Part shown: positions 1-50,471 of the stretch, in pieces
How the letters are laid out: each line of letters opens with the position of its first letter
How positions within the stretch are numbered: position 1 is the first letter of the stretch
Virus record (IMG/VR): IMGVR_UViG_3300017746_001999
Span: 1-50,471 of that record
Length of the DNA stretch: 50,471 nt
Direction: 5' to 3' (one strand)
Source of the DNA: a virus
Notes under the pieces: generated by a model
Databases searched by the model: none
Seen by the model: the letters and a program-made list of their open reading frames with translations, nothing else
Told to the model about the DNA's origin: nothing
Program-made: the position numbers and the translations under genes

Positions 1-109
1 AGATAGCTTGTCGAGTACCATCAACACCACCATAGAGAACCTTATCCTCAATGTGTGTCATATGAGTATTCTTTTGCTCAGTAAGCATTGATTCATTAAA
101 GGATAACAT
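1..109 (-). CDS. Hypothetical phage protein, N-terminal fragment
   Basis: The gene begins at the ATG at 109 and runs off the left edge, so only about 36 residues are visible. The start overlaps the stop of the preceding gene as TAATG, typical of translational coupling in this genome. The visible N-terminus contains IEDKVLYGGVDGTRQAI. I recall a similar 'HxEDxVxxxGxxGTRxAI' opening in large hypothetical proteins of other T4-like phages, but I cannot name the function from this much sequence. The open frame to the window edge and the coupling to an upstream gene are the support. Confidence 0.7.
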   Translation of the reverse strand, partial: MLSFNESMLTEQKNTHMTHIEDKVLYGGVDGTRQAI

Positions 110-339
110 TAGGCACGACTATCCCAGAATGTTTTGCTTAGTTCACCTCTAGTTCTAGTTGTGTCACCAACTTTACGAACTTCAGTGTACACCTGATGAG
201 CACCTGATCCAGAACCAAATGTTCTAACACCATTGGTTTGTTTTAACCATAGTGCACGATGAGGAGAACCCACCCCCGGATCCGAAGGTGAGTTGTTGTA
301 TTCCCATTGAGGGTTATTTGGTACTGCTACCCATGCCAT
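109..339 (-). CDS. Small conserved phage protein (76 aa), possibly virion-associated
   Basis: A 76-residue protein, MAWVAVPNNPQWEYNN..., rich in Gly, Ser, Thr and Trp, with no signal peptide or membrane segment. Its last part (VRKVGDTTRTRGELSKTFWD) looks like small proteins I have seen in marine T4-like phages. No function is known to me. It sits 9 nt after the upstream nuclease-like gene and overlaps the next gene by one base, so all three probably share the late transcript starting near 1126. A structural role is only a guess from late expression. Confidence 0.6.
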   Translation of the reverse strand: MAWVAVPNNPQWEYNNSPSDPGVGSPHRALWLKQTNGVRTFGSGSGAHQVYTEVRKVGDTTRTRGELSKTFWDSRA

Positions 340-348
340 GTTCTGTCC

Positions 349-1110
349 TTACTTTAGTGGATTCTTTTTACGTGTTTTAGGCTTAAGGGAATACTTACTG
401 TCTGGCATCTTCATGATTTTCAACTCAGCTTGCACTTCATAGTACTGAGATCTAGTCGATACACGCACTTTAAATGCACCTATTCCAGATAGTAGAGGTA
501 TGTTTCCTTTTAATTTAAGAGGGTTGGTTCTACCAACCATATAGAAGTCATCACCCGCTTGCATATAGAATGCAGGTTCTGCTTTATTATTCAAGTAGTG
601 ATCTGTGATAACCTCACCAAGATTTACATTAGGCAACGATGTAAGATACCTATTAATCCCCGGTTGAGAAAAGTATTCCTTCATTACATTTAAAGGAACT
701 GCATCCTTATCCTTCAAACCTGTTTTGGTTGTAGGGATCTTGGGGTTCTTGATACCACTGAATTCAGAGATAGCTTTGATAAACTGCTTGGCAGAGTCCG
801 ACTTGTTCATAATCTCAACTGCTTTATGAGCAGACTTCATACTATAAGTAGTTGCCCACTTTCTACCATCAAAGTAGATACGTGGATTTGCCAAGTTGTC
901 GGTGTGATTCATCTTGACCTCAAGCCAAGACTGTTCTCCACCTTCTGATTTTATAAGAACATCAGAATACTTAGTACTGACCTTCGGACGTTCTGCCGAC
1001 CAGTCTTTCATTGCATTGACATAGTCAGCAACTTCTTTTTCGTACCTATCGGATTGACGAGTTTCTAGTAATACGTCACCCTCATCCCTGATATCTAAAA
1101 TCGTTTTCAA
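349..1110 (-). CDS. Putative PD-(D/E)XK-type nuclease, TTG start
   Basis: A 253-residue protein. The most informative region is residues 48-70, where D50 (YSDVLIK) is followed by E64-V-K66 (SWLEVKM) on a predicted second beta strand. That is the D-x(n)-E-x-K arrangement of PD-(D/E)XK nucleases. The C-terminus is very basic (KPKTRKKNPLK), suggesting nucleic-acid contact. The start codon is TTG at 1110, with AGGAG eight bases upstream and no competing ATG nearby. A TATAAATA late promoter lies 22 bases upstream, so expression is probably late. The fold call rests on the motif alone; the substrate (DNA repair, packaging or host DNA) is not indicated. Confidence 0.5.
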   Translation of the reverse strand: MKTILDIRDEGDVLLETRQSDRYEKEVADYVNAMKDWSAERPKVSTKYSDVLIKSEGGEQSWLEVKMNHTDNLANPRIYFDGRKWATTYSMKSAHKAVEIMNKSDSAKQFIKAISEFSGIKNPKIPTTKTGLKDKDAVPLNVMKEYFSQPGINRYLTSLPNVNLGEVITDHYLNNKAEPAFYMQAGDDFYMVGRTNPLKLKGNIPLLSGIGAFKVRVSTRSQYYEVQAELKIMKMPDSKYSLKPKTRKKNPLK

Positions 1111-1131
1111 AGTAATTCTCCTTGTTGCTTC

Positions 1132-1139
1132 TATTTATA
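1132..1139 (-). promoter_or_regulatory. T4-type late promoter (TATAAATA)
   Basis: On the minus strand the octamer TATAAATA matches the consensus read by gp55-containing RNA polymerase in T4-like phages. It lies 22 bases upstream of the TTG start at 1110, with an AGGAG Shine-Dalgarno between them. Confidence 0.75.
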
Positions 1140-1143
1140 ACAT

Positions 1144-1332
1144 TTATTTCCTACGAATGTAGGCTTTATCACCAACTCGTTCTACAAAGAATTGATATTG
1201 CTCAAAGTTGTCATCCATCAAATCTATATTCAATGTACGAATGGTAGCTTGCAGAGAAATAAACTCTGCTTCGCTAACATCTTCGGCATATAGGTCTGGA
1301 TCACGTTTGTCCATAACTAATTTCATACTCAT
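1144..1332 (-). CDS. Hypothetical small acidic protein (62 aa)
   Basis: A 62-residue soluble protein (MSMKLVMDKRDPDLYAEDVSEAEF...). It has no recognisable motif, signal peptide or membrane segment. It starts 3 bases after the stop of the DUF932 gene, preceded by AGGAG, so it is probably the second gene of the early transcript from the promoter at 2340-2368. Function unknown. Confidence 0.6.
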   Translation of the reverse strand: MSMKLVMDKRDPDLYAEDVSEAEFISLQATIRTLNIDLMDDNFEQYQFFVERVGDKAYIRRK

Positions 1333-1335
1333 CTC

Positions 1336-2310
1336 CTATGAAGCCAGTGCGTATTGCACTGCCTTCTCTGCCGCTTTGATCTTGCGGTTTTGGTTTGCAC
1401 CGAACCACTGACTGTGTAATCGGTTTTCTGCGTTACGACCTTGAAGGTGGTCTGTAACATATGTTACTGAATTGAATGCTTGCCACCAAGATCCTTCAGC
1501 ATAGTTAGCACCCGGTTGACTTTCCAACACATCGTAGCAGTTACGTGCCTGACGTGATAGATCATCAATTGAATTAACTGATGCAACCTTACGTTTGCTA
1601 TCTGTGTGTGGGTACACTTCGTTGTAGAAGTTGATGAGTTCTTCGGCACCATAACGGCGTGATCCAATGAACTGAGCCATCTCTTTATACTTCTCAAACT
1701 TCTGGTGTGCGATACCCAAGTGCTCTTTAGCCTGTTGTGGGTCAAAAGCTTTACGGTGTGACACTTTCTCAACACGCTTATCGTTAGCGTTAAGTGACAT
1801 AGTCAATGTGTTATTACAAACCACACGTACAGGTGTGAAACGTACATCAATTGATTTGCCGTACATGTGTGGATTAGAGAACAGTAAGAATGATTCTACT
1901 GTATCATCACCAAACACATCGAAGCTTTCTTTGACCTTAGCCAAAGCCCATACCTGTTGACCACCCTTAAGTGATCCTGCGGTATGCATCTCCATATCCC
2001 CTGCGGCAATGTACTCTGCAAAGAATTCAAATGCAGTTTCGTTTTGCACAGGGTTCCAGTTCTCACCAACATTGGTCAAAACTGAGTTATCAGAGGTACG
2101 GATAAGAGACTGTTGACCAGTCTTGATCTGTTTACCATTGACGTTTACATATGAATCATGCTTTTCAACTTCCCAATCCAGACCCGCTTTGCGCATCATC
2201 TGTACTGGTGTCAATTCGTTAGATACCTTTGTACCCAAACCATGCCAAGGTGTTTCACCCGCATAAGCCATTTGAGCAACACCGTCGATAATTTCTACTT
2301 CATGTGACAT
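1336..2310 (-). CDS. DUF932 / phage-plasmid-like protein
   Basis: A 324-residue protein of the DUF932 family (the 'phage/plasmid-like protein' family also found on plasmids). Family hallmarks visible are the N-terminal AYAGETPWHGLGTKV segment, a central VRFTPVRVVCNNTL segment, and a region rich in aromatic and Asn residues near the C-terminus. The biochemical role of the family is not established to my knowledge. I chose the second in-frame ATG (2310): the sequence ATGGAGAATACAATG places GGAG seven bases before it, so the first ATG is part of the ribosome-binding region. A sigma70-like promoter lies just upstream, indicating early expression. Confidence 0.85.
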   Translation of the reverse strand: MSHEVEIIDGVAQMAYAGETPWHGLGTKVSNELTPVQMMRKAGLDWEVEKHDSYVNVNGKQIKTGQQSLIRTSDNSVLTNVGENWNPVQNETAFEFFAEYIAAGDMEMHTAGSLKGGQQVWALAKVKESFDVFGDDTVESFLLFSNPHMYGKSIDVRFTPVRVVCNNTLTMSLNANDKRVEKVSHRKAFDPQQAKEHLGIAHQKFEKYKEMAQFIGSRRYGAEELINFYNEVYPHTDSKRKVASVNSIDDLSRQARNCYDVLESQPGANYAEGSWWQAFNSVTYVTDHLQGRNAENRLHSQWFGANQNRKIKAAEKAVQYALAS

Positions 2311-2339
2311 TGTATTCTCCATTATTTGTTTTCATAACT

Positions 2340-2368
2340 AATATATCATATTGATTCGGTCTTGTCAA
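2340..2368 (-). promoter_or_regulatory. Early sigma70-like promoter
   Basis: Minus strand: -35 TTGACA (2368-2363), 17-base spacer, -10 TATATT (2345-2340). It points at the DUF932 gene, whose start is about 30 bases downstream of the -10. Confidence 0.8.
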
Positions 2369-2371
2369 CCC

Positions 2372-2593
2372 CTAATCTTTGAATAAGGGTTCCGTGCACT
2401 TATGTGTACTTTGCCAGAAGTCTCCTTCAACCCAATCTAACTCATTAGTGATCCCCTTCTGGAACCACGCACCATCCCTAGACCCTGCGCATTTCCACAG
2501 AAGTTCTTTGGTGGCGGCTTGTATAGCACGTGTATAAGTTCCGTGCTCTTCACTCCAAGTTACGCCATATGCGTTGAATGTATAGACTTCCAT
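2372..2593 (-). CDS. Hypothetical protein (73 aa)
   Basis: A 73-residue protein beginning MEVYTFNAYG. It has several Trp and two Cys (KCAG, HKCTE), and no signal peptide. The start at 2593 is chosen because GGAG precedes it by seven bases; a longer frame reaching 2650 would overlap the previous gene without a ribosome-binding site. It follows the 76-residue gene by 10 bases, on the early transcript from 2867-2895. Function unknown. Confidence 0.6.
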   Translation of the reverse strand: MEVYTFNAYGVTWSEEHGTYTRAIQAATKELLWKCAGSRDGAWFQKGITNELDWVEGDFWQSTHKCTEPLFKD

Positions 2594-2603
2594 AATATAT
2601 CTC

Positions 2604-2834
2604 CTAAGCGAACATTGGTTGCATGTTTGAGAACACTGCATTGTATGCATTTACTTCGTATTCATAGTTCTCAAAGAATTCGTCATCTTCTTCACCTGAT
2701 GCACAGTGCTCTTCCCAACAACGTTGCATAGCATTCATGCCTTCAAGAGTATCACCACATCCGTGGGCTTTCATAGCATTCCAACCCTCTTGGAAGGAAA
2801 CTTCGTCTTGGTAAAAATTAGGAATTCTAAACAT
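2604..2834 (-). CDS. Hypothetical acidic protein (76 aa)
   Basis: A 76-residue acidic protein (MFRIPNFYQDEVSFQEGW...), with a Glu/Asp-rich middle (EEDDEFFENYEYE) and two Cys. No membrane segment. It is the first gene after a strong sigma70-like promoter, so it is probably made early. Small acidic early proteins are common host-takeover candidates in T4-like phages, but nothing in the sequence identifies a target. Confidence 0.6.
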   Translation of the reverse strand: MFRIPNFYQDEVSFQEGWNAMKAHGCGDTLEGMNAMQRCWEEHCASGEEDDEFFENYEYEVNAYNAVFSNMQPMFA

Positions 2835-2866
2835 GTGATTCTCGCTTTCTTTGTTTCTATACCTAC

Positions 2867-2895
2867 TTTATAGCGTATAGATTCGCAGTTGTCAA
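2867..2895 (-). promoter_or_regulatory. Early sigma70-like promoter
   Basis: Minus strand: -35 TTGACA (2895-2890), 17-base spacer, -10 TATAAA (2872-2867). It lies between the end of the cyclase gene and the 76-residue gene at 2834. It therefore separates the late curli-type operon from the early small genes. Confidence 0.8.
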
Positions 2896-2919
2896 GAACT
2901 AATTTGTTTTAATAACGAT

Positions 2920-4956
2920 TTATTTTGATGTTGCTCTAAAGATCCCATCCCAATCCTTTGGGAGATCTTGTGTCTTCATATACTTACAACGTTCAATCCA
3001 GATGTCATAATAGTCATCCATATGACCTTCAAACTTGCCTTTCAGATCTTTACAAATCTCAATAGCCGAATCAAAATGTTGTGTTCCATAGAAGTTATGC
3101 ATGGTGTTGTGATTGAGCATATCCGCACCATGTTTGTTACGGTCAATATCTAATACCGTATATATCTCTAAACCCACACTCTTACCTTTAACTGCAAGAT
3201 CGTCTAGTTTGAGATAGAAGAAATCATCTTCTGTTAGGTTGTAGGTATGGGGTCCTACAATTAAAAGAACCCCATACCCTTTGCATGCGCTTTCTAGTCT
3301 TGCGGCTGTACTGACACTGTCTCCGAGGATATCATAGGAGTGTCTGGATGTAGAACCCATCTCTCCAATATAACCAAGGCCAGTATTAATGCCGGCACCC
3401 ATACCCACTTGCGGTTTACCTTGTTCCATAAGTTTTTCATTAAATTTCTCCACTGCTTTAAGCATGTTTAGTCCTGTCTGAACTGCCGTTTTCGGATGGC
3501 TAGGATCATTAACAGGAGCGTTGTGTATGTGCATAGTTGCGTCACCAATGTATTTGATGATCATTCCACTTGCATCTAACACAGGTTGTGTAATTGCATC
3601 CATATAATTGTTCATCACTGTTGTCAAACCTTTAACATCATTTCCGAACGATTCACCCAATGGGGTGAAACCTCTAAGATCAGAGAATACAATACTTACT
3701 TCTTTCTTCTGACCTTCTTTAATTAGTTGTGGGTTCTTCTGTAGGATCTCCACAACTTCTGGTGAAGCATATCCACCAAATTGTTTCTTAATAGCTTGTT
3801 TCTCTAAGAATTCTCTAACAAACTTAATACCATATACTTGTAGTGCTATGATTACAAAGACAATGGTAGGGGCTGTTACATCTATTAACATCTTTTCTGT
3901 AGCATACATGTGCATTGAATATGGTATAACTGATCCAATAAGACCTACTGTTGCTATCAGCCCTACTATCATCCATTTGCTTAATGCGATTAATAGAAGT
4001 CCACCAACCACAAGACCAAGTAGTTCTGCCATAGAAGCCCAATCAGGACGTTGAATGTTAGTTCCGTTAAACATTGTTCCTAGAACTGCCGCTTGTACTT
4101 CACCAGAATATACAGATCCTATGGCTGTAGGCGCTGGGTTGGTTATACCTGCGGCTGTCACGTCCACGATAACAACTGCACCACCAAAGTCTTTAGGAAG
4201 ATCTGTTAAGGATACTCTCTTACTCTTTTGACTCCAATCAATCCATACACGACCTTCACTGTCTGTAGGGATAATACCAAACTGTGGTATTCTCATCTTC
4301 TCTACACCATTGGGTTGCATTTTGATTTGAAAACTAATGTCGCCTGCTAATACACGCAACGTCTCTAGTGCCAAACTAGGATAAAGAGTACCATCCACCA
4401 TAGCAACAGTTGGCATACGTCTAACCACACCATCTATCTCTGGTTCTGTACTGACAATTCCAGCCCCAACAGAGTTATTCTCTAATACAGGGACGTTAGC
4501 GATTATACCATTGTATGGTAAAATTGTATCCAAATACTCTGGATTGATAATAGCCGCACCTGGATTGATAGGTTCGTTCTTAGTCTTATCGCTAGGACGT
4601 GAGGATAAAACGACAGGATAGTCATATAGGATATTTCCCATATAGGCATCACCACCTAGTCGATCTTCTTCGGGCATCATGATTGTCCAGACCACAAGAC
4701 CTGCACCCGAATCATATAAACCTTTTATTATATCACCATAAACGTTTCTTGGAAAGGGGTATTGTCCATACTTGTTCAGAGTTTCTTCATCGATCTCTGC
4801 AATATAGATGTTATTCTCAACAGGATCTTGATTGACAATTAACTGGTCAAAGTAATTGAGTTTAATACTTTGAATAAAGTTAGATGGATATACGAATGTA
4901 TATACCAAGACTGCTAGAGTTAAAATTGCCCACCAAGGACTCAATAGTTTCTTCAT
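2920..4956 (-). CDS. CHASE2-domain class III adenylate cyclase
   Basis: A 678-residue membrane protein predicted to make cAMP. A transmembrane segment at about 8-24 is followed by a periplasmic CHASE2 sensor (about 25-300). Three more membrane segments (about 312-375) lead to a cytoplasmic class III cyclase domain (about 415-600). Visible catalytic residues are metal aspartates D426 (FSDLRGFT) and D472 (KYIGDATM), adenine-selecting K468 and D542, and transition-state R553. The usual Asn of the VNxAAR motif is Ser549 (VSTAAR), which may lower activity. The tail, ending in PKDWDGI, matches the C-terminus typical of CHASE2 cyclases. It is the last gene of the curli-type operon, its start overlapping the curlin stop. 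FecR-domain and CHASE2-cyclase genes are often neighbours in bacteria, which supports import of the pair as a unit. Confidence 0.92.
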   Translation of the reverse strand: MKKLLSPWWAILTLAVLVYTFVYPSNFIQSIKLNYFDQLIVNQDPVENNIYIAEIDEETLNKYGQYPFPRNVYGDIIKGLYDSGAGLVVWTIMMPEEDRLGGDAYMGNILYDYPVVLSSRPSDKTKNEPINPGAAIINPEYLDTILPYNGIIANVPVLENNSVGAGIVSTEPEIDGVVRRMPTVAMVDGTLYPSLALETLRVLAGDISFQIKMQPNGVEKMRIPQFGIIPTDSEGRVWIDWSQKSKRVSLTDLPKDFGGAVVIVDVTAAGITNPAPTAIGSVYSGEVQAAVLGTMFNGTNIQRPDWASMAELLGLVVGGLLLIALSKWMIVGLIATVGLIGSVIPYSMHMYATEKMLIDVTAPTIVFVIIALQVYGIKFVREFLEKQAIKKQFGGYASPEVVEILQKNPQLIKEGQKKEVSIVFSDLRGFTPLGESFGNDVKGLTTVMNNYMDAITQPVLDASGMIIKYIGDATMHIHNAPVNDPSHPKTAVQTGLNMLKAVEKFNEKLMEQGKPQVGMGAGINTGLGYIGEMGSTSRHSYDILGDSVSTAARLESACKGYGVLLIVGPHTYNLTEDDFFYLKLDDLAVKGKSVGLEIYTVLDIDRNKHGADMLNHNTMHNFYGTQHFDSAIEICKDLKGKFEGHMDDYYDIWIERCKYMKTQDLPKDWDGIFRATSK

Positions 4957-5375
4957 TAGTTACCGTTTTGGTTTATGTTAAGTGTACAACCGTAATCAGC
5001 CCAACAACTTCCATTAACAGTATATGACATACTATTAGTTCCATACTGTGTTGAATTGATATCTGCCATACCCTGACTTCCTGTTGTGATATTTATAGTC
5101 ACCGAATGATTACCAGATCCTGTCTGAGATATGTCAAAGTCATGTGGGGTTCCATCCATATCAAGATATGCGTATTTATACGATCCTGTCTGTGTCAATG
5201 CCACATCATTACCATCACCATCAACGATGATTTCTGCCTCATGGTTCTCTCCATCTTGAGTTACACTTAAAATAAACTCATCACCTATCTGAGTAATATC
5301 TAAGTCATTGGCAAAACTAGCGTTGCTGATAAATGTCAATAGAGTTGTTAGTGCTATCGCCCAACCTGTAGTCAT
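4956..5375 (-). CDS. Curlin-repeat secreted protein (CsgA/CsgB-like)
   Basis: A 139-residue precursor with a signal peptide (about 1-22, ending SFA). The mature part carries curlin-type repeats such as LDITQIGD, LSVTQDGEN, VALTQTGS, FDISQTGSGNH and the terminal LNINQNGN. These follow the Ixx[QT]xGxxN pattern that stacks into amyloid beta-helices in CsgA/CsgB. A Cys pair near the end (CWADYGC) could form a disulphide. The start at 5375 has GGGAG nearby and lies inside the FecR gene, so almost the whole signal peptide is encoded in a 59-base overlap. Probably exported by the neighbouring CsgG/CsgF as a fibre subunit or nucleator. Subunit-versus-nucleator role cannot be decided from sequence. 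Confidence 0.82.
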   Translation of the reverse strand: MTTGWAIALTTLLTFISNASFANDLDITQIGDEFILSVTQDGENHEAEIIVDGDGNDVALTQTGSYKYAYLDMDGTPHDFDISQTGSGNHSVTINITTGSQGMADINSTQYGTNSMSYTVNGSCWADYGCTLNINQNGN

Positions 5376-6453
5376 ATAACTCCCAATCGTTTTGTTGAAG
5401 ATCTATGGTATAACCATATGCCTGATTTAGTCTTAATTGTACGAAGTTCTCTCCGCTATCATTTCTTCTAGAGAACACCCAATTAGGTGTTTCGTTTATT
5501 AGTGATATTCCTGTTAATGGATCGTATCCATATATGTTTGATTCTTGTTTCAATAGTAGTGCATTCTGATCTGCAAGCTCATCACTAAACAATCTCTTTA
5601 ATGCTTCATTCAACTGATCTAGCATGTCATACAATAAGTCTTGAAGGTAATCTATATCCATATCAAGTTCAGTAAGCCAGATGCCTTCTATAGAATCAAC
5701 CAAGGCATCATATTCTAATCCATCAAATTGTAAGAAGTCTAGTCCTAAAAAGTCTGCCCTCTCTCTTTGCTCATCCAATAACCTTGTCTGTTCTTCATAG
5801 TATGGGTTCTTCTTTCTTAGAATTAGAAGTTGATTGATCATACTTTCATCAATGTCCAACAAAAGTGGTGGTGTTGGTTTACTCGTACTAGTAGAAGCTA
5901 TAGTAACTTGGAAAGCTTTATTAAGTATAACAAACCCAGCGTCAGTCTCTACTGTTATCTCTCCTGTATAACAAGATCCAGAAATGTCACAAGACGGAAG
6001 TAGTGTAATCATACTACCACCTGTTTCATCTATAACCATTGCAAAGTCTGTACCACGAACAGCAATCGTTGCTGATGGTGTGCGTATTCTAACACGTTGC
6101 CTACTGTTCTTAGCAATCTGTCCACTGGCATATCGTACAGTGCCAAGACTTGCTTTAAGACCAAGTGATCCTTTTCCAGTATTAGGATCATAGACAAAGT
6201 CATCAATGATTAGTCGAGAATGTTCTGTTATATCAACTCGTGTATCATCTACAAAATCTATTCTCATTTTAGACTTGGCAGTTATTGCCGTGTCCATCAA
6301 TTCTATAAGAGTACCCTTACTTGTATCAATCGCATCATTACCACGCTCAATAGCCGCACTACCAGATTTTCCTGATAGCTGTACAATCTCTCCTATGTTT
6401 GCATAAGCAGAGGTTGTTATCAAAACAAATAACAAAGCAAGAGACTTAAGCAT
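5317..6453 (-). CDS. FecR-domain exported protein
   Basis: A 378-residue protein with a signal peptide (about 1-18, ending SAYA). The FecR domain (about 20-175) shows the characteristic RTPSATIAVRGTDF segment. A following helical, acidic region (about 195-300) is rich in Leu, Asp and Glu and could form a coiled coil. The C-terminal part is beta-rich. FecR domains here are probably periplasmic or surface modules rather than sigma regulators, since no sigma factor partner is present. It lies between the two curlin genes and shares one base with the upstream curlin. FecR plus CHASE2-cyclase pairs occur in bacterial genomes, so this protein may deliver a surface signal to the cyclase. That link is inference. 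Confidence 0.85.
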   Translation of the reverse strand: MLKSLALLFVLITTSAYANIGEIVQLSGKSGSAAIERGNDAIDTSKGTLIELMDTAITAKSKMRIDFVDDTRVDITEHSRLIIDDFVYDPNTGKGSLGLKASLGTVRYASGQIAKNSRQRVRIRTPSATIAVRGTDFAMVIDETGGSMITLLPSCDISGSCYTGEITVETDAGFVILNKAFQVTIASTSTSKPTPPLLLDIDESMINQLLILRKKNPYYEEQTRLLDEQRERADFLGLDFLQFDGLEYDALVDSIEGIWLTELDMDIDYLQDLLYDMLDQLNEALKRLFSDELADQNALLLKQESNIYGYDPLTGISLINETPNWVFSRRNDSGENFVQLRLNQAYGYTIDLQQNDWELYDYRLGDSTNNSIDIYQQR

Positions 6454-7169
6454 TAGTCAGATTGCGTAATATTGATTTGGTGATCATCACCATTAGTATG
6501 AAGGTCTACAATGTTGTCGTATACTCCGCTTTGGTTTACCACAACTGCATGATCACGACCTTTCATGTCTAGTATTATTGTGTGTCCATTTATATCACCA
6601 TCGCCAGCTACATCAATATCTAACGTACTGTTAGTTGATGCTAAACTTGAGTTCTCGTCAATAGTTACAGTTACGATTGCGCTTTTGCCGTTAATGTCTG
6701 TTGTTATCACGTTTCCGCTATCATCAACTGTAAAGTTTACTGTTGCACCTTCAGCATCTGCCGATTGTCCTATGTTAATAGTATAGTCTTGGTTATCGCC
6801 ATCGGCATCAATGTTAAGTGTAACGGTATCACAATCTCCACCTGTGCTACTAGAGCATAGCAAGTCTATTTCGTTTCCACTACCAGTTATATCCCAAGTA
6901 CCTGTGTAAGTAGAACCTAAGATTTGTGCAGTGATTGCGTTTGTGTTACCTGTCTGAGTTATACTGAATGTCATGTCATCAGACGCACCAGAGGATGAAC
7001 CAAGAACTACGTCTTGGCTACTAGTACCAATAGTGTTGTTTTGACCATCTTGTACGATGTCTAAGTCAAGTGTATCACCTACTTGTTTTATATAGATATC
7101 ATTAGCGTATAGTGTAAGGGGTGCAAGTAATATTGCACTCATCATAATGAGTTTTCTAAAATGTCTCAT
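6453..7169 (-). CDS. Curlin-repeat secreted protein (CsgA-like), larger paralogue
   Basis: A 238-residue precursor with a signal peptide (about 1-22, ending LYA), preceded by GGAAAG seven bases from the ATG. The mature protein is Asp/Asn/Gly/Thr-rich. It contains repeated strand-turn units such as IYIKQVGD, LDIVQDGQNN, FSITQTGNTN, WDITGSGNE, YTINIGQ, VVVNQSGVYDN and the terminal INITQSD. This is the pattern of curlin amyloid subunits. A Cys pair lies near residues 104 and 113. It directly follows csgG (10 bases), so it is the likely main fibre subunit exported through the CsgG pore. It might instead coat progeny or the host surface; the sequence does not say. Confidence 0.82.
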   Translation of the reverse strand: MRHFRKLIMMSAILLAPLTLYANDIYIKQVGDTLDLDIVQDGQNNTIGTSSQDVVLGSSSGASDDMTFSITQTGNTNAITAQILGSTYTGTWDITGSGNEIDLLCSSSTGGDCDTVTLNIDADGDNQDYTINIGQSADAEGATVNFTVDDSGNVITTDINGKSAIVTVTIDENSSLASTNSTLDIDVAGDGDINGHTIILDMKGRDHAVVVNQSGVYDNIVDLHTNGDDHQINITQSD

Positions 7170-7179
7170 TTTCTTTCCT

Positions 7180-7974
7180 TTATCCGCCTGTTTTTGGGTC
7201 TACCAAAAACGACCAGAATTGCTTCTTTTCTCCTTCATTAATCAATTCAATCACACCAGCCTCTATTGCTGATCTTACTGCATAATTAACTGGCTCGTTC
7301 ACACTAGAGCCAGATTCTGCTTCTACAAGTTTCGTACCCATATCAAAGAATCTGAATACGTCTGCACCACTTTGGTGACTTGCTATGTTCTTTTCTGTAG
7401 CTACACTTAGTAATATTTTACCAGTGCTCACACTTACTAATCTCATAACAATTGTTACAGTATCAACTCTATACTGTTGCTGAACCCCAAGACCAAGATA
7501 CCTTGCTCCCAATCCACCTGTAGCTACACTTGAGTCATAACCAACTATACCACCCTCAAGTATTAATCCAGCGAACACCATAGGCTTGAGTGGTGTGGGT
7601 CCGTTTGCCAAATCCTTTTCATACACTTCACGTGTATTTCTAACTAACTGTCTTTCTCTGACCAAGTTGTCAAGACCAACTCTCTCAACTGTTTCAAACC
7701 AAGTTCCAGATCCAACATCTTGTAATGCCTTGATCACCCAAACTTCTGCACCTTGGGTAACAGCACTACTTAAACTCGAATTCCCAGGCTTCCTTTGTCC
7801 AGTTTTATCCGCAAAAGAATAAACAGCAATGGTCATTTTCTTTCCATCTAACTGTTCATAATCAGAAATCGAATTAGGAGAACTTTGCACCTTGGGAGTT
7901 TCACCAAGAGGATATTGGCTAGGGTCTACACACCCCATAAGAAGTGAAACAATCGTAATCAAAACAAAACGCAT
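7180..7974 (-). CDS. csgG: CsgG-like curli secretion lipoprotein
   Basis: A 264-residue protein homologous to CsgG, the outer-membrane nonamer that exports curlins. A lipoprotein signal ends in LLMGC15, so Cys15 is the predicted lipidated residue. The body shows CsgG-family features: IAVYSFADKTGQRK after the N-terminal linker, WFETVERVGLDNLVRERQ, a LILEGGIVGYDS strand, and YRVDTVTIVMRLVSVSTGKIL. Its length is close to E. coli CsgG. The start overlaps the csgF stop by one base. No csgE is visible, although one could lie elsewhere in the genome. Function as a curlin pore is inferred from family and neighbours. Confidence 0.93.
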   Translation of the reverse strand: MRFVLITIVSLLMGCVDPSQYPLGETPKVQSSPNSISDYEQLDGKKMTIAVYSFADKTGQRKPGNSSLSSAVTQGAEVWVIKALQDVGSGTWFETVERVGLDNLVRERQLVRNTREVYEKDLANGPTPLKPMVFAGLILEGGIVGYDSSVATGGLGARYLGLGVQQQYRVDTVTIVMRLVSVSTGKILLSVATEKNIASHQSGADVFRFFDMGTKLVEAESGSSVNEPVNYAVRSAIEAGVIELINEGEKKQFWSFLVDPKTGG

Positions 7975-8438
7975 CAGAAGTTAAACTCCCCTGATCCCGG
8001 AATAGTAATCGTTGTAGTACCATCATCATTTGTTATGACTAGGGTAATAGATCCTGTAGTTGAATCTTTAGACCATTCAATCGTACTTCCCTCAATCTCC
8101 GTAGATCCGCTAGTGGCACAATCATCACTTGTACACTCTGCAAACATAGAATCTACCATCTGTTTACTCAGTGTTGCGTATATTCTACTCTCAAGGTTCT
8201 TAATAAATTTGTTTAATGTAGTATTCTCTAACTCACGCTCAATGCGTTTCGCTTCAGCTTCCATTTCATCTCTTCGATCTTTATTCCTATTGAACACTAA
8301 TTGTTCAGTGGATAATACATGAGAAGAGTATCCTTGCCCATTAAAGGCAGGGTTCTTAAATGTAAACTGTAATTCTGCGTTACTTTGTGTTGGGAGTAAC
8401 ACCAAAGCTATTAGGCTTAGGGTCTTCTTTGATATCAT
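7974..8438 (-). CDS. csgF: CsgF-like curli assembly factor
   Basis: A 154-residue precursor. The signal peptide is about 1-21 (ending SNA), and the mature start LQFTFKNPAFNGQGY matches the CsgF FxFxNPxFxG segment that inserts into the CsgG pore. The rest has a charged helix (about 50-90) and a beta-rich tail. I chose the Met at 8438 because it gives a normal signal peptide and follows GAAGAAG. A longer frame exists but lacks a ribosome-binding site. The gene overlaps the preceding membrane-protein gene by 59 bases and ends one base into csgG. Together with csgG this is strong evidence of a curli secretion unit. Confidence 0.88.
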   Translation of the reverse strand: MISKKTLSLIALVLLPTQSNAELQFTFKNPAFNGQGYSSHVLSTEQLVFNRNKDRRDEMEAEAKRIERELENTTLNKFIKNLESRIYATLSKQMVDSMFAECTSDDCATSGSTEIEGSTIEWSKDSTTGSITLVITNDDGTTTITIPGSGEFNF

Positions 8439-8727
8439 CTTCTTCGCCACTCGTATTAAATTTCTCATTCTTGGTCTGGTTTTGTGCAACCTCTTTGTCC
8501 ATACCTCTATGTTCTAGGACAATAGAAAGCTTTGAGTTGAGTCTGATCATATCATTATCAAGCATACGTACTCTGTCTACCAACTTAATTAGCGTAACCA
8601 TAGTTTCACCAATAACTGGATCTATGGTCTCCGTAACCCACTTCCAAATAAAGTAGATAAAGTAGCCCATTCCAACTGCGGCAACAATAGGGAAGCCGTA
8701 GTCTTTTATGGCTTGGGCTATATCCAT
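8380..8727 (-). CDS. Small membrane protein with coiled coil, holin-like
   Basis: A 115-residue protein. It has a short N-terminal amphipathic stretch (MDIAQAIKDYG), one membrane segment (about 12-32) and a heptad-like region (about 40-75: LIKLVDRVRMLDNDMIRLNSKL). The tail is hydrophilic and acidic. The plan matches the 92-residue protein at 9094-9372 (membrane segment, then coiled coil with MxNDxxxxxxxL), so the two are probably paralogues. Single-pass coiled-coil membrane proteins of this size include holin-like and regulatory phage proteins. A role in membrane permeabilisation is possible, but an inner-membrane partner for the curli apparatus is equally compatible. Confidence 0.7.
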   Translation of the reverse strand: MDIAQAIKDYGFPIVAAVGMGYFIYFIWKWVTETIDPVIGETMVTLIKLVDRVRMLDNDMIRLNSKLSIVLEHRGMDKEVAQNQTKNEKFNTSGEEDDIKEDPKPNSFGVTPNTK

Positions 8728-8958
8728 CTATCCTCTAATCGCTCCATCAACTGTTGACACTTTTACAAGCCATCCATTTTCGTCAGCACGGAATACGTCT
8801 CCAGGCTTATAAAGATGATTATCTTTAGTAGTACCATCTCTTTGCTTGCCCATCACTTCTCCGTCCCAATCTCCTTCAATTCTAAAGTCTGATGCTCTTT
8901 GATGTATTCTAAAATCAAGCCACATCATCGACTTCTCCGATTCTTTCAAAATATCCAT
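8728..8958 (-). CDS. Hypothetical protein (76 aa)
   Basis: A 76-residue soluble protein. It contains a beta-rich C-terminal half (YKPGDVFRADENGWLVKVSTVDG) that could be an SH3-like barrel. No motif identifies a function. Two starts are plausible. The ATG at 8958 follows AGGATATA. The ATG at 8928 follows GGAGAAGTCG and would overlap the preceding gene by only 14 bases. It ends exactly next to the downstream membrane-protein gene, so it is translated in the same operon. Confidence 0.6.
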   Translation of the reverse strand: MDILKESEKSMMWLDFRIHQRASDFRIEGDWDGEVMGKQRDGTTKDNHLYKPGDVFRADENGWLVKVSTVDGAIRG

Positions 8959-9094
8959 TATATCCTATCCTATATGTTTCACCAATTTTTAGTCTAACAT
9001 CGTCAATCACAAAGAACTTATCTTCAGTATCTTTGTTATTGAGAATGCGAAAACCATTCTCGAACTTCATTAGAAGTAAATCTTTCCAAATCAT
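8915..9094 (-). CDS. Hypothetical small protein (59 aa)
   Basis: A 59-residue frame, MIWKDLLLMKFENGFRILNN..., ending at TGA 8917-8915. The ATG at 9094 overlaps the stop of the holin-like gene as TAATG, and GGAGAG lies six bases upstream. This makes it a credible coupled gene despite its size. The sequence is beta-prone (FFVIDDVRLKIGETYRIGYNGYFERIG) and resembles the layout of its downstream neighbour. The two may be related small barrel proteins. Function unknown. Confidence 0.6.
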   Translation of the reverse strand: MIWKDLLLMKFENGFRILNNKDTEDKFFVIDDVRLKIGETYRIGYNGYFERIGEVDDVA

Positions 9095-9372
9095 TAGTCT
9101 CTCCTTGCATCATCTTTACCTTCGTTAGCCGCTATACGGTCTATGTTAGGTTTAACATTCAAAGCATAACTAAGTAAGGCATCGATCTTTACTAGATCAT
9201 TGTTCATTGTTTGAACCCTATTATCTAAGGATCCTATTATACTCTTAAGCGTTGTTACTGATTCTGTAACACTCGCTAGGATAAATTTAAGTGATATAAA
9301 GACAAAGATCCCAGCAGCGATTGCCCCTGCAATTGGAGTTCCCACATCACCTATCAAATTGAATATATCCAT
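9094..9372 (-). CDS. Small membrane protein with coiled coil, holin-like paralogue
   Basis: A 92-residue protein with an N-terminal membrane segment (about 12-33, GTPIAGAIAAGIFVFISLKFI). A heptad region (about 35-75) includes LDNRVQTMNNDLVKIDALL, and the tail is charged. It shares this plan with the 115-residue protein at 8380-8727. It is the first gene of the curli-type operon and sits immediately after a TATAAATA late promoter. Only five bases separate the box from the ATG, so the message may be leaderless. Holin-like is a hypothesis from size and topology; no lysis partner is adjacent. Confidence 0.7.
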   Translation of the reverse strand: MDIFNLIGDVGTPIAGAIAAGIFVFISLKFILASVTESVTTLKSIIGSLDNRVQTMNNDLVKIDALLSYALNVKPNIDRIAANEGKDDARRD

Positions 9373-9377
9373 ACCCC

Positions 9378-9385
9378 TATTTATA
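9378..9385 (-). promoter_or_regulatory. T4-type late promoter of the curli-type operon
   Basis: TATAAATA on the minus strand, directly after the terminator of the porin-like gene. The ATG of the first operon gene begins at 9372. If transcription starts about six bases past the box, as expected for this promoter class, the message would start at or next to the ATG. Confidence 0.7.
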
Positions 9386-9417
9386 CAAAAAGAAAGGGGA
9401 ACCCGAAGATTCCCCTT
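9386..9417 (-). terminator. Rho-independent terminator after the porin-like gene
   Basis: On the minus strand an 8-bp stem (AAGGGGAA / TTCCCCTT, 9417-9410 and 9401-9394) with a short loop is followed by TTTCTTTTTG. It ends the tmRNA and porin transcript and insulates the late promoter at 9385-9378. Confidence 0.85.
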
Positions 9418-9471
9418 AATATTACCTTACAATAAGTAATGTGGATGTATTAGGTCATCACACCAATCTCA

Positions 9472-10239
9472 TTAAAATGAGAAAGATAGGTTGACTGAAG
9501 GTGAAAGTACTTCACTGTTCAAGTCATAATTAAGTTTACTTTCGATAGATGCGGCATCATTAAGACCAAGTAGGTAAGATGCACCTGCATTCTGTGTCAT
9601 GTCATTTTGGTCACCATTCAAGTAACCTGTAACACCTAGAAGTGTTGTTGAACCTTCGTATGCCCACACATCATTTGCATATGTCATTACTGTGTCAACA
9701 TGTTGGTCACGTACTTCAATTCCTAAGCCTGCACCAACTGCGATTTCTTTAGTATCGATGTTATAATCGGCAGAAGTTTGTGCTGTAACCCCACCTAATG
9801 TAAGTTCATATGCACCTTGTACACTTGCAACGTCTGTTACATCTGTGCCAATGTCTGTGAAAGAAAGACCTACACTTGCACCTGAGATAGCGATTTGTGC
9901 TGAAGTTCCCATTGATGGGTTAGCTAGTGGGCTGTTTGCCGCAGAAGCTTCACCTTCCACAAAAAGGTTTCCTTGCTTACCAAAAGATACGCTTGTTGCG
10001 CCAAGTGCTGTACCTACATGCCAGTCACCAATGCTTAGTGAGTTATCTGATCCAGCAACTACTTCAACTGAACCAAAGGCATCGCCTACGGCAGTTACAT
10101 CTAGTGCTACTGATTTAGCGGCAGTGTATTTTCCCGCCGTGTTTTCTGTGATGTCAATATCAACATCTACTGCAAGATCTGCCGCATTTACGACACTTGC
10201 TGTAGCAACCATTGCTAGAGAAGAGATTAAAGTTTTCAT
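9472..10239 (-). CDS. Outer-membrane beta-barrel (porin-like) protein
   Basis: A 255-residue precursor with a signal peptide (about 1-19, ending VNA). The mature chain is made of alternating amphipathic strands and Gly/Asn/Asp turns. It ends in aromatic Phe (SVNLSFSF), the C-terminal signature recognised by the BAM machinery. Size suggests a barrel of about 10-12 strands; no plug or OmpA domain is visible. The gene follows the tmRNA coding piece and has AGGACG before its ATG, so it is probably co-transcribed with the tmRNA from the early promoter at 10730-10758. Possible roles are altering host permeability or blocking superinfection by replacing a receptor. Both are inference. Confidence 0.7.
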   Translation of the reverse strand: MKTLISSLAMVATASVVNAADLAVDVDIDITENTAGKYTAAKSVALDVTAVGDAFGSVEVVAGSDNSLSIGDWHVGTALGATSVSFGKQGNLFVEGEASAANSPLANPSMGTSAQIAISGASVGLSFTDIGTDVTDVASVQGAYELTLGGVTAQTSADYNIDTKEIAVGAGLGIEVRDQHVDTVMTYANDVWAYEGSTTLLGVTGYLNGDQNDMTQNAGASYLLGLNDAASIESKLNYDLNSEVLSPSVNLSFSF

Positions 10240-10264
10240 TCTTATTCGTCCTTGTTAATTGTTA

Positions 10265-10431
10265 ATACGACTTTTCTGTTGCTAGGTAAGTCGCCAACCC
10301 CCTGTGATTATGCCGCTAGGCGTAATCCAGATGGTGCAAAGTTATTGTTTGCATTTAGTGATTTGACCAATCTCGCAGTCACCCGGTAAACTCCACTTCA
10401 CTACAACACCTGTCGATCCTAGTTCTGCCCC
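10265..10431 (-). ncRNA. ssrA: tmRNA coding piece (permuted two-piece tmRNA)
   Basis: The minus strand begins GGGGCAG at 10431 and continues AACTAGGATCGACAGG, the tmRNA D-loop region. The seven 5' bases pair with CTGCTCC of the acceptor piece (10664-10670), including a G3-U wobble that is the alanine identity element. The tag frame starts at GCA (10352) and ends at TAA (10310-10308), giving ANNNFAPSGLRLAA with the conserved LAA degradation end. A 6-bp hairpin (CGACTT/AAGTCG, 10293-10268) closes the piece; the exact 3' end is approximate. Order acceptor-then-coding is the circularly permuted arrangement of alphaproteobacterial tmRNA. It rescues stalled ribosomes and tags nascent proteins for proteolysis. 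Confidence 0.93.
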
Positions 10432-10439
10432 ATCATAAA

Positions 10440-10640
10440 TTATCGTTTTCTTTTTAAATAGTTTTGATATTCTTCGTAACTATCTTCACCCTTTTGCCAC
10501 TGTTTATAATCACCTTTGGTCTGGGCATCTATTTGCATTTTTTGAACACTAACACCTTTGGTGCGCTTCATAGGTTTACCTTTTTTGATTTCACCACCGT
10601 TTTTTAAAAAGGTGTCAATCAAATCTTTATAATCACTCAT
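10440..10640 (-). CDS. Basic 66-residue protein encoded inside the tmRNA intervening segment
   Basis: A 66-residue basic protein, MSDYKDLIDTFLKNGG..., with Lys-rich stretches and a C-terminal KRKR. It starts at 10640, preceded by CGGAG nine bases upstream. A longer frame to 10715 would be read through the tmRNA acceptor piece and is rejected. The stop ends eight bases before the first G of the tmRNA coding piece, and the start is 20 bases after the acceptor CCA. The ORF therefore fills the segment normally cut out of permuted tmRNA precursors. No homing-endonuclease motif is visible. Function unknown; RNA binding is a guess from its charge. Confidence 0.65.
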   Translation of the reverse strand: MSDYKDLIDTFLKNGGEIKKGKPMKRTKGVSVQKMQIDAQTKGDYKQWQKGEDSYEEYQNYLKRKR

Positions 10641-10660
10641 AATATAACTCCGATAATTTA

Positions 10661-10723
10661 TGGTGGAGCAGTTGGGTACTGCCCCCAAGTCCAGTATGCG
10701 TTCACGTTGCTTCAACGTTTACA
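10661..10723 (-). ncRNA. ssrA: tmRNA acceptor piece (permuted two-piece tmRNA)
   Basis: The 3' end is CTGCTCC-ACCA (10670-10661), with CCA encoded. Just before it lies a perfect T arm: TTGGG, loop GGCAGTA, CCCAA. The GGCAGTA loop in place of the usual TTCRANY is, as I recall, a feature of alphaproteobacterial tmRNA acceptor pieces. The 5' limit is set by the expected start of transcription about seven bases below the -10 box. Mature tmRNA would be this piece base-paired to the coding piece at 10431-10265. Confidence 0.9.
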
Positions 10724-10729
10724 GTTTAT

Positions 10730-10758
10730 ATAGTAACATAAGGAGCTAAAAGTGTAAA
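10730..10758 (-). promoter_or_regulatory. Sigma70-like promoter of the tmRNA
   Basis: Minus strand: -35 TTTACA (10758-10753), 17-base spacer, -10 TACTAT (10735-10730). The predicted start is near 10723, just upstream of the acceptor piece. Confidence 0.7.
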
Positions 10759-10793
10759 CCCCTTATGAAGTTTTTGTATTAGTGTGGCAATTA

Positions 10794-11417
10794 TCACACA
10801 GGAGCGGCGTACTGCATCATGTCGATATCGAACCCACCCTCTTCAAAGTTAGGCTGTTGTGGTGTACTCATCTTCATCAAATGACTGACACCACCATGTA
10901 GCTGTTCCATCAAGTTACGTGTGTTGAACTCTAGCTCTTCAAGATCACCATTGTTATCAATAGTAAAGTCTGCCATCCATTGCTTTAGGCTCATACTGTT
11001 ATCAGCTTCTTCTGGTAGATGATCTGAGCGATCAACCCAGATACAGAAATCAAATACACCTGTATTCTGCATAGCAAAGAATTCACGTTTGTTACGTAGA
11101 CCACAGTAGATATCATACTCTTCAAACATTTGTCTACCTAGTCGAGCGGCATCTTTATTGTTATATTCACAAATCGCATCATACCATTCAGCACGATGGT
11201 TGTGTCTATCAGCATAGCACTCTTCCATATCTTTATAGTTATACTTTGTCTTCAGCATATCGTAAATGAATTGCTTACAACAGAAGTGGCTACTACTTTC
11301 AAAAGTGTAACCCATCCTATCTCTAAGAAGTTCACAAACGGTATCTTTACCATGACGACCATGTCCAATGATCAATAGTTTTAATTTAGGTAGTTCTGGT
11401 ACTTTTTCTGTTTCCAT
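10794..11417 (-). CDS. Deoxynucleoside monophosphate kinase-like P-loop protein
   Basis: A 207-residue protein with a nucleotide-binding P-loop at residues 18-26 (GHGRHGKDT) after a hydrophobic strand (LKLLIIG). GxxxxGKD is the form found in T4 gp1-type dNMP kinases, which phosphorylate dNMPs for phage DNA synthesis. Later segments (IYCGLRNKREFF, FDFCIWVDRSD) match the alpha/beta core of that group. It follows the SleB-like gene by one base and lies near thyX, consistent with nucleotide metabolism. The assignment is at family level; substrate range is unknown. Confidence 0.7.
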   Translation of the reverse strand: METEKVPELPKLKLLIIGHGRHGKDTVCELLRDRMGYTFESSSHFCCKQFIYDMLKTKYNYKDMEECYADRHNHRAEWYDAICEYNNKDAARLGRQMFEEYDIYCGLRNKREFFAMQNTGVFDFCIWVDRSDHLPEEADNSMSLKQWMADFTIDNNGDLEELEFNTRNLMEQLHGGVSHLMKMSTPQQPNFEEGGFDIDMMQYAAPV

Positions 11418-11418
11418 G

Positions 11419-11880
11419 TTATTTCGCTTTGTAAAAGATGTGATTGCCGATAGTAGCTGTTTTAATCATGTACTCTGGTGTAGCCCAATATGGTTCTACA
11501 TAGTCAGCGTGGTAGTGATCTGCACCGTTGGTGTTATCTTCAATACGCTCTTTTAGTACATCGATTGCCACATTTGTAGCCATTTGATATGCACCTAAAT
11601 CTCTAGGTGAAGGATCTGAAAGCGTCCATGTCCAACTGAATTGTTTTGGGGCATACACCACATCACATACAGTTTCTCCATAGATACCACTATCTAATCT
11701 ATTCATAGTCACAAAGGCAACAGCCCTCTGACCATCAACAGATTGATTACGTGCTTCGTGGTATATATTCATAGCTAAACAGTTCTTAGCTTCTGCATAG
11801 TCTTTAGTTACAATGCTTATACATGCACCAAGCATGATAATTAAAGATAACGTAAGAGTTCCAGATAGAAAGTTCTTCAT
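11419..11880 (-). CDS. SleB/CwlJ-type cell-wall hydrolase, probable lipoprotein or anchored endolysin
   Basis: A 153-residue protein. The N-terminal hydrophobic segment (about 4-20) ends LGAC20, which fits a lipobox; it could also act as a signal-anchor. The hydrolase domain (about 30-150) carries the family motif NIYHEARNQ with catalytic Glu42, followed by VAFVTMNR and QFSWT, as in SleB/CwlJ enzymes that cut glycan strands. I prefer the ATG at 11880; an in-frame ATG at 11895 adds MKRIT. The sigma70-like promoter 40 bases upstream implies early transcription, unusual for a lysis gene. Lytic activity is inferred from family. Confidence 0.82.
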   Translation of the reverse strand: MKNFLSGTLTLSLIIMLGACISIVTKDYAEAKNCLAMNIYHEARNQSVDGQRAVAFVTMNRLDSGIYGETVCDVVYAPKQFSWTWTLSDPSPRDLGAYQMATNVAIDVLKERIEDNTNGADHYHADYVEPYWATPEYMIKTATIGNHIFYKAK

Positions 11881-11912
11881 AGTGATTCGCTTCATGTCAT
11901 TTATATTCTCTT

Positions 11913-11941
11913 AATATACATCATTCTGTGTGGGTTGTCAA
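11913..11941 (-). promoter_or_regulatory. Early sigma70-like promoter
   Basis: Minus strand: -35 TTGACA (11941-11936), 17-base spacer, -10 TATATT (11918-11913). It overlaps the end of the upstream 72-residue gene and drives the hydrolase and dNMP kinase genes. Confidence 0.78.
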
Positions 11942-12156
11942 TGGTAATCTTTTTCTAATTTCTTAATACCTAATGACCAATTCTCTGCGGCATCTTCAAC
12001 ATAACCTATAGAGTTATCAGGAAAGTCTTCCCTAAAAAACATCTTATTATTGTTATCGAAATATTTGATATATGCCCTTTCTTCTTTATAGTCGAAATGT
12101 ACTTCACATTTACCCTTGCCACTTTCGGCATGGTAGGTGTTAAGTTTTCTACCCAT
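11938..12156 (-). CDS. Conserved small phage protein (72 aa)
   Basis: A 72-residue protein (MGRKLNTYHAESGKGKCEVHFDYKEE...) with a beta-rich middle and a helical end (DAAENWSLGIKKLEKD). I recall similar small proteins beside DNA-metabolism genes in marine T4-like phages, but know no function. It overlaps the thyX stop by eight bases and its own 3' end contains the -35 box of the next promoter. Confidence 0.65.
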   Translation of the reverse strand: MGRKLNTYHAESGKGKCEVHFDYKEERAYIKYFDNNNKMFFREDFPDNSIGYVEDAAENWSLGIKKLEKDYH

Positions 12157-12811
12157 CAGCTACGAACTCCTTTGTCATTGGAAAGATTGATGCGATCTCT
12201 ACCGCAATGGCACGAGCTAGTTCCATATGTTCTAGCTGAGTTCCATTACCAGACCTCAATTCTATATAGTGTATCCATGACCGCAAAGTAGCGTTTGCAA
12301 ATAGACGAGATACAGTATTTCCTTCGGGTAGGACAGATCTCGCTTGTTCTTTGGCAATACCGTTAGAGACTGCCCAATTGTATGCCAATTTAGCTTCGTG
12401 AATGATTTGATCCTGTTTCATTCTCCATGCTCTAGCAAGTTCTCTATCGGCATTTGGAATAGAGTTTTGTCTGTTCTTAGGATCTTGAAGACGTGCTTCA
12501 CGAAGAACAAATGCATTTTCCATATCTTGTGGATCAGCATATCGTTGACTAAACTCTTGAAATGACATTGATCGATGCCTTAGAAGTTGACGTGCAATGT
12601 CACGAGTTGTTTCGATACCAAGTGTACATGAAACCATTTCCAAAGGTGACCAATGCTTATGCTTAACCAAATATCTAATTAGCTTATCGGCAGTCTTTGT
12701 ATTCATTTCATTTGCAGGGTTAGATACCCTAGCACAATAACTGATGATATCTTGTGCATCTTCTAATTCCATAATAGAAGATTGTGGTTTAACTACTGTC
12801 CATACTTTCAT
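12149..12811 (-). CDS. thyX: Flavin-dependent thymidylate synthase ThyX
   Basis: A 220-residue enzyme that methylates dUMP to dTMP using FAD, NADPH and methylenetetrahydrofolate. The ThyX signature RHRx7S is present at residues 78-88 (RHR...S88), followed by QRYAD. The substrate-binding C-terminal region includes ARSVLPEGNTVSRLFANATLRSW. Length is normal for the family. It replaces the ThyA-type enzyme of T4 and supports dTTP supply during replication, together with the nearby MazG and dNMP kinase. It is placed four bases after gp41. Confidence 0.96.
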   Translation of the reverse strand: MKVWTVVKPQSSIMELEDAQDIISYCARVSNPANEMNTKTADKLIRYLVKHKHWSPLEMVSCTLGIETTRDIARQLLRHRSMSFQEFSQRYADPQDMENAFVLREARLQDPKNRQNSIPNADRELARAWRMKQDQIIHEAKLAYNWAVSNGIAKEQARSVLPEGNTVSRLFANATLRSWIHYIELRSGNGTQLEHMELARAIAVEIASIFPMTKEFVADG

Positions 12812-12814
12812 GGC

Positions 12815-14185
12815 TTACTCCATTGTAAAGTTGCTATATTTCTCTTGCGCTTTTGATTGATCAAATACAGGAACATCTTCTTTCATAAGACCTGCTGTCG
12901 GATCACCTTCAGCATCCATTAGACGCATTCTAGCTCTATCTATTCCGATAACAAATCTCTTATTTGAGTTAACATCATTGTATCTGTTCTTTAGTTGCTT
13001 TACCATAACTTGACCTTGAGCCTCTAGCTCTTCAGTCGAGATCAGTGCAACCATTAAGTCTGCCGTAGCGGGTAATCCAAAAGACTCACTCGTGTCTTCA
13101 AGCCCAATGTCCGAGTTACTAAAACCAGAACGTGTCGTTTGCGTTGCAGTGAAGACCGGGATATGAAATTCCATCGCCAATCCACGTAGCTCTTCAGCAA
13201 TCGCTTTAATGTATGTGTAAGAATTGATAGATCCCCCCATTGCTTTCATACGTGAAGATGCACAGATATTGATATAGTCAACAAAGATAATATCTGGCTT
13301 AAACTTCTTCTTTAGTTTCAATTCGTTTAGTAATGCTCTAAAGTGACCTGAGTGTGCAGATCCTGTAGGGTATTCTTTTACGATTAACTTACCAGTTGTA
13401 TTCTTCTTAAGTCGAGCAATCTTCTCACTGAATGCATCTTTAGACATGGTTTCTAACTGTGCGATAGGAACGTCTAGGATATTAGAGTCTACACGTTCTG
13501 CGACACGTTCTTCTGCCATTTCCATTGATATGTATAAGACATTTTTACCTTGTTCTAGAAACGAACCTGCAAAGTGACACATGGCAAGAGATTTACCAAC
13601 ACCAGTACCTGCAAGAATAACGTTCAAAGACTTGTTAGGAATACCACCTTTGGTTATTGTATTTAACATATCAATGTCAAAAGGCATCTTCTCTTCATCA
13701 GCTTGATAGAAGTCATAACGTTTAGAGAAGTCTTCGATATAGTCGTGACCAATGTTAGTATCAAAGCTAACACTTAGAGCATCTGATAAAAGATCAGGTA
13801 AAGCATTCTTAGTCAAAGACTGATGCTTACCATCAATGATACTAATACCTTCCATGATTGCGTTAAACACGGCACGATCTTGACACCACTTCTCAGTCTT
13901 ATCTACTAACCACTCTTGATCAATCTCTTCTGCCGTGAAGATCTCTGGAAGGATCTCAAGAGCCTGATTGTATATGTCATCAGGCATTGCAGTAGCTTCA
14001 TCCAATTCGATCTTGAATGATTCGAGTGTGGGAAGTCTGTTGTACTTACCAACAAACTTACACACTTCTTTAAACAGTCGGCTGTATACACCCTCAAAGT
14101 ATTCGGGCTTAACAAACGGCATAACCTTTCGCATAAAGCTATCATCAACTAGTAAATTGCGTAAGATTACCTGTTCAATATTCAT
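12815..14185 (-). CDS. gp41: Replicative DNA helicase gp41 (DnaB-like)
   Basis: A 456-residue hexameric helicase. The N-terminal domain (about 1-150) is followed by a RecA-type motor with Walker A GTGVGKS at 193-199. Walker B lies at FKPDIIFVDYINI, and later come TQTTRSGFSN and the arginine-finger region RFVIGIDRARMR. It unwinds the fork ahead of gp43 and works with a primase. Length matches T4 gp41. The start overlaps the upstream 106-residue gene by four bases (ATGA type). The primase partner is probably the AEP-like protein at 19540-20472, because no gp61 is seen in this window. Confidence 0.94.
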   Translation of the reverse strand: MNIEQVILRNLLVDDSFMRKVMPFVKPEYFEGVYSRLFKEVCKFVGKYNRLPTLESFKIELDEATAMPDDIYNQALEILPEIFTAEEIDQEWLVDKTEKWCQDRAVFNAIMEGISIIDGKHQSLTKNALPDLLSDALSVSFDTNIGHDYIEDFSKRYDFYQADEEKMPFDIDMLNTITKGGIPNKSLNVILAGTGVGKSLAMCHFAGSFLEQGKNVLYISMEMAEERVAERVDSNILDVPIAQLETMSKDAFSEKIARLKKNTTGKLIVKEYPTGSAHSGHFRALLNELKLKKKFKPDIIFVDYINICASSRMKAMGGSINSYTYIKAIAEELRGLAMEFHIPVFTATQTTRSGFSNSDIGLEDTSESFGLPATADLMVALISTEELEAQGQVMVKQLKNRYNDVNSNKRFVIGIDRARMRLMDAEGDPTAGLMKEDVPVFDQSKAQEKYSNFTME

Positions 14186-14502
14186 TTTGATTCCCTTGTC
14201 TCTACTGATTCGTCATTTATAGAATTGATTAATACCGCCGATAATACATCACCTACGTACAATTGTAAAGCAGTATTTTCGGGTTTAAGATCTGGATCTG
14301 GTGAAGAGATGATATCAAAATCAAATGACATCTTAGGATCTTCACCTTCCCCACTCACCTTAAGTTGACCAAAAGCAAACACTGTTTCAGTAAAGTGTCC
14401 AGTCTTGATACGGATAGCCCAAGATTCATCTTCTCCTGGTACCATCTCGTAATCAACGTTCTCTTCTGGAATTTCCTTCTTGAATTCGTCGTTGTATATC
14501 AT
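14182..14502 (-). CDS. Conserved hypothetical protein between gp41 and UvsX (106 aa)
   Basis: A 106-residue acidic protein, beta-rich in the first two thirds (WAIRIKTGHFTETVFAFGQLKV) with a helical C-terminus. No catalytic motif is visible. It overlaps both neighbours (uvsX stop and gp41 start), so it is made in fixed proportion with them. A gene of this size sits in the same place in several marine T4-like genomes I recall, hinting at a replication accessory role. That is inference. Confidence 0.7.
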   Translation of the reverse strand: MIYNDEFKKEIPEENVDYEMVPGEDESWAIRIKTGHFTETVFAFGQLKVSGEGEDPKMSFDFDIISSPDPDLKPENTALQLYVGDVLSAVLINSINDESVETRESK

Positions 14503-15551
14503 TACACTTCCTCAACTAATTCATCGAAGTCGATTTCAGACTTATAGCCAATAGTGAATGTGCGCTTAATAAAGTCTTTGAAATCAGTCTCTGACATAAT
14601 ACGTTCCCAGAACTCAGGCTTTAATGTATCTGCCACACGAGATTTGGATGTAAGTACTTCGCCAGTTTCTGGATTAACACCTTCATACCAACCATTACTT
14701 GGTTTCATAGCATAGCCACCTGCAAGAGCAACCTCTAACAATCCACTATACTTTTCGACTCCACCTTCCCACGATACTGAGATAGGGATCTTAGACTTCT
14801 CTTTAACAGAACGAGACTTCTCAATGTTAATAACAAAGTCATAACCTGTAATCTCTGTACCAGTCTTAACTTGTCTACGACCAAGGATCCAGATGTCATT
14901 AGCTGAATAGTAAATACCTGTACCGCCAGACACAACTGCTTTAGAGAACATCTCTTGAGTTTGATATGTGTGGTTAACAGCCAACAATGGGATGTCCTTC
15001 ATAGCCAAGTATGGTGTGCACATACGGAACAAACTCTTAAGTTGTTTGGCACGTGTCATATCACCCACTGACTTTTCAGACACTGCGTCCTCAAGTTCTT
15101 TCTTAGATGCAAGGTTACCAATAGAATCAATAACAATAATGACATTGTCCTTTTTAGTCAAACCTTCTAATTGAGCAATCAAATCAAACTTTAGTTCTTC
15201 GATGTTAGTGATAGGTGTGTGTAGAACACGTGAGCTATCGACACCAAACTGTTCGAAATATGATTGTGGAGATCCAAATTCAGAGTCATAGAATAAGATG
15301 ACTGCATCTTTGTGTGCATCAAGATATGCCCCTGCCATAAGCAAAGCAAATGATGTCTTAAAGTGCTTAGAAGGTCCTGCTAGTACTGTAAGACCCGGTG
15401 ATAAGCCACCATCAACTGATCCAGATAGTGCCACGTTAACCATAGGAACTGATGTACTGACCATCTGTTTGTTTGTGAAGAAATCAGACTCAGACAAAAC
15501 TTCAGTTGTCTTAAGTTTGGTATTCTTCTTGAGTTTATCCATTATACTCAT
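14502..15551 (-). CDS. uvsX: UvsX RecA-like recombinase
   Basis: A 349-residue strand-exchange protein. Walker A is GPSKHFKT at 59-66, the variant form typical of phage UvsX. Walker B lies at DNVIIVIDSIGNL, and the L2 region follows (VSGGTGIYYSANDIWI). It catalyses homologous pairing for recombination-dependent replication and repair with UvsY and gp46/47. The start overlaps the cytidylyltransferase stop by four bases, and AGGAAAAC precedes the ATG. Confidence 0.95.
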   Translation of the reverse strand: MSIMDKLKKNTKLKTTEVLSESDFFTNKQMVSTSVPMVNVALSGSVDGGLSPGLTVLAGPSKHFKTSFALLMAGAYLDAHKDAVILFYDSEFGSPQSYFEQFGVDSSRVLHTPITNIEELKFDLIAQLEGLTKKDNVIIVIDSIGNLASKKELEDAVSEKSVGDMTRAKQLKSLFRMCTPYLAMKDIPLLAVNHTYQTQEMFSKAVVSGGTGIYYSANDIWILGRRQVKTGTEITGYDFVINIEKSRSVKEKSKIPISVSWEGGVEKYSGLLEVALAGGYAMKPSNGWYEGVNPETGEVLTSKSRVADTLKPEFWERIMSETDFKDFIKRTFTIGYKSEIDFDELVEEV

Positions 15552-15976
15552 TTAGTTTTCCTTTCATTGCAAACACGTTCTCGTAGATCACTCGTAGAGA
15601 ATCTGTGTGTTCGACTATTATAATATGTTTCGATACCTAACTGACGAGCAAGCTCTTTACCAGTAAAGTCTCTATTCTTATATTCGTCACCAAGTATGCG
15701 AACATTAATTGGATACATGTTAATTATATCAATTAAATCTGATTCTGTACAGTATATAATGACCTCATCAACGTATTTAATTGCCTCTAACTGAGCCTGT
15801 CTTTCAACAATGCTTTGGATAGGGCTATTCTTCTCAGCACGATCAACACTAGGATCGATCTGCAATGCACAGATTAACCAATCACATTGTGACTTGGCCT
15901 CACGTAACATCATCACATGACCTGCATGTAGCAAGTCAAAAGTGGATGCCGTTAATCCTACACGTTTACCAACCAT
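15548..15976 (-). CDS. TagD-like nucleotidyltransferase (glycerol-3-phosphate / sugar-phosphate cytidylyltransferase family)
   Basis: A 142-residue member of the small nucleotidyltransferase family. HAGH at 17-20 is the HxGH nucleotide-binding motif, and RFSTSDLRERV near the end matches the ISTS/T-x-LR motif that contacts the triphosphate. Such enzymes activate glycerol phosphate or sugar phosphates with CTP or ATP. It sits in a block with an epimerase, a nucleotide-sugar dehydrogenase and, further on, a phosphomannomutase, so surface-glycan chemistry is a likely use. The substrate cannot be told from sequence. Confidence 0.87.
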   Translation of the reverse strand: MVGKRVGLTASTFDLLHAGHVMMLREAKSQCDWLICALQIDPSVDRAEKNSPIQSIVERQAQLEAIKYVDEVIIYCTESDLIDIINMYPINVRILGDEYKNRDFTGKELARQLGIETYYNSRTHRFSTSDLRERVCNERKTK

Positions 15977-16115
15977 CAGGAAATGCCGCTAGGTAATATT
16001 GGTGCATAAGGCTCTCGCCACCAACAGTGATTCGACGATGTAGTTCTTCCATACTGATGCCGTGGTATTCACAAGCACCTTTCATTAAACGATCTGTGGC
16101 TTTTTCAGTTGACAT
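15966..16115 (-). CDS. Conserved small protein (49 aa)
   Basis: A 49-residue protein, MSTEKATDRLMKGACEYHGI..., mostly helical with MHQYYLAAFPDGW at the end. The ATG at 16115 is chosen because AAAGGAT lies eight bases upstream; the longer frame to 16154 reads inside the epimerase gene. It overlaps the epimerase stop and the next gene by about 11 bases each. Function unknown. Confidence 0.6.
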   Translation of the reverse strand: MSTEKATDRLMKGACEYHGISMEELHRRITVGGESLMHQYYLAAFPDGW

Positions 16116-17076
16116 TATAATATCCTTTATACCATTCGATAAACTTCTTAACACCTTCCTTCATTGGTGTTGTTGGATTATACCCTAATCTACTCAACTT
16201 GTCAATAGATGACCATGTATCTTTTGCATCTGCTTTATGCATTGGGACAAGTTCACGTTTAGCTTCACGTCCTAGGTTCTCCTCAATAGCATCAACAAAG
16301 TCTGTAAGAGGCACACGTTTGCCATAGCCAATGTTGAATATCTCATTATAGTGCTCTTCATGATTAGGATGTAACCCCTGAGTGTATGTGTGATCCAATG
16401 TAATTCTGATACCTTGTACAATATCATCAATGTAGGTAAAGTCTCTTGACATATCGCCAAAGTTATACAACTCAATAGGATATCCCCTGACGATGTTCTT
16501 AGTAAAATTAAACAATGCCATGTCTGGTCTACCCCAAGGACCGTAAACCGTAAAGAACCTAAGACCTACAGTATTACGAATAGGACTAGACATAAACTGT
16601 GCTTCATTGGCGGCTTTAGTAAACGAATATGGATTTAAAGCACGTGGTAGCTTTTCATATTCATCTTGCGGCATAGGATTACCTGCCATAACTGATGAAG
16701 AAGAAGCATAGACAATGTTCTCTACACCGTGTTTCTCGCACACCTCTATTAGGTTTTGAGAACCAGTCATGTTGTTATCAATATACTGTTGTGGGTTTTT
16801 AAGAGAATGCCTTACGCCTGCATAAGCGGCTAAGTGCATGACAATGTCTGGTTTGTGCTTTCCCACAAAGTGATCAAGACCACGTTTGTCTTTAAGATCT
16901 ACATAAGATACTTCAAAGCTTCTTTCACGTAAGTTCTTAGATCTAGCATTCTTCAATGCAACATCATAATAGTGATTGAAGTTATCTAATCCACAAACTT
17001 CATAACCATCGTCTAGTAGTGAGTTAGCAAGATGGTATCCAATAAACCCTGCACAACCTGTTATCATAACTTTCAT
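16105..17076 (-). CDS. NAD-dependent nucleotide-sugar epimerase (UDP-glucuronate 4-epimerase-like)
   Basis: A 323-residue short-chain dehydrogenase/reductase-type epimerase. GCAGFIG at 7-13 is the NAD-binding GxxGxxG, Y150xxxK154 is the catalytic pair, and Ser-rich ASSSSV (125-129) supplies the third catalytic residue. DNFNHYYDVALKNAR and HLAAYAGVRHSL resemble UDP-glucuronate 4-epimerases, so UDP-galacturonate production is a reasonable guess. The ATG at 17076 follows AAAGGAG. Its own sigma70-like promoter lies just upstream, overlapping the end of the UDP-sugar dehydrogenase gene. The dehydrogenase could supply the UDP-glucuronate substrate. Confidence 0.9.
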   Translation of the reverse strand: MKVMITGCAGFIGYHLANSLLDDGYEVCGLDNFNHYYDVALKNARSKNLRERSFEVSYVDLKDKRGLDHFVGKHKPDIVMHLAAYAGVRHSLKNPQQYIDNNMTGSQNLIEVCEKHGVENIVYASSSSVMAGNPMPQDEYEKLPRALNPYSFTKAANEAQFMSSPIRNTVGLRFFTVYGPWGRPDMALFNFTKNIVRGYPIELYNFGDMSRDFTYIDDIVQGIRITLDHTYTQGLHPNHEEHYNEIFNIGYGKRVPLTDFVDAIEENLGREAKRELVPMHKADAKDTWSSIDKLSRLGYNPTTPMKEGVKKFIEWYKGYYNVN

Positions 17077-17094
17077 ATTCGTCTCCTTTGCCAC

Positions 17095-17123
17095 AGTATA
17101 GCATATCTATGAGACTTTGTAAA
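17095..17123 (-). promoter_or_regulatory. Early sigma70-like promoter
   Basis: Minus strand: -35 TTTACA (17123-17118), 17-base spacer, -10 TATACT (17100-17095). It drives the epimerase gene; the -35 box lies inside the 3' end of the dehydrogenase gene. Confidence 0.75.
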
Positions 17124-17934
17124 CAACTTTCTGAACTTTTTCACGTTCATCTAATTCGTATTGAGAACGAATCTTGTTGTTCTCTTCAATCACTAAATCA
17201 AGTATTGACATTGTTCCATTACCAAATGCACTGAAGGCATTAGTATCTTTAGGGAAGCAAGCACCACCAAAACCAAAACGACCATCTTCGCCAGGAACCA
17301 TAGTGTGACTAGAATGTACTCTCGCATCAGCACCAATAGCACTAATAATAGTATCATAATCAGACCCATTTCCATCAATCAACTCCTTAAATTGGTTGAA
17401 CCACATAACCTTTGTGGCAAGAAACGAATTGACACCATACTTAACAAACGATGCATCTTGTGCAGTCATCTTATGTACTGGACACGGTTTACATTTACTC
17501 GATTCTTTATATAACTTGTGTAGAGCATCGGTTGACGAATCAGACCCACCAAAGATGTGCATAGGTGGATTGACAAAGTCGTGTAATGCGTTTCTTTCTG
17601 TAAGAAACTCAGGATTGTAAACCACCCTGTCACACTTATCAGATAACTCTTTAACTATACTTGGAATGACTGTAGACTTAATAATGATAAGTCCATTTGT
17701 TCTCAAAGCAAGTTTGGTAACTACACTTATAACTGTTGAAGCGTCAATAGATCCATCTTCACCAAATGGTGTGGGTACGCAAACAAATGATGCATCCGTA
17801 TCAGGATCTACATCATTAACGTCTGTACCTAGATTAGGATCTATTAATTGTAATTTGTTATCAAAGCAAGTAAAGCCATGTTCAACAGCTTTACCTACGA
17901 AACCATATCCAACAATGGCAATGCTCTTAGGCAT
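17107..17934 (-). CDS. UDP-glucose/GDP-mannose dehydrogenase family, short form
   Basis: A 275-residue protein with an N-terminal NAD-binding GYGFVG (9-14), the CVPTPFGEDGSID segment of the family, and catalytic Cys226 in FGGACFPKD. Full-length UDP-glucose dehydrogenases have about 390-450 residues. This one stops soon after the catalytic Cys and central helix, lacking most or all of the C-terminal UDP-binding domain. It may act on a different nucleotide sugar or need a partner. The ATG at 17934 overlaps the cupin stop by eight bases; a longer frame to 18018 has no ribosome-binding site and reads inside the cupin gene. Confidence 0.88.
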   Translation of the reverse strand: MPKSIAIVGYGFVGKAVEHGFTCFDNKLQLIDPNLGTDVNDVDPDTDASFVCVPTPFGEDGSIDASTVISVVTKLALRTNGLIIIKSTVIPSIVKELSDKCDRVVYNPEFLTERNALHDFVNPPMHIFGGSDSSTDALHKLYKESSKCKPCPVHKMTAQDASFVKYGVNSFLATKVMWFNQFKELIDGNGSDYDTIISAIGADARVHSSHTMVPGEDGRFGFGGACFPKDTNAFSAFGNGTMSILDLVIEENNKIRSQYELDEREKVQKVVYKVS

Positions 17935-18268
17935 GACCAACAGTTTCTCTTTTAATATCTTGATGATTAAACTCTGCCCAATACAACTCAAAGGCAACAC
18001 CTTCTTCAAGGCATTCAAACTGATGATATACCCCAGGTTTTACCTTAGTGTACATCCCAGGATCTAGAATAGTCTCATCAACTAAATCATAATCTTTCTG
18101 CCATACTCGAATAAGCATTCGACCACTCTCGACATAAAAACCATTCCACTTAAACTCGTGGAGATGCTTAGAGCATACTCCACCTTTGTTCATTTCAATT
18201 CGGTGGAACTCTAGTGCACCATTGGCTTCTACTAGTTCTGTCCCACCCCATACTTTACCTGCAATCAT
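17927..18268 (-). CDS. Cupin-domain protein
   Basis: A 113-residue single cupin. The conserved first motif KHLHEFKWNGFYVESG supplies two His (KHLHE), and the second motif is KPGVYHQFECLEEG. This resembles the cupin domain fused to mannose-1-phosphate guanylyltransferases and sugar isomerases. Its place beside a nucleotide-sugar dehydrogenase and near a phosphomannomutase supports a role in sugar modification, though metal and substrate are unknown. Confidence 0.8.
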   Translation of the reverse strand: MIAGKVWGGTELVEANGALEFHRIEMNKGGVCSKHLHEFKWNGFYVESGRMLIRVWQKDYDLVDETILDPGMYTKVKPGVYHQFECLEEGVAFELYWAEFNHQDIKRETVGHA

Positions 18269-18271
18269 AAT

Positions 18272-18457
18272 TTACCACCATCCTAGTTTATTTGTGTTAT
18301 GTATAATAATAGCAAAGCAAGTAAGGATGTGGATAACCCACCAGAATGTTCTGATAGCCGCTACTGCATTTGCTTGTGCATCCGTTTCGCCTACCTTTTC
18401 ACCAAGGCTTTTAGCCCAGATTCGCCATGCTGTTTTTAGCATTCCATTAATATCCAT
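18272..18457 (-). CDS. Small membrane protein (61 aa) linked to the phosphate transporter
   Basis: A 61-residue protein with a charged N-terminal half (WRIWAKSLGEKVGETDAQAN) and one C-terminal membrane segment (about 38-55). It overlaps the end of the PiT-like transporter gene by 11 bases. I recall similar 'RxFWWxxHIxTC' small proteins in marine T4-like phages. A transporter accessory role is possible only from position. Confidence 0.62.
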   Translation of the reverse strand: MDINGMLKTAWRIWAKSLGEKVGETDAQANAVAAIRTFWWVIHILTCFAIIIHNTNKLGWW

Positions 18458-19406
18458 TCGGTACTAGGACGTAATGTATCGTAAGTACGATTCCCAACGA
18501 AGCACCAAGCCCAACCATCATCTTCAAGAAGTCTTTACCTATTAATGGAAACACTGTCTTGATTTTTCCCTTACCTGTATATGTAGCCATTGCTAACTCA
18601 CGTCCACATAAGAGACCCACGAACACCCATGTTGTTGACATAGGAATATCATTCAACTCTTTAAAGAAGAATAGGATTGCCCAATAGACTGCATCGATAA
18701 TAGTAGCAGAACGTACATAACGTGTGTTGTGCTTCTCAATAACAATCTGTTGGATCTTACCACCACCTTCACGTAGCATGAATGCCAAACCACCAACAAA
18801 GACTACACTAACCATAATCATCAATGAAATGTCAAGTTGTCTTGGAAGGAACACTGCGATATTAGCTACATCATGAGATAACCAAGTAAACCATAAGAAA
18901 CCTGTTGTGATCCATTGACCAATTCTCCAATATGCTTTATGTTCTGGTTTAACATCTTTAGTTTCATCTAGAATACGACTTACAATCATCCAGATTGCAT
19001 AAGCGGCAACTGCGGCAACAGCATAACCCATCATGGATTTCATTAGCATTTTCTCTAACACGAATGTAGATGCAAATGCCGATAGAACTAAGAACGATGT
19101 AGATACTGGAACACCTACTCTGGTCAATAGCAAAAGAACTGCTGGTGCTAGTGCATGATACCATTGTACTTCTTGAAATGGAATCTTATTAAGTCTTCCA
19201 TAACTAATATCACCACCATTCATATACCAACCATACCAAAGAGTATAGAGTAGAACACCAGAAGCGGCTAACCACATAGTCTTCCAACTAAATCTTTCAT
19301 TATTACTTGCTATCCAAGTACCCAAAGTTTGTACAGAATCATTTGCTATTACTGCGTAAGCGGCGAATATAAATCCTACCACCATCCATATCGTTAGTGC
19401 GTCCAT
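18447..19406 (-). CDS. PiT-family-like inorganic phosphate transporter
   Basis: A 319-residue polytopic membrane protein with about nine to ten predicted transmembrane segments. It carries the two inverted PiT signatures in modified form: IANDSVQTLGT near residue 20 and LSHDVANIAVFLPRQ near 180. The second is close to the family's GANDVANAxG, with His replacing Asn. PiT carriers import phosphate with H+ or Na+. In a phage this would raise phosphate for DNA synthesis in a phosphate-poor host, an auxiliary metabolic role. It follows the 44-residue basic gene by two bases. Family confidence is good; the ion and affinity are unknown. Confidence 0.82.
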   Translation of the reverse strand: MDALTIWMVVGFIFAAYAVIANDSVQTLGTWIASNNERFSWKTMWLAASGVLLYTLWYGWYMNGGDISYGRLNKIPFQEVQWYHALAPAVLLLLTRVGVPVSTSFLVLSAFASTFVLEKMLMKSMMGYAVAAVAAYAIWMIVSRILDETKDVKPEHKAYWRIGQWITTGFLWFTWLSHDVANIAVFLPRQLDISLMIMVSVVFVGGLAFMLREGGGKIQQIVIEKHNTRYVRSATIIDAVYWAILFFFKELNDIPMSTTWVFVGLLCGRELAMATYTGKGKIKTVFPLIGKDFLKMMVGLGASLGIVLTIHYVLVPNGY

Positions 19407-19408
19407 GT

Positions 19409-19543
19409 TTAAGCCTTTTTCCTAAATTTACGTAAACGAGCAAACAACCTCAATTGCTTCTCTGTTATAATTCGTTTTGTTTCACTACGGCGACTACGTG
19501 CCGCCTTTGACAATTGCATTCTAATTGCTCTATTCATAATCAT
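19409..19543 (-). CDS. Very basic small protein (44 aa)
   Basis: A 44-residue frame, MIMNRAIRMQLSKAARSRR..., with about one third Arg plus Lys and ending RKFRKKA. The ATG at 19543 overlaps the TGA of the primase gene (ATGA), with GGAG just upstream; a second ATG at 19537 has better spacing. The composition resembles small ribosomal or nucleic-acid-binding proteins. No function is recognised. Confidence 0.55.
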   Translation of the reverse strand: MIMNRAIRMQLSKAARSRRSETKRIITEKQLRLFARLRKFRKKA

Positions 19544-20472
19544 ATAACTCCATTCTTGTAGATATATTCCAAAGCACGATCTGCTTCGACTTGAAGTGGT
19601 CTATTGTTATACCAATTACCATTCTCTGCGTCAAACTGAGAACACATCTCTGCTATCTGATCAGAGGTAATTGGGTATCCACGATAGCTTGCATTCCCTG
19701 CTGTCTTAACCATTATAGCATACATCTTAGAATACCAACCAGTTTCATTGATTGTTACATATTCTGCGGCTAGGTTCTTAGGCCAGAATGGGCAGTCATG
19801 ATAACTAGACCACGAGTATTCTGTATTAGTCAATCTACTCTTACGATGTTCTAATACTGCTTTCTGTAATTCGGGTGACAGTCTATCCATAAAGTTCTTA
19901 CTATCACGCCGACTGTCATATGGATGCGTTGCTAGAAGCTCTTCCACATCAAGAGGCCGACCACTGTTAACGTAAAAGAAGTTAAAAGCGTTAGCGTAGT
20001 CAGCTGGTATGTAATACATTCTAGACAAGTCTTTAGTCTGTGCATCTCCAATTGAATCTGACCACTTATTGAGGGCATACCAGAAGTGACGTATTCTAGG
20101 TTCGTCAACCTCTGTTTCAAGATTGAATACAATCCGAAACTTAGGATGTACGTCCGTACTACTAGCAGTGCTATACACAACATAATCAAGATCACCATAC
20201 TTATCATTAAGTTCATTTTCTAAATCCCCTTCGAAGACATGATCGTCAACATCAATAGCACACCAACTTCCCCAAGCCAATACGTTCTTGTTGGCTCTAG
20301 TAGTATCTGGTTTATAAATTGCTGGTGAAATGAGTTCTGCATGCTTCTTTCCTTCTGATGGTGTTGTTGACAGTTTACGCAATAGTCCAACAAAATCATC
20401 CCAAGACTGGAAGTCAATCCGCTTGTCTGTTTTGTTATCATACTGATTTTTGAAAACTGTCAACGAGTACAT
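19540..20472 (-). CDS. AEP-type (archaeo-eukaryotic) primase-like protein
   Basis: A 310-residue protein. Residues 72-78 (AIDVDDH) fit the DxD metal motif of archaeo-eukaryotic primases. STASSTDVHPKFRIVF (101-116) fits the sxH-plus-basic motif, and KDLSRMYYIPA (147-157) fits the third motif carrying an acidic residue. This layout is known from phage and plasmid primase domains. The C-terminal third is helical, as in primase C-terminal accessory domains. T4 primes with gp61, a TOPRIM enzyme, and none is visible in the window. This protein is therefore a candidate primase partner of gp41. Its start overlaps the MazG stop. Confidence 0.65.
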   Translation of the reverse strand: MYSLTVFKNQYDNKTDKRIDFQSWDDFVGLLRKLSTTPSEGKKHAELISPAIYKPDTTRANKNVLAWGSWCAIDVDDHVFEGDLENELNDKYGDLDYVVYSTASSTDVHPKFRIVFNLETEVDEPRIRHFWYALNKWSDSIGDAQTKDLSRMYYIPADYANAFNFFYVNSGRPLDVEELLATHPYDSRRDSKNFMDRLSPELQKAVLEHRKSRLTNTEYSWSSYHDCPFWPKNLAAEYVTINETGWYSKMYAIMVKTAGNASYRGYPITSDQIAEMCSQFDAENGNWYNNRPLQVEADRALEYIYKNGVI

Positions 20473-20783
20473 TATACTAGGTCACTTTCCTTCACAAAGA
20501 CACCATCAATCATACGACCTTTGCGATCTTTAATATCATCGTAAGCCACCTGTAGACATTCTTGCATAGACAAGTTATTACGAGCCATGATGTTAATTAG
20601 AACCACCATCATATCACCGATATCATCACGGATGTCTTTACCTTTACAGATGCTATCTGACAACTCACCTGCTTCTTGAATGAGTTTAAGGTACTGATCT
20701 TTATCAGTAGAACCCTCAATCAAATTGCGGTCATGATGCCATTGTTCAATTAATTCGACAAGATTTTCCAAGTGTGTCTCCAA
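20472..20783 (-). CDS. mazG: MazG-like nucleotide pyrophosphohydrolase
   Basis: A 103-residue all-alpha protein with the MazG EAGEL...DDIGD pattern (EExxE then ExxD-like acidic cluster binding Mg2+). Such enzymes hydrolyse (d)NTPs to monophosphates. Phage versions have been proposed to clean the pool or to alter ppGpp, though the latter is disputed. It overlaps the phosphomannomutase-like gene by 34 bases and abuts the primase gene. Length is that of the short MazG-like class rather than full bacterial MazG. Confidence 0.85.
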   Translation of the reverse strand: METHLENLVELIEQWHHDRNLIEGSTDKDQYLKLIQEAGELSDSICKGKDIRDDIGDMMVVLINIMARNNLSMQECLQVAYDDIKDRKGRMIDGVFVKESDLV

Positions 20784-21430
20784 TCATCTACTTGATTTAC
20801 GTTCTTAAAGTTAAGTGCGGTAGCGATATCATGATCGTTACCACCAACCATAGTCTTATCTCCAAAGAAGGTTATCTCTCCTTCAAAGTCTGGTAAGATC
20901 TGAGCTTTGCCACATCCAACAGGTGTTATATCCAATCCAGTCTCGCCTGCTACTGTAGCCATGACGTGACCTTTAAATCTATAATTGAACTCATCGGCAA
21001 TAGCCTTGCGTTCTTGGAACATCTCTTCATACCAAATGTAATCTTGACGTTGAAGAGGACCTGCATTCCTACCAACCACACTGAAGTTACACAACCCAGG
21101 CCGATGATCGAAATGATTACCAGTCCTCATAGTATATCTTGAACTGTGTAGTTTGTCAAGTAGAAAAAGGTTAGCTTCATGAGATAGTGACCAATCATTT
21201 GTTTTGATACCAACTCCTTTATTGTAAACATCGTTACCAGAACATTGATAGCATTTTAAAGTCTCCCACAGATCAAATCCAATCTGATCAATGGTCATCT
21301 CTTTCGGAGATCCAGTGACTAGTGTAACACTACGATCCTTTGCCCAATCGACAAAGAATTCACGAAACTCTGGATGCATCTTACTTCTACTAGGTGTAAG
21401 GGTTCCATCAACATCAAATATGTAATTCAT
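20750..21430 (-). CDS. Phosphomannomutase-like HAD protein (eukaryotic PMM type)
   Basis: A 226-residue HAD-superfamily protein. The nucleophile motif DVDGT has Asp6 and Asp8. NFSVVGRNA (115-123) and FFGDKTMVGGND (188-199) match the PMM1/PMM2 family, which converts mannose-6-phosphate to mannose-1-phosphate. Length is slightly below the usual 245. This would feed GDP-mannose or related sugars for surface glycans. It overlaps gp43 by four bases and MazG by 34. The PMM-type motif pair makes the subfamily fairly secure; the sugar specificity is inferred. Confidence 0.85.
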   Translation of the reverse strand: MNYIFDVDGTLTPSRSKMHPEFREFFVDWAKDRSVTLVTGSPKEMTIDQIGFDLWETLKCYQCSGNDVYNKGVGIKTNDWSLSHEANLFLLDKLHSSRYTMRTGNHFDHRPGLCNFSVVGRNAGPLQRQDYIWYEEMFQERKAIADEFNYRFKGHVMATVAGETGLDITPVGCGKAQILPDFEGEITFFGDKTMVGGNDHDIATALNFKNVNQVDDWRHTWKILSN

Positions 21431-23940
21431 ACGAAAAACTCCTCTAGTGTCATTGTATCTTCATGCCGCCAACCGATAGCAGACAGAATAGGATCTAGAG
21501 GATCTAGGAACGTCTTCTCAAACTGCTTCTCGTAGTCGATGTAGTTATGTAGCTTCATCTCTTGAGGAAGGTACTGCGGAAATCCAATAGCATTCTCTTT
21601 GATAGGATTAGGAAGTCGCATATAAGCAAACTTGATCTTCTCACCATTTTGGATAATGCCATATCTTTTGTCTAGTCCCAAACGCTTTATCTCGTTATTG
21701 TAGTTGATAGCACCACGCACATGTATAGGACAAGACTTCTTATATGGCTTATTACCATTCCGACTTGTAGGTATATCAATCCACTTGTCAACATCACTTA
21801 CTCCACGTGGAAACGATACTTCTTCGGGAGAAAGTGTATTAAACTCTTTTCTGAATTCCGAGATATATTGCTGAGTGGTTTGTTCCGTTCCGCTAATGAT
21901 AACCTTAAAGATCTCTTTGAGTTTGGTACGGACAACCATAGGTGTAGAAGACTTGATAGCCTCAATGCCCATGATCTTAAGTTTAGGTTCAGCATATTGA
22001 ACACCTTCGTTGTTGTGTACGTTTAGAATGTATCTCTTCTTAGCAGTCCAGATACCACGGTTAGCGATAACCTCACGCTCCATAACCATACGTGGCATGT
22101 AAGCGTTCATATGAGTAAAGAGTTCTGAATAAGCAACTTCTAGCTTCTTGACGAAATGCTCTTCACATATCTTATCTAGACCTTTGACTGGATCCTTCAG
22201 ACCTAGCTTATTGACAATATCATTGAAGGAAACATATAGAGAGTCGGTGTCAATTGCAATCACATAGTCTTCATCTTCTGTTTTGAGAATAGAATTCATC
22301 TCTTTGTTAACAGCCTTCTCTGCCCACATAATGGACAACTGACCAGACAATGTTATACCTTCTGCCATACGCAAATCATAGTAACGGAAGTATCTATTAC
22401 CTAATGCGCCATACAAAGAGTTGAGTAAGATCTTAATAGCCATCTGTTGGTTTTCGAGATTGTTGATAAGTTTCTCGTCTTCAATAGAGCCTGTCTTCTC
22501 GAAACGTTTCTTGGCTTCAATCATCTTACCCTTAACAGATTTACGTTCTGCGTAGTAATCCACAATGATCTTTGGTAGAATACCTTGCTTGTCTTTACGG
22601 TACTGAGATCCGTTAGCCGCCACTGAGTATTCACTCGCTGCAGGGCTTCCGTTCAAGTAACGCTCAACCCCATGGTCTAACATACCGGGCATAAGTGTCT
22701 CAGGCGACATGTTATATTGTACAATTAAGTTAGGATACAGTGAAGCCAAGTCAAAAGATACTACCCAATCGTGAGAACCTACCATAGGATCTTTAACATA
22801 ACCACCTGGGTAAGATGTCTTAGGATGATCTTGCATAGGTGGTACGATGATATTGTCTAGTGACAACTTTCTATAGATGATCGAGTCCCATATAGCAGTT
22901 GTACCAAATGTATCGGATACGTTAACACCACCACGATATGTCATAGTAAGAACTAGGGCAATCAACCCCATCTTCTCGTCAATTCTCTCCACAACTTGAA
23001 CATCACGGATGTTATAGTCAATGAACTTTTGGTGATCATTCTTATACAACTCATGAAGAGATCCATGCTCCTCATAGGATAACTTACGTTCACCTAGAAC
23101 TGTGTGTGCAATATGATCTAGAGCATAGGACTCTTGAGTTCCATAGCTATAGCCAAACTTCTTAAACAACTCCATATAGTCGGCTTGTTGAATACCAATA
23201 AGATCGTAGAACTGATGCTCTCTACCCATTATGGTTTTGTTACGATCATTAACCATCTTCCAAGGGGATAGTCGTTTAACTGCCGCAGGGCTTCCGATAC
23301 GATACAGTCGATTTACTAGGTAAGGTATGTCAAAGAATTTGATGTTCCAACCTGTAATGATATCAGGTGTATTCTTCTCCCAATATGCAAGAAACTTTGT
23401 AAGCAACTCTTCTTCGCTTGCGCACTTTGTATATTGAATAAGGTCATCACCCATCTTAAGTTCTGACTTCTCGTGATCATAGTCATCAAGACCCCAAACA
23501 CGATAGACACGAGACTTACTAGATTTTAAGGCAATTGAGATAACAGGAAACAATGCATCTTCTGGCTTAGGGAAACCTTCTTCAGAAGCAACCTCAATAT
23601 CGAAGTTGACAATGTTTACATACTCTTTCTTAAACTTGATATCTGTGGGGAAACGCTCAGTGATAAACTGTGAGACATAGTTGTGATTTCCATAGATCTT
23701 GAATGCCTCAAGTTCTTTGTACTTGTCACGAAAGTCATTGGCTTCACGCATAGAAGGAAACCGTTTGGGCTGTAGAGGCCATCCATCAAGTCCACGGCAA
23801 GGTGGATTGTCTTTGTCTTGGGACGTAATATACAAAGTAGGTTCATACTTGATTCGCTTTTCTATAGCGGCACCGTTATCGTTGTAACCCCGATATAATA
23901 GCGAATTACCATACTTGTTGATAGATGTGTAAAATGACAT
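21427..23940 (-). CDS. gp43: DNA polymerase gp43 (family B)
   Basis: An 837-residue replicative polymerase. The 3'-5' exonuclease has Exo I D114/E116 (FDIEVAS), Exo II D204 (GWNIKFFD) and Exo III Y309xxxD313. The polymerase domain has motif A D397-LASLYP, motif B K503...NSLYG (507-511) and motif C D564-T-D566-S. All catalytic residues are intact. It is somewhat shorter than T4 gp43 (898). It is driven by a sigma70-like promoter just upstream and is a likely target of RegA repression, as in T4. Confidence 0.98.
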   Translation of the reverse strand: MSFYTSINKYGNSLLYRGYNDNGAAIEKRIKYEPTLYITSQDKDNPPCRGLDGWPLQPKRFPSMREANDFRDKYKELEAFKIYGNHNYVSQFITERFPTDIKFKKEYVNIVNFDIEVASEEGFPKPEDALFPVISIALKSSKSRVYRVWGLDDYDHEKSELKMGDDLIQYTKCASEEELLTKFLAYWEKNTPDIITGWNIKFFDIPYLVNRLYRIGSPAAVKRLSPWKMVNDRNKTIMGREHQFYDLIGIQQADYMELFKKFGYSYGTQESYALDHIAHTVLGERKLSYEEHGSLHELYKNDHQKFIDYNIRDVQVVERIDEKMGLIALVLTMTYRGGVNVSDTFGTTAIWDSIIYRKLSLDNIIVPPMQDHPKTSYPGGYVKDPMVGSHDWVVSFDLASLYPNLIVQYNMSPETLMPGMLDHGVERYLNGSPAASEYSVAANGSQYRKDKQGILPKIIVDYYAERKSVKGKMIEAKKRFEKTGSIEDEKLINNLENQQMAIKILLNSLYGALGNRYFRYYDLRMAEGITLSGQLSIMWAEKAVNKEMNSILKTEDEDYVIAIDTDSLYVSFNDIVNKLGLKDPVKGLDKICEEHFVKKLEVAYSELFTHMNAYMPRMVMEREVIANRGIWTAKKRYILNVHNNEGVQYAEPKLKIMGIEAIKSSTPMVVRTKLKEIFKVIISGTEQTTQQYISEFRKEFNTLSPEEVSFPRGVSDVDKWIDIPTSRNGNKPYKKSCPIHVRGAINYNNEIKRLGLDKRYGIIQNGEKIKFAYMRLPNPIKENAIGFPQYLPQEMKLHNYIDYEKQFEKTFLDPLDPILSAIGWRHEDTMTLEEFFV

Positions 23941-23965
23941 TTAGAATCCTTCAGTTGTTAGTCAC

Positions 23966-23994
23966 ATTATATAATAGATTGACACAAATGTCAA
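23966..23994 (-). promoter_or_regulatory. Early sigma70 consensus promoter of gp43
   Basis: Minus strand: -35 TTGACA (23994-23989), 17-base spacer, -10 TATAAT (23971-23966), a full consensus match. It lies directly after the terminator of the DUF1127-type genes. Confidence 0.9.
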
Positions 23995-23996
23995 AT

Positions 23997-24019
23997 GAAA
24001 AAGGGGCTGTTAAGCCCCT
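23997..24019 (-). terminator. Rho-independent terminator
   Basis: Minus strand: a 7-bp GC-rich stem AGGGGCT/AGCCCCT (24019-24013 and 24008-24002) with a four-base loop, followed by TTTTT. It ends the Hsp20/DUF1127 transcript just before the gp43 promoter. Confidence 0.9.
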
Positions 24020-24027
24020 CTTTATCT

Positions 24028-24198
24028 TTATAGATCTTTACTATCCGTTAGCATGAGATACTTAGCTTCTTCGTAATAGCCCATTCTATGCAATTCGGAT
24101 GCGGCACGAGCCTTACCTACTGATAGAAAGAAGCCGTTAAAGCCACTAAATAACCCACTCAATGGGGCATTGACGAAGTTTAGAATTGCTGTAGACAT
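24028..24198 (-). CDS. Small hypothetical protein with DUF1127-like C-terminus (56 aa)
   Basis: A 56-residue frame, MSTAILNFVNAPLSGLFSGF..., whose second half (KARAASELHRMGYYEEAKYLM) resembles the C-terminal helix pattern of small DUF1127-like host proteins. The ATG at 24198 overlaps the preceding stop as TAATG, with GGAT upstream. A terminator follows the stop by nine bases. Function unknown; the resemblance is weak. Confidence 0.6.
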   Translation of the reverse strand: MSTAILNFVNAPLSGLFSGFNGFFLSVGKARAASELHRMGYYEEAKYLMLTDSKDL

Positions 24199-24485
24199 TA
24201 TACTGATCCTTTTAAGTTTGCGTTTACTTCAACTGCTTCGACAAATTCGTCACTGAAGTTGATACGGTTCTTTAAATGATCAATGTGTCCATGAGCCATA
24301 CCGTAAATATCACCTCTACACAAACCAATATCTTGTAGGTCTGCATTACTTAGTTTGTTCAACTCATTAATAGTTTTACGCACTAGAGATTTATGTTTAT
24401 GATGTGCTCTCAGAGATCTGAAAGTTTCTAAAATTGTTTCGATTGCCCGAATCGAAAAGCTATGGGCTGTTAGTATGTGTTGCAT
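24198..24485 (-). CDS. DUF1127-domain protein
   Basis: A 95-residue protein with a DUF1127 core at about 50-75 (INELNKLSNADLQDIGLCRGDI), the xxLxxLsdxxLxDIGLxRxDI pattern. DUF1127 proteins are abundant in Alphaproteobacteria, where small members act in RNA turnover and stress responses. The ATG at 24485 follows AGAGGA; the longer frame starts inside the hsp20 gene. It overlaps hsp20 by 26 bases. Probably host-derived; a role in shifting host RNA metabolism is speculative. Confidence 0.75.
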   Translation of the reverse strand: MQHILTAHSFSIRAIETILETFRSLRAHHKHKSLVRKTINELNKLSNADLQDIGLCRGDIYGMAHGHIDHLKNRINFSDEFVEAVEVNANLKGSV

Positions 24486-24915
24486 TAGGTTTATCCTCTG
24501 AACCAATATTGATTTTACGAGGACGCTGATCTTCTGGGATGATAAACTTCAATTGAATTGCTAGAATACCGTCTTGAATATCGGCTCCGTGCACTTGCAC
24601 GTGTTCTGATAGCCTAAAGGTGCGTTTGAACTTCTTAGTGGAAATACCACGGTGAACGTATTCACGACCTTTTGTTTTGTGTTCTCCAGTTACAGTTAAT
24701 GTCCGTTCATGCAACTCAATGTCAATTCCCTCTTTACTGAAACCTGCGACTGCTAACTCAATAAGATAGTCACTCTCAGATGTCTTGAGGATATTGTGAG
24801 GTGGGTAATGATCATGGGCATGTTTGGTAACATGATCCAATTCTTTAAAAAGGTGATCAAAGCCCACGAATGCGGCGGATGGAAATAGCCCTGTGGCTGT
24901 AGTTTTGCTTATCAT
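24460..24915 (-). CDS. Small heat-shock protein Hsp20
   Basis: A 151-residue alpha-crystallin-type chaperone. The alpha-crystallin domain (about 38-130) shows YLIELAVAGFSKEGIDIEL, LTVTGEHK, YVHRGISTKKFKRTFRLSEHV and a GILAIQL strand, close to the IbpA pattern. It has a long hydrophilic tail after the IxI-like KINIG. The ATG at 24915 is preceded by AGGAG; the frame upstream of it is spurious. Hsp20 genes are common in marine T4-like phages and are thought to help fold or protect virion proteins. Confidence 0.93.
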   Translation of the reverse strand: MISKTTATGLFPSAAFVGFDHLFKELDHVTKHAHDHYPPHNILKTSESDYLIELAVAGFSKEGIDIELHERTLTVTGEHKTKGREYVHRGISTKKFKRTFRLSEHVQVHGADIQDGILAIQLKFIIPEDQRPRKINIGSEDKPNATHTNSP

Positions 24916-24995
24916 AATAGTTTCTCCTGTAAAGCAAGAAGGGGTTAGTAGCCAGATCATCTGCACTACGCCCTTATTTAGTCATTTGTTAATTT

Positions 24996-25367
24996 TTACT
25001 TATTGCCTATGTTGTACTTGGGACATAGTTCCCACTTCACCTTCTCTTTGAAGGGAATGATTTTAATCTGTCTTAATGCCGCCAGTGGTTCTACATTCTG
25101 ACCAGATACAATTGTAACCAAACCCCAATCGGACATTAGAGTTGCAATTGTATTACGTCTAGCCAGATCGTTCTCTTCCAAGTTTGACTTCTTACCATCT
25201 AGTAAGAACAGTTCCTTGAAGTGTACGATAAAGTATCTACCCTGTTTGTGCAGAATATGACAAGATTGAAATAGTTTGTTATCTTTCCTACTAGCTACAC
25301 CGATACGAGTCAACGTTTCCCTAATCTTAAGGAAGTCATCTGGTTCATTTAGAGTGATTTCAAGCAT
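24996..25367 (-). CDS. regA: RegA translational repressor
   Basis: A 123-residue protein nearly the same length as T4 RegA (122). It matches RegA along its length: MLEITLNEPDDFLKIRETL, QSCHILHKQGRYFIVHFKE, RRNTIATLMSDWGLVTIV and the C-terminal KWELCPKYNIGN. RegA binds start regions of early mRNAs and blocks ribosomes, controlling the replication genes. I chose the ATG at 25367 because it aligns with the family start; a GTG at 25412 would add 15 residues and overlap gp62. It sits next to gp62 and gp44, as in T4. Confidence 0.94.
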   Translation of the reverse strand: MLEITLNEPDDFLKIRETLTRIGVASRKDNKLFQSCHILHKQGRYFIVHFKELFLLDGKKSNLEENDLARRNTIATLMSDWGLVTIVSGQNVEPLAALRQIKIIPFKEKVKWELCPKYNIGNK

Positions 25368-25392
25368 ATGCTTGGGGTTCCACTCCACAATC

Positions 25393-25788
25393 TTAGTTTC
25401 TTCGTTTTCCACCCTTATTCACCTTATTCTTTATTATAGTTAATTTCTCAGGTGACAATAGAGTCAAAGCTTGTCGGGCTAGTTCGTTATTATACCCATA
25501 ATATTCCTTGACAGCATCAATATCACTTTCAGTGGACGGTTTCGTCCATTTAGAGAAACGTTTCCGTTTCCTGATGATATTTATAAGAAAATCAAATTGT
25601 AGTTTGCTGTCTAGGTGGTGATAGAAGTTCATTTCATTAGCCGCACGAACTGTGTCTGGAAAGTAACTTAATGATCTATTGATCATAAAAGAAGAATATG
25701 ACTTCTCGGTCATATCATCAATCATAATGTTCTTTTTGCTATGATTTATAGCAGTTGTGAAATCAAAAGGACTTAAAGCTTTACTCAT
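25393..25788 (-). CDS. gp62: Clamp-loader small subunit gp62
   Basis: A 131-residue protein recognised by its place between gp44 and RegA and by segments such as SPFDFTTAINHSKKNI and FDFLINIIRKRKRFSKW. In T4, gp62 joins four gp44 subunits to load the gp45 clamp. T4 gp62 has 187 residues, so this is a short form, as I recall for other marine T4-likes. It overlaps the glutaredoxin gene by eight bases. Confidence 0.85.
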   Translation of the reverse strand: MSKALSPFDFTTAINHSKKNIMIDDMTEKSYSSFMINRSLSYFPDTVRAANEMNFYHHLDSKLQFDFLINIIRKRKRFSKWTKPSTESDIDAVKEYYGYNNELARQALTLLSPEKLTIIKNKVNKGGKRRN

Positions 25789-26035
25789 CTATACCACCGT
25801 CCATACCAGGCCATTCTATCCGTTCCATTCTATCAGTTAACTTAGATTCAGTCAAGTCTGTAGAATGTCCTTGTTGAACATCTTTACCTTTATAATATAA
25901 CTGTGGATAAGTCTTGTGACCATTAGGTAGTGGATGATTGTTTAAGATCTCATAATCCACACCCCAAGTGTCAAGTTTCTCTTGAAGCATATGACAATAC
26001 ACGCAACGATCTTTGGTAAATAGTACAAGTTTCAT
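25781..26035 (-). CDS. Glutaredoxin
   Basis: An 84-residue glutaredoxin with the active-site CVYC at residues 11-14 and the TYPQLYYKGK cis-Pro region. It would supply electrons to ribonucleotide reductase or reduce disulphides, comparable to T4 NrdC. It is set between gp44 and gp62, overlapping both. Confidence 0.92.
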   Translation of the reverse strand: MKLVLFTKDRCVYCHMLQEKLDTWGVDYEILNNHPLPNGHKTYPQLYYKGKDVQQGHSTDLTESKLTDRMERIEWPGMDGGIDE

Positions 26036-26973
26036 TATGTAAACTCCACGTTAGCCATAATCTCAGTCATACATGCAACAACGTTTAGCTCATGATCTGC
26101 GACAAAGGCATTCTTGTATTGATAATCAGCTAGGATCAATACTAATTGAGGGATTGATTGTGGTGCTACCTTCTCTGACATAGAGTCGTAAATACCACGA
26201 AAGATAGCTGAAGCATCAACATCAATATTGTTAACTACCCATGTACGCATCTTCTTAAAGTTCTTAGTCTTCAGATGATCTAAGAGATCGTTATACTGAT
26301 TACTAGTACCCACCATGCGAGTGCCAACAACCAAGTGCCCGCTTGTTCCAGATCTTTGGGCTTCGTTGAGTATACGCCGCCAATCGGGAGCGTGTTTAAG
26401 TATAATCTCTGCCGCTTCTTTTGTTTCATATGTTACACCTTCGGTCTTCAATATGCTACAAAGACGCTTTAGGAAACCTTCTGCCAACCCTGCCATTTGT
26501 TTCTTAGTTGTATTAAATTCATACACACCACAACGTGAGTGTAGGGGTTCGATGATACGGTTCTTGAAGTTACACGTCAGAATGAACCGACAATTATTCG
26601 AGAACTCTTCTATAAAACCACGCAATGCTGGTTGCGTAGATTGTGGGTTTAAATAGTCAGCCTCATCTAGAATAACAACTTTGTAGCCACCTTGCAATGA
26701 TACAGACGAAGCAAATTGCTTAATCTTACCACGCAAGGTTTCAATGTTACCTTCTTCAGATCCATTAACTAAAATGTAATCTAAGTCTAGTTCATTACAT
26801 AGTGCTTTAGCTACAGTTGTCTTACCTAGACCTGCTGTACCAGTGAAGAGCATATTAGGAACTTCACCGCTTTCAACAATACCTTTGAAGGTATTCTTTA
26901 GGTCTTTTGGTAGGATAGTATCTTCTATAGTCTTTGGGCGATACTTCTCTACCCATAAAAAGTCTTTTGACAT
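26035..26973 (-). CDS. gp44: Clamp-loader large subunit gp44
   Basis: A 312-residue AAA+ ATPase. Walker A is GTAGLGKT (45-52), Walker B DEAD (103-106), and the SRC arginine-finger motif appears as HSRCGVYEF. It opens and loads the gp45 clamp with gp62. Length equals T4 gp44 (319) closely. A sigma70-like promoter lies 26 bases upstream. Confidence 0.97.
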   Translation of the reverse strand: MSKDFLWVEKYRPKTIEDTILPKDLKNTFKGIVESGEVPNMLFTGTAGLGKTTVAKALCNELDLDYILVNGSEEGNIETLRGKIKQFASSVSLQGGYKVVILDEADYLNPQSTQPALRGFIEEFSNNCRFILTCNFKNRIIEPLHSRCGVYEFNTTKKQMAGLAEGFLKRLCSILKTEGVTYETKEAAEIILKHAPDWRRILNEAQRSGTSGHLVVGTRMVGTSNQYNDLLDHLKTKNFKKMRTWVVNNIDVDASAIFRGIYDSMSEKVAPQSIPQLVLILADYQYKNAFVADHELNVVACMTEIMANVEFT

Positions 26974-26998
26974 TCACAGTCTCCATGATCAAGATTTC

Positions 26999-27027
26999 AT
27001 TATATAATAGTTTGGAGTGGTTGTAAA
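26999..27027 (-). promoter_or_regulatory. Early sigma70-like promoter of gp44
   Basis: Minus strand: -35 TTTACA (27027-27022), 17-base spacer, -10 TATAAT (27004-26999). It is placed right after the 73-residue gene, so gp44, glutaredoxin, gp62 and regA can be transcribed independently of gp45. Confidence 0.85.
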
Positions 27028-27034
27028 CATCAGT

Positions 27035-27256
27035 TTACGAAGTGCCTTCCTTTGCTTCAAATGCTTCAGACATAGAAATAGCTTGAATAGATTGATCACG
27101 TAGTGTTCCAATCGTTGATAGCTCTTCTCCACGGAAACCGCCACGTTGAACAATAGCATCAATAACAGCAACGGTACTTCGACCAATTTGAGCCATCAAT
27201 TGATAAGCTTGTGCATGTTCATTGGGTGTTGGGGTTGGGGTATTTTTACTCATCAT
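27035..27256 (-). CDS. Hypothetical protein downstream of gp45 (73 aa)
   Basis: A 73-residue protein (MMSKNTPTPTPNEHAQAYQL...) with a Thr/Pro-rich start and a helical rest (AQAYQLMAQIGRSTVAVIDAIVQRGG). No motif recognised. It overlaps the gp45 stop by one base, so it is co-translated with the clamp. A small gene here is common in marine T4-likes as far as I recall; role unknown. Confidence 0.65.
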   Translation of the reverse strand: MMSKNTPTPTPNEHAQAYQLMAQIGRSTVAVIDAIVQRGGFRGEELSTIGTLRDQSIQAISMSEAFEAKEGTS

Positions 27257-27933
27257 TAAACTCCGTATGTTGATGTTTTTTCAAATGCAATCCAATAAGA
27301 GAGACCAAGCTCTTTATTATTGAAGTGCGATATGTTTCTTGTTGAAATGGATACTTCATAGTCTCCTGGGATTATCCGTAGGTTAGCAATAGTAACAATG
27401 AAGTTAAATGTAGCACTAGGGTCAAAATCACCAACTATGTCAATAGAATATGCATTGGAAGTAGCATTTTTACCATCTACTACAGACAGTGTAAGAACAC
27501 CATTAGAACCAGTGATTGATAGTTCAGTATGACCTAATGCAGATGCGGCACGTTTAATGCGACCTAATGTATCTGCATCTAATGTAAAGTTTACATCACC
27601 CCTTGGCATATTCACGTTCCTACGTGGTTTAGTCAACATCTCAGGATCTGAGTAGAAGTACTTGATCTTACTCCTACCAGACGAATCACTGACTGTAAGA
27701 TAGTCATCAGAGAAATCTAGGTTAGGCGTATCGACTAGAGATAGCACCCCAAGAAATGAGTTTAAGTCATAGATCCCAAATGTAGTAGGGAAGTCTTCAA
27801 CGATTTGTGCAGAAGACAAGATGTTAGTTGCTTCCGAAATTGTTCGGATTGTATTACCTTGCTCAATCACCATGTTGGAATTGATTCCTGCATAGTTCTT
27901 TAAGATAGATAAAGTAGTTTCAGATAGTTCCAT
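27256..27933 (-). CDS. gp45: Sliding clamp gp45
   Basis: A 225-residue DNA clamp, the same size as T4 gp45 (228). Strand-rich with internal duplication, including FGIYDLNSFLGVLSL and GDYEVSISTRNISHF. It encircles DNA as a trimer, tethers gp43 and, in T4-like phages, activates gp55-dependent late transcription. It has its own promoter (27963-27991) and GGAG before the ATG. Confidence 0.95.
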   Translation of the reverse strand: MELSETTLSILKNYAGINSNMVIEQGNTIRTISEATNILSSAQIVEDFPTTFGIYDLNSFLGVLSLVDTPNLDFSDDYLTVSDSSGRSKIKYFYSDPEMLTKPRRNVNMPRGDVNFTLDADTLGRIKRAASALGHTELSITGSNGVLTLSVVDGKNATSNAYSIDIVGDFDPSATFNFIVTIANLRIIPGDYEVSISTRNISHFNNKELGLSYWIAFEKTSTYGV

Positions 27934-27962
27934 AGTATGGACTCCATAGTTATAATGTAATA

Positions 27963-27991
27963 AGTATAGCCCAAGTAGAGCTATATGTCAA
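27963..27991 (-). promoter_or_regulatory. Early sigma70-like promoter of gp45
   Basis: Minus strand: -35 TTGACA (27991-27986), 17-base spacer, -10 TATACT (27968-27963). It lies in the gap between gp46 and gp45. Confidence 0.83.
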
Positions 27992-27995
27992 GTGT

Positions 27996-29711
27996 TTACT
28001 TCATCTTACTGAAGTTTTTGTCCTTAAAGAAGGTAACCTTCCGTTCGAACTTTCCGTCTAAGATCTCGCCTTTATGTGAGATAACGAATACATTTGTTTC
28101 GTCTCCAAGACTATATATGATCTTCATTAGATTGTCAACCCCCTCATGATCTAACGAACTATCAAATGTTTCGTCAAGAACCAATAGGTTAGTGGACACA
28201 GAATTCTTCATCTTAGCAATCATACGCCAAGTGAATAGTAGTGCTAGGTCAATACGTTGCTTCTCACCTTCAGAGAACGAATCGTATGAGAATGTATCAC
28301 GATGTCTTGATCGAATAGTCTCATGAAAGTTCTCATCCAAGTTAAAGTGTACAAAGAAGTCTAGTGTTTGTAGATATTGATTAACTAGGTTATTGATGAT
28401 AGGTAAGTATTGTTTAATGATCTTAGTTTTAATACCAGTATCTTTAAGCATCTCACTCATAGCAATGTTGTATGCTAACGATTCATTATCCACCATACGT
28501 GTCTCAAATGCACTCTCACGATCATCATGTAGTGTTTGTAGTACATCACGTTCTTTAGAGATGTCTCCATCCTTACCACGAATAACTTCCATGTTAGCTA
28601 TAAGATCTCCGATATGCGACTGTAATCTAGAGATCTCACGATTGTTTGAATTACTCTCATTTGTTTTCAAAGCAATTGTCTGAACCTTTTCATTCAGATC
28701 TTTAAGCTTCTCTTCAATGATACGTGCCTCATCGTTAGCCTTATTCAAGCCCTCTTTAAGTTCAATTGCACGTGCTTTAGCTTTCTTAAGTTTATCACCT
28801 TTAAGATCCGCATCAATATCCTGTTCGCATGTAGGGCAGTTATCGTTATTATCAAAGAACTTTGCCTCATCACATACTGTCTTAATCTTCTGTGAAATAG
28901 TTGCTTGGAAATGTAACAGTTTTGTTTTGGTGTCGTTAGCAGTTCCTAGATTGTCATGTAGGCCATCAGATAAAGCTTCTATATCTTTACCAAGTTTTTC
29001 ATTCTCTTCCTGTAGCATCATAATACTCTCACGAGACATATCAATCTGTTCTTCATTCTGAGTAATCTGTTCACCACTAAGGTTTTCAACTTCTCGTATA
29101 TACTTCTTCTGTAAATCAATCTTCTCTTGAAATAGATCAATCTCAAATGTAGTCTCACGGATGTTATCTTTGAGCAATGCATTCTTTTCTTTAATCAGAC
29201 CATTCATCTTAGAGAATACACCAATATCCAAAAGATCTTCAATTACTTCACGGCGATGTGGTGAAGACAATTGCATGAATGGTACAAAAGATGATGAACC
29301 AAGTACTACAATCTGATGGAACGATTTGTGATTAAGTTTAAGAATGTTCTGTTCAAGTATCTTTTGGTACTCACGTGAATGGGATGCTTGGTTGAGCATA
29401 TGCCCATCCTTGTAGATCTCAAACACATTAGGTTTAGCACCACGAATAACTTTCCACTCAACTTTACCAATAGAGAACTCTACCTCAACCATACAGTCTT
29501 TCTTGTTGATTGAGTTTACTAGTTGTCCTTTAGAGATATTACGATGTGGTTTACCAAACAAAGCAAAAGAGATACCGTCTAGCATTGTAGACTTACCTGC
29601 ACCATTGTGACCAAGAACTAGAGTAGATTTAGTCTTAACAAAGTCAACAGTAGTCCAGTTGTTACCAGAAGATAATAGGTTCTTATACTTAAGTGTTTTA
29701 AATATGATCAT
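27996..29711 (-). CDS. gp46: Recombination endonuclease subunit gp46 (Rad50/SbcC-like)
   Basis: A 571-residue SMC-type ATPase. Walker A is GHNGAGKS (34-41). Long coiled coils flank a zinc-hook C292xxC295 (NCPTCEQD). The C-terminal half has the ABC signature SFSEGEKQRIDLALLF and Walker B LLVLDETFD. It pairs with gp47 to resect DNA ends for recombination-dependent replication. The start overlaps the 75-residue gene by four bases. Confidence 0.97.
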   Translation of the reverse strand: MIIFKTLKYKNLLSSGNNWTTVDFVKTKSTLVLGHNGAGKSTMLDGISFALFGKPHRNISKGQLVNSINKKDCMVEVEFSIGKVEWKVIRGAKPNVFEIYKDGHMLNQASHSREYQKILEQNILKLNHKSFHQIVVLGSSSFVPFMQLSSPHRREVIEDLLDIGVFSKMNGLIKEKNALLKDNIRETTFEIDLFQEKIDLQKKYIREVENLSGEQITQNEEQIDMSRESIMMLQEENEKLGKDIEALSDGLHDNLGTANDTKTKLLHFQATISQKIKTVCDEAKFFDNNDNCPTCEQDIDADLKGDKLKKAKARAIELKEGLNKANDEARIIEEKLKDLNEKVQTIALKTNESNSNNREISRLQSHIGDLIANMEVIRGKDGDISKERDVLQTLHDDRESAFETRMVDNESLAYNIAMSEMLKDTGIKTKIIKQYLPIINNLVNQYLQTLDFFVHFNLDENFHETIRSRHRDTFSYDSFSEGEKQRIDLALLFTWRMIAKMKNSVSTNLLVLDETFDSSLDHEGVDNLMKIIYSLGDETNVFVISHKGEILDGKFERKVTFFKDKNFSKMK

Positions 29712-29935
29712 GCTACGCCTATCATCTCAACTTCTGCTTCGGTTTCAATCCATAGTTTAGCACCACAAGGTCTAGGTGCATCTGGACGATAAACCATCTT
29801 AGATGTACCTTTAATGTCAACTTCCATACAATATGTAACGTTACGACCCTGTTCTACTCTTACAACAGGTTTCTTCTCGTCACGTTTAGCGTTACGTTGA
29901 ATAATGTTTCTGTTAATGTGTATAATAGTTGTCAT
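29708..29935 (-). CDS. Small conserved protein between gp46 and gp47 (75 aa)
   Basis: A 75-residue basic then acidic protein (MTTIIHINRNIIQRNAKRDEKK...) with a PRPCGAKLWIETEAEV end. It overlaps both recombination genes by four bases. A gene in this position is conserved in other marine T4-likes as I recall, but no function is known to me. Confidence 0.75.
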   Translation of the reverse strand: MTTIIHINRNIIQRNAKRDEKKPVVRVEQGRNVTYCMEVDIKGTSKMVYRPDAPRPCGAKLWIETEAEVEMIGVA

Positions 29936-30993
29936 ACAATTTCCAATGCTTGAGCCTCAGTAAATAGATCCCTCATGCCCATCTTTAGTCTATCTTTGTC
30001 AAGATCTGTCTCAACATTTTCGATATACGTCTCTAGCAACACAGAAGTCTCTTCCACTGATATGCCTTCGTCTGAAACTTCATCACCAAGAAACTCAACA
30101 AAGTTCTCAGCAATCTTCAGTTCATGAATCGGTCTATTTTGTATTCTATCAACAAATCGATCAAATGTAAAGAGGTCAAGTTTGTTTATTACAACAATCT
30201 TTACAAACTTATTGTCTACCTGTGATAGATCAAAGTCATCGAAGTTTTCCTTGGTATCGTCATAGTATATGCGATGAAACAGCGTATGGGGATTGCGTAT
30301 CTCTGTAATCTCACGTGTCTCAGTGTCTAATGTATGGAAATACTTATTGTCATGAGCATCAGACCATGTGAATTCTAACTGTGATCCAAGGTAATGAATG
30401 TTCTCCTGATTCGATTTTGTGTGGAAGTGTCCAGACATAACCATCTCAAACCTTGAGAATAGAGCAGGATCCATACCTTTAGGGTTTACTACACCCTTCA
30501 TCATATCAAAACCTTGTAGCTCTAAGTGACCGCCAAGTATATCAGCTTTACAGTTTGCAATAAAGTCTAGACTTTCCGCTTCATTCTCATCACAAATCCA
30601 AGGCAACAGTGCCATCTTCATACCATCATAGTCCATCACTGTAGGTTTATGTACAATGTGGATCTCATTCATATAGTGACCAAGTAGCTCTTTCAAGCTA
30701 TTCAGTTCATTAGTATTCTTAAAGAATGTGTCATGGTTACCACAGATGATATCCATGGTAATGCCATACTCCCTTAGTTTAGCAAGAAAGTATTGACGAT
30801 TACGGTTAAGAGCACTGAAATTAATAAACTTCCTGTTATCGAAGTAATCACCAAGATGCACGATATGCTTAATACCATGTGCCAAAAGATGAGGAAAGAA
30901 TACATCAGTAAAGAACTTCTCAGCATTATTGAGAAATATGTCATTACTATTGCGCACACCACAATGAGTGTCATTTAGAATCGCTATCTTCAT
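29932..30993 (-). CDS. gp47: Recombination endonuclease subunit gp47 (Mre11/SbcD-like)
   Basis: A 353-residue metallophosphoesterase. Metal motifs are D8xH10 (NDTHCG), D49 (GDYFDNR), GNHD (85-88) and GHFHTKS near residue 200. It forms the nuclease partner of gp46. Length matches T4 gp47 (339). It follows gp55 by two bases. Confidence 0.97.
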   Translation of the reverse strand: MKIAILNDTHCGVRNSNDIFLNNAEKFFTDVFFPHLLAHGIKHIVHLGDYFDNRKFINFSALNRNRQYFLAKLREYGITMDIICGNHDTFFKNTNELNSLKELLGHYMNEIHIVHKPTVMDYDGMKMALLPWICDENEAESLDFIANCKADILGGHLELQGFDMMKGVVNPKGMDPALFSRFEMVMSGHFHTKSNQENIHYLGSQLEFTWSDAHDNKYFHTLDTETREITEIRNPHTLFHRIYYDDTKENFDDFDLSQVDNKFVKIVVINKLDLFTFDRFVDRIQNRPIHELKIAENFVEFLGDEVSDEGISVEETSVLLETYIENVETDLDKDRLKMGMRDLFTEAQALEIV

Positions 30994-30995
30994 TA

Positions 30996-31601
30996 TTAGT
31001 CCTTATCACTTAGGAACTCACTAAGATCGGAATCAACTTTGACTTCTCGTTTCTTACGCTTCTTCTCTGATTTGACAAGATCTTTAACTACCGCATCTGC
31101 TTCTTTAACCTTTTCAATACGATCTTTTAAAATGTCAACATAGTTGGTTCCAACCAATTTGCTAAACTCTTCGGACATATCGATGCTCATAAACGCTTCA
31201 ACACCAGAAGATGTCATATACTTATACTTAATATCTTGTTGTTTCTTTTCCTTTGCAATACGCCGAAGAAAGGCATACCAACTGATCTGCGTAAAGTATG
31301 CAAATGCATTAGGTTTACCTGTACGTGTAGCGGCTTCTATATTGTAGTTTTCAATTGCACGTAGACAATTCTCAACAGCATCCATAACCATCTCTTCACG
31401 ATAGGTATAGCGAATGAAGTTAGATTTGTGGGATAGACCCTCTGCAATCTTTAAAAAGCATTCAGCGATGTAGTCTGGTACGATAGGTAACACACTCTCA
31501 CTTGTCTTTGCTTCCATGACAGTTTTCACATAATCAACAACTGCGGATGAAAACTCTGCATTGTTTACATAATGAATACTGGCTCGTTTAGTTCGTGCCA
31601 T
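30996..31601 (-). CDS. gp55: Late sigma factor gp55
   Basis: A 201-residue sigma-like protein that directs host RNA polymerase to TATAAATA late promoters. Recognisable parts are the N-terminal FLKIAEGLSHKSNFIRYTYREEMVMDA-type region (given here in part) and NAFAYFTQISWYAFLRRIAKEKKQ, which resembles sigma region 2. The C-terminus is basic then acidic, ending DLSEFLSDKD, suited to clamp contact as in T4. It has a consensus sigma70 promoter, so the late switch is itself under early control. Confidence 0.93.
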   Translation of the reverse strand: MARTKRASIHYVNNAEFSSAVVDYVKTVMEAKTSESVLPIVPDYIAECFLKIAEGLSHKSNFIRYTYREEMVMDAVENCLRAIENYNIEAATRTGKPNAFAYFTQISWYAFLRRIAKEKKQQDIKYKYMTSSGVEAFMSIDMSEEFSKLVGTNYVDILKDRIEKVKEADAVVKDLVKSEKKRKKREVKVDSDLSEFLSDKD

Positions 31602-31625
31602 CTATTACTCCTTTTCAGTAGACCT

Positions 31626-31654
31626 ATTATACCAATTATTGGATAGGTTGTCAA
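31626..31654 (-). promoter_or_regulatory. Early sigma70 consensus promoter of gp55
   Basis: Minus strand: -35 TTGACA (31654-31649), 17-base spacer, -10 TATAAT (31631-31626). It is back-to-back with an equally perfect plus-strand promoter at 31690-31718. Confidence 0.9.
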
Positions 31655-31689
31655 TCATAAAATAGTTGAAGTTTTTGTAATTTGGGGGG

Positions 31690-31718
31690 TTGACAGATTT
31701 GTGTTTCGATGGTATAAT
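31690..31718 (+). promoter_or_regulatory. Plus-strand sigma70 consensus promoter, antisense to downstream genes
   Basis: Plus strand: -35 TTGACA (31690-31695), 17-base spacer, -10 TATAAT (31713-31718). There is no plus-strand gene for more than 3 kb; the next genes (LSm-like, UvsW, UvsY) are on the other strand. A transcript would be antisense to them or a short unannotated RNA. Confidence 0.75.
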
Positions 31719-31749
31719 AAAGGACCATCTTCGGAAAGTAGGGATAGGG

Positions 31750-32169
31750 TTAGTGCAACTTGTCCTTGCGATTCTTTAAGAAAGATATGATATTGTCTTT
31801 CTCTTCTTCAGTAACTACATTCATGTTCTCAGCCGCTTCTTCTTCTACCAGATCTTTCCCATACTCATCCCATGCCTCTTGATCTATTTGTAGAAACTTA
31901 ACTGTTTCTGTGTAGTTATCTATAGTCTCTGATGCAGGGTGTGCATCAATTGTTACGTGTCCTGCATTCAGTACTGAAACCATATTGTGCTGTACTTGCA
32001 ATAGCATCCATGGGCGCATAGAACATAATCTATTGTCATCTTTTATCATATATTGAATGATTAAAGCATTACGAATTACAATCTCTTCACTATTATCATC
32101 ATTCCATTCTAAAACCTCACAGACAATTTCAGATCCATCTACTAACTTAAACTGTCTTATCTCACTCAT
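31750..32169 (-). CDS. Hypothetical protein with LSm-like N-terminus (139 aa)
   Basis: A 139-residue protein. Residues 5-40 (FKLVDGSEIVCEVLEWNDDN...VIRNALIIQY) have the strand pattern and 'xxDGxxxxGxV' type turn of Sm/LSm folds. The C-terminus is acidic then helical (EEEKDNIISFLKNRKDKLH). It overlaps uvsW by four bases. RNA binding is a possibility only from the Sm-like pattern. Confidence 0.65.
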   Translation of the reverse strand: MSEIRQFKLVDGSEIVCEVLEWNDDNSEEIVIRNALIIQYMIKDDNRLCSMRPWMLLQVQHNMVSVLNAGHVTIDAHPASETIDNYTETVKFLQIDQEAWDEYGKDLVEEEAAENMNVVTEEEKDNIISFLKNRKDKLH

Positions 32170-33680
32170 ATCTTTAGTTCCACTTCATATATTTTATAAT
32201 TAAACGACTCTCTAGCATATATCTTAATACGTTCTGCCGAGTGTAGTAGTGTGTAGTTCTTTTTACTCTTCCAATGCAAATCATCTGCAATATCATATAA
32301 CACTGTAGTCGCACCGTTATCAGAGTTCCTTAATCCACGTCCTATAGACTGTTGTACTTTAATCTGACTCTTAGATGGTGATGCAAAGATTATGTTATGT
32401 AAGTTTCTAATATTAATACCAGTAGAGAAGGTTCCTAAACTTGCAACAATAATGGCATTCTTTTGTGTTTCAACGATCTTACGTATCTGCTCTCTGTCGT
32501 TAGTATCTGTCTCACCTGATACAAAGAACACTTTACGCTTACTATGTGCTTTATTCTTAATTTGATCATAGAGCACTTTACCGTGCTTGTCAACAAATTG
32601 GAATAATACTAGTGTGTTACCATTTTGGTCTAAAGATAGGTTTGTAATCAATCTGTTACGTGCTTCGCATTTAACGATGTAATCTATCTCTTGATGGTAT
32701 TCTTTCTTCCCCCAAGCTTTTCTAACTTCTTCTGGATACTTTAGCAATAGAACCTTAATGTCTAGTGGTGCCAGTGTGTTATCGTCTTGAAGCTTTTTGG
32801 TGGTTGTAACATTATATATACGCCCAAAAAGTCCCTCTAGTACAAGTTTGTGTGTCTTAGTTCCATCTAACGTACCAGTCGTACCAAATCTATATTCAGC
32901 CTCTCTACTCTTATTCATGATACCTGTTAATGATTTAGACTTAAAGTTATGAACCTCATCACCAAATACTGTACCAAACTGCTCAAACCAAACTCCTGGT
33001 AGTTTATAGATTGACTGCCATGTAGATATAAAGACACGTTGGCTCATGTTCATCTTAGGCTTCCCTTGGTAGATCCTATGACACATATTCTCCACATCCC
33101 AACTCTCATCGTATGTAGAATAGTCTTCGAAGTCTGCATACATCTGTTGAACTAAAGATGTTGTTGGGACAATGATTAGCACCTTTTTAGTGCTATTGGC
33201 TAACATCCAACGCATCAGCATATAGATGATTAATGACTTACCAGAACCTGTCGGTGATAGTAGGATAGCTCTTTTGCGATGCACTGCTTCAACCATTGCC
33301 TCTAGTTGATACTCTCTTGGAGCAATCTGAGAACCTCTACTTGACAAAGTTAACTCTTTCACAAAGTCAATTAAGTCATCGAAGGCTATATCATTTGTAC
33401 TGTCTGGTCTGCCATAGTATGCATCATGTTCTACCTCAATCACATATCCACGTGCTTTGGCAAACTCCTGTACGTATGAGAAAAGACCAATAGGCAATTC
33501 ACACGATTGTGCATTAAAGAGACGGATCTTACCATCCCACATCTTATTTCTATAAGAAGGTACGAACTTATATCCCGGAACATAGAATGAGAAAAAGTCA
33601 ACTAACTCATTTGCTATTCCTGGTATAGTATGTACAAGACATACAGATTGATTCTTCTGCGTTATTACTAGTTTATCCAC
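32166..33680 (-). CDS. uvsW: UvsW DNA/RNA helicase
   Basis: A 504-residue SF2 helicase. Walker A is SPTGSGKS (142-149), motif II is DEVH (241-244), and the C-terminal motif VI is QQSIGRGLR. An N-terminal DNA-binding region (about 1-110) contains GYKFVPSYRNKMWDGKIRL, typical of UvsW. It unwinds R-loops and branched DNA, switching from origin- to recombination-dependent replication. Overlaps UvsY by eight bases. Confidence 0.96.
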   Translation of the reverse strand: MDKLVITQKNQSVCLVHTIPGIANELVDFFSFYVPGYKFVPSYRNKMWDGKIRLFNAQSCELPIGLFSYVQEFAKARGYVIEVEHDAYYGRPDSTNDIAFDDLIDFVKELTLSSRGSQIAPREYQLEAMVEAVHRKRAILLSPTGSGKSLIIYMLMRWMLANSTKKVLIIVPTTSLVQQMYADFEDYSTYDESWDVENMCHRIYQGKPKMNMSQRVFISTWQSIYKLPGVWFEQFGTVFGDEVHNFKSKSLTGIMNKSREAEYRFGTTGTLDGTKTHKLVLEGLFGRIYNVTTTKKLQDDNTLAPLDIKVLLLKYPEEVRKAWGKKEYHQEIDYIVKCEARNRLITNLSLDQNGNTLVLFQFVDKHGKVLYDQIKNKAHSKRKVFFVSGETDTNDREQIRKIVETQKNAIIVASLGTFSTGINIRNLHNIIFASPSKSQIKVQQSIGRGLRNSDNGATTVLYDIADDLHWKSKKNYTLLHSAERIKIYARESFNYKIYEVELKI

Positions 33681-34116
33681 CGGCCTCGAATTGCCTCCAC
33701 CTGATCATATTTCCGATTGTTTGGTGTCTCCAATTAAGATTAGTAACAATCTCTGTCAACGCCTCAACATTAGTCTTTCGTAGAGTGATTAGTTCTACAG
33801 TTTTTTGGATGTCTGTATCTGCATCATAATAGTAATCCATCTCACCCTTAAGGACTTTTAAGCCATTGAAAGGATCGAATTCCCAACCTAGATCTTCAAT
33901 CTGATCTTGGGTTAGCTTACCATTATAGTATAGCCATTTCTTTTTAAGTAAGGATTTTTGTGAAAGTTCTGCCTTCTTCAACTGCAACTTTGCAATCGAT
34001 AGAAGTTCTAGATACTTTGCGTGTAGTACTGGTGTATTTCTACTAGTCTCATCTAAGTTAAACTGTTCAATAGCACTATCGGTTTTCCACATTTCCAGAA
34101 CGGTTTCTAGGTTCAT
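33673..34116 (-). CDS. uvsY: UvsY recombination mediator
   Basis: A 147-residue protein close to T4 UvsY (137). It loads UvsX on ssDNA coated by gp32. The N-terminal MWKTDSAIEQ and basic KSLLKKKWLYYNGKL, and C-terminal NLNWRHQTIGNMIRWRQFEAG, match the family. The ATG at 34116 has GGAG eight bases before it; the longer frame would use a TTG. It is adjacent to uvsW, as in T4-likes. Confidence 0.92.
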   Translation of the reverse strand: MNLETVLEMWKTDSAIEQFNLDETSRNTPVLHAKYLELLSIAKLQLKKAELSQKSLLKKKWLYYNGKLTQDQIEDLGWEFDPFNGLKVLKGEMDYYYDADTDIQKTVELITLRKTNVEALTEIVTNLNWRHQTIGNMIRWRQFEAGG

Positions 34117-34149
34117 TATCAAACTCCATAATCATTTTATATACCTTAT

Positions 34150-34641
34150 CTATACGATGTCAAAGTAGGTAAAACTGAATGAGATAGGTACTGTTATGTA
34201 CTGCACATCACTCGCATTAGCTGTTAAGTTAACTGCACCAATCAAAGTAGGAATGCAGTCTCTATAGATAAACTTGTTAGTTGTGTTATTGTGACTAGAC
34301 AATATTGACAATGTAATATCCGCAGTTGTAGCTACTGTATTGCTGTCAGTTGCTTTCTGTTCAGATTGCAGAACCAAACGTTCTAACCAACTGTACATTT
34401 CTTTATATCCAGTCAAGTTTTCGTCTAATAGTAACTCTAAAGACAACTCATCGTATAGGATCTTATCCCCAGGTGTATGCACTGCAACACGAGAATATTG
34501 CACCTCAGTCTGCGCTACAGATACTGATGGGTGTACAATTGCTTGCACAAAGAACTCAAGGTTAGGATAATTCTTCCTATTAATACTTACTTTGTATCCT
34601 GTGGGCTGCAGGAAGTTCTCGTTCTTAGTTAAAGTTGCCAT
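34150..34641 (-). CDS. Tail-tube-like structural protein (gp19 paralogue)
   Basis: A 163-residue protein built like the tail tube protein gp19: N-terminal GYKVSINRKNYPNLEFFVQAI followed by VHPSVS and a tube-fold middle (YDELSLELLLDENLTGYKEMYSWLERLV). It ends CIPTLIGAVNLTANASDV...FSFTYFDI, mirroring gp19's FRGCFPTNVGAIDL...FQVQYWES. It probably belongs to the tail tube or baseplate-tube junction, comparable to T4 gp48/gp54 in being tube-like. It is late-operon neighbour of the IscA-like gene. Confidence 0.75.
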   Translation of the reverse strand: MATLTKNENFLQPTGYKVSINRKNYPNLEFFVQAIVHPSVSVAQTEVQYSRVAVHTPGDKILYDELSLELLLDENLTGYKEMYSWLERLVLQSEQKATDSNTVATTADITLSILSSHNNTTNKFIYRDCIPTLIGAVNLTANASDVQYITVPISFSFTYFDIV

Positions 34642-34650
34642 AGGGTTTCC

Positions 34651-35010
34651 TTAAAATTGTGGAATAGTCATAGCGTCTAAGTCAAAGTTTACACTGACTC
34701 CACATCCACAACTACTCTTAGCATTTGGGTTATTGATCTCAAAGTTACTTCCAGTCAAACTGTGGACATAATCAACCTCAGTTCCGATTAGAAACATCAC
34801 ACTATCTACACTGATAACAAATCTTCCTGTATCACATTCAATAACTTCGTCTTGAGGTCCGATCTGGTCTGCCATCATTGTACCCCAATCATATTCAAAC
34901 CCAGCGCAACCACCACCTTTTAGGTTTAGGCTAATTGCATCACATTTGTTTTCAGAACAAAGTCTACTGATCTGTTCATTTGCTCTTGGTGTCACTGTAC
35001 ATATAGTCAT
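34651..35010 (-). CDS. IscA/HesB-type Fe-S cluster carrier
   Basis: A 119-residue A-type iron-sulphur carrier. The conserved cysteines are present in GGGCAGFEYDW and the C-terminal SSCGCGVS. The ATG at 35010 follows GGAG and a TATAAATA box at 35038-35031. A longer frame to 35058 begins upstream of that promoter and is rejected. Such genes occur in other marine T4-likes and may support host Fe-S enzymes or virion metallo-proteins. Confidence 0.93.
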   Translation of the reverse strand: MTICTVTPRANEQISRLCSENKCDAISLNLKGGGCAGFEYDWGTMMADQIGPQDEVIECDTGRFVISVDSVMFLIGTEVDYVHSLTGSNFEINNPNAKSSCGCGVSVNFDLDAMTIPQF

Positions 35011-35030
35011 ATAGATCTCCTCTTCACCTC

Positions 35031-35038
35031 TATTTATA
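35031..35038 (-). promoter_or_regulatory. T4-type late promoter (TATAAATA)
   Basis: Minus-strand TATAAATA, 21 bases upstream of the IscA-like start. It lies back-to-back with the plus-strand early promoter at 35052-35080, making this gap a late/early divergence point. Confidence 0.75.
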
Positions 35039-35051
35039 CACAAAATAACAC

Positions 35052-35080
35052 TTGACATCTAACGAATCGCATGCTATAAA
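35052..35080 (+). promoter_or_regulatory. Plus-strand early sigma70-like promoter
   Basis: Plus strand: -35 TTGACA (35052-35057), 17-base spacer, -10 TATAAA (35075-35080). It drives the three plus-strand genes ending at 36267. Confidence 0.82.
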
Positions 35081-35109
35081 ATATGTATAACAACAAAGAA
35101 AGCGAATCA

Positions 35110-35352
35110 ATGCCTACTATAAACGAAAGCTACTTCGAACTACTTAAAGTGTTTAAACCAATATATGCTGAAATTATCGGTAGACTTGACAGAGACTATG
35201 TCGAAGACGATGGTTCTTACAATTGGGACTTTGTATCTGCCGATATGCATTTAGCTATGCAAGTAGAAGGTTTAGATCATAAGCACTCTAATGCACTTCA
35301 ACAAGAAATTGATTACTGTTTAGAAAAGGATTTTCCATTATGCAATATATAA
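35110..35352 (+). CDS. Hypothetical early protein (80 aa), plus-strand cassette
   Basis: An 80-residue acidic, helical protein (MPTINESYFELLKVFKPIYA...). The ATG at 35110 is preferred; an ATG at 35083 lies almost on the predicted transcription start. It overlaps the next gene by 13 bases. No motif recognised. Position behind an early promoter suggests a host-interaction role. Confidence 0.6.
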   Translation: MPTINESYFELLKVFKPIYAEIIGRLDRDYVEDDGSYNWDFVSADMHLAMQVEGLDHKHSNALQQEIDYCLEKDFPLCNI

Positions 35353-35537
35353 CAAACGAAGAACTGTGTAGAGCACAGTCAAACGCCATTTCATTGGATA
35401 ATATGTTAAAGACCTTAGAGGCTATGGACTCTCCTGATGAGAATGCAAAGAAGCATTGTAAACTTCAGCTAGATAGATATGATGCGTTATTCGATAAAAT
35501 AGATTTAGGAAAGATCCTTGTTCAAGACCCACTATGA
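35340..35537 (+). CDS. Hypothetical early protein (65 aa), plus-strand cassette
   Basis: A 65-residue, largely helical acidic protein (MQYITNEELCRAQSNAISLD...). AAAGGA precedes the start within the upstream gene. It overlaps the next gene by 20 bases. Function unknown. Confidence 0.6.
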   Translation: MQYITNEELCRAQSNAISLDNMLKTLEAMDSPDENAKKHCKLQLDRYDALFDKIDLGKILVQDPL

Positions 35538-36267
35538 AATAGTTGTTCCATACCAACACCAATATGAATCAAGCAAACTTATTCGTAAGACTGCGGAAGA
35601 TGGTCATCGTTATGCTATGTTTGTCAAGGGTAATGACCATCTGATCAACGGTAGAACATATTGCTTTAAAGATGAAGACGGTAACTATGTTAGTACGTTT
35701 GTTAGCCAATATTCTGACATCATAGACAATAACCTAGAACCTGAGATTAAAGATGCTGTGCTTGGGTTACATGAGAAGGGTTACTTAACGTTTACATCCT
35801 GTCAAGGCCATGACGATTCTAAGCACAGATACATTGGTGTATTATTCAATACCAAAGAACAAAAGAAAGAATTCATATCAAATGTAGATAACCTTAATTG
35901 TGATATCCATTGGTATGATAATGTTATTAATACTGTTGAAAGACCTTGTGGTGCAATTCCTTGGTGGTCTGATGGTGGTATTACGTTGCATATTGTATAT
36001 GACGATTCATTGTATGAAGAAGCCCCACAACAACTCAGAAGGCAAAAACCTTACACAGATTTAGATCTAACTAAGTTTTGGAACATCCAGACTTGTAGAA
36101 ACTATCGACATTATGAATGTATCGTACTTTCATTTGGATATCCTATGTTAGAGAAATCGATATGGAAAACACTTAAGAAGCATTTCTTCTATAACCACTA
36201 TAAGGTTACAAGTGCATATCATCAATTCGTAAACAAAGTAAATAAGCTACCTGAGTATTTGGCATAA
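35518..36267 (+). CDS. Hypothetical early protein (249 aa), TTG start
   Basis: A 249-residue protein starting at TTG 35518 with AGGAAAG before it. A segment around residue 85 (LHEKGYLTFTSCQGHDDSKHRYIGVLF) carries a TxSCxGH motif that recurs in phage proteins of unknown role. It also has many Tyr, Trp and His residues and a basic C-terminus. It ends the plus-strand early cassette and is followed by convergent terminators. I cannot assign an activity. Confidence 0.75.
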   Translation: MFKTHYEIVVPYQHQYESSKLIRKTAEDGHRYAMFVKGNDHLINGRTYCFKDEDGNYVSTFVSQYSDIIDNNLEPEIKDAVLGLHEKGYLTFTSCQGHDDSKHRYIGVLFNTKEQKKEFISNVDNLNCDIHWYDNVINTVERPCGAIPWWSDGGITLHIVYDDSLYEEAPQQLRRQKPYTDLDLTKFWNIQTCRNYRHYECIVLSFGYPMLEKSIWKTLKKHFFYNHYKVTSAYHQFVNKVNKLPEYLA

Positions 36268-36308
36268 AAAAAGGCTACCGCCTTAGTTGATACCTAGAAG
36301 CGATAGCC
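36266..36308 (-). terminator. Rho-independent terminator of gp23
   Basis: Minus strand: stem GGCTATCGC/GCGGTAGCC (36308-36300 and 36281-36273, one G-U) followed by TTTTTT. It stops capsid transcription before the opposing early genes. Confidence 0.88.
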
Positions 36309-36314
36309 TGTGTG

Positions 36315-36343
36315 GGTGGGGTTTAATCCCCACCTCATTTTTT
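36315..36343 (+). terminator. Rho-independent terminator of the plus-strand cassette
   Basis: Plus strand: stem GGTGGGG/CCCCACC (36315-36321 and 36328-36334) with a six-base loop, followed by TCATTTTTT. It ends five bases before the gp23 stop. Confidence 0.87.
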
Positions 36344-36347
36344 ATGT

Positions 36348-37664
36348 TTATGCAGAAACCATGATGTTGTCTACACGGAAGATACGGTAGTACTGGTTAG
36401 TCTTAGCAGTTGCAAGACCGTTAGCCGCAGTTGCACCAACGAATGGGTTAGAAACCATGCCGTAGCGTGTTTTGAAACCGATTTTTGGTTGGAATGTATC
36501 TTCGCCAACTGCTCTCATCATTGTCAATGGAACGTATGGGCAATAGAATACACCAGCATCGTATGGGTTTGTGCCTTTATAGCCTACTGTTACGTAGTCT
36601 ACTGTTGCATATGGATCGATGTACACTTTTGTACGTCCGTTAAGAACACCAGCAAACAAGTTACCTGTGTCATCTACGTTCAAGTTAGCAGAGATCGCTG
36701 GAGCATAATCCAACATGCCAGCCGCCGCCAATGCAGAAGCAACATCAGAAGAACACATAACTACGTTACCTTTTCCTCTACGTGTTTCTTTAGCAATTGC
36801 GTTTGCTTCACGTTCAATTTGTACCATAAGACCTTTGAACTTCTCAGCAGACCAACGACCATCAGCATCTGTACTCATGTTAAAGATACCACGTACTGCA
36901 ACGTTTGACTGTTGTGCACCTGATTTAGCTTGTGAGTTGATTGTACGGATAACTTCACGGTTCATTTCTGACAAGATTTCAGTTGACAAGATGTTTGCCA
37001 ATTCTGTTTCAGCATCCAAACCATGGATTGCTTTCAAGTCTTGTGCGAGTTCTAGTGAGTACTCAGCTTTCAAAGCACGTGACTTCGCTGTCACTGTTGC
37101 TTTTTCGATTGAGAAACCCATCTCAGGGAATGCGTTACCTGCCGCATCGCCCAATGCTTCAGCAGAATCTGTAGCCATACCACCAACAGCAAGTGCTGTC
37201 AAACGGTCTGAGTCGATTGTTGCCGCATCATTTGCGTTAGCTACGTCAAGACCTGATGGGCTTGATGGTTGTGCCGCAGAGTTTTGTGTACCTGAGAAAC
37301 GTGTGTCTGCTTCGTTGAATAGAGCCTCTGTACCACCTTGTGATGTGTACTTTGACTTCATTGCGAAGATCAATCCTGTTGGACCTGACATAGGCTGAAC
37401 ACCAGCTAAGTCGTATGCCAACATGTTTGGAGCGGCACGACGAACTAGTGAGATCAAAATTGGATCCCAGTTTGCAACGTTTGCGCCTGTTGAGTTAGTC
37501 GGTGCGGCCTCTGTCAACTGACGCTCTTCAGCAAGAGCCTTTTCAGTGTTTTCCAAAAGAGCGGCTGTAACCGAGCGTTTGTGTGAGTCTGTGATAGAAC
37601 CAGCGGCTTCTTCATTGAGAACCGGGTTCCATTTTTCGACTAGATTGTCGTATGTATTGTTCAT
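36348..37664 (-). CDS. gp23: Major capsid protein gp23
   Basis: A 438-residue HK97-fold capsid protein. Landmarks are LISLVRRAAPNMLAYDLAGVQPMSGPTGLIFAMKSKY, quoted in part here as NMLAYDLAGVQPMSGPTGL, and the C-terminal GRTKVYIDPYA and VGYKGTNPYDAGVFYCPYVP. T4 gp23 has 521 residues; the shorter form is usual in marine T4-likes. The N-terminal about 65 residues probably form the prohead-cleaved delta region. It ends the head operon. Confidence 0.97.
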   Translation of the reverse strand: MNNTYDNLVEKWNPVLNEEAAGSITDSHKRSVTAALLENTEKALAEERQLTEAAPTNSTGANVANWDPILISLVRRAAPNMLAYDLAGVQPMSGPTGLIFAMKSKYTSQGGTEALFNEADTRFSGTQNSAAQPSSPSGLDVANANDAATIDSDRLTALAVGGMATDSAEALGDAAGNAFPEMGFSIEKATVTAKSRALKAEYSLELAQDLKAIHGLDAETELANILSTEILSEMNREVIRTINSQAKSGAQQSNVAVRGIFNMSTDADGRWSAEKFKGLMVQIEREANAIAKETRRGKGNVVMCSSDVASALAAAGMLDYAPAISANLNVDDTGNLFAGVLNGRTKVYIDPYATVDYVTVGYKGTNPYDAGVFYCPYVPLTMMRAVGEDTFQPKIGFKTRYGMVSNPFVGATAANGLATAKTNQYYRIFRVDNIMVSA

Positions 37665-37676
37665 TAGAGTATCCTC

Positions 37677-38699
37677 TTACTTTTGAGATTTTCTGATTGC
37701 AGAAAGGTAGGTTTGCATCACGTCTGAAGTAGATTCAGCGATAGCATCTGATGCTTCGTCTACTGTTTCTTCTGCGATAGTGGATTCAATTGCTTCTGGT
37801 TTGAAATTCGCTTCTTTCACGATTGCAACTTTTTCTGCAAACGATTCAGCATCATGGAATTCAAATCCTTCAACCAATTTAGTTAGTTTTTCAACTTGGG
37901 TATCAGCCAAACCTTTAGATGCTTCAGCAATAACTGCTTCACGTCTAAATGTGTCTAGCTCTACAGACAATGACATTGCTTCTTCAGTGCGCTCATTAAT
38001 AGCTGTTTCCAACTCTTTAACTTGCTCAGATAGATCGTCAACTAGGTCAACTTTCTCATCTGGTACTGCAATGTAAGATTCAGTGAATACGTCTTTCAAC
38101 TTCTCCATGAATCCTTCTGCGATTTCTGTGCGTAGACCTGATTGAATAGCAACTTTGTTGTCTTCAACCCATGTCTCAACCACATAGTTTAGGTAGCCAT
38201 CAACCTGCTCAGCCAATTCAGTTTTCTGTGTAGATAACTCTTCAGCCAATTCAGTTGCGTATGTTTCTTCCAGACGATCAATTTCTTCTGCAAGTTTTGT
38301 TTTGATAGCAGATTCAAAGATAACGGCAGTTTTAGTCTTGAACTCTTCTGAAAGAGTTGCTTCAGACTCAACCAATGCGTCAAGTTCAGTTGTATAGTCG
38401 AATTGTACTGCCGCAGTTGCATCTTCTGCCACTACATCAGCTTCTTCGCCTTCTACTTCTTCGCCCATCATTTTACCGTAAGATGCTTGAAGATCTGCTT
38501 TTTTCATCTTCGACATTTTACCGTACATTGCATTAATCATGCCAGCTTTGGTCTTTGGTGCCGCCGCCTGTGTTGTAGCTTTAGCCGCTTTATCGACAGA
38601 ATCGACAGACGCAACTTCAGCGTTTTTAGGATCATGAGCTTCTTCCACAACGTTCTCGTCATGGAGTTCTGCATCAGTGATCTGATTTTCTTCAGACAT
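37677..38699 (-). CDS. gp22: Prohead scaffold protein gp22
   Basis: A 340-residue acidic, strongly helical protein with long coiled coils (about 110-290: Glu/Leu-rich heptads such as LDALVESEATLSEEFKTK). Alanine- and glutamate-rich composition, and position between the protease gp21 and capsid gp23, identify the prohead core scaffold, degraded by gp21 during maturation. Confidence 0.88.
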   Translation of the reverse strand: MSEENQITDAELHDENVVEEAHDPKNAEVASVDSVDKAAKATTQAAAPKTKAGMINAMYGKMSKMKKADLQASYGKMMGEEVEGEEADVVAEDATAAVQFDYTTELDALVESEATLSEEFKTKTAVIFESAIKTKLAEEIDRLEETYATELAEELSTQKTELAEQVDGYLNYVVETWVEDNKVAIQSGLRTEIAEGFMEKLKDVFTESYIAVPDEKVDLVDDLSEQVKELETAINERTEEAMSLSVELDTFRREAVIAEASKGLADTQVEKLTKLVEGFEFHDAESFAEKVAIVKEANFKPEAIESTIAEETVDEASDAIAESTSDVMQTYLSAIRKSQK

Positions 38700-38710
38700 G
38701 CTGTACTCCT

Positions 38711-39373
38711 TTACATGCTTTTTGTTTTGAGTAACGAGAGGAAATTCTTGAACTCACGTGTCTGTGTCTCATAAAGATCAGCACGTGGAGCCTTTTTAAC
38801 TTCAGTCTCCATTCTTTCAATTTCTCTTGCTTCGATTACGCCGTTATTCCAAACCCAGTCCACGCCTTCCATTATTCCATTTACGAAAGCTTGCGGGGCG
38901 GATGGATCTTGTACAATATCAACTGTATTAAGAATAAAGTCTTCTTTGACCATTGTTACGCCGTTTCTCTGTTCGAGACTACCCATACCACGAGTTGACA
39001 CACCTAGTTGAACACCACCATCAAGTAAACCTTTTACGATCTTTCCCATTGGAGTATCTAATATCTGTGCCTTACCCATCACATTATTACCTTCAAATTG
39101 AAGATCAGTAATAAGATGAGATACTTTGTCTAAGTTAACAGTAGGACCTTCGGGGTGATTTAACTCACCAACTGCTCTCTTAGTCATTACTTGATCCGTT
39201 ACGTACTTTTCTACTGCCTTTTCCATTATAGGTTTGGGGTAGATCCGTCCGTTACGGTTCTTCGATTCTGCCATCGCAAAGATACCTTCGATAACATAAG
39301 ACTTTTCGCCTTTATCGTTAGCCTCGACTATGCACTGCACATCGGTTTCGGTATACTCTGTGATAAGTTTCAT
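38711..39373 (-). CDS. gp21: Prohead protease gp21
   Basis: A 220-residue herpes-assemblin-type serine protease. Catalytic His73 lies in GELNHPEGP and Ser126 in LGVSTRGMG. It cleaves scaffold and capsid N-termini. The C-terminal basic region (ETEVKKAPRADLYETQTREF) is typical. It follows the gp68-like gene by three bases. Confidence 0.95.
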   Translation of the reverse strand: MKLITEYTETDVQCIVEANDKGEKSYVIEGIFAMAESKNRNGRIYPKPIMEKAVEKYVTDQVMTKRAVGELNHPEGPTVNLDKVSHLITDLQFEGNNVMGKAQILDTPMGKIVKGLLDGGVQLGVSTRGMGSLEQRNGVTMVKEDFILNTVDIVQDPSAPQAFVNGIMEGVDWVWNNGVIEAREIERMETEVKKAPRADLYETQTREFKNFLSLLKTKSM

Positions 39374-39376
39374 CGT

Positions 39377-39592
39377 TTATCCTTTAAACTGTTTAACAAA
39401 TTCCGCACCAGCCTTCTTAGCCGAGTTTAAATCACGGAACGTGTCTAACTTTTCCATGTCAACATATGTGACAAATTTGTTCTTCTCTTTATGTACCATA
39501 ACGTGGATACCTTTAATTTTGGTATCAAAGATATGTTCACCTGGTGGCATACCTTTCTTTCTTTTTTCACGTATTTCTGTGAAAGTCTTCAT
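39377..39592 (-). CDS. gp68-like prohead core protein (71 aa)
   Basis: A 71-residue basic protein (MKTFTEIREKRKKGMPPGEH...) in the gp68 position between gp67 and gp21. T4 gp68 is 141 residues, so homology is positional and by size class. The ATG at 39592 is chosen because the upstream Met at 39613 sits at the predicted start of transcription. Confidence 0.6.
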   Translation of the reverse strand: MKTFTEIREKRKKGMPPGEHIFDTKIKGIHVMVHKEKNKFVTYVDMEKLDTFRDLNSAKKAGAEFVKQFKG

Positions 39593-39617
39593 TATAGTTA
39601 CCTTTTGTTTCAACTAT

Positions 39618-39625
39618 TATTTATA
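39618..39625 (-). promoter_or_regulatory. T4-type late promoter (TATAAATA) of the head operon
   Basis: Minus-strand TATAAATA between gp67 and the gp68-like gene. It would drive gp68-like, gp21, gp22 and gp23, since no other late box is visible before gp23. Confidence 0.8.
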
Positions 39626-39648
39626 CATATAGAATTCTCTATTTGTTC

Positions 39649-39879
39649 TTATTCAGAACTAATTTCTTCTTCGGGTTCAACTGAAGCTTCTGGTTCTTCT
39701 ACTGGTTCTTCTACTGGCTCTACACCATTATGAACCGCATTTGCAACTGCAATTTTCTCTGCATCTAGAGCATCACCAATCTTTTGTGTCATCATGTCCT
39801 TAAAAGTAGGTTCTGCTTTGGCAAAGTCTTTCTCTTGCACTTGATTAATAAAGTCTTGTACTGTTTGATTCATTTCCAT
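39649..39879 (-). CDS. gp67: gp67-like prohead core protein (76 aa)
   Basis: A 76-residue protein with a helical N-terminus (TFKDMMTQKIGDALDAEKIAVANAV) and a highly acidic C-terminus of EP/EE repeats. T4 gp67 has the same plan and size (80). It is coupled to gp20 by TAATG. It is a minor prohead core component. Confidence 0.82.
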   Translation of the reverse strand: MEMNQTVQDFINQVQEKDFAKAEPTFKDMMTQKIGDALDAEKIAVANAVHNGVEPVEEPVEEPEASVEPEEEISSE

Positions 39880-41540
39880 TATTTATCATCTTTCTTCTTT
39901 TGTTTAGGATCTTTTGGATCTTTTTCAAGTTTGTCGGTATCCACACGTGGTTTCTTTTCTTCCTCGTCTGGTACAACTTTCACTTCAACTGGAGCAGGTT
40001 TAGGTGGATCATATTCCTCATCACCATCTTCGTCTGGCATAGTTTCGCCATCAGCTTCCTCTTGCTTCATTTGTTTCTTCATATCTTCCATCTCATCGTC
40101 AGATAGATTCAATACATTTTTGAAGACCCACTCTTTAGAATAGAATTCACCAACATACTGTTGTGTCATATCTAGAGTTTGTAGTCTTTCTCTAACTAAT
40201 TCTGCATTACGTAATTCCGCAAAATGGTTATCAGACACATAGTCCACAACCATTTCATTACGCCATGCTTCCCAATCCTCGTTGGTAATAGTTCCTTTAA
40301 GAACAAGTTGCTTACGTAAGATCTCAAGGAATAGTGCAGAGAACCTACGGCGCAATCTGTCGATAAACTTCTGGAACTTAAGTTCGTCACGGTTAATCTC
40401 TGTGGATCTACCTAGAAGTCCAGTTGCTTGCTCTTGCTCTAGTCTTGAACTAGGAACGTTTAAAGATCTATATAGACGCTTTTGGAAGTAAATGATGTCA
40501 TCAATTTGACCTAAGTTCTCTCCACCTGGAAGTGTAGATATCTCCGTACCTCGTCCACCTTCACGCCTTGGTAGCCAGAAGTCTTCCAACATAGACATAT
40601 GTTTACGGTCATCTTTAAGCTTACCAGTGTTAGCATCATATACCAATTTGTTTCGATAACGAGTCATGATACCTTTCATGTACTCTTCGGACTTACCTTT
40701 AGGCATATTTCCTACATCAATGTAGAAGATCCTACGTTCTGGTGCACGTGCTAGACGATAGATAACCAAACTGTCTTCCATCATGCGCAATTGGTTAATT
40801 GGTTTTAGAGCTTTGTGTAAGTAAGATACTACTTTCTTACGGCTTTCATCCAATAGTCCTGATGTCACATAGCTGACACTATCTGGTGTTAGTTTAATTC
40901 CATTAACTGTTTCGCCGGGCTTCTCCTGATAGATGAAGTGTTCGTCAACCTTTTCAACGATCTTTGCACCTGTTAGTGGATCTTTCTTAGTTTTAACTTC
41001 CTTCACCTTACGGATCTTGGTAGCATCAATAGGACGGATCTCTTGAATACCTGCTTTTAAGTTTGATTCGTTTACGACTAAGTGATGATACATACGACCA
41101 TCTACATAGAAACGTCTGAATATATCATGTCCAAGATCGTTGAATTTGAGCATATTTAATACAGTATCAAATTCTAGTTGGATCTCTTTCTTAATCTTAT
41201 CTGAAGCTTCGACATCATCAAGAACAAGTTTGACTGATAGTCCTTTATCCTCAATGGTAACTGCTTCGTTTACAATATCTTCGATAGCCGCATCGACTTC
41301 GGGGTGCATAGCAACTCCACGATATTGTCTAATTAGTTCAATATTATCTTTAGATTCATCACCGTCTAGGTTTACATATTGACCGAAGTGAGAACCTGAT
41401 GCAGTAACGTATCCTGCTCCATCATCATCCGTTGGTGGTACAATGGAATCAAGTTGATTCTTAGCCGCCGCTTTACGTGCGCCAGCTCTACGAATCTCGA
41501 AGCCGAATAATTTAATGCCTTGATTACTGTTGTCTGCCAT
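39879..41540 (-). CDS. gp20: Portal protein gp20
   Basis: A 553-residue dodecameric portal, close to T4 gp20 (524). Landmarks: GSHFGQYVNLDG, EIRPIDATKIRKVKE, RAPERRIFYIDVGNMPKGKSEEYM and FWLPRREGGRGTEISTLPGGENLGQ (quoted as FWLPRREGGRGTEISTLPGG). The tail after residue 495 is Lys/Glu/Asp-rich. It has its own late promoter. Confidence 0.97.
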   Translation of the reverse strand: MADNSNQGIKLFGFEIRRAGARKAAAKNQLDSIVPPTDDDGAGYVTASGSHFGQYVNLDGDESKDNIELIRQYRGVAMHPEVDAAIEDIVNEAVTIEDKGLSVKLVLDDVEASDKIKKEIQLEFDTVLNMLKFNDLGHDIFRRFYVDGRMYHHLVVNESNLKAGIQEIRPIDATKIRKVKEVKTKKDPLTGAKIVEKVDEHFIYQEKPGETVNGIKLTPDSVSYVTSGLLDESRKKVVSYLHKALKPINQLRMMEDSLVIYRLARAPERRIFYIDVGNMPKGKSEEYMKGIMTRYRNKLVYDANTGKLKDDRKHMSMLEDFWLPRREGGRGTEISTLPGGENLGQIDDIIYFQKRLYRSLNVPSSRLEQEQATGLLGRSTEINRDELKFQKFIDRLRRRFSALFLEILRKQLVLKGTITNEDWEAWRNEMVVDYVSDNHFAELRNAELVRERLQTLDMTQQYVGEFYSKEWVFKNVLNLSDDEMEDMKKQMKQEEADGETMPDEDGDEEYDPPKPAPVEVKVVPDEEEKKPRVDTDKLEKDPKDPKQKKKDDK

Positions 41541-41563
41541 AGTTTCTTTCCATTTAATAATAA

Positions 41564-41587
41564 GGTAGAGGAGAAATCCCCTCTACC
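41564..41587 (-). terminator. Hairpin in the gp20 leader, possible weak terminator
   Basis: Minus strand: stem GGTAGAGG/CCTCTACC (41587-41580 and 41571-41564) with an eight-base loop, followed by TTATTATTAAA. It lies after the late promoter at 41599, so it is in the gp20 leader as well as downstream of gp19. The T-tract is interrupted. Confidence 0.5.
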
Positions 41588-41591
41588 CCTT

Positions 41592-41599
41592 TATTTATA
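41592..41599 (-). promoter_or_regulatory. T4-type late promoter (TATAAATA) of gp20
   Basis: Minus-strand TATAAATA between gp19 and gp20, 52 bases before the gp20 ATG, with a hairpin in the intervening leader. Confidence 0.8.
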
Positions 41600-41605
41600 A
41601 CGATA

Positions 41606-42133
41606 TTAAGTAGTCGTTGTACTTTCCCAATACTGAACTTGGAACTCAACTGGGAATTCTTCAATTGCCCCTGTTGTGTCGTAGTTCAGATCAATAGCAC
41701 CAACATTGGTTGGGAAACAACCACGGAAAGTGTATGATTTGAGTACCGTTTCGTCACGATCTAATTGATCAACAATAAGATCAGACTGATAATCGGCTGG
41801 GTTAACGATACCAGTGTTAGTTGTGTGACCGTTAATACCGTTCATCCAACGTTCCATAGCATCACGAACTCCAAAGTCCGTATCGTTAATGATTGTTACA
41901 GTCCATGGTTCAAATGTTCTGTCTCCTGCAATCTGTAACTGTCTACCTCTGAATGATACAGGGATAGGAGCAATCACTGATGCAGGTAACTGAGCACCTT
42001 TACACATGAATGATGTTTGTTCGACGTTGCCACCTGCGTAAGCTGGGAAGTTAACTGTTACCTTAAATAGGTTAGGTCTAGCTCCACCACCAGCGAGTTT
42101 GGCTTTAAAATCGTCTACTCCGAGAATAGCCAT
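41606..42133 (-). CDS. gp19: Tail tube protein gp19
   Basis: A 175-residue tube protein (T4: 163). Landmarks are LFKVTVNFP, MCKGAQLPAS, the FEPWTVTIINDTDFGVRDAMERWM strand-helix (quoted as TVTIINDTDFGVRDAMERWM) and the C-terminal FRGCFPTNVGAIDL. It assembles as hexamer rings inside the sheath. It follows gp18 by 23 bases. Confidence 0.95.
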   Translation of the reverse strand: MAILGVDDFKAKLAGGGARPNLFKVTVNFPAYAGGNVEQTSFMCKGAQLPASVIAPIPVSFRGRQLQIAGDRTFEPWTVTIINDTDFGVRDAMERWMNGINGHTTNTGIVNPADYQSDLIVDQLDRDETVLKSYTFRGCFPTNVGAIDLNYDTTGAIEEFPVEFQVQYWESTTTT

Positions 42134-42153
42134 TTAAATGTTCCTTTCTACTC

Positions 42154-42161
42154 TACTTATA
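42154..42161 (-). promoter_or_regulatory. Variant late promoter (TATAAGTA)
   Basis: Minus-strand TATAAGTA, one base off the late consensus, overlapping the gp18 stop and 20 bases before the gp19 ATG. Tube protein is needed in bulk, so a separate promoter is plausible. Confidence 0.45.
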
Positions 42162-43884
42162 CAGTGCCGACAACTTCTTCAAACTCTACTCCACTGCGTA
42201 CTGCAACAAAGTTAAGGGTGATGAAGTTGATGGAACGTGCTGGTTTGATGAAGACGTTAGCAATAAACTCATTGCGGTCAATAACTGACGAAGTGTTGTT
42301 TGTTTCGTCACAAACTACTTTGAAGTCTGTAATACCACGGCGACCTTTGATTTCTCTTAGGACTGGTTCTACGATGTTAACGAATTCTGCACGAGTGAAC
42401 TCATCATTAAGTTCAAACATTACATTTTTAGCCGCTTCACCGATAGCTCTCTCTAGTGTGAGGAACAATCTGCGAACATTGATACGATCAAATGCTGATG
42501 GTCTATTTAAGTGAGTTTTATCACCAAAGAGTAGAACACCTTGACCTGGGATATTGCCAACAGGGTTAACGCCTGCTTTATACAATGTATCACGTTGTGC
42601 TTTAGTTGGGTTGTATACAGTAGATGTAACACCTAAGTATTGTCCACGTCTTCCACCAGCTGGTGAGATCCATGGTGCACCATTTGCGTCTGATGCTGAC
42701 ATAATGCCCGCTGTAGACGATGCGGCAGGGACACTAACATATTTGTCGTTATATTTGTCGTATACCTTTAACCAGTTACAATCAACAAATAATGTGCTGT
42801 CGAAAGTAAATGCGTTTGTTGTAGCTAAAACGTTTGTTGTAATTGTCGCTGGGTTATTGACACCAACAACATCGTTTCTAGCAGGACCTGCAACTACTAC
42901 ACAATCTTTACGTGCTTTTGCTGTTGCTACAAGATCATTAACAACTGTTACCTGATCTGCACTTGAGGTCATACCCGGAGCGATTAAGAAGTCAACTTCA
43001 ACAGTATCTACATCTTCATATAGATCGTATGCGCCTGTGATATCTCCTGCTGTATATCCACTTGATACTACACCACCTGTTAGGTTATATGTCTTAATAG
43101 CAGGTGCTGATAGGATGAAATCTTCTCCACTATCTGCGGCAGTACCTGCACCAACATCTGAGAATGCTGTTTCAAAGCCAGCCATCCAAACATAGTTTGA
43201 ACCTGTGTTGACAATATCTTTAACGTAGTTTGTTGATCCGTCTGCATTTTTAGCATCTAAAGCTAATGATACGAATGGATATGTTTCCAGTACTGCGCCT
43301 TTAGCACCAAAATTACCAAGAGTATCGATAACTGCAACGTGTACTTCGTCATTTGTTGCATTCTTAGATGTGGCGTGTGCTGATGTTCCCGGCTGTCCAT
43401 CGAAGTTAGGTTTATAAGCCCAATTAGTAAATGATGATGTATGAGCAGGACATACTTGAATTTGAAGGGTATTACCTAGATCTCCTGGGTATCTACCGAT
43501 AAATGTGTGACCGTCTGAGTCACGTGCAGAGATTTGGGTATCCCAATCGTCTGCGTTTTTGATTGTGGGATTGTCCGTAGTGGCGTTAACATTATCGTGT
43601 GCGTTTCTCGCAGTTGATGTGATTGCACGTGTTACGAATAGATCTGAGCTATAACGTAAATAGTATGCCGCCGTGTGGAAATCTCCACTAAAAGCATCAT
43701 TAGGTGTTCCAAATGTAGATGCGAGTTCTGTCTCATTAGAGACCCTTACTCTTGCATCGACTGGACCCCAACGGAATGCGCCAACTACTGCACCAGTTGT
43801 AGACTGTACATTAGGCACTGTGCCTGACAGATCTACTTCTTTGATAACAATCGCTGGACTTTGGGATGGTGTTCCAATTGCCAT
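42157..43884 (-). CDS. gp18: Tail sheath protein gp18
   Basis: A 575-residue contractile sheath protein (T4: 659). Recognisable parts include the N-terminal SPAIVIKEVDLSGTVPNVQS and TTGAVVGAFRWGPV. The C-terminus has APWISPAGGRRGQYLGV, LFGDKTHLNRPSAFDRINVRRLF and ARSINFITLNFVAVRSGVEFEEVVG (both in part). It has its own late promoter. Confidence 0.96.
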   Translation of the reverse strand: MAIGTPSQSPAIVIKEVDLSGTVPNVQSTTGAVVGAFRWGPVDARVRVSNETELASTFGTPNDAFSGDFHTAAYYLRYSSDLFVTRAITSTARNAHDNVNATTDNPTIKNADDWDTQISARDSDGHTFIGRYPGDLGNTLQIQVCPAHTSSFTNWAYKPNFDGQPGTSAHATSKNATNDEVHVAVIDTLGNFGAKGAVLETYPFVSLALDAKNADGSTNYVKDIVNTGSNYVWMAGFETAFSDVGAGTAADSGEDFILSAPAIKTYNLTGGVVSSGYTAGDITGAYDLYEDVDTVEVDFLIAPGMTSSADQVTVVNDLVATAKARKDCVVVAGPARNDVVGVNNPATITTNVLATTNAFTFDSTLFVDCNWLKVYDKYNDKYVSVPAASSTAGIMSASDANGAPWISPAGGRRGQYLGVTSTVYNPTKAQRDTLYKAGVNPVGNIPGQGVLLFGDKTHLNRPSAFDRINVRRLFLTLERAIGEAAKNVMFELNDEFTRAEFVNIVEPVLREIKGRRGITDFKVVCDETNNTSSVIDRNEFIANVFIKPARSINFITLNFVAVRSGVEFEEVVGTV

Positions 43885-43947
43885 GGTTATTTTCCTTTTG
43901 AAATGATAAGTAATACATAATGCGGTGGGATTTCAAGGTTACGCTGT

Positions 43948-43955
43948 TATTTATA
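43948..43955 (-). promoter_or_regulatory. T4-type late promoter (TATAAATA) of gp18
   Basis: Minus-strand TATAAATA in the 87-base gap between gp17 and gp18, 64 bases before the ATG; AAAAGGAAAA is the ribosome-binding site. Confidence 0.8.
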
Positions 43956-43971
43956 AGAAAACTATTCCTAG

Positions 43972-45564
43972 CTATTTCATATCCCACGTATCAGATATTG
44001 CCCATCCAAACTTAGCGGGATCAACAGGACTTGGCGTATCTACAACACCATCATCAATAAATCCAAATGGAAGTACATCATCTTCAATATCTTGCATTCT
44101 TTGTTTAAATAACATGTCTTTTAGATTAATGTCTGTCATATCACCAAAGTATGCCGAAGATGCAAAATATCCAAACAATACAAGGTTCATCACAAGATCA
44201 TCGTGATTACCATTCGAAGCCTCAAATGAGTTACCTCTTGCTTCGAATGTAGATATTTCTATAATAGTCTGCTCATCCACAATGTCTAGTTTATGACTTT
44301 CGAGTATATCTTTGAAGCCAGAACAACCAATACGTTTGATCTTTCTGTTCATCTCAATACCCAAACCACTACTCTTTGTAGCACTTTCAACGTGCATGTT
44401 CTCATATTCTATGTCTTGGTATAGACCCTGACATACCAAAGATCCCTGATCATTTGCTTCGATAACAACATATGCATTATTATATGCTGTTGCAAACTTC
44501 GCAATGATGTCTGGAAATAGAATAGGAGATATCCTATTGTTTCGATATACTGCTACTTGTTTAAAGGGAACTGTACTAATATCAATTATGGTAAACGTAG
44601 AGTAGTCTTGTCCACGACCTTTAGCCACATCTACCATCATAATATACTCATGTCCCTTTTCAGTTTCATCATATATTAGACAGTCGCCATTTACTCTGAT
44701 GGGGTTCTTTGCTCTCAGTTTCATAAGAGTTTCAGCATCAATCAATGTATCGCCAGTACCAAAGAATGTATTACCATACTCTTGATCAAACTGTAATTGA
44801 CTTGTGTTGTTTATTGTTTCTAATTTCCAATCCTGATCTCGACCAGGAACATCCCACCAATCAACTCTAAATGGTACAAAGCTATTAGTCTTTTGCTGTG
44901 CGCCTTCCCATATCTTATGGAATACGTTACCGATACCATTAGCTGTTGATGTAATAATAACCTTTGTGTCTTTACCAGACGATACAACAGGATATGTTGA
45001 CGTATAGAATTGTGCATCATTCTCAACGAATGCAAACTCGTCCAAGAACAGAAGGTTAATAGATAACCCACGAATAGAGGATCCACTTGTTGCAGACGCA
45101 AGGATCTTAGAGTTATTAGAGAATTCAATAGAGCCTTTGTTAAGAGCCTTAGTTCCGGGCTGTAAGAAGAATGGAAGGTTCTCCAACATAAGCGTGACAC
45201 GTGCTAACATCTCACGTGCAGTTGCACCTTTGTTAGCTAAAACTGCAATGTTCTTTTCTGAGTGGAAGATAGCATACCATAAGATATATGCAACGGAAGA
45301 TATTGACTTACCACTCTGCCGACAAGCTAATACAATAGAAAATCTACTATTGTTGAAATGGTCAAACATCTTCTCTTGATATGGATAAAGGTCAAAGTTA
45401 ACCAATCCTCTATCAAGGTGAATAACTTTACAATATGTCTTAGCAAAGTATTTAGGATCATCCATACACTTCTTGTACTCAAGAATATCATCCTGAGACC
45501 ATGGTTCTACCACACCATCCTTTTTAACATTTTGGTTACCCAAATACGTTTTTGCGTTAATCAT
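43972..45564 (-). CDS. gp17: Large terminase gp17
   Basis: A 530-residue packaging motor. ATPase Walker A is CRQSGKS (81-87), Walker B LLFLDE (D175/E176), and the coupling STAN motif ITSTANG is near 205-210. The C-terminal RNase H-like nuclease has MVDVAKGRGQD (D312, D320), VIEANDQG and a late NHDDLVM. It is shorter than T4 gp17 (610). Overlaps gp16 by eight bases. Confidence 0.97.
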   Translation of the reverse strand: MINAKTYLGNQNVKKDGVVEPWSQDDILEYKKCMDDPKYFAKTYCKVIHLDRGLVNFDLYPYQEKMFDHFNNSRFSIVLACRQSGKSISSVAYILWYAIFHSEKNIAVLANKGATAREMLARVTLMLENLPFFLQPGTKALNKGSIEFSNNSKILASATSGSSIRGLSINLLFLDEFAFVENDAQFYTSTYPVVSSGKDTKVIITSTANGIGNVFHKIWEGAQQKTNSFVPFRVDWWDVPGRDQDWKLETINNTSQLQFDQEYGNTFFGTGDTLIDAETLMKLRAKNPIRVNGDCLIYDETEKGHEYIMMVDVAKGRGQDYSTFTIIDISTVPFKQVAVYRNNRISPILFPDIIAKFATAYNNAYVVIEANDQGSLVCQGLYQDIEYENMHVESATKSSGLGIEMNRKIKRIGCSGFKDILESHKLDIVDEQTIIEISTFEARGNSFEASNGNHDDLVMNLVLFGYFASSAYFGDMTDINLKDMLFKQRMQDIEDDVLPFGFIDDGVVDTPSPVDPAKFGWAISDTWDMK

Positions 45565-45913
45565 CTGGTGTAATATCGATCACATCATTGTTATTGCTAT
45601 CGACATCCTGTAGCATTCTTTGTAGATCTGTTGTAGATCCTATAAAGACATTATTATTGGTTGTCCCACTTTCAATCTGTGGAACATCACTTTTATTGAT
45701 ATCTTTGTGTTTTTTGTTAAGATCCATAAGCTTGTCATTGACATCTGCAATGTTCTTAATCATACCAGACAAGACTTCGTATGCACGTGGATGCTCACTC
45801 TCTCGTGCAACTTCCATCATCATACTTAGGGCATCTTGGCCTTTTCCTATGAGATCGTAATACGTATCACGTGACTTGTCATAGTCACTCTTGATGTTCT
45901 CATCATCCGTCAT
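45557..45913 (-). CDS. gp16: Small terminase gp16
   Basis: A 118-residue helical protein (T4: 164). Central helices KGQDALSMMMEVARESEHPRA and VLSGMIKNIADVNDKLMDLNKK (in part) match the oligomerisation hairpin of small terminases. The C-terminus is acidic. It recognises DNA and stimulates gp17; it sits directly upstream of it. Confidence 0.88.
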   Translation of the reverse strand: MTDDENIKSDYDKSRDTYYDLIGKGQDALSMMMEVARESEHPRAYEVLSGMIKNIADVNDKLMDLNKKHKDINKSDVPQIESGTTNNNVFIGSTTDLQRMLQDVDSNNNDVIDITPDD

Positions 45914-46679
45914 CGCTCGTTATTTCCTCATAATTATAAAGCTGGGTAAAGCCATAGTCAGAATCATACTGTGGTATTATAGTTGGTGTAGTAGTTATCG
46001 TAGCATATTTAGTGCCTTTAGTAACTTCCAATTCAGCAATGGATTTAGTGATAACTTCACCATCGTCTATTGAACCTGTAAAGCTAGTTTTAACCTCAAA
46101 GTCCATCACATACTGAACTGTTTGCCTTTGTTCTTGAGGACCTTCACCTTCTTGTACAAATGCAACAGACTGAAGTGTGATAGGAATATCCTCTTTTATA
46201 TCTGGATAATCTTTATATGGCTTCATGGTCACAGTATATTGTGGTGAGAATGTTGGTATGATCTGTTCTACAATTTGTAATGCATCATCCTGATTATTTG
46301 CGTAGATACCAAGAGAAAATGTTACAATGTAAGGAACTGATTGTCTTACCTTTGCACGTTTCTTATTATCATCCACACCAGCTTGTCTTAATCTAGTATT
46401 AGTCTTAGATAATTGTCGTGTAGAATCATATGCCAGTGATGTCATTTCAAAGGACATACGTGGAAGCTTCATGGCGACTGAGTCATCTTTACCAAACTCA
46501 CCTACTTGTTGTAGCCTAAGAAGAAACTTAGATCTAGGGGAATATGCCAAAGGTACACGAACTGTGCTCAGAACCTTACCATTCTTATCAGTTCTCATTA
46601 CATGTATCTTAGTAAAGAGTGAACCAAATATGGCAACTGTCTTCCGCAGTCTTTCGTGATAAAAGTAATCATTAAACAT
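45903..46679 (-). CDS. gp15: Tail sheath stabiliser gp15
   Basis: A 258-residue protein (T4: 272). Landmarks are MFNDYFYHERLRKTVAIFGSLF, in part, then VPLAYSPRSKFLLR, PRMSFEMTSLAYDSTRQL and YVMDFEVKTSFTG, all typical of gp15, which caps the tail and joins it to the neck. It overlaps gp16 by 11 bases. Confidence 0.93.
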   Translation of the reverse strand: MFNDYFYHERLRKTVAIFGSLFTKIHVMRTDKNGKVLSTVRVPLAYSPRSKFLLRLQQVGEFGKDDSVAMKLPRMSFEMTSLAYDSTRQLSKTNTRLRQAGVDDNKKRAKVRQSVPYIVTFSLGIYANNQDDALQIVEQIIPTFSPQYTVTMKPYKDYPDIKEDIPITLQSVAFVQEGEGPQEQRQTVQYVMDFEVKTSFTGSIDDGEVITKSIAELEVTKGTKYATITTTPTIIPQYDSDYGFTQLYNYEEITSDDG

Positions 46680-47491
46680 TAGCTTGATAGTCCTGTGCTT
46701 TTAACAACTTCACCAAATGGATTACCTTCAGAGAAGTCTAAGAAGTCTTCTATAGAGGTAGCAAAGTCTAAGTTCTGTTGATCTACAGTATCCTTTTGAG
46801 TAGAGCTAACAATCTTAGCAGTAGCACCAGATGATTGTCCAGTAAGATACTTGCCAGTAGATGGTAATGCAAAAGATCCAAGGTTGTTTGCCGAACCAAC
46901 ATGAATGAGTGATAAAATCTCACTACTATCATTATATTCTGCGACTTCGGCAGTCATTATTCCACCGTCCGATGCGCTGTCTTGGTTGACATATTCCCCA
47001 ACAAGGAATGGTTGGAATAGTTGTGGATCTGATATTAAGATAGATGGTGGGGATGTATAGAAATCTCCACTGTCAACAATTGTTATTGAAGTAAGTTTAC
47101 CACTAGCACTGTCTAGATTTGGATATCCAACGGCACTAAAGTCTGATGCTTCTTCAGAAGGTCCTAGAATTGTTACTGCTGGGGGTGTCATATACCCCTG
47201 TCCACTATCCGTTAGAGTAATTGCCGAAACTCTGTTATTCGTAACTATGGCTGTTGCTGTTGCAGTCGTACCAACACTACTTGCGATAGTAACAGTCGGT
47301 GTACTACCAGTTGCATAGTAAGATCCACCACTATCGATATTGACTTGACTGATAGATCCGCCGCTTAAAATAGCAGTTGCTCTTGCAGGTTTCTTTGCAG
47401 TTGTAGGTGCGCTAAAAGTTATAGTTGGGATAGTTGTATATAAATCTCCACTATCTGTAAGAGTGATTGATGAGATACCTTGTAATGACAT
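46679..47491 (-). CDS. Repeat-containing structural protein inserted between gp14 and gp15
   Basis: A 270-residue protein with four copies of a strand-turn repeat at about 7-27, 48-69, 88-109 and 134-155. The consensus is [VI]xxITLxDSGxxYxxxPxVxI. The rest includes another beta module (GGIMTAEVAEYNDSSEILSL) and a C-terminal segment DFLDFSEGNPFGEV. This repeat family occurs in phage virion proteins that I recall in marine T4-likes. The gene overlaps both neck genes by one base, so a neck or whisker decoration is a fair guess. Confidence 0.75.
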   Translation of the reverse strand: MSLQGISSITLTDSGDLYTTIPTITFSAPTTAKKPARATAILSGGSISQVNIDSGGSYYATGSTPTVTIASSVGTTATATAIVTNNRVSAITLTDSGQGYMTPPAVTILGPSEEASDFSAVGYPNLDSASGKLTSITIVDSGDFYTSPPSILISDPQLFQPFLVGEYVNQDSASDGGIMTAEVAEYNDSSEILSLIHVGSANNLGSFALPSTGKYLTGQSSGATAKIVSSTQKDTVDQQNLDFATSIEDFLDFSEGNPFGEVVKSTGLSS

Positions 47492-48084
47492 TATGTGATA
47501 CTCGCTGTTGCTGTCGCAGTTCTACCACGGTTAACCTTAACATCATATCTGTAAGCATGATCAATTTCTATTTGATCAATATCTGTATTGCCTGTATCAA
47601 TATCTTCGTCATTGTATTCAAACAATTCACAACGTAGTTTGTATATTGGCAAGTTGTTTAGCTGATAGAATGGCTGTTCGTGCTCTACGTGCATAATTTG
47701 AAACAGTTTACCTGCGAAGGGAGTAAAGATAAGATCCCCCTCTACTGGTCTTTCACTTTTGATCTCGTTATCGAACTTACGTACTGTCTGGTTCCAACGT
47801 CTTTTTGCTAACACAAGGGTAACACTATCTCGTATCTCTACACCAAACTTACTAAAGAGATCTCCTTCACCATCAAATCCATCATTATTCTCAACATACA
47901 TCTCAACTCTGTAACTAGAATTGAATGATGATACTGGATCTTCTTTGAACACCTCGTCAACATGAACTAGATCACGTGGCATGTAATACATGTCCTGACC
48001 ATAGATCTGCATTGCTTCGATAGTTAGATCTTCGTATAGAAGTTGTTCTGACTTATGACCATCTGAAAAGTATAAATTGCGCAT
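47491..48084 (-). CDS. gp14: Neck protein gp14
   Basis: A 197-residue head-closure protein (T4: 256). Recognisable: LYEDLTIEAMQIYGQDMYYMPRD, in part, and FGVEIRDSVTLVLAKRRWNQTV, plus FQIMHVEHEQPFYQL. It closes the portal after packaging with gp13. Adjacent genes follow T4 order. Confidence 0.92.
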   Translation of the reverse strand: MRNLYFSDGHKSEQLLYEDLTIEAMQIYGQDMYYMPRDLVHVDEVFKEDPVSSFNSSYRVEMYVENNDGFDGEGDLFSKFGVEIRDSVTLVLAKRRWNQTVRKFDNEIKSERPVEGDLIFTPFAGKLFQIMHVEHEQPFYQLNNLPIYKLRCELFEYNDEDIDTGNTDIDQIEIDHAYRYDVKVNRGRTATATASIT

Positions 48085-48085
48085 A

Positions 48086-48838
48086 TTAACCTACAAAGAA
48101 TTCTACTGGAAGTTCGTGCTCTAATCTTAGATCCTCTTCGAGTTTTAATACCTCTGCATTTGCGGCTTCTAGTATTGCCAGTCCATTCATTGTGACACCA
48201 CCTGGTAACTGCATACCCTCAAACTTACTGAGGTTCTGACCCCACTGTTGTTTGATTAGTGCTGTAGTATATGATTTCAACCATTTGTCATTATAGACTG
48301 ACGTGTTTGTTGTTGGATCTACAAGCTGTGTGCCTTCTACAATAATGTACTGACCCGCTTTAATATCCTGACTTTCAAACTCTCCATGAATGTACAGTTT
48401 GTTTTCGTACTGAGAATAATTAACTTGTGGCATGCCATTCAAAGTCTGATCAATCATAGCAATGTGCTGTTGCATCATTGTGTAATAAGCCATGTCTCCC
48501 ATGAACTTACCCATAACCGCAAGATCGTTAAGTCTAAGTTGATATCCTAAAGAGAACATGCCACTGGAAGATTTACTACCATTTATTGGAAGTACTCTCT
48601 TTACAAATATGTAATCGGATGGGATAGGAATATACTTATTAGTGACATCATCTGCCGTAATAAGATGCTTTAGATAAACTGTCTTTGTCGCATCAGAATG
48701 GTACTCTTGCCAATAGCCAAAAGCTTCATCTAATCGATCTTCTAGTTGATCCTCATCGACATTGATTTCGAGAACAGGCTCACCCAATCTGCGTTTTGCA
48801 TAGTCAATTAATGTCGATCTTGAATTTGGTTTAGCCAT
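48086..48838 (-). CDS. gp13: Neck protein gp13
   Basis: A 250-residue protein (T4: 309). N-terminal STLIDYAKRRLGEPVLEINV and RLDEAFGYWQEYHSDAT, then LRLNDLAVMGKFMGDMAYYT and a C-terminal LIKQQWGQNLSKFEGMQLPG match gp13 of T4-likes. It binds the portal and gp14. Confidence 0.92.
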   Translation of the reverse strand: MAKPNSRSTLIDYAKRRLGEPVLEINVDEDQLEDRLDEAFGYWQEYHSDATKTVYLKHLITADDVTNKYIPIPSDYIFVKRVLPINGSKSSSGMFSLGYQLRLNDLAVMGKFMGDMAYYTMMQQHIAMIDQTLNGMPQVNYSQYENKLYIHGEFESQDIKAGQYIIVEGTQLVDPTTNTSVYNDKWLKSYTTALIKQQWGQNLSKFEGMQLPGGVTMNGLAILEAANAEVLKLEEDLRLEHELPVEFFVG

Positions 48839-48870
48839 AAATCTCGTCCCATGTGTAATCCGTTACTTCT

Positions 48871-48878
48871 ATTTATAC
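48871..48878 (-). promoter_or_regulatory. T4-type late promoter (TATAAATA) of the neck/terminase operon
   Basis: Minus-strand TATAAATA, 32 bases before the gp13 ATG and touching the stop of the upstream gene. No further late box is seen until 43955, so it probably serves gp13 through gp17. Confidence 0.8.
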
Positions 48879-50471
48879 TAATTTATATCTCCAGGATAGC
48901 GTTGTGTCCACATTGTGTAGCTATATTTTACTCCACTTACCAATTCTGTACACTCATGACCGTGTGTAACTAGTCCGGGGAACAAAATCATCTTACCACA
49001 AGGGATATCATCGTTGTTAATTCCCTGTCTTGGGTATACAAGTGACGCTCCTTTATAGTCATCATTTAGCTTTACAGACCCTGTAACAAGTGATGCATCG
49101 TTGTGAAGTGGTAAACTTCTCTGAGTATCTACAGAATAACGCATAATAAATGCATCTCTCATACCATACATCTCAATAGGTTTCCAATACTTTTCAATAA
49201 TTGGTACAACGTTTTCTTTCCAATGTGCACTCATCTCATCCCATAGACCCAATTCCTTGACACGGATCTCATACGCTGGAAACTTATCTTCTGGCATAGG
49301 TTCCCAACCTGCATGTGCATCTCCCATCTCAATCAATCTCTCACATTGACTTTGTGTCATAAAGTCTACAACAATCATGTCCTTCTCAAGAATATCAATT
49401 TTACCTGTGTGTGGAATAAACATAGGGGATGCAACAGCATTGTTATTAGTGTGTATTACTCTTTTTGTGGGTAGTTGTTTAGAGTATTTGGCATTTACTG
49501 TTGTCCAAAGTTTATCGAATAAAAGCTTGGCATCTTCACCACCGTTCCCATGATATAGACAAGGTACGGTATTGGTTATAGGGTTCCATAGCTCATTATC
49601 TACTCTACATTCTGGCTCATGTGTTTGGAAGATATATTGTTCGTAATCTAAACCAACACTGAATTTAGTTGTATCGTTTAACCACACTCTTTGCATGTAT
49701 AACTGATCATCATCTTCATCGTTCAATCTTTCTGCAAAGAAGTCTTTTAATGCTCCAACTCTACCAATGTACTGACCACTATTCAAATATTTATACTTAA
49801 ATAGATTCGGATCTGGATGTAAAGTTGACATACTGTCATCAGGCCAACAAGTAGCTTCTGCACCAAATAAGATCTCTACACTTGCATCCATATATCTCTT
49901 AACAATCTCTTGTAGATTTCTAGTAAAGAATACGTCATATGCATCTGTGAAGAGTACAATGTCATTTTCTGGTAATGTATCTAAGTAATCTCTAACTAGA
50001 TTTACTTTATGACCACCACCAGGCCCTGACATATCTGTTCCAGCCCAATCTACATTCTTTCCTAGGTTCTTAACAGTAAACTTTTGTAGAACTGAACTAT
50101 CGTTTAATGGAGCACATTTGGATCTATCTGTACCTACAGTAATCGCATGTACATCAAAGTTTTGAAACCAATCATCATGACTGAATGGCTCAATGTCCGT
50201 ACCAAGTTCGTCTCTGCTTATTTGATTTGCAATATCTACCTTCAATGCCTGTATGTTGTGAGTTGCTACTTTTTGTGCTAATATCTCATCTACAGGAATG
50301 ATCTTTCTATGGAAACCACTATTGATCAAATCGTTTGCCATTTCTGGTGTTAGCATATATGCGTGTGCATTGTATGGATAGCAAGGTTTGATTAGATGTT
50401 CATTAGCACCATCAACTACTCCTGTATCATCGTTTTCATTATATCCTAAGTATAGAAGATCGATTTCACCT
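48878..50471 (-). CDS. GT25 / PLOD-like glycosyltransferase with 2OG-Fe(II) dioxygenase domain, 5' end outside window
   Basis: The frame stays open to the right edge: 38 codons precede the Met at 50356 and contain HLIKPCYPYNAHAYMLTPEM, a GT25-type end. So about 530 residues are visible and the true start is outside. After this comes a PLOD-like glycosyltransferase domain with D176-A-Y-D179 (FTDAYDVFF), as in procollagen galactosyl/glucosyl transferases. The C-terminal dioxygenase has H456-N-D458 and H505, with Lys515 where Arg usually binds 2-oxoglutarate (numbering from the edge). Such fusions resemble lysyl hydroxylase/glucosyltransferase proteins. It may decorate virion or host surface proteins. 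It precedes the neck operon. Confidence 0.85.
   Translation of the reverse strand, partial: GEIDLLYLGYNENDDTGVVDGANEHLIKPCYPYNAHAYMLTPEMANDLINSGFHRKIIPVDEILAQKVATHNIQALKVDIANQISRDELGTDIEPFSHDDWFQNFDVHAITVGTDRSKCAPLNDSSVLQKFTVKNLGKNVDWAGTDMSGPGGGHKVNLVRDYLDTLPENDIVLFTDAYDVFFTRNLQEIVKRYMDASVEILFGAEATCWPDDSMSTLHPDPNLFKYKYLNSGQYIGRVGALKDFFAERLNDEDDDQLYMQRVWLNDTTKFSVGLDYEQYIFQTHEPECRVDNELWNPITNTVPCLYHGNGGEDAKLLFDKLWTTVNAKYSKQLPTKRVIHTNNNAVASPMFIPHTGKIDILEKDMIVVDFMTQSQCERLIEMGDAHAGWEPMPEDKFPAYEIRVKELGLWDEMSAHWKENVVPIIEKYWKPIEMYGMRDAFIMRYSVDTQRSLPLHNDASLVTGSVKLNDDYKGASLVYPRQGINNDDIPCGKMILFPGLVTHGHECTELVSGVKYSYTMWTQRYPGDIN

Follow-up and report, generated by a model that had tools for sequence, protein, structure and literature searches.

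A curli-type gene module with a CHASE2 nucleotide cyclase behind a late promoter of a T4-like marine phage

Introduction

What would a marine phage gain from genes for a curli-type secretion pore, curlin subunits, a FecR-domain protein, and a CHASE2 nucleotide cyclase, all set in one unit? Here, we report an analysis of such a unit in IMG/VR virus record IMGVR_UViG_3300017746_001999 (50,471 nucleotides, analyzed whole and called the window below; all features are on the minus strand). On balance, it is probably a late module for a surface fibre that also includes an envelope sensor. An earlier note, made from the sequence alone, treated a complete set, with subunits, FecR, and cyclase, as undescribed; that claim did not survive, since this order is described in pelagiphages (PMC9599517) and the cultured phages Melnitz and HTVC008M carry the set. 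The gene set is thus already known in ocean phages, and the earlier reading of some parts may be wrong.

Layout and transcription

Ten open reading frames (ORFs), each overlapping or nearly touching its neighbours (ORF listing of the window), follow one T4-type late promoter in the order CC-A, two tiny ORFs, CC-B, CsgF, CsgG, a curlin-like protein (curlin 1), FecR, curlin 2, and CHASE2 cyclase; all ten were recovered where the earlier note had placed them. The promoter, TATAAATA (9378..9385), is preceded by a terminator-like hairpin (9417 to 9394; 10 pairs, T-rich tail), a kind of site found 6 times in the stretch versus 4.2 in shuffles. TATAAATA starts 13 bases upstream of the first ATG, so the transcript may have almost no leader. 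The window has 11 copies of the motif, every one on the coding strand, versus 4.4 expected on both strands, and 0/100 shuffles reached 11. In 23/35 sequences, a late promoter is found no more than 60 bases from the first CC-A Met (13 to 38 bases upstream). Two more copies within curlin 2 are conserved in only some close relatives (both in L002 and L003, one in L006 and L007, none in L004 and L005) and are therefore probably a coding coincidence.

Cyclase and FecR-domain protein

The last gene (2920..4956) encodes a class III nucleotide cyclase with a CHASE2 domain (Pfam, 6e-32) between membrane segments (Pfam and membrane-span check) and an S-type catalytic domain (Guanylate_cyc, 3e-18). Class III cyclases are expected to have two metal Asp, substrate Lys/Asp, and catalytic Asn and Arg; Asp426, Asp472, Lys468, Asp542, and Arg553 are present, and Ser549 sits at the Asn position, which is Asn in 25/25 readable bacterial relatives (motif readable in 25/30). 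The S-type catalytic domain of Melnitz is 75% identical to that of the window and the N-type domain of HTVC008M 37%, and their CHASE2 parts are 32% and 31% identical to the window's (15/25 cyclases compared, near-duplicates set aside). Judged by these alignments, the cyclase is a mosaic of sensor and catalytic domains with conflicting histories. The comparison between phage and bacterial proteins covered 15 phage and 26/30 bacterial proteins (score above 380). No literature on phage cyclases of this kind was among the matches listed. The cAMP output put forward in the earlier note stays putative, given the Ser at the usual Asn position and the receptor search: a cyclic nucleotide (cNMP) receptor was found in 0/9 phage records and 2/60 SAR11-family genomes (not found in 58/60).

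FecIR-type anti-sigma regulators have a cytoplasmic anti-sigma part and one membrane span ahead of the FecR domain. The FecR-domain protein of the window (5317..6453; Pfam FecR, 9e-10) has a signal-peptide-type hydrophobic N-terminus, the FecR domain directly after it, and no further domain match; the cytoplasmic anti-sigma part was absent in a domain and membrane-span search. Its C-terminus is curlin-like, as in 35/35 FecR proteins versus 3/755 other ORFs of at least 100 aa, these controls being stop-to-stop frames that include many non-genes, and the curlins being sorted by best match, with some second curlins counted as curlin 1. Being exported, having a curlin-like end, and lacking an anti-sigma portion, the protein may be fibre-linked. 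Its structure model is poor (pLDDT 52), with anti-sigma and PupR signalling domains as best folds; Gln354 is invariant in a 15-row alignment and varies in a 13-row realignment.

The cyclase could still be a separate signalling gene riding in the unit, its nucleotide acting on host regulators and unrelated to the fibre, which we consider rather unlikely. It was not found in eight loci having the remaining module, and FecR-CHASE2 is a bacterial pair that also occurs without curli: in Alphaproteobacteria, FecR lies within 5 kb of 40/119 CHASE2 places (about 1 expected), and 0/29 CsgG places (mostly weak; just three exceed 160 bits) lie within 20 kb of FecR or CHASE2. Among 41 such alphaproteobacterial pairs, 29 are on the same strand, and their CHASE2 proteins need not all be cyclases; a curlin-like end was found in 0/3 bacterial FecR proteins adjoining CHASE2. 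FecR-CHASE2 co-evolution in phages was considered and rejected, the correlation of 0.61-0.63 barely exceeding the 0.59 of CsgF-CHASE2 (18 loci, near-duplicates set aside); a tight interface is disfavoured because FecR did not clearly vary with CHASE2. Against a separate role, the cyclase comes directly after curlin 2, with the strand shared, in all 25 sequences that have it, and few SAR11-family genomes have a receptor.

An extension of the fibre-and-sensor reading, which we regard as improbable, would make the FecR-curlin hybrid the periplasmic fibre end, reporting assembly to an exchangeable CHASE2 sensor; with hosts mostly having no known cyclic-nucleotide receptor, the signal would act via an unknown receptor or escape by way of the ungated CsgG pore and serve as a message for nearby cells or phages.

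Putative secretion pore and curlin subunits

CsgG (7180..7974; Pfam, 3e-50) is a predicted outer-membrane lipoprotein channel with a lipobox before Cys15; its profile matches solved CsgG at 1e-67 over profile positions 3-264, and a loose lipobox pattern was found in 31/41 CsgG ORFs. CsgF (7974..8438; Pfam, 2e-13), with a signal peptide by eye, most likely starts at 8438, again by eye, and not at the TTG at 8489 to which the listed ORF extends. Its mature N-terminus is conserved as FxN/SPxF in 32/33 by eye, the remaining one being truncated, and a stricter scripted pattern matched 10/33. A single-sequence search of the PDB found no solved CsgF. CsgE was found in 0/9 phage records (7 may be fragments); because published phage modules are likewise described without it (PMC9599517), we claim the module as a CsgE-less type VIII secretion variant.

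Curlin 2 (4956..5375), a short allele of 139 aa, carries curlin repeats (Pfam Curlin_rpt, 2e-11) and matches the solved curlin-repeat protein 8c50 at 6e-9. Curlin 1 (6453..7169; signal peptide by eye) matched no Pfam curlin model (E up to 1), an assignment of the earlier note that profiles did not bear out, whereas CsgG, CsgF, FecR, cyclase, and curlin 2 matched. We call it a putative curlin by homology to the annotated curlins of HTVC008M and Melnitz and by its model, a predicted beta-solenoid (pLDDT 79; best Z 17.4, with a SufB/SufD beta-helix); Foldseek gave nothing under 0.001, and a second fold comparison gave mostly beta-helices.

The same pore has been given other tasks. For Melnitz, AlphaFold models and synteny led to the proposal that CsgG/CsgF times lysis in a pinholin- or secretin-like way (PMC9004378), the fibre genes being secondary, and the absence of a CsgE gate in 9/9 records suits it. 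That paper argues from missing csgA/csgB, yet two curlin-repeat proteins are annotated in the Melnitz record; CsgG is followed by a curlin-like ORF in each locus reaching that point, the lipobox and full-length outer-membrane match place CsgG in the wrong membrane for a holin, and the CsgF N-terminus is retained. We think lysis timing unlikely. Nutrient or cofactor uptake by the infected cell through an open CsgG channel, suggested in PMC7029224 and PMC9599517, would also fit the absent gate but leaves the exported curlins and curlin-ended FecR unexplained, and is very unlikely.

Head of the unit

CC-A (9094..9372; 92 aa) is a small membrane protein, and CC-B (8380..8727; 115 aa) is its paralogue (both phrog_18771). 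The earlier note saw two membrane coiled-coil proteins: CC-A passes a simple membrane-span threshold, CC-B fails it, and the coiled coil was judged by eye. The tiny ORFs of 59 aa (8915..9094) and 76 aa (8728..8958) occur in only part of the relatives, and in Melnitz the ORFs matching them come after the cyclase. The CC pair was found solely beside curli, in 6/50,697 phage records from two kinds of phage, 6/6 of which carry curli. By place and number, the pair would correspond to the published 'HK' (PMC9599517, the sequences of which were not part of the comparison); Pfam found no HisKA in CC-A or CC-B nor in any of the nine phage records, and the small proteins are possibly mislabelled as kinases. 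MW574966, a deposited genome named in that paper, carries no annotated curli gene across 1-59769 and did not appear among the CsgG matches.

Conservation and distribution

Gene order is well kept: CsgF-CsgG-curlin-FecR-curlin is uninterrupted in 41 sequences wherever contigs extend that far, these loci not being independent (L002, L003, and L039 are near-copies of the window, and L004 and L005 are near-copies). Chance is excluded because order is conserved and dN/dS is well below 1 (0.09-0.27 for CC-A, CC-B, CsgF, CsgG, FecR, and cyclase versus L004 and L006; non-saturated core genes). Some breakage counts against the surface-fibre reading: among MAG-binned phage contigs, the L047 cyclase is split into two ORFs and the second curlin was not seen in L051 and L056. 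Frames are whole in the window (ORF listing). The Ser at the Asn position, short curlin 2, and split L047 cyclase might suggest a decaying cargo cluster without function, a reading that is almost certainly wrong given intact window frames, these dN/dS values, and order maintained among lineages whose CsgG proteins are about 50% identical.

The eight cyclase-less loci (L029-L035 and L038) look T4-like because DNA_pol_A is absent in the four records tested (L029, L033, L034, and L038), on which a podovirus origin was rejected, and helicase- and UvsX-like ORFs lie nearby (by eye). A bacterial donor was also sought; the CsgG scan gave 13 loci (7 with the phage CC pair, L045 with phage-like scores, 4 bacterial-looking, and L055 placed in neither group), and no close donor was found. 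Distant CsgG-like genes also occur in five Brevundimonas phages (about 27%) and in a Salmonella record (1,499 bases), the CC pair being found in none of them.

Proposed function

In the surface-fibre reading, the module would be a late-promoter unit of a T4-like marine phage, in which the CsgG channel and its surface partner CsgF make up a type VIII secretion pore. This pore would let out two Sec-exported curlin-type proteins, which would assemble into an amyloid-like fibre on the infected cell, with the FecR protein, curlin-like at its C-terminus, attaching to fibre or assembly site from the periplasm or the surface. The inner-membrane CHASE2 cyclase would sense envelope state or fibre assembly and answer with a cyclic nucleotide, most likely cAMP, and the small paralogues at the head may be dedicated assembly or anchoring factors. 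The benefit would be an altered infected-cell surface, for sibling capture or rival-phage exclusion.

If this is true, amyloid-coated infected cells would be sticky or shielded bodies in dilute water, which would change how marine virology views infection. The added details make the published module easier to test and offer pointers: a possible fibre protein under an iron-regulator label, small proteins possibly misnamed, a sensor that varies beside a constant enzyme, and a signal for which SAR11 offers no obvious receiver.

Comparison with known systems

The bacterial csgBAC/csgDEFG operons share CsgG, CsgF, and curlin subunits with the window, in which CsgE was not found and FecR and a CHASE2 cyclase are added. 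Phage FecR, cyclase, and CC profiles had no match in the four bacterial loci L050, L052, L053, and L054 (most stretches short on one side). FecR-domain proteins adjoin CHASE2 sensors in Campylobacterota cyclases (PMC9239204) and Burkholderia BiofilmReg (PMC5192318), as in the window, and CHASE2 cyclases occur in Sinorhizobium (PMC13001267); the available text of these three papers does not mention curli, whereas the window pair sits inside a curli unit and its FecR ends like a curlin.

The idea that the phage glues cells together was already published as 'sibling capture' (PMC7029224), and Melnitz cultures reportedly showed no clumping (PMC9004378). Melnitz (OM43) and HTVC008M (SAR11) have the complete CC-CC-CsgF-CsgG-curlin-FecR-curlin-cyclase set, as in the window, with CsgG about 50% identical to the window's. 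Gene set and order are likewise shared with the pelagiphage module of PMC9599517 (2022), given there as HK-CsgF-CsgG-CsgA/B-FecR-CsgA/B-AC with one or two HK and with metatranscriptome reads for its curli genes; the window belongs to another T4-like lineage than those pelagiphages.

The 50,471-base virus record came from a T4-like phage, and its replicative helicase, UvsX, DNA polymerase, major head protein and tail sheath all matched phage families. The helicase was closest, among the best 15 of 2,835 matching records, to that of Phage C48C1 (65.5% identity); those of cyanophages, Melnitz and a marine single-cell virus were 56-59% identical to it. All ten minus-strand open reading frames (ORFs) reported earlier at 2920-9385 were present, and their domain matches stood, except that curlin 1 (6453-7169) matched no curlin model. 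The unit is a real, conserved module of an already published type, in a further phage lineage. In late infection it most likely produces a curlin fibre that is secreted, together with an attached envelope sensor, and it is worth following for its sensor exchange and FecR-curlin hybrid.

We compared 38 loci (numbered L0xx) from a CsgG scan of IMG/VR with Melnitz (an OM43 phage), HTVC008M (a SAR11 phage) and the window (n = 41). The order CsgF-CsgG-curlin-FecR-curlin was intact in all 41 as far as each contig extended. A cyclase stood behind curlin 2 (4956-5375) in 25 of the 41, and eight sequences ended ahead of its position. None was found in the remaining eight, with >6.5 kb beyond available in L029, L030, L034 and L038, and only 1.7-2.8 kb in L031-L033 and L035, where it could be missed because the cyclase of L022 sits >1 kb behind curlin 2. 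Approximate dN/dS (stop-to-stop frames) was 0.09-0.27 against L004 and L006 for CsgF, CsgG, FecR, cyclase and the small paralogues CC-A and CC-B, laxer for curlin 2 (0.15-0.37; 0.44 against L008) and saturated for curlin 1 and the 59-amino-acid (aa) ORF. Full-length curlin 1 was near 230-320 aa throughout; the second curlin frame was 125-467 aa long, contig ends truncating some copies, with the window among the shortest. Phage-like curli contigs were also binned into metagenome-assembled genomes (MAGs) labelled Rhodobacteraceae, Pirellulales, Flavobacteriaceae and Pelagibacter (L044-L049, L051 and L056), where they can mislead searches for bacterial curli. In L047 the cyclase was in two ORFs, and no second curlin was found in L051 or L056.

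The T4-type late promoter TATAAATA (window copy at 9378-9385, minus strand) lay 13-38 bases upstream of the first Met of CC-A (9094-9372) in 23/35 sequences, including cyclase-less ones reaching there. None was seen ahead of CC-A in L023-L027, HTVC008M or L020-L022; the Melnitz copy would run into the start codon, and CC-A of L012 and L013 was read from an internal Met. A terminator-like hairpin precedes it in the window, and this hairpin and the promoter's place support, at the sequence level, one late transcription unit. A second TATAAATA, perhaps a second late promoter, was kept ~3.2 kb into the core of L029-L038, between FecR and curlin 2.

CC-A and CC-B (8380-8727) head the unit, with three exceptions: in L020, L021 and L022 the pair was kept but moved past the cyclase, onto the opposite strand. 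The pair occurred in 6 of 50,697 phage records, four of them of Melnitz strains and two of HTVC008M, and each of the six carries curli. Place and number suggest that these are the genes published as "HK" (PMC9599517), a label that is doubtful if so; a Pfam domain search matched no kinase domain in CC-A or CC-B, and HisKA was not found in nine records (0/9). The tiny ORFs (59 and 76 aa) between them may travel with the module, since Melnitz (L040) has matching ORFs after its cyclase, and L020 and L021 each have one with the moved pair. Directly ahead of the unit is an exported 255-aa protein with a C-terminal Phe (9472-10239, minus strand), porin-like by eye and present in 8/41 sequences; just upstream is a permuted, alphaproteobacterial-type tmRNA (10217-10756, minus strand). 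Melnitz also has a tmRNA near its curli unit.

The FecR protein (5317-6453) does not resemble regulators of the FecIR type, because its one hydrophobic stretch is N-terminal and looks like a signal peptide, it has no other membrane span, and a Pfam domain search matched no anti-sigma domain. Its predicted structure was poor, and the best weak fold matches (anti-sigma and PupR signalling domains) correspond to the FecR domain itself. All 35 FecR proteins carried the motif [ILV]x[ILV]xQ ≤3 residues from the C terminus; strict matches occurred in 30/42 curlin 1 and 27/29 curlin 2 proteins, 1/24 cyclases, no other module genes and 3/755 other ORFs (≥100 aa). Gln354 and Gln376 were invariant in a 15-row alignment (only Gln376 of the two in a 13-row realignment), and their spacing of 22 residues resembles that of curlin repeats. 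The curlin 2 gene overlaps the FecR end in the window; this overlap does not explain the motif, because L024 and L034 keep it with no overlap. The curlin-like end was absent from bacterial FecR proteins adjoining CHASE2 (0/3).

The sensor and catalytic parts of the cyclase (2920-4956) differ in history. Identities of the CHASE2-plus-membrane and catalytic parts were 32% and 75% (window versus Melnitz), 53% and 37% (Melnitz versus HTVC008M) and 32% and 90% (L020 versus L022), with a jump near residue 376. Phage clades in trees of the two parts conflicted, each with support of 1.0: L018, L019, L022 and Melnitz grouped with HTVC008M by CHASE2 and with the window by catalytic domain. This is most simply read as an exchange of parts between phages. 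Among the 25 cyclases, 16 had Ser at position 549 (S-type), 8 had Asn (N-type) and one was cut off there. The S-type retains both metal Asp residues, Lys468, Asp542 and Arg553, with Ser549 replacing the Asn found in the N-type and in 25/25 readable bacterial relatives (30 examined). Because this Asn stabilises the transition state, S-type enzymes could work slowly or in an altered way; that the type is conserved speaks against decay.

Nine phage records, two of them complete genomes, yielded no cNMP-binding domain (0/9). A survey of receptors and class III cyclases in the family of a MAG titled Pelagibacter found this domain in 2/60 genomes, one a bin also containing a phage contig, and class III cyclases in 2/60, only on binned phage contigs with coordinates agreeing with L051 and L056. 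In a host of that family, should the window's phage infect one, cAMP would mostly lack a classical receptor.

In 115 alphaproteobacterial genomes, a FecR domain lay ≤5 kb from 40/119 CHASE2 places (~1 expected), and 0/29 CsgG places were within 20 kb of FecR or CHASE2, a count limited by contig ends and weak CsgG matches. Similar clusters have been published for cyclases of Campylobacterota (PMC9239204) and for a kinase operon in Burkholderia, disruption of which stopped biofilm (PMC5192318). In Sinorhizobium, CHASE2 cyclases and an outer-membrane barrel act jointly in signalling (PMC13001267). The pair is known apart from curli; the phages thus unite both in one unit.

The full set with subunits, FecR and cyclase, which the earlier note had considered new, is already in print for pelagiphages. 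PMC9599517, whose main text does not use the words CRP, CHASE, chimer or signal peptide, describes podoviruses carrying CsgF, CsgG and CsgA/B with one or two "HK" genes ahead and FecR after, often then a second CsgA/B and adenylate cyclase; it gives the same module in myoviruses and metatranscriptome reads. Judged by title and abstract opening, none of the papers listed in literature searches addressed the curlin-like FecR end, cyclase domain exchange or missing receptor. PMC7029224 reports CsgF/CsgG in pelagimyophages and proposes sibling capture; PMC9004378 reports CsgF/CsgG in Melnitz, states that csgA/csgB are absent and proposes a lysis pore. In contrast, two curlin-repeat proteins are annotated in the deposited Melnitz-3 record (MZ577098.1), along with a FecR-domain protein and a cyclase, and HTVC008M has the same layout.
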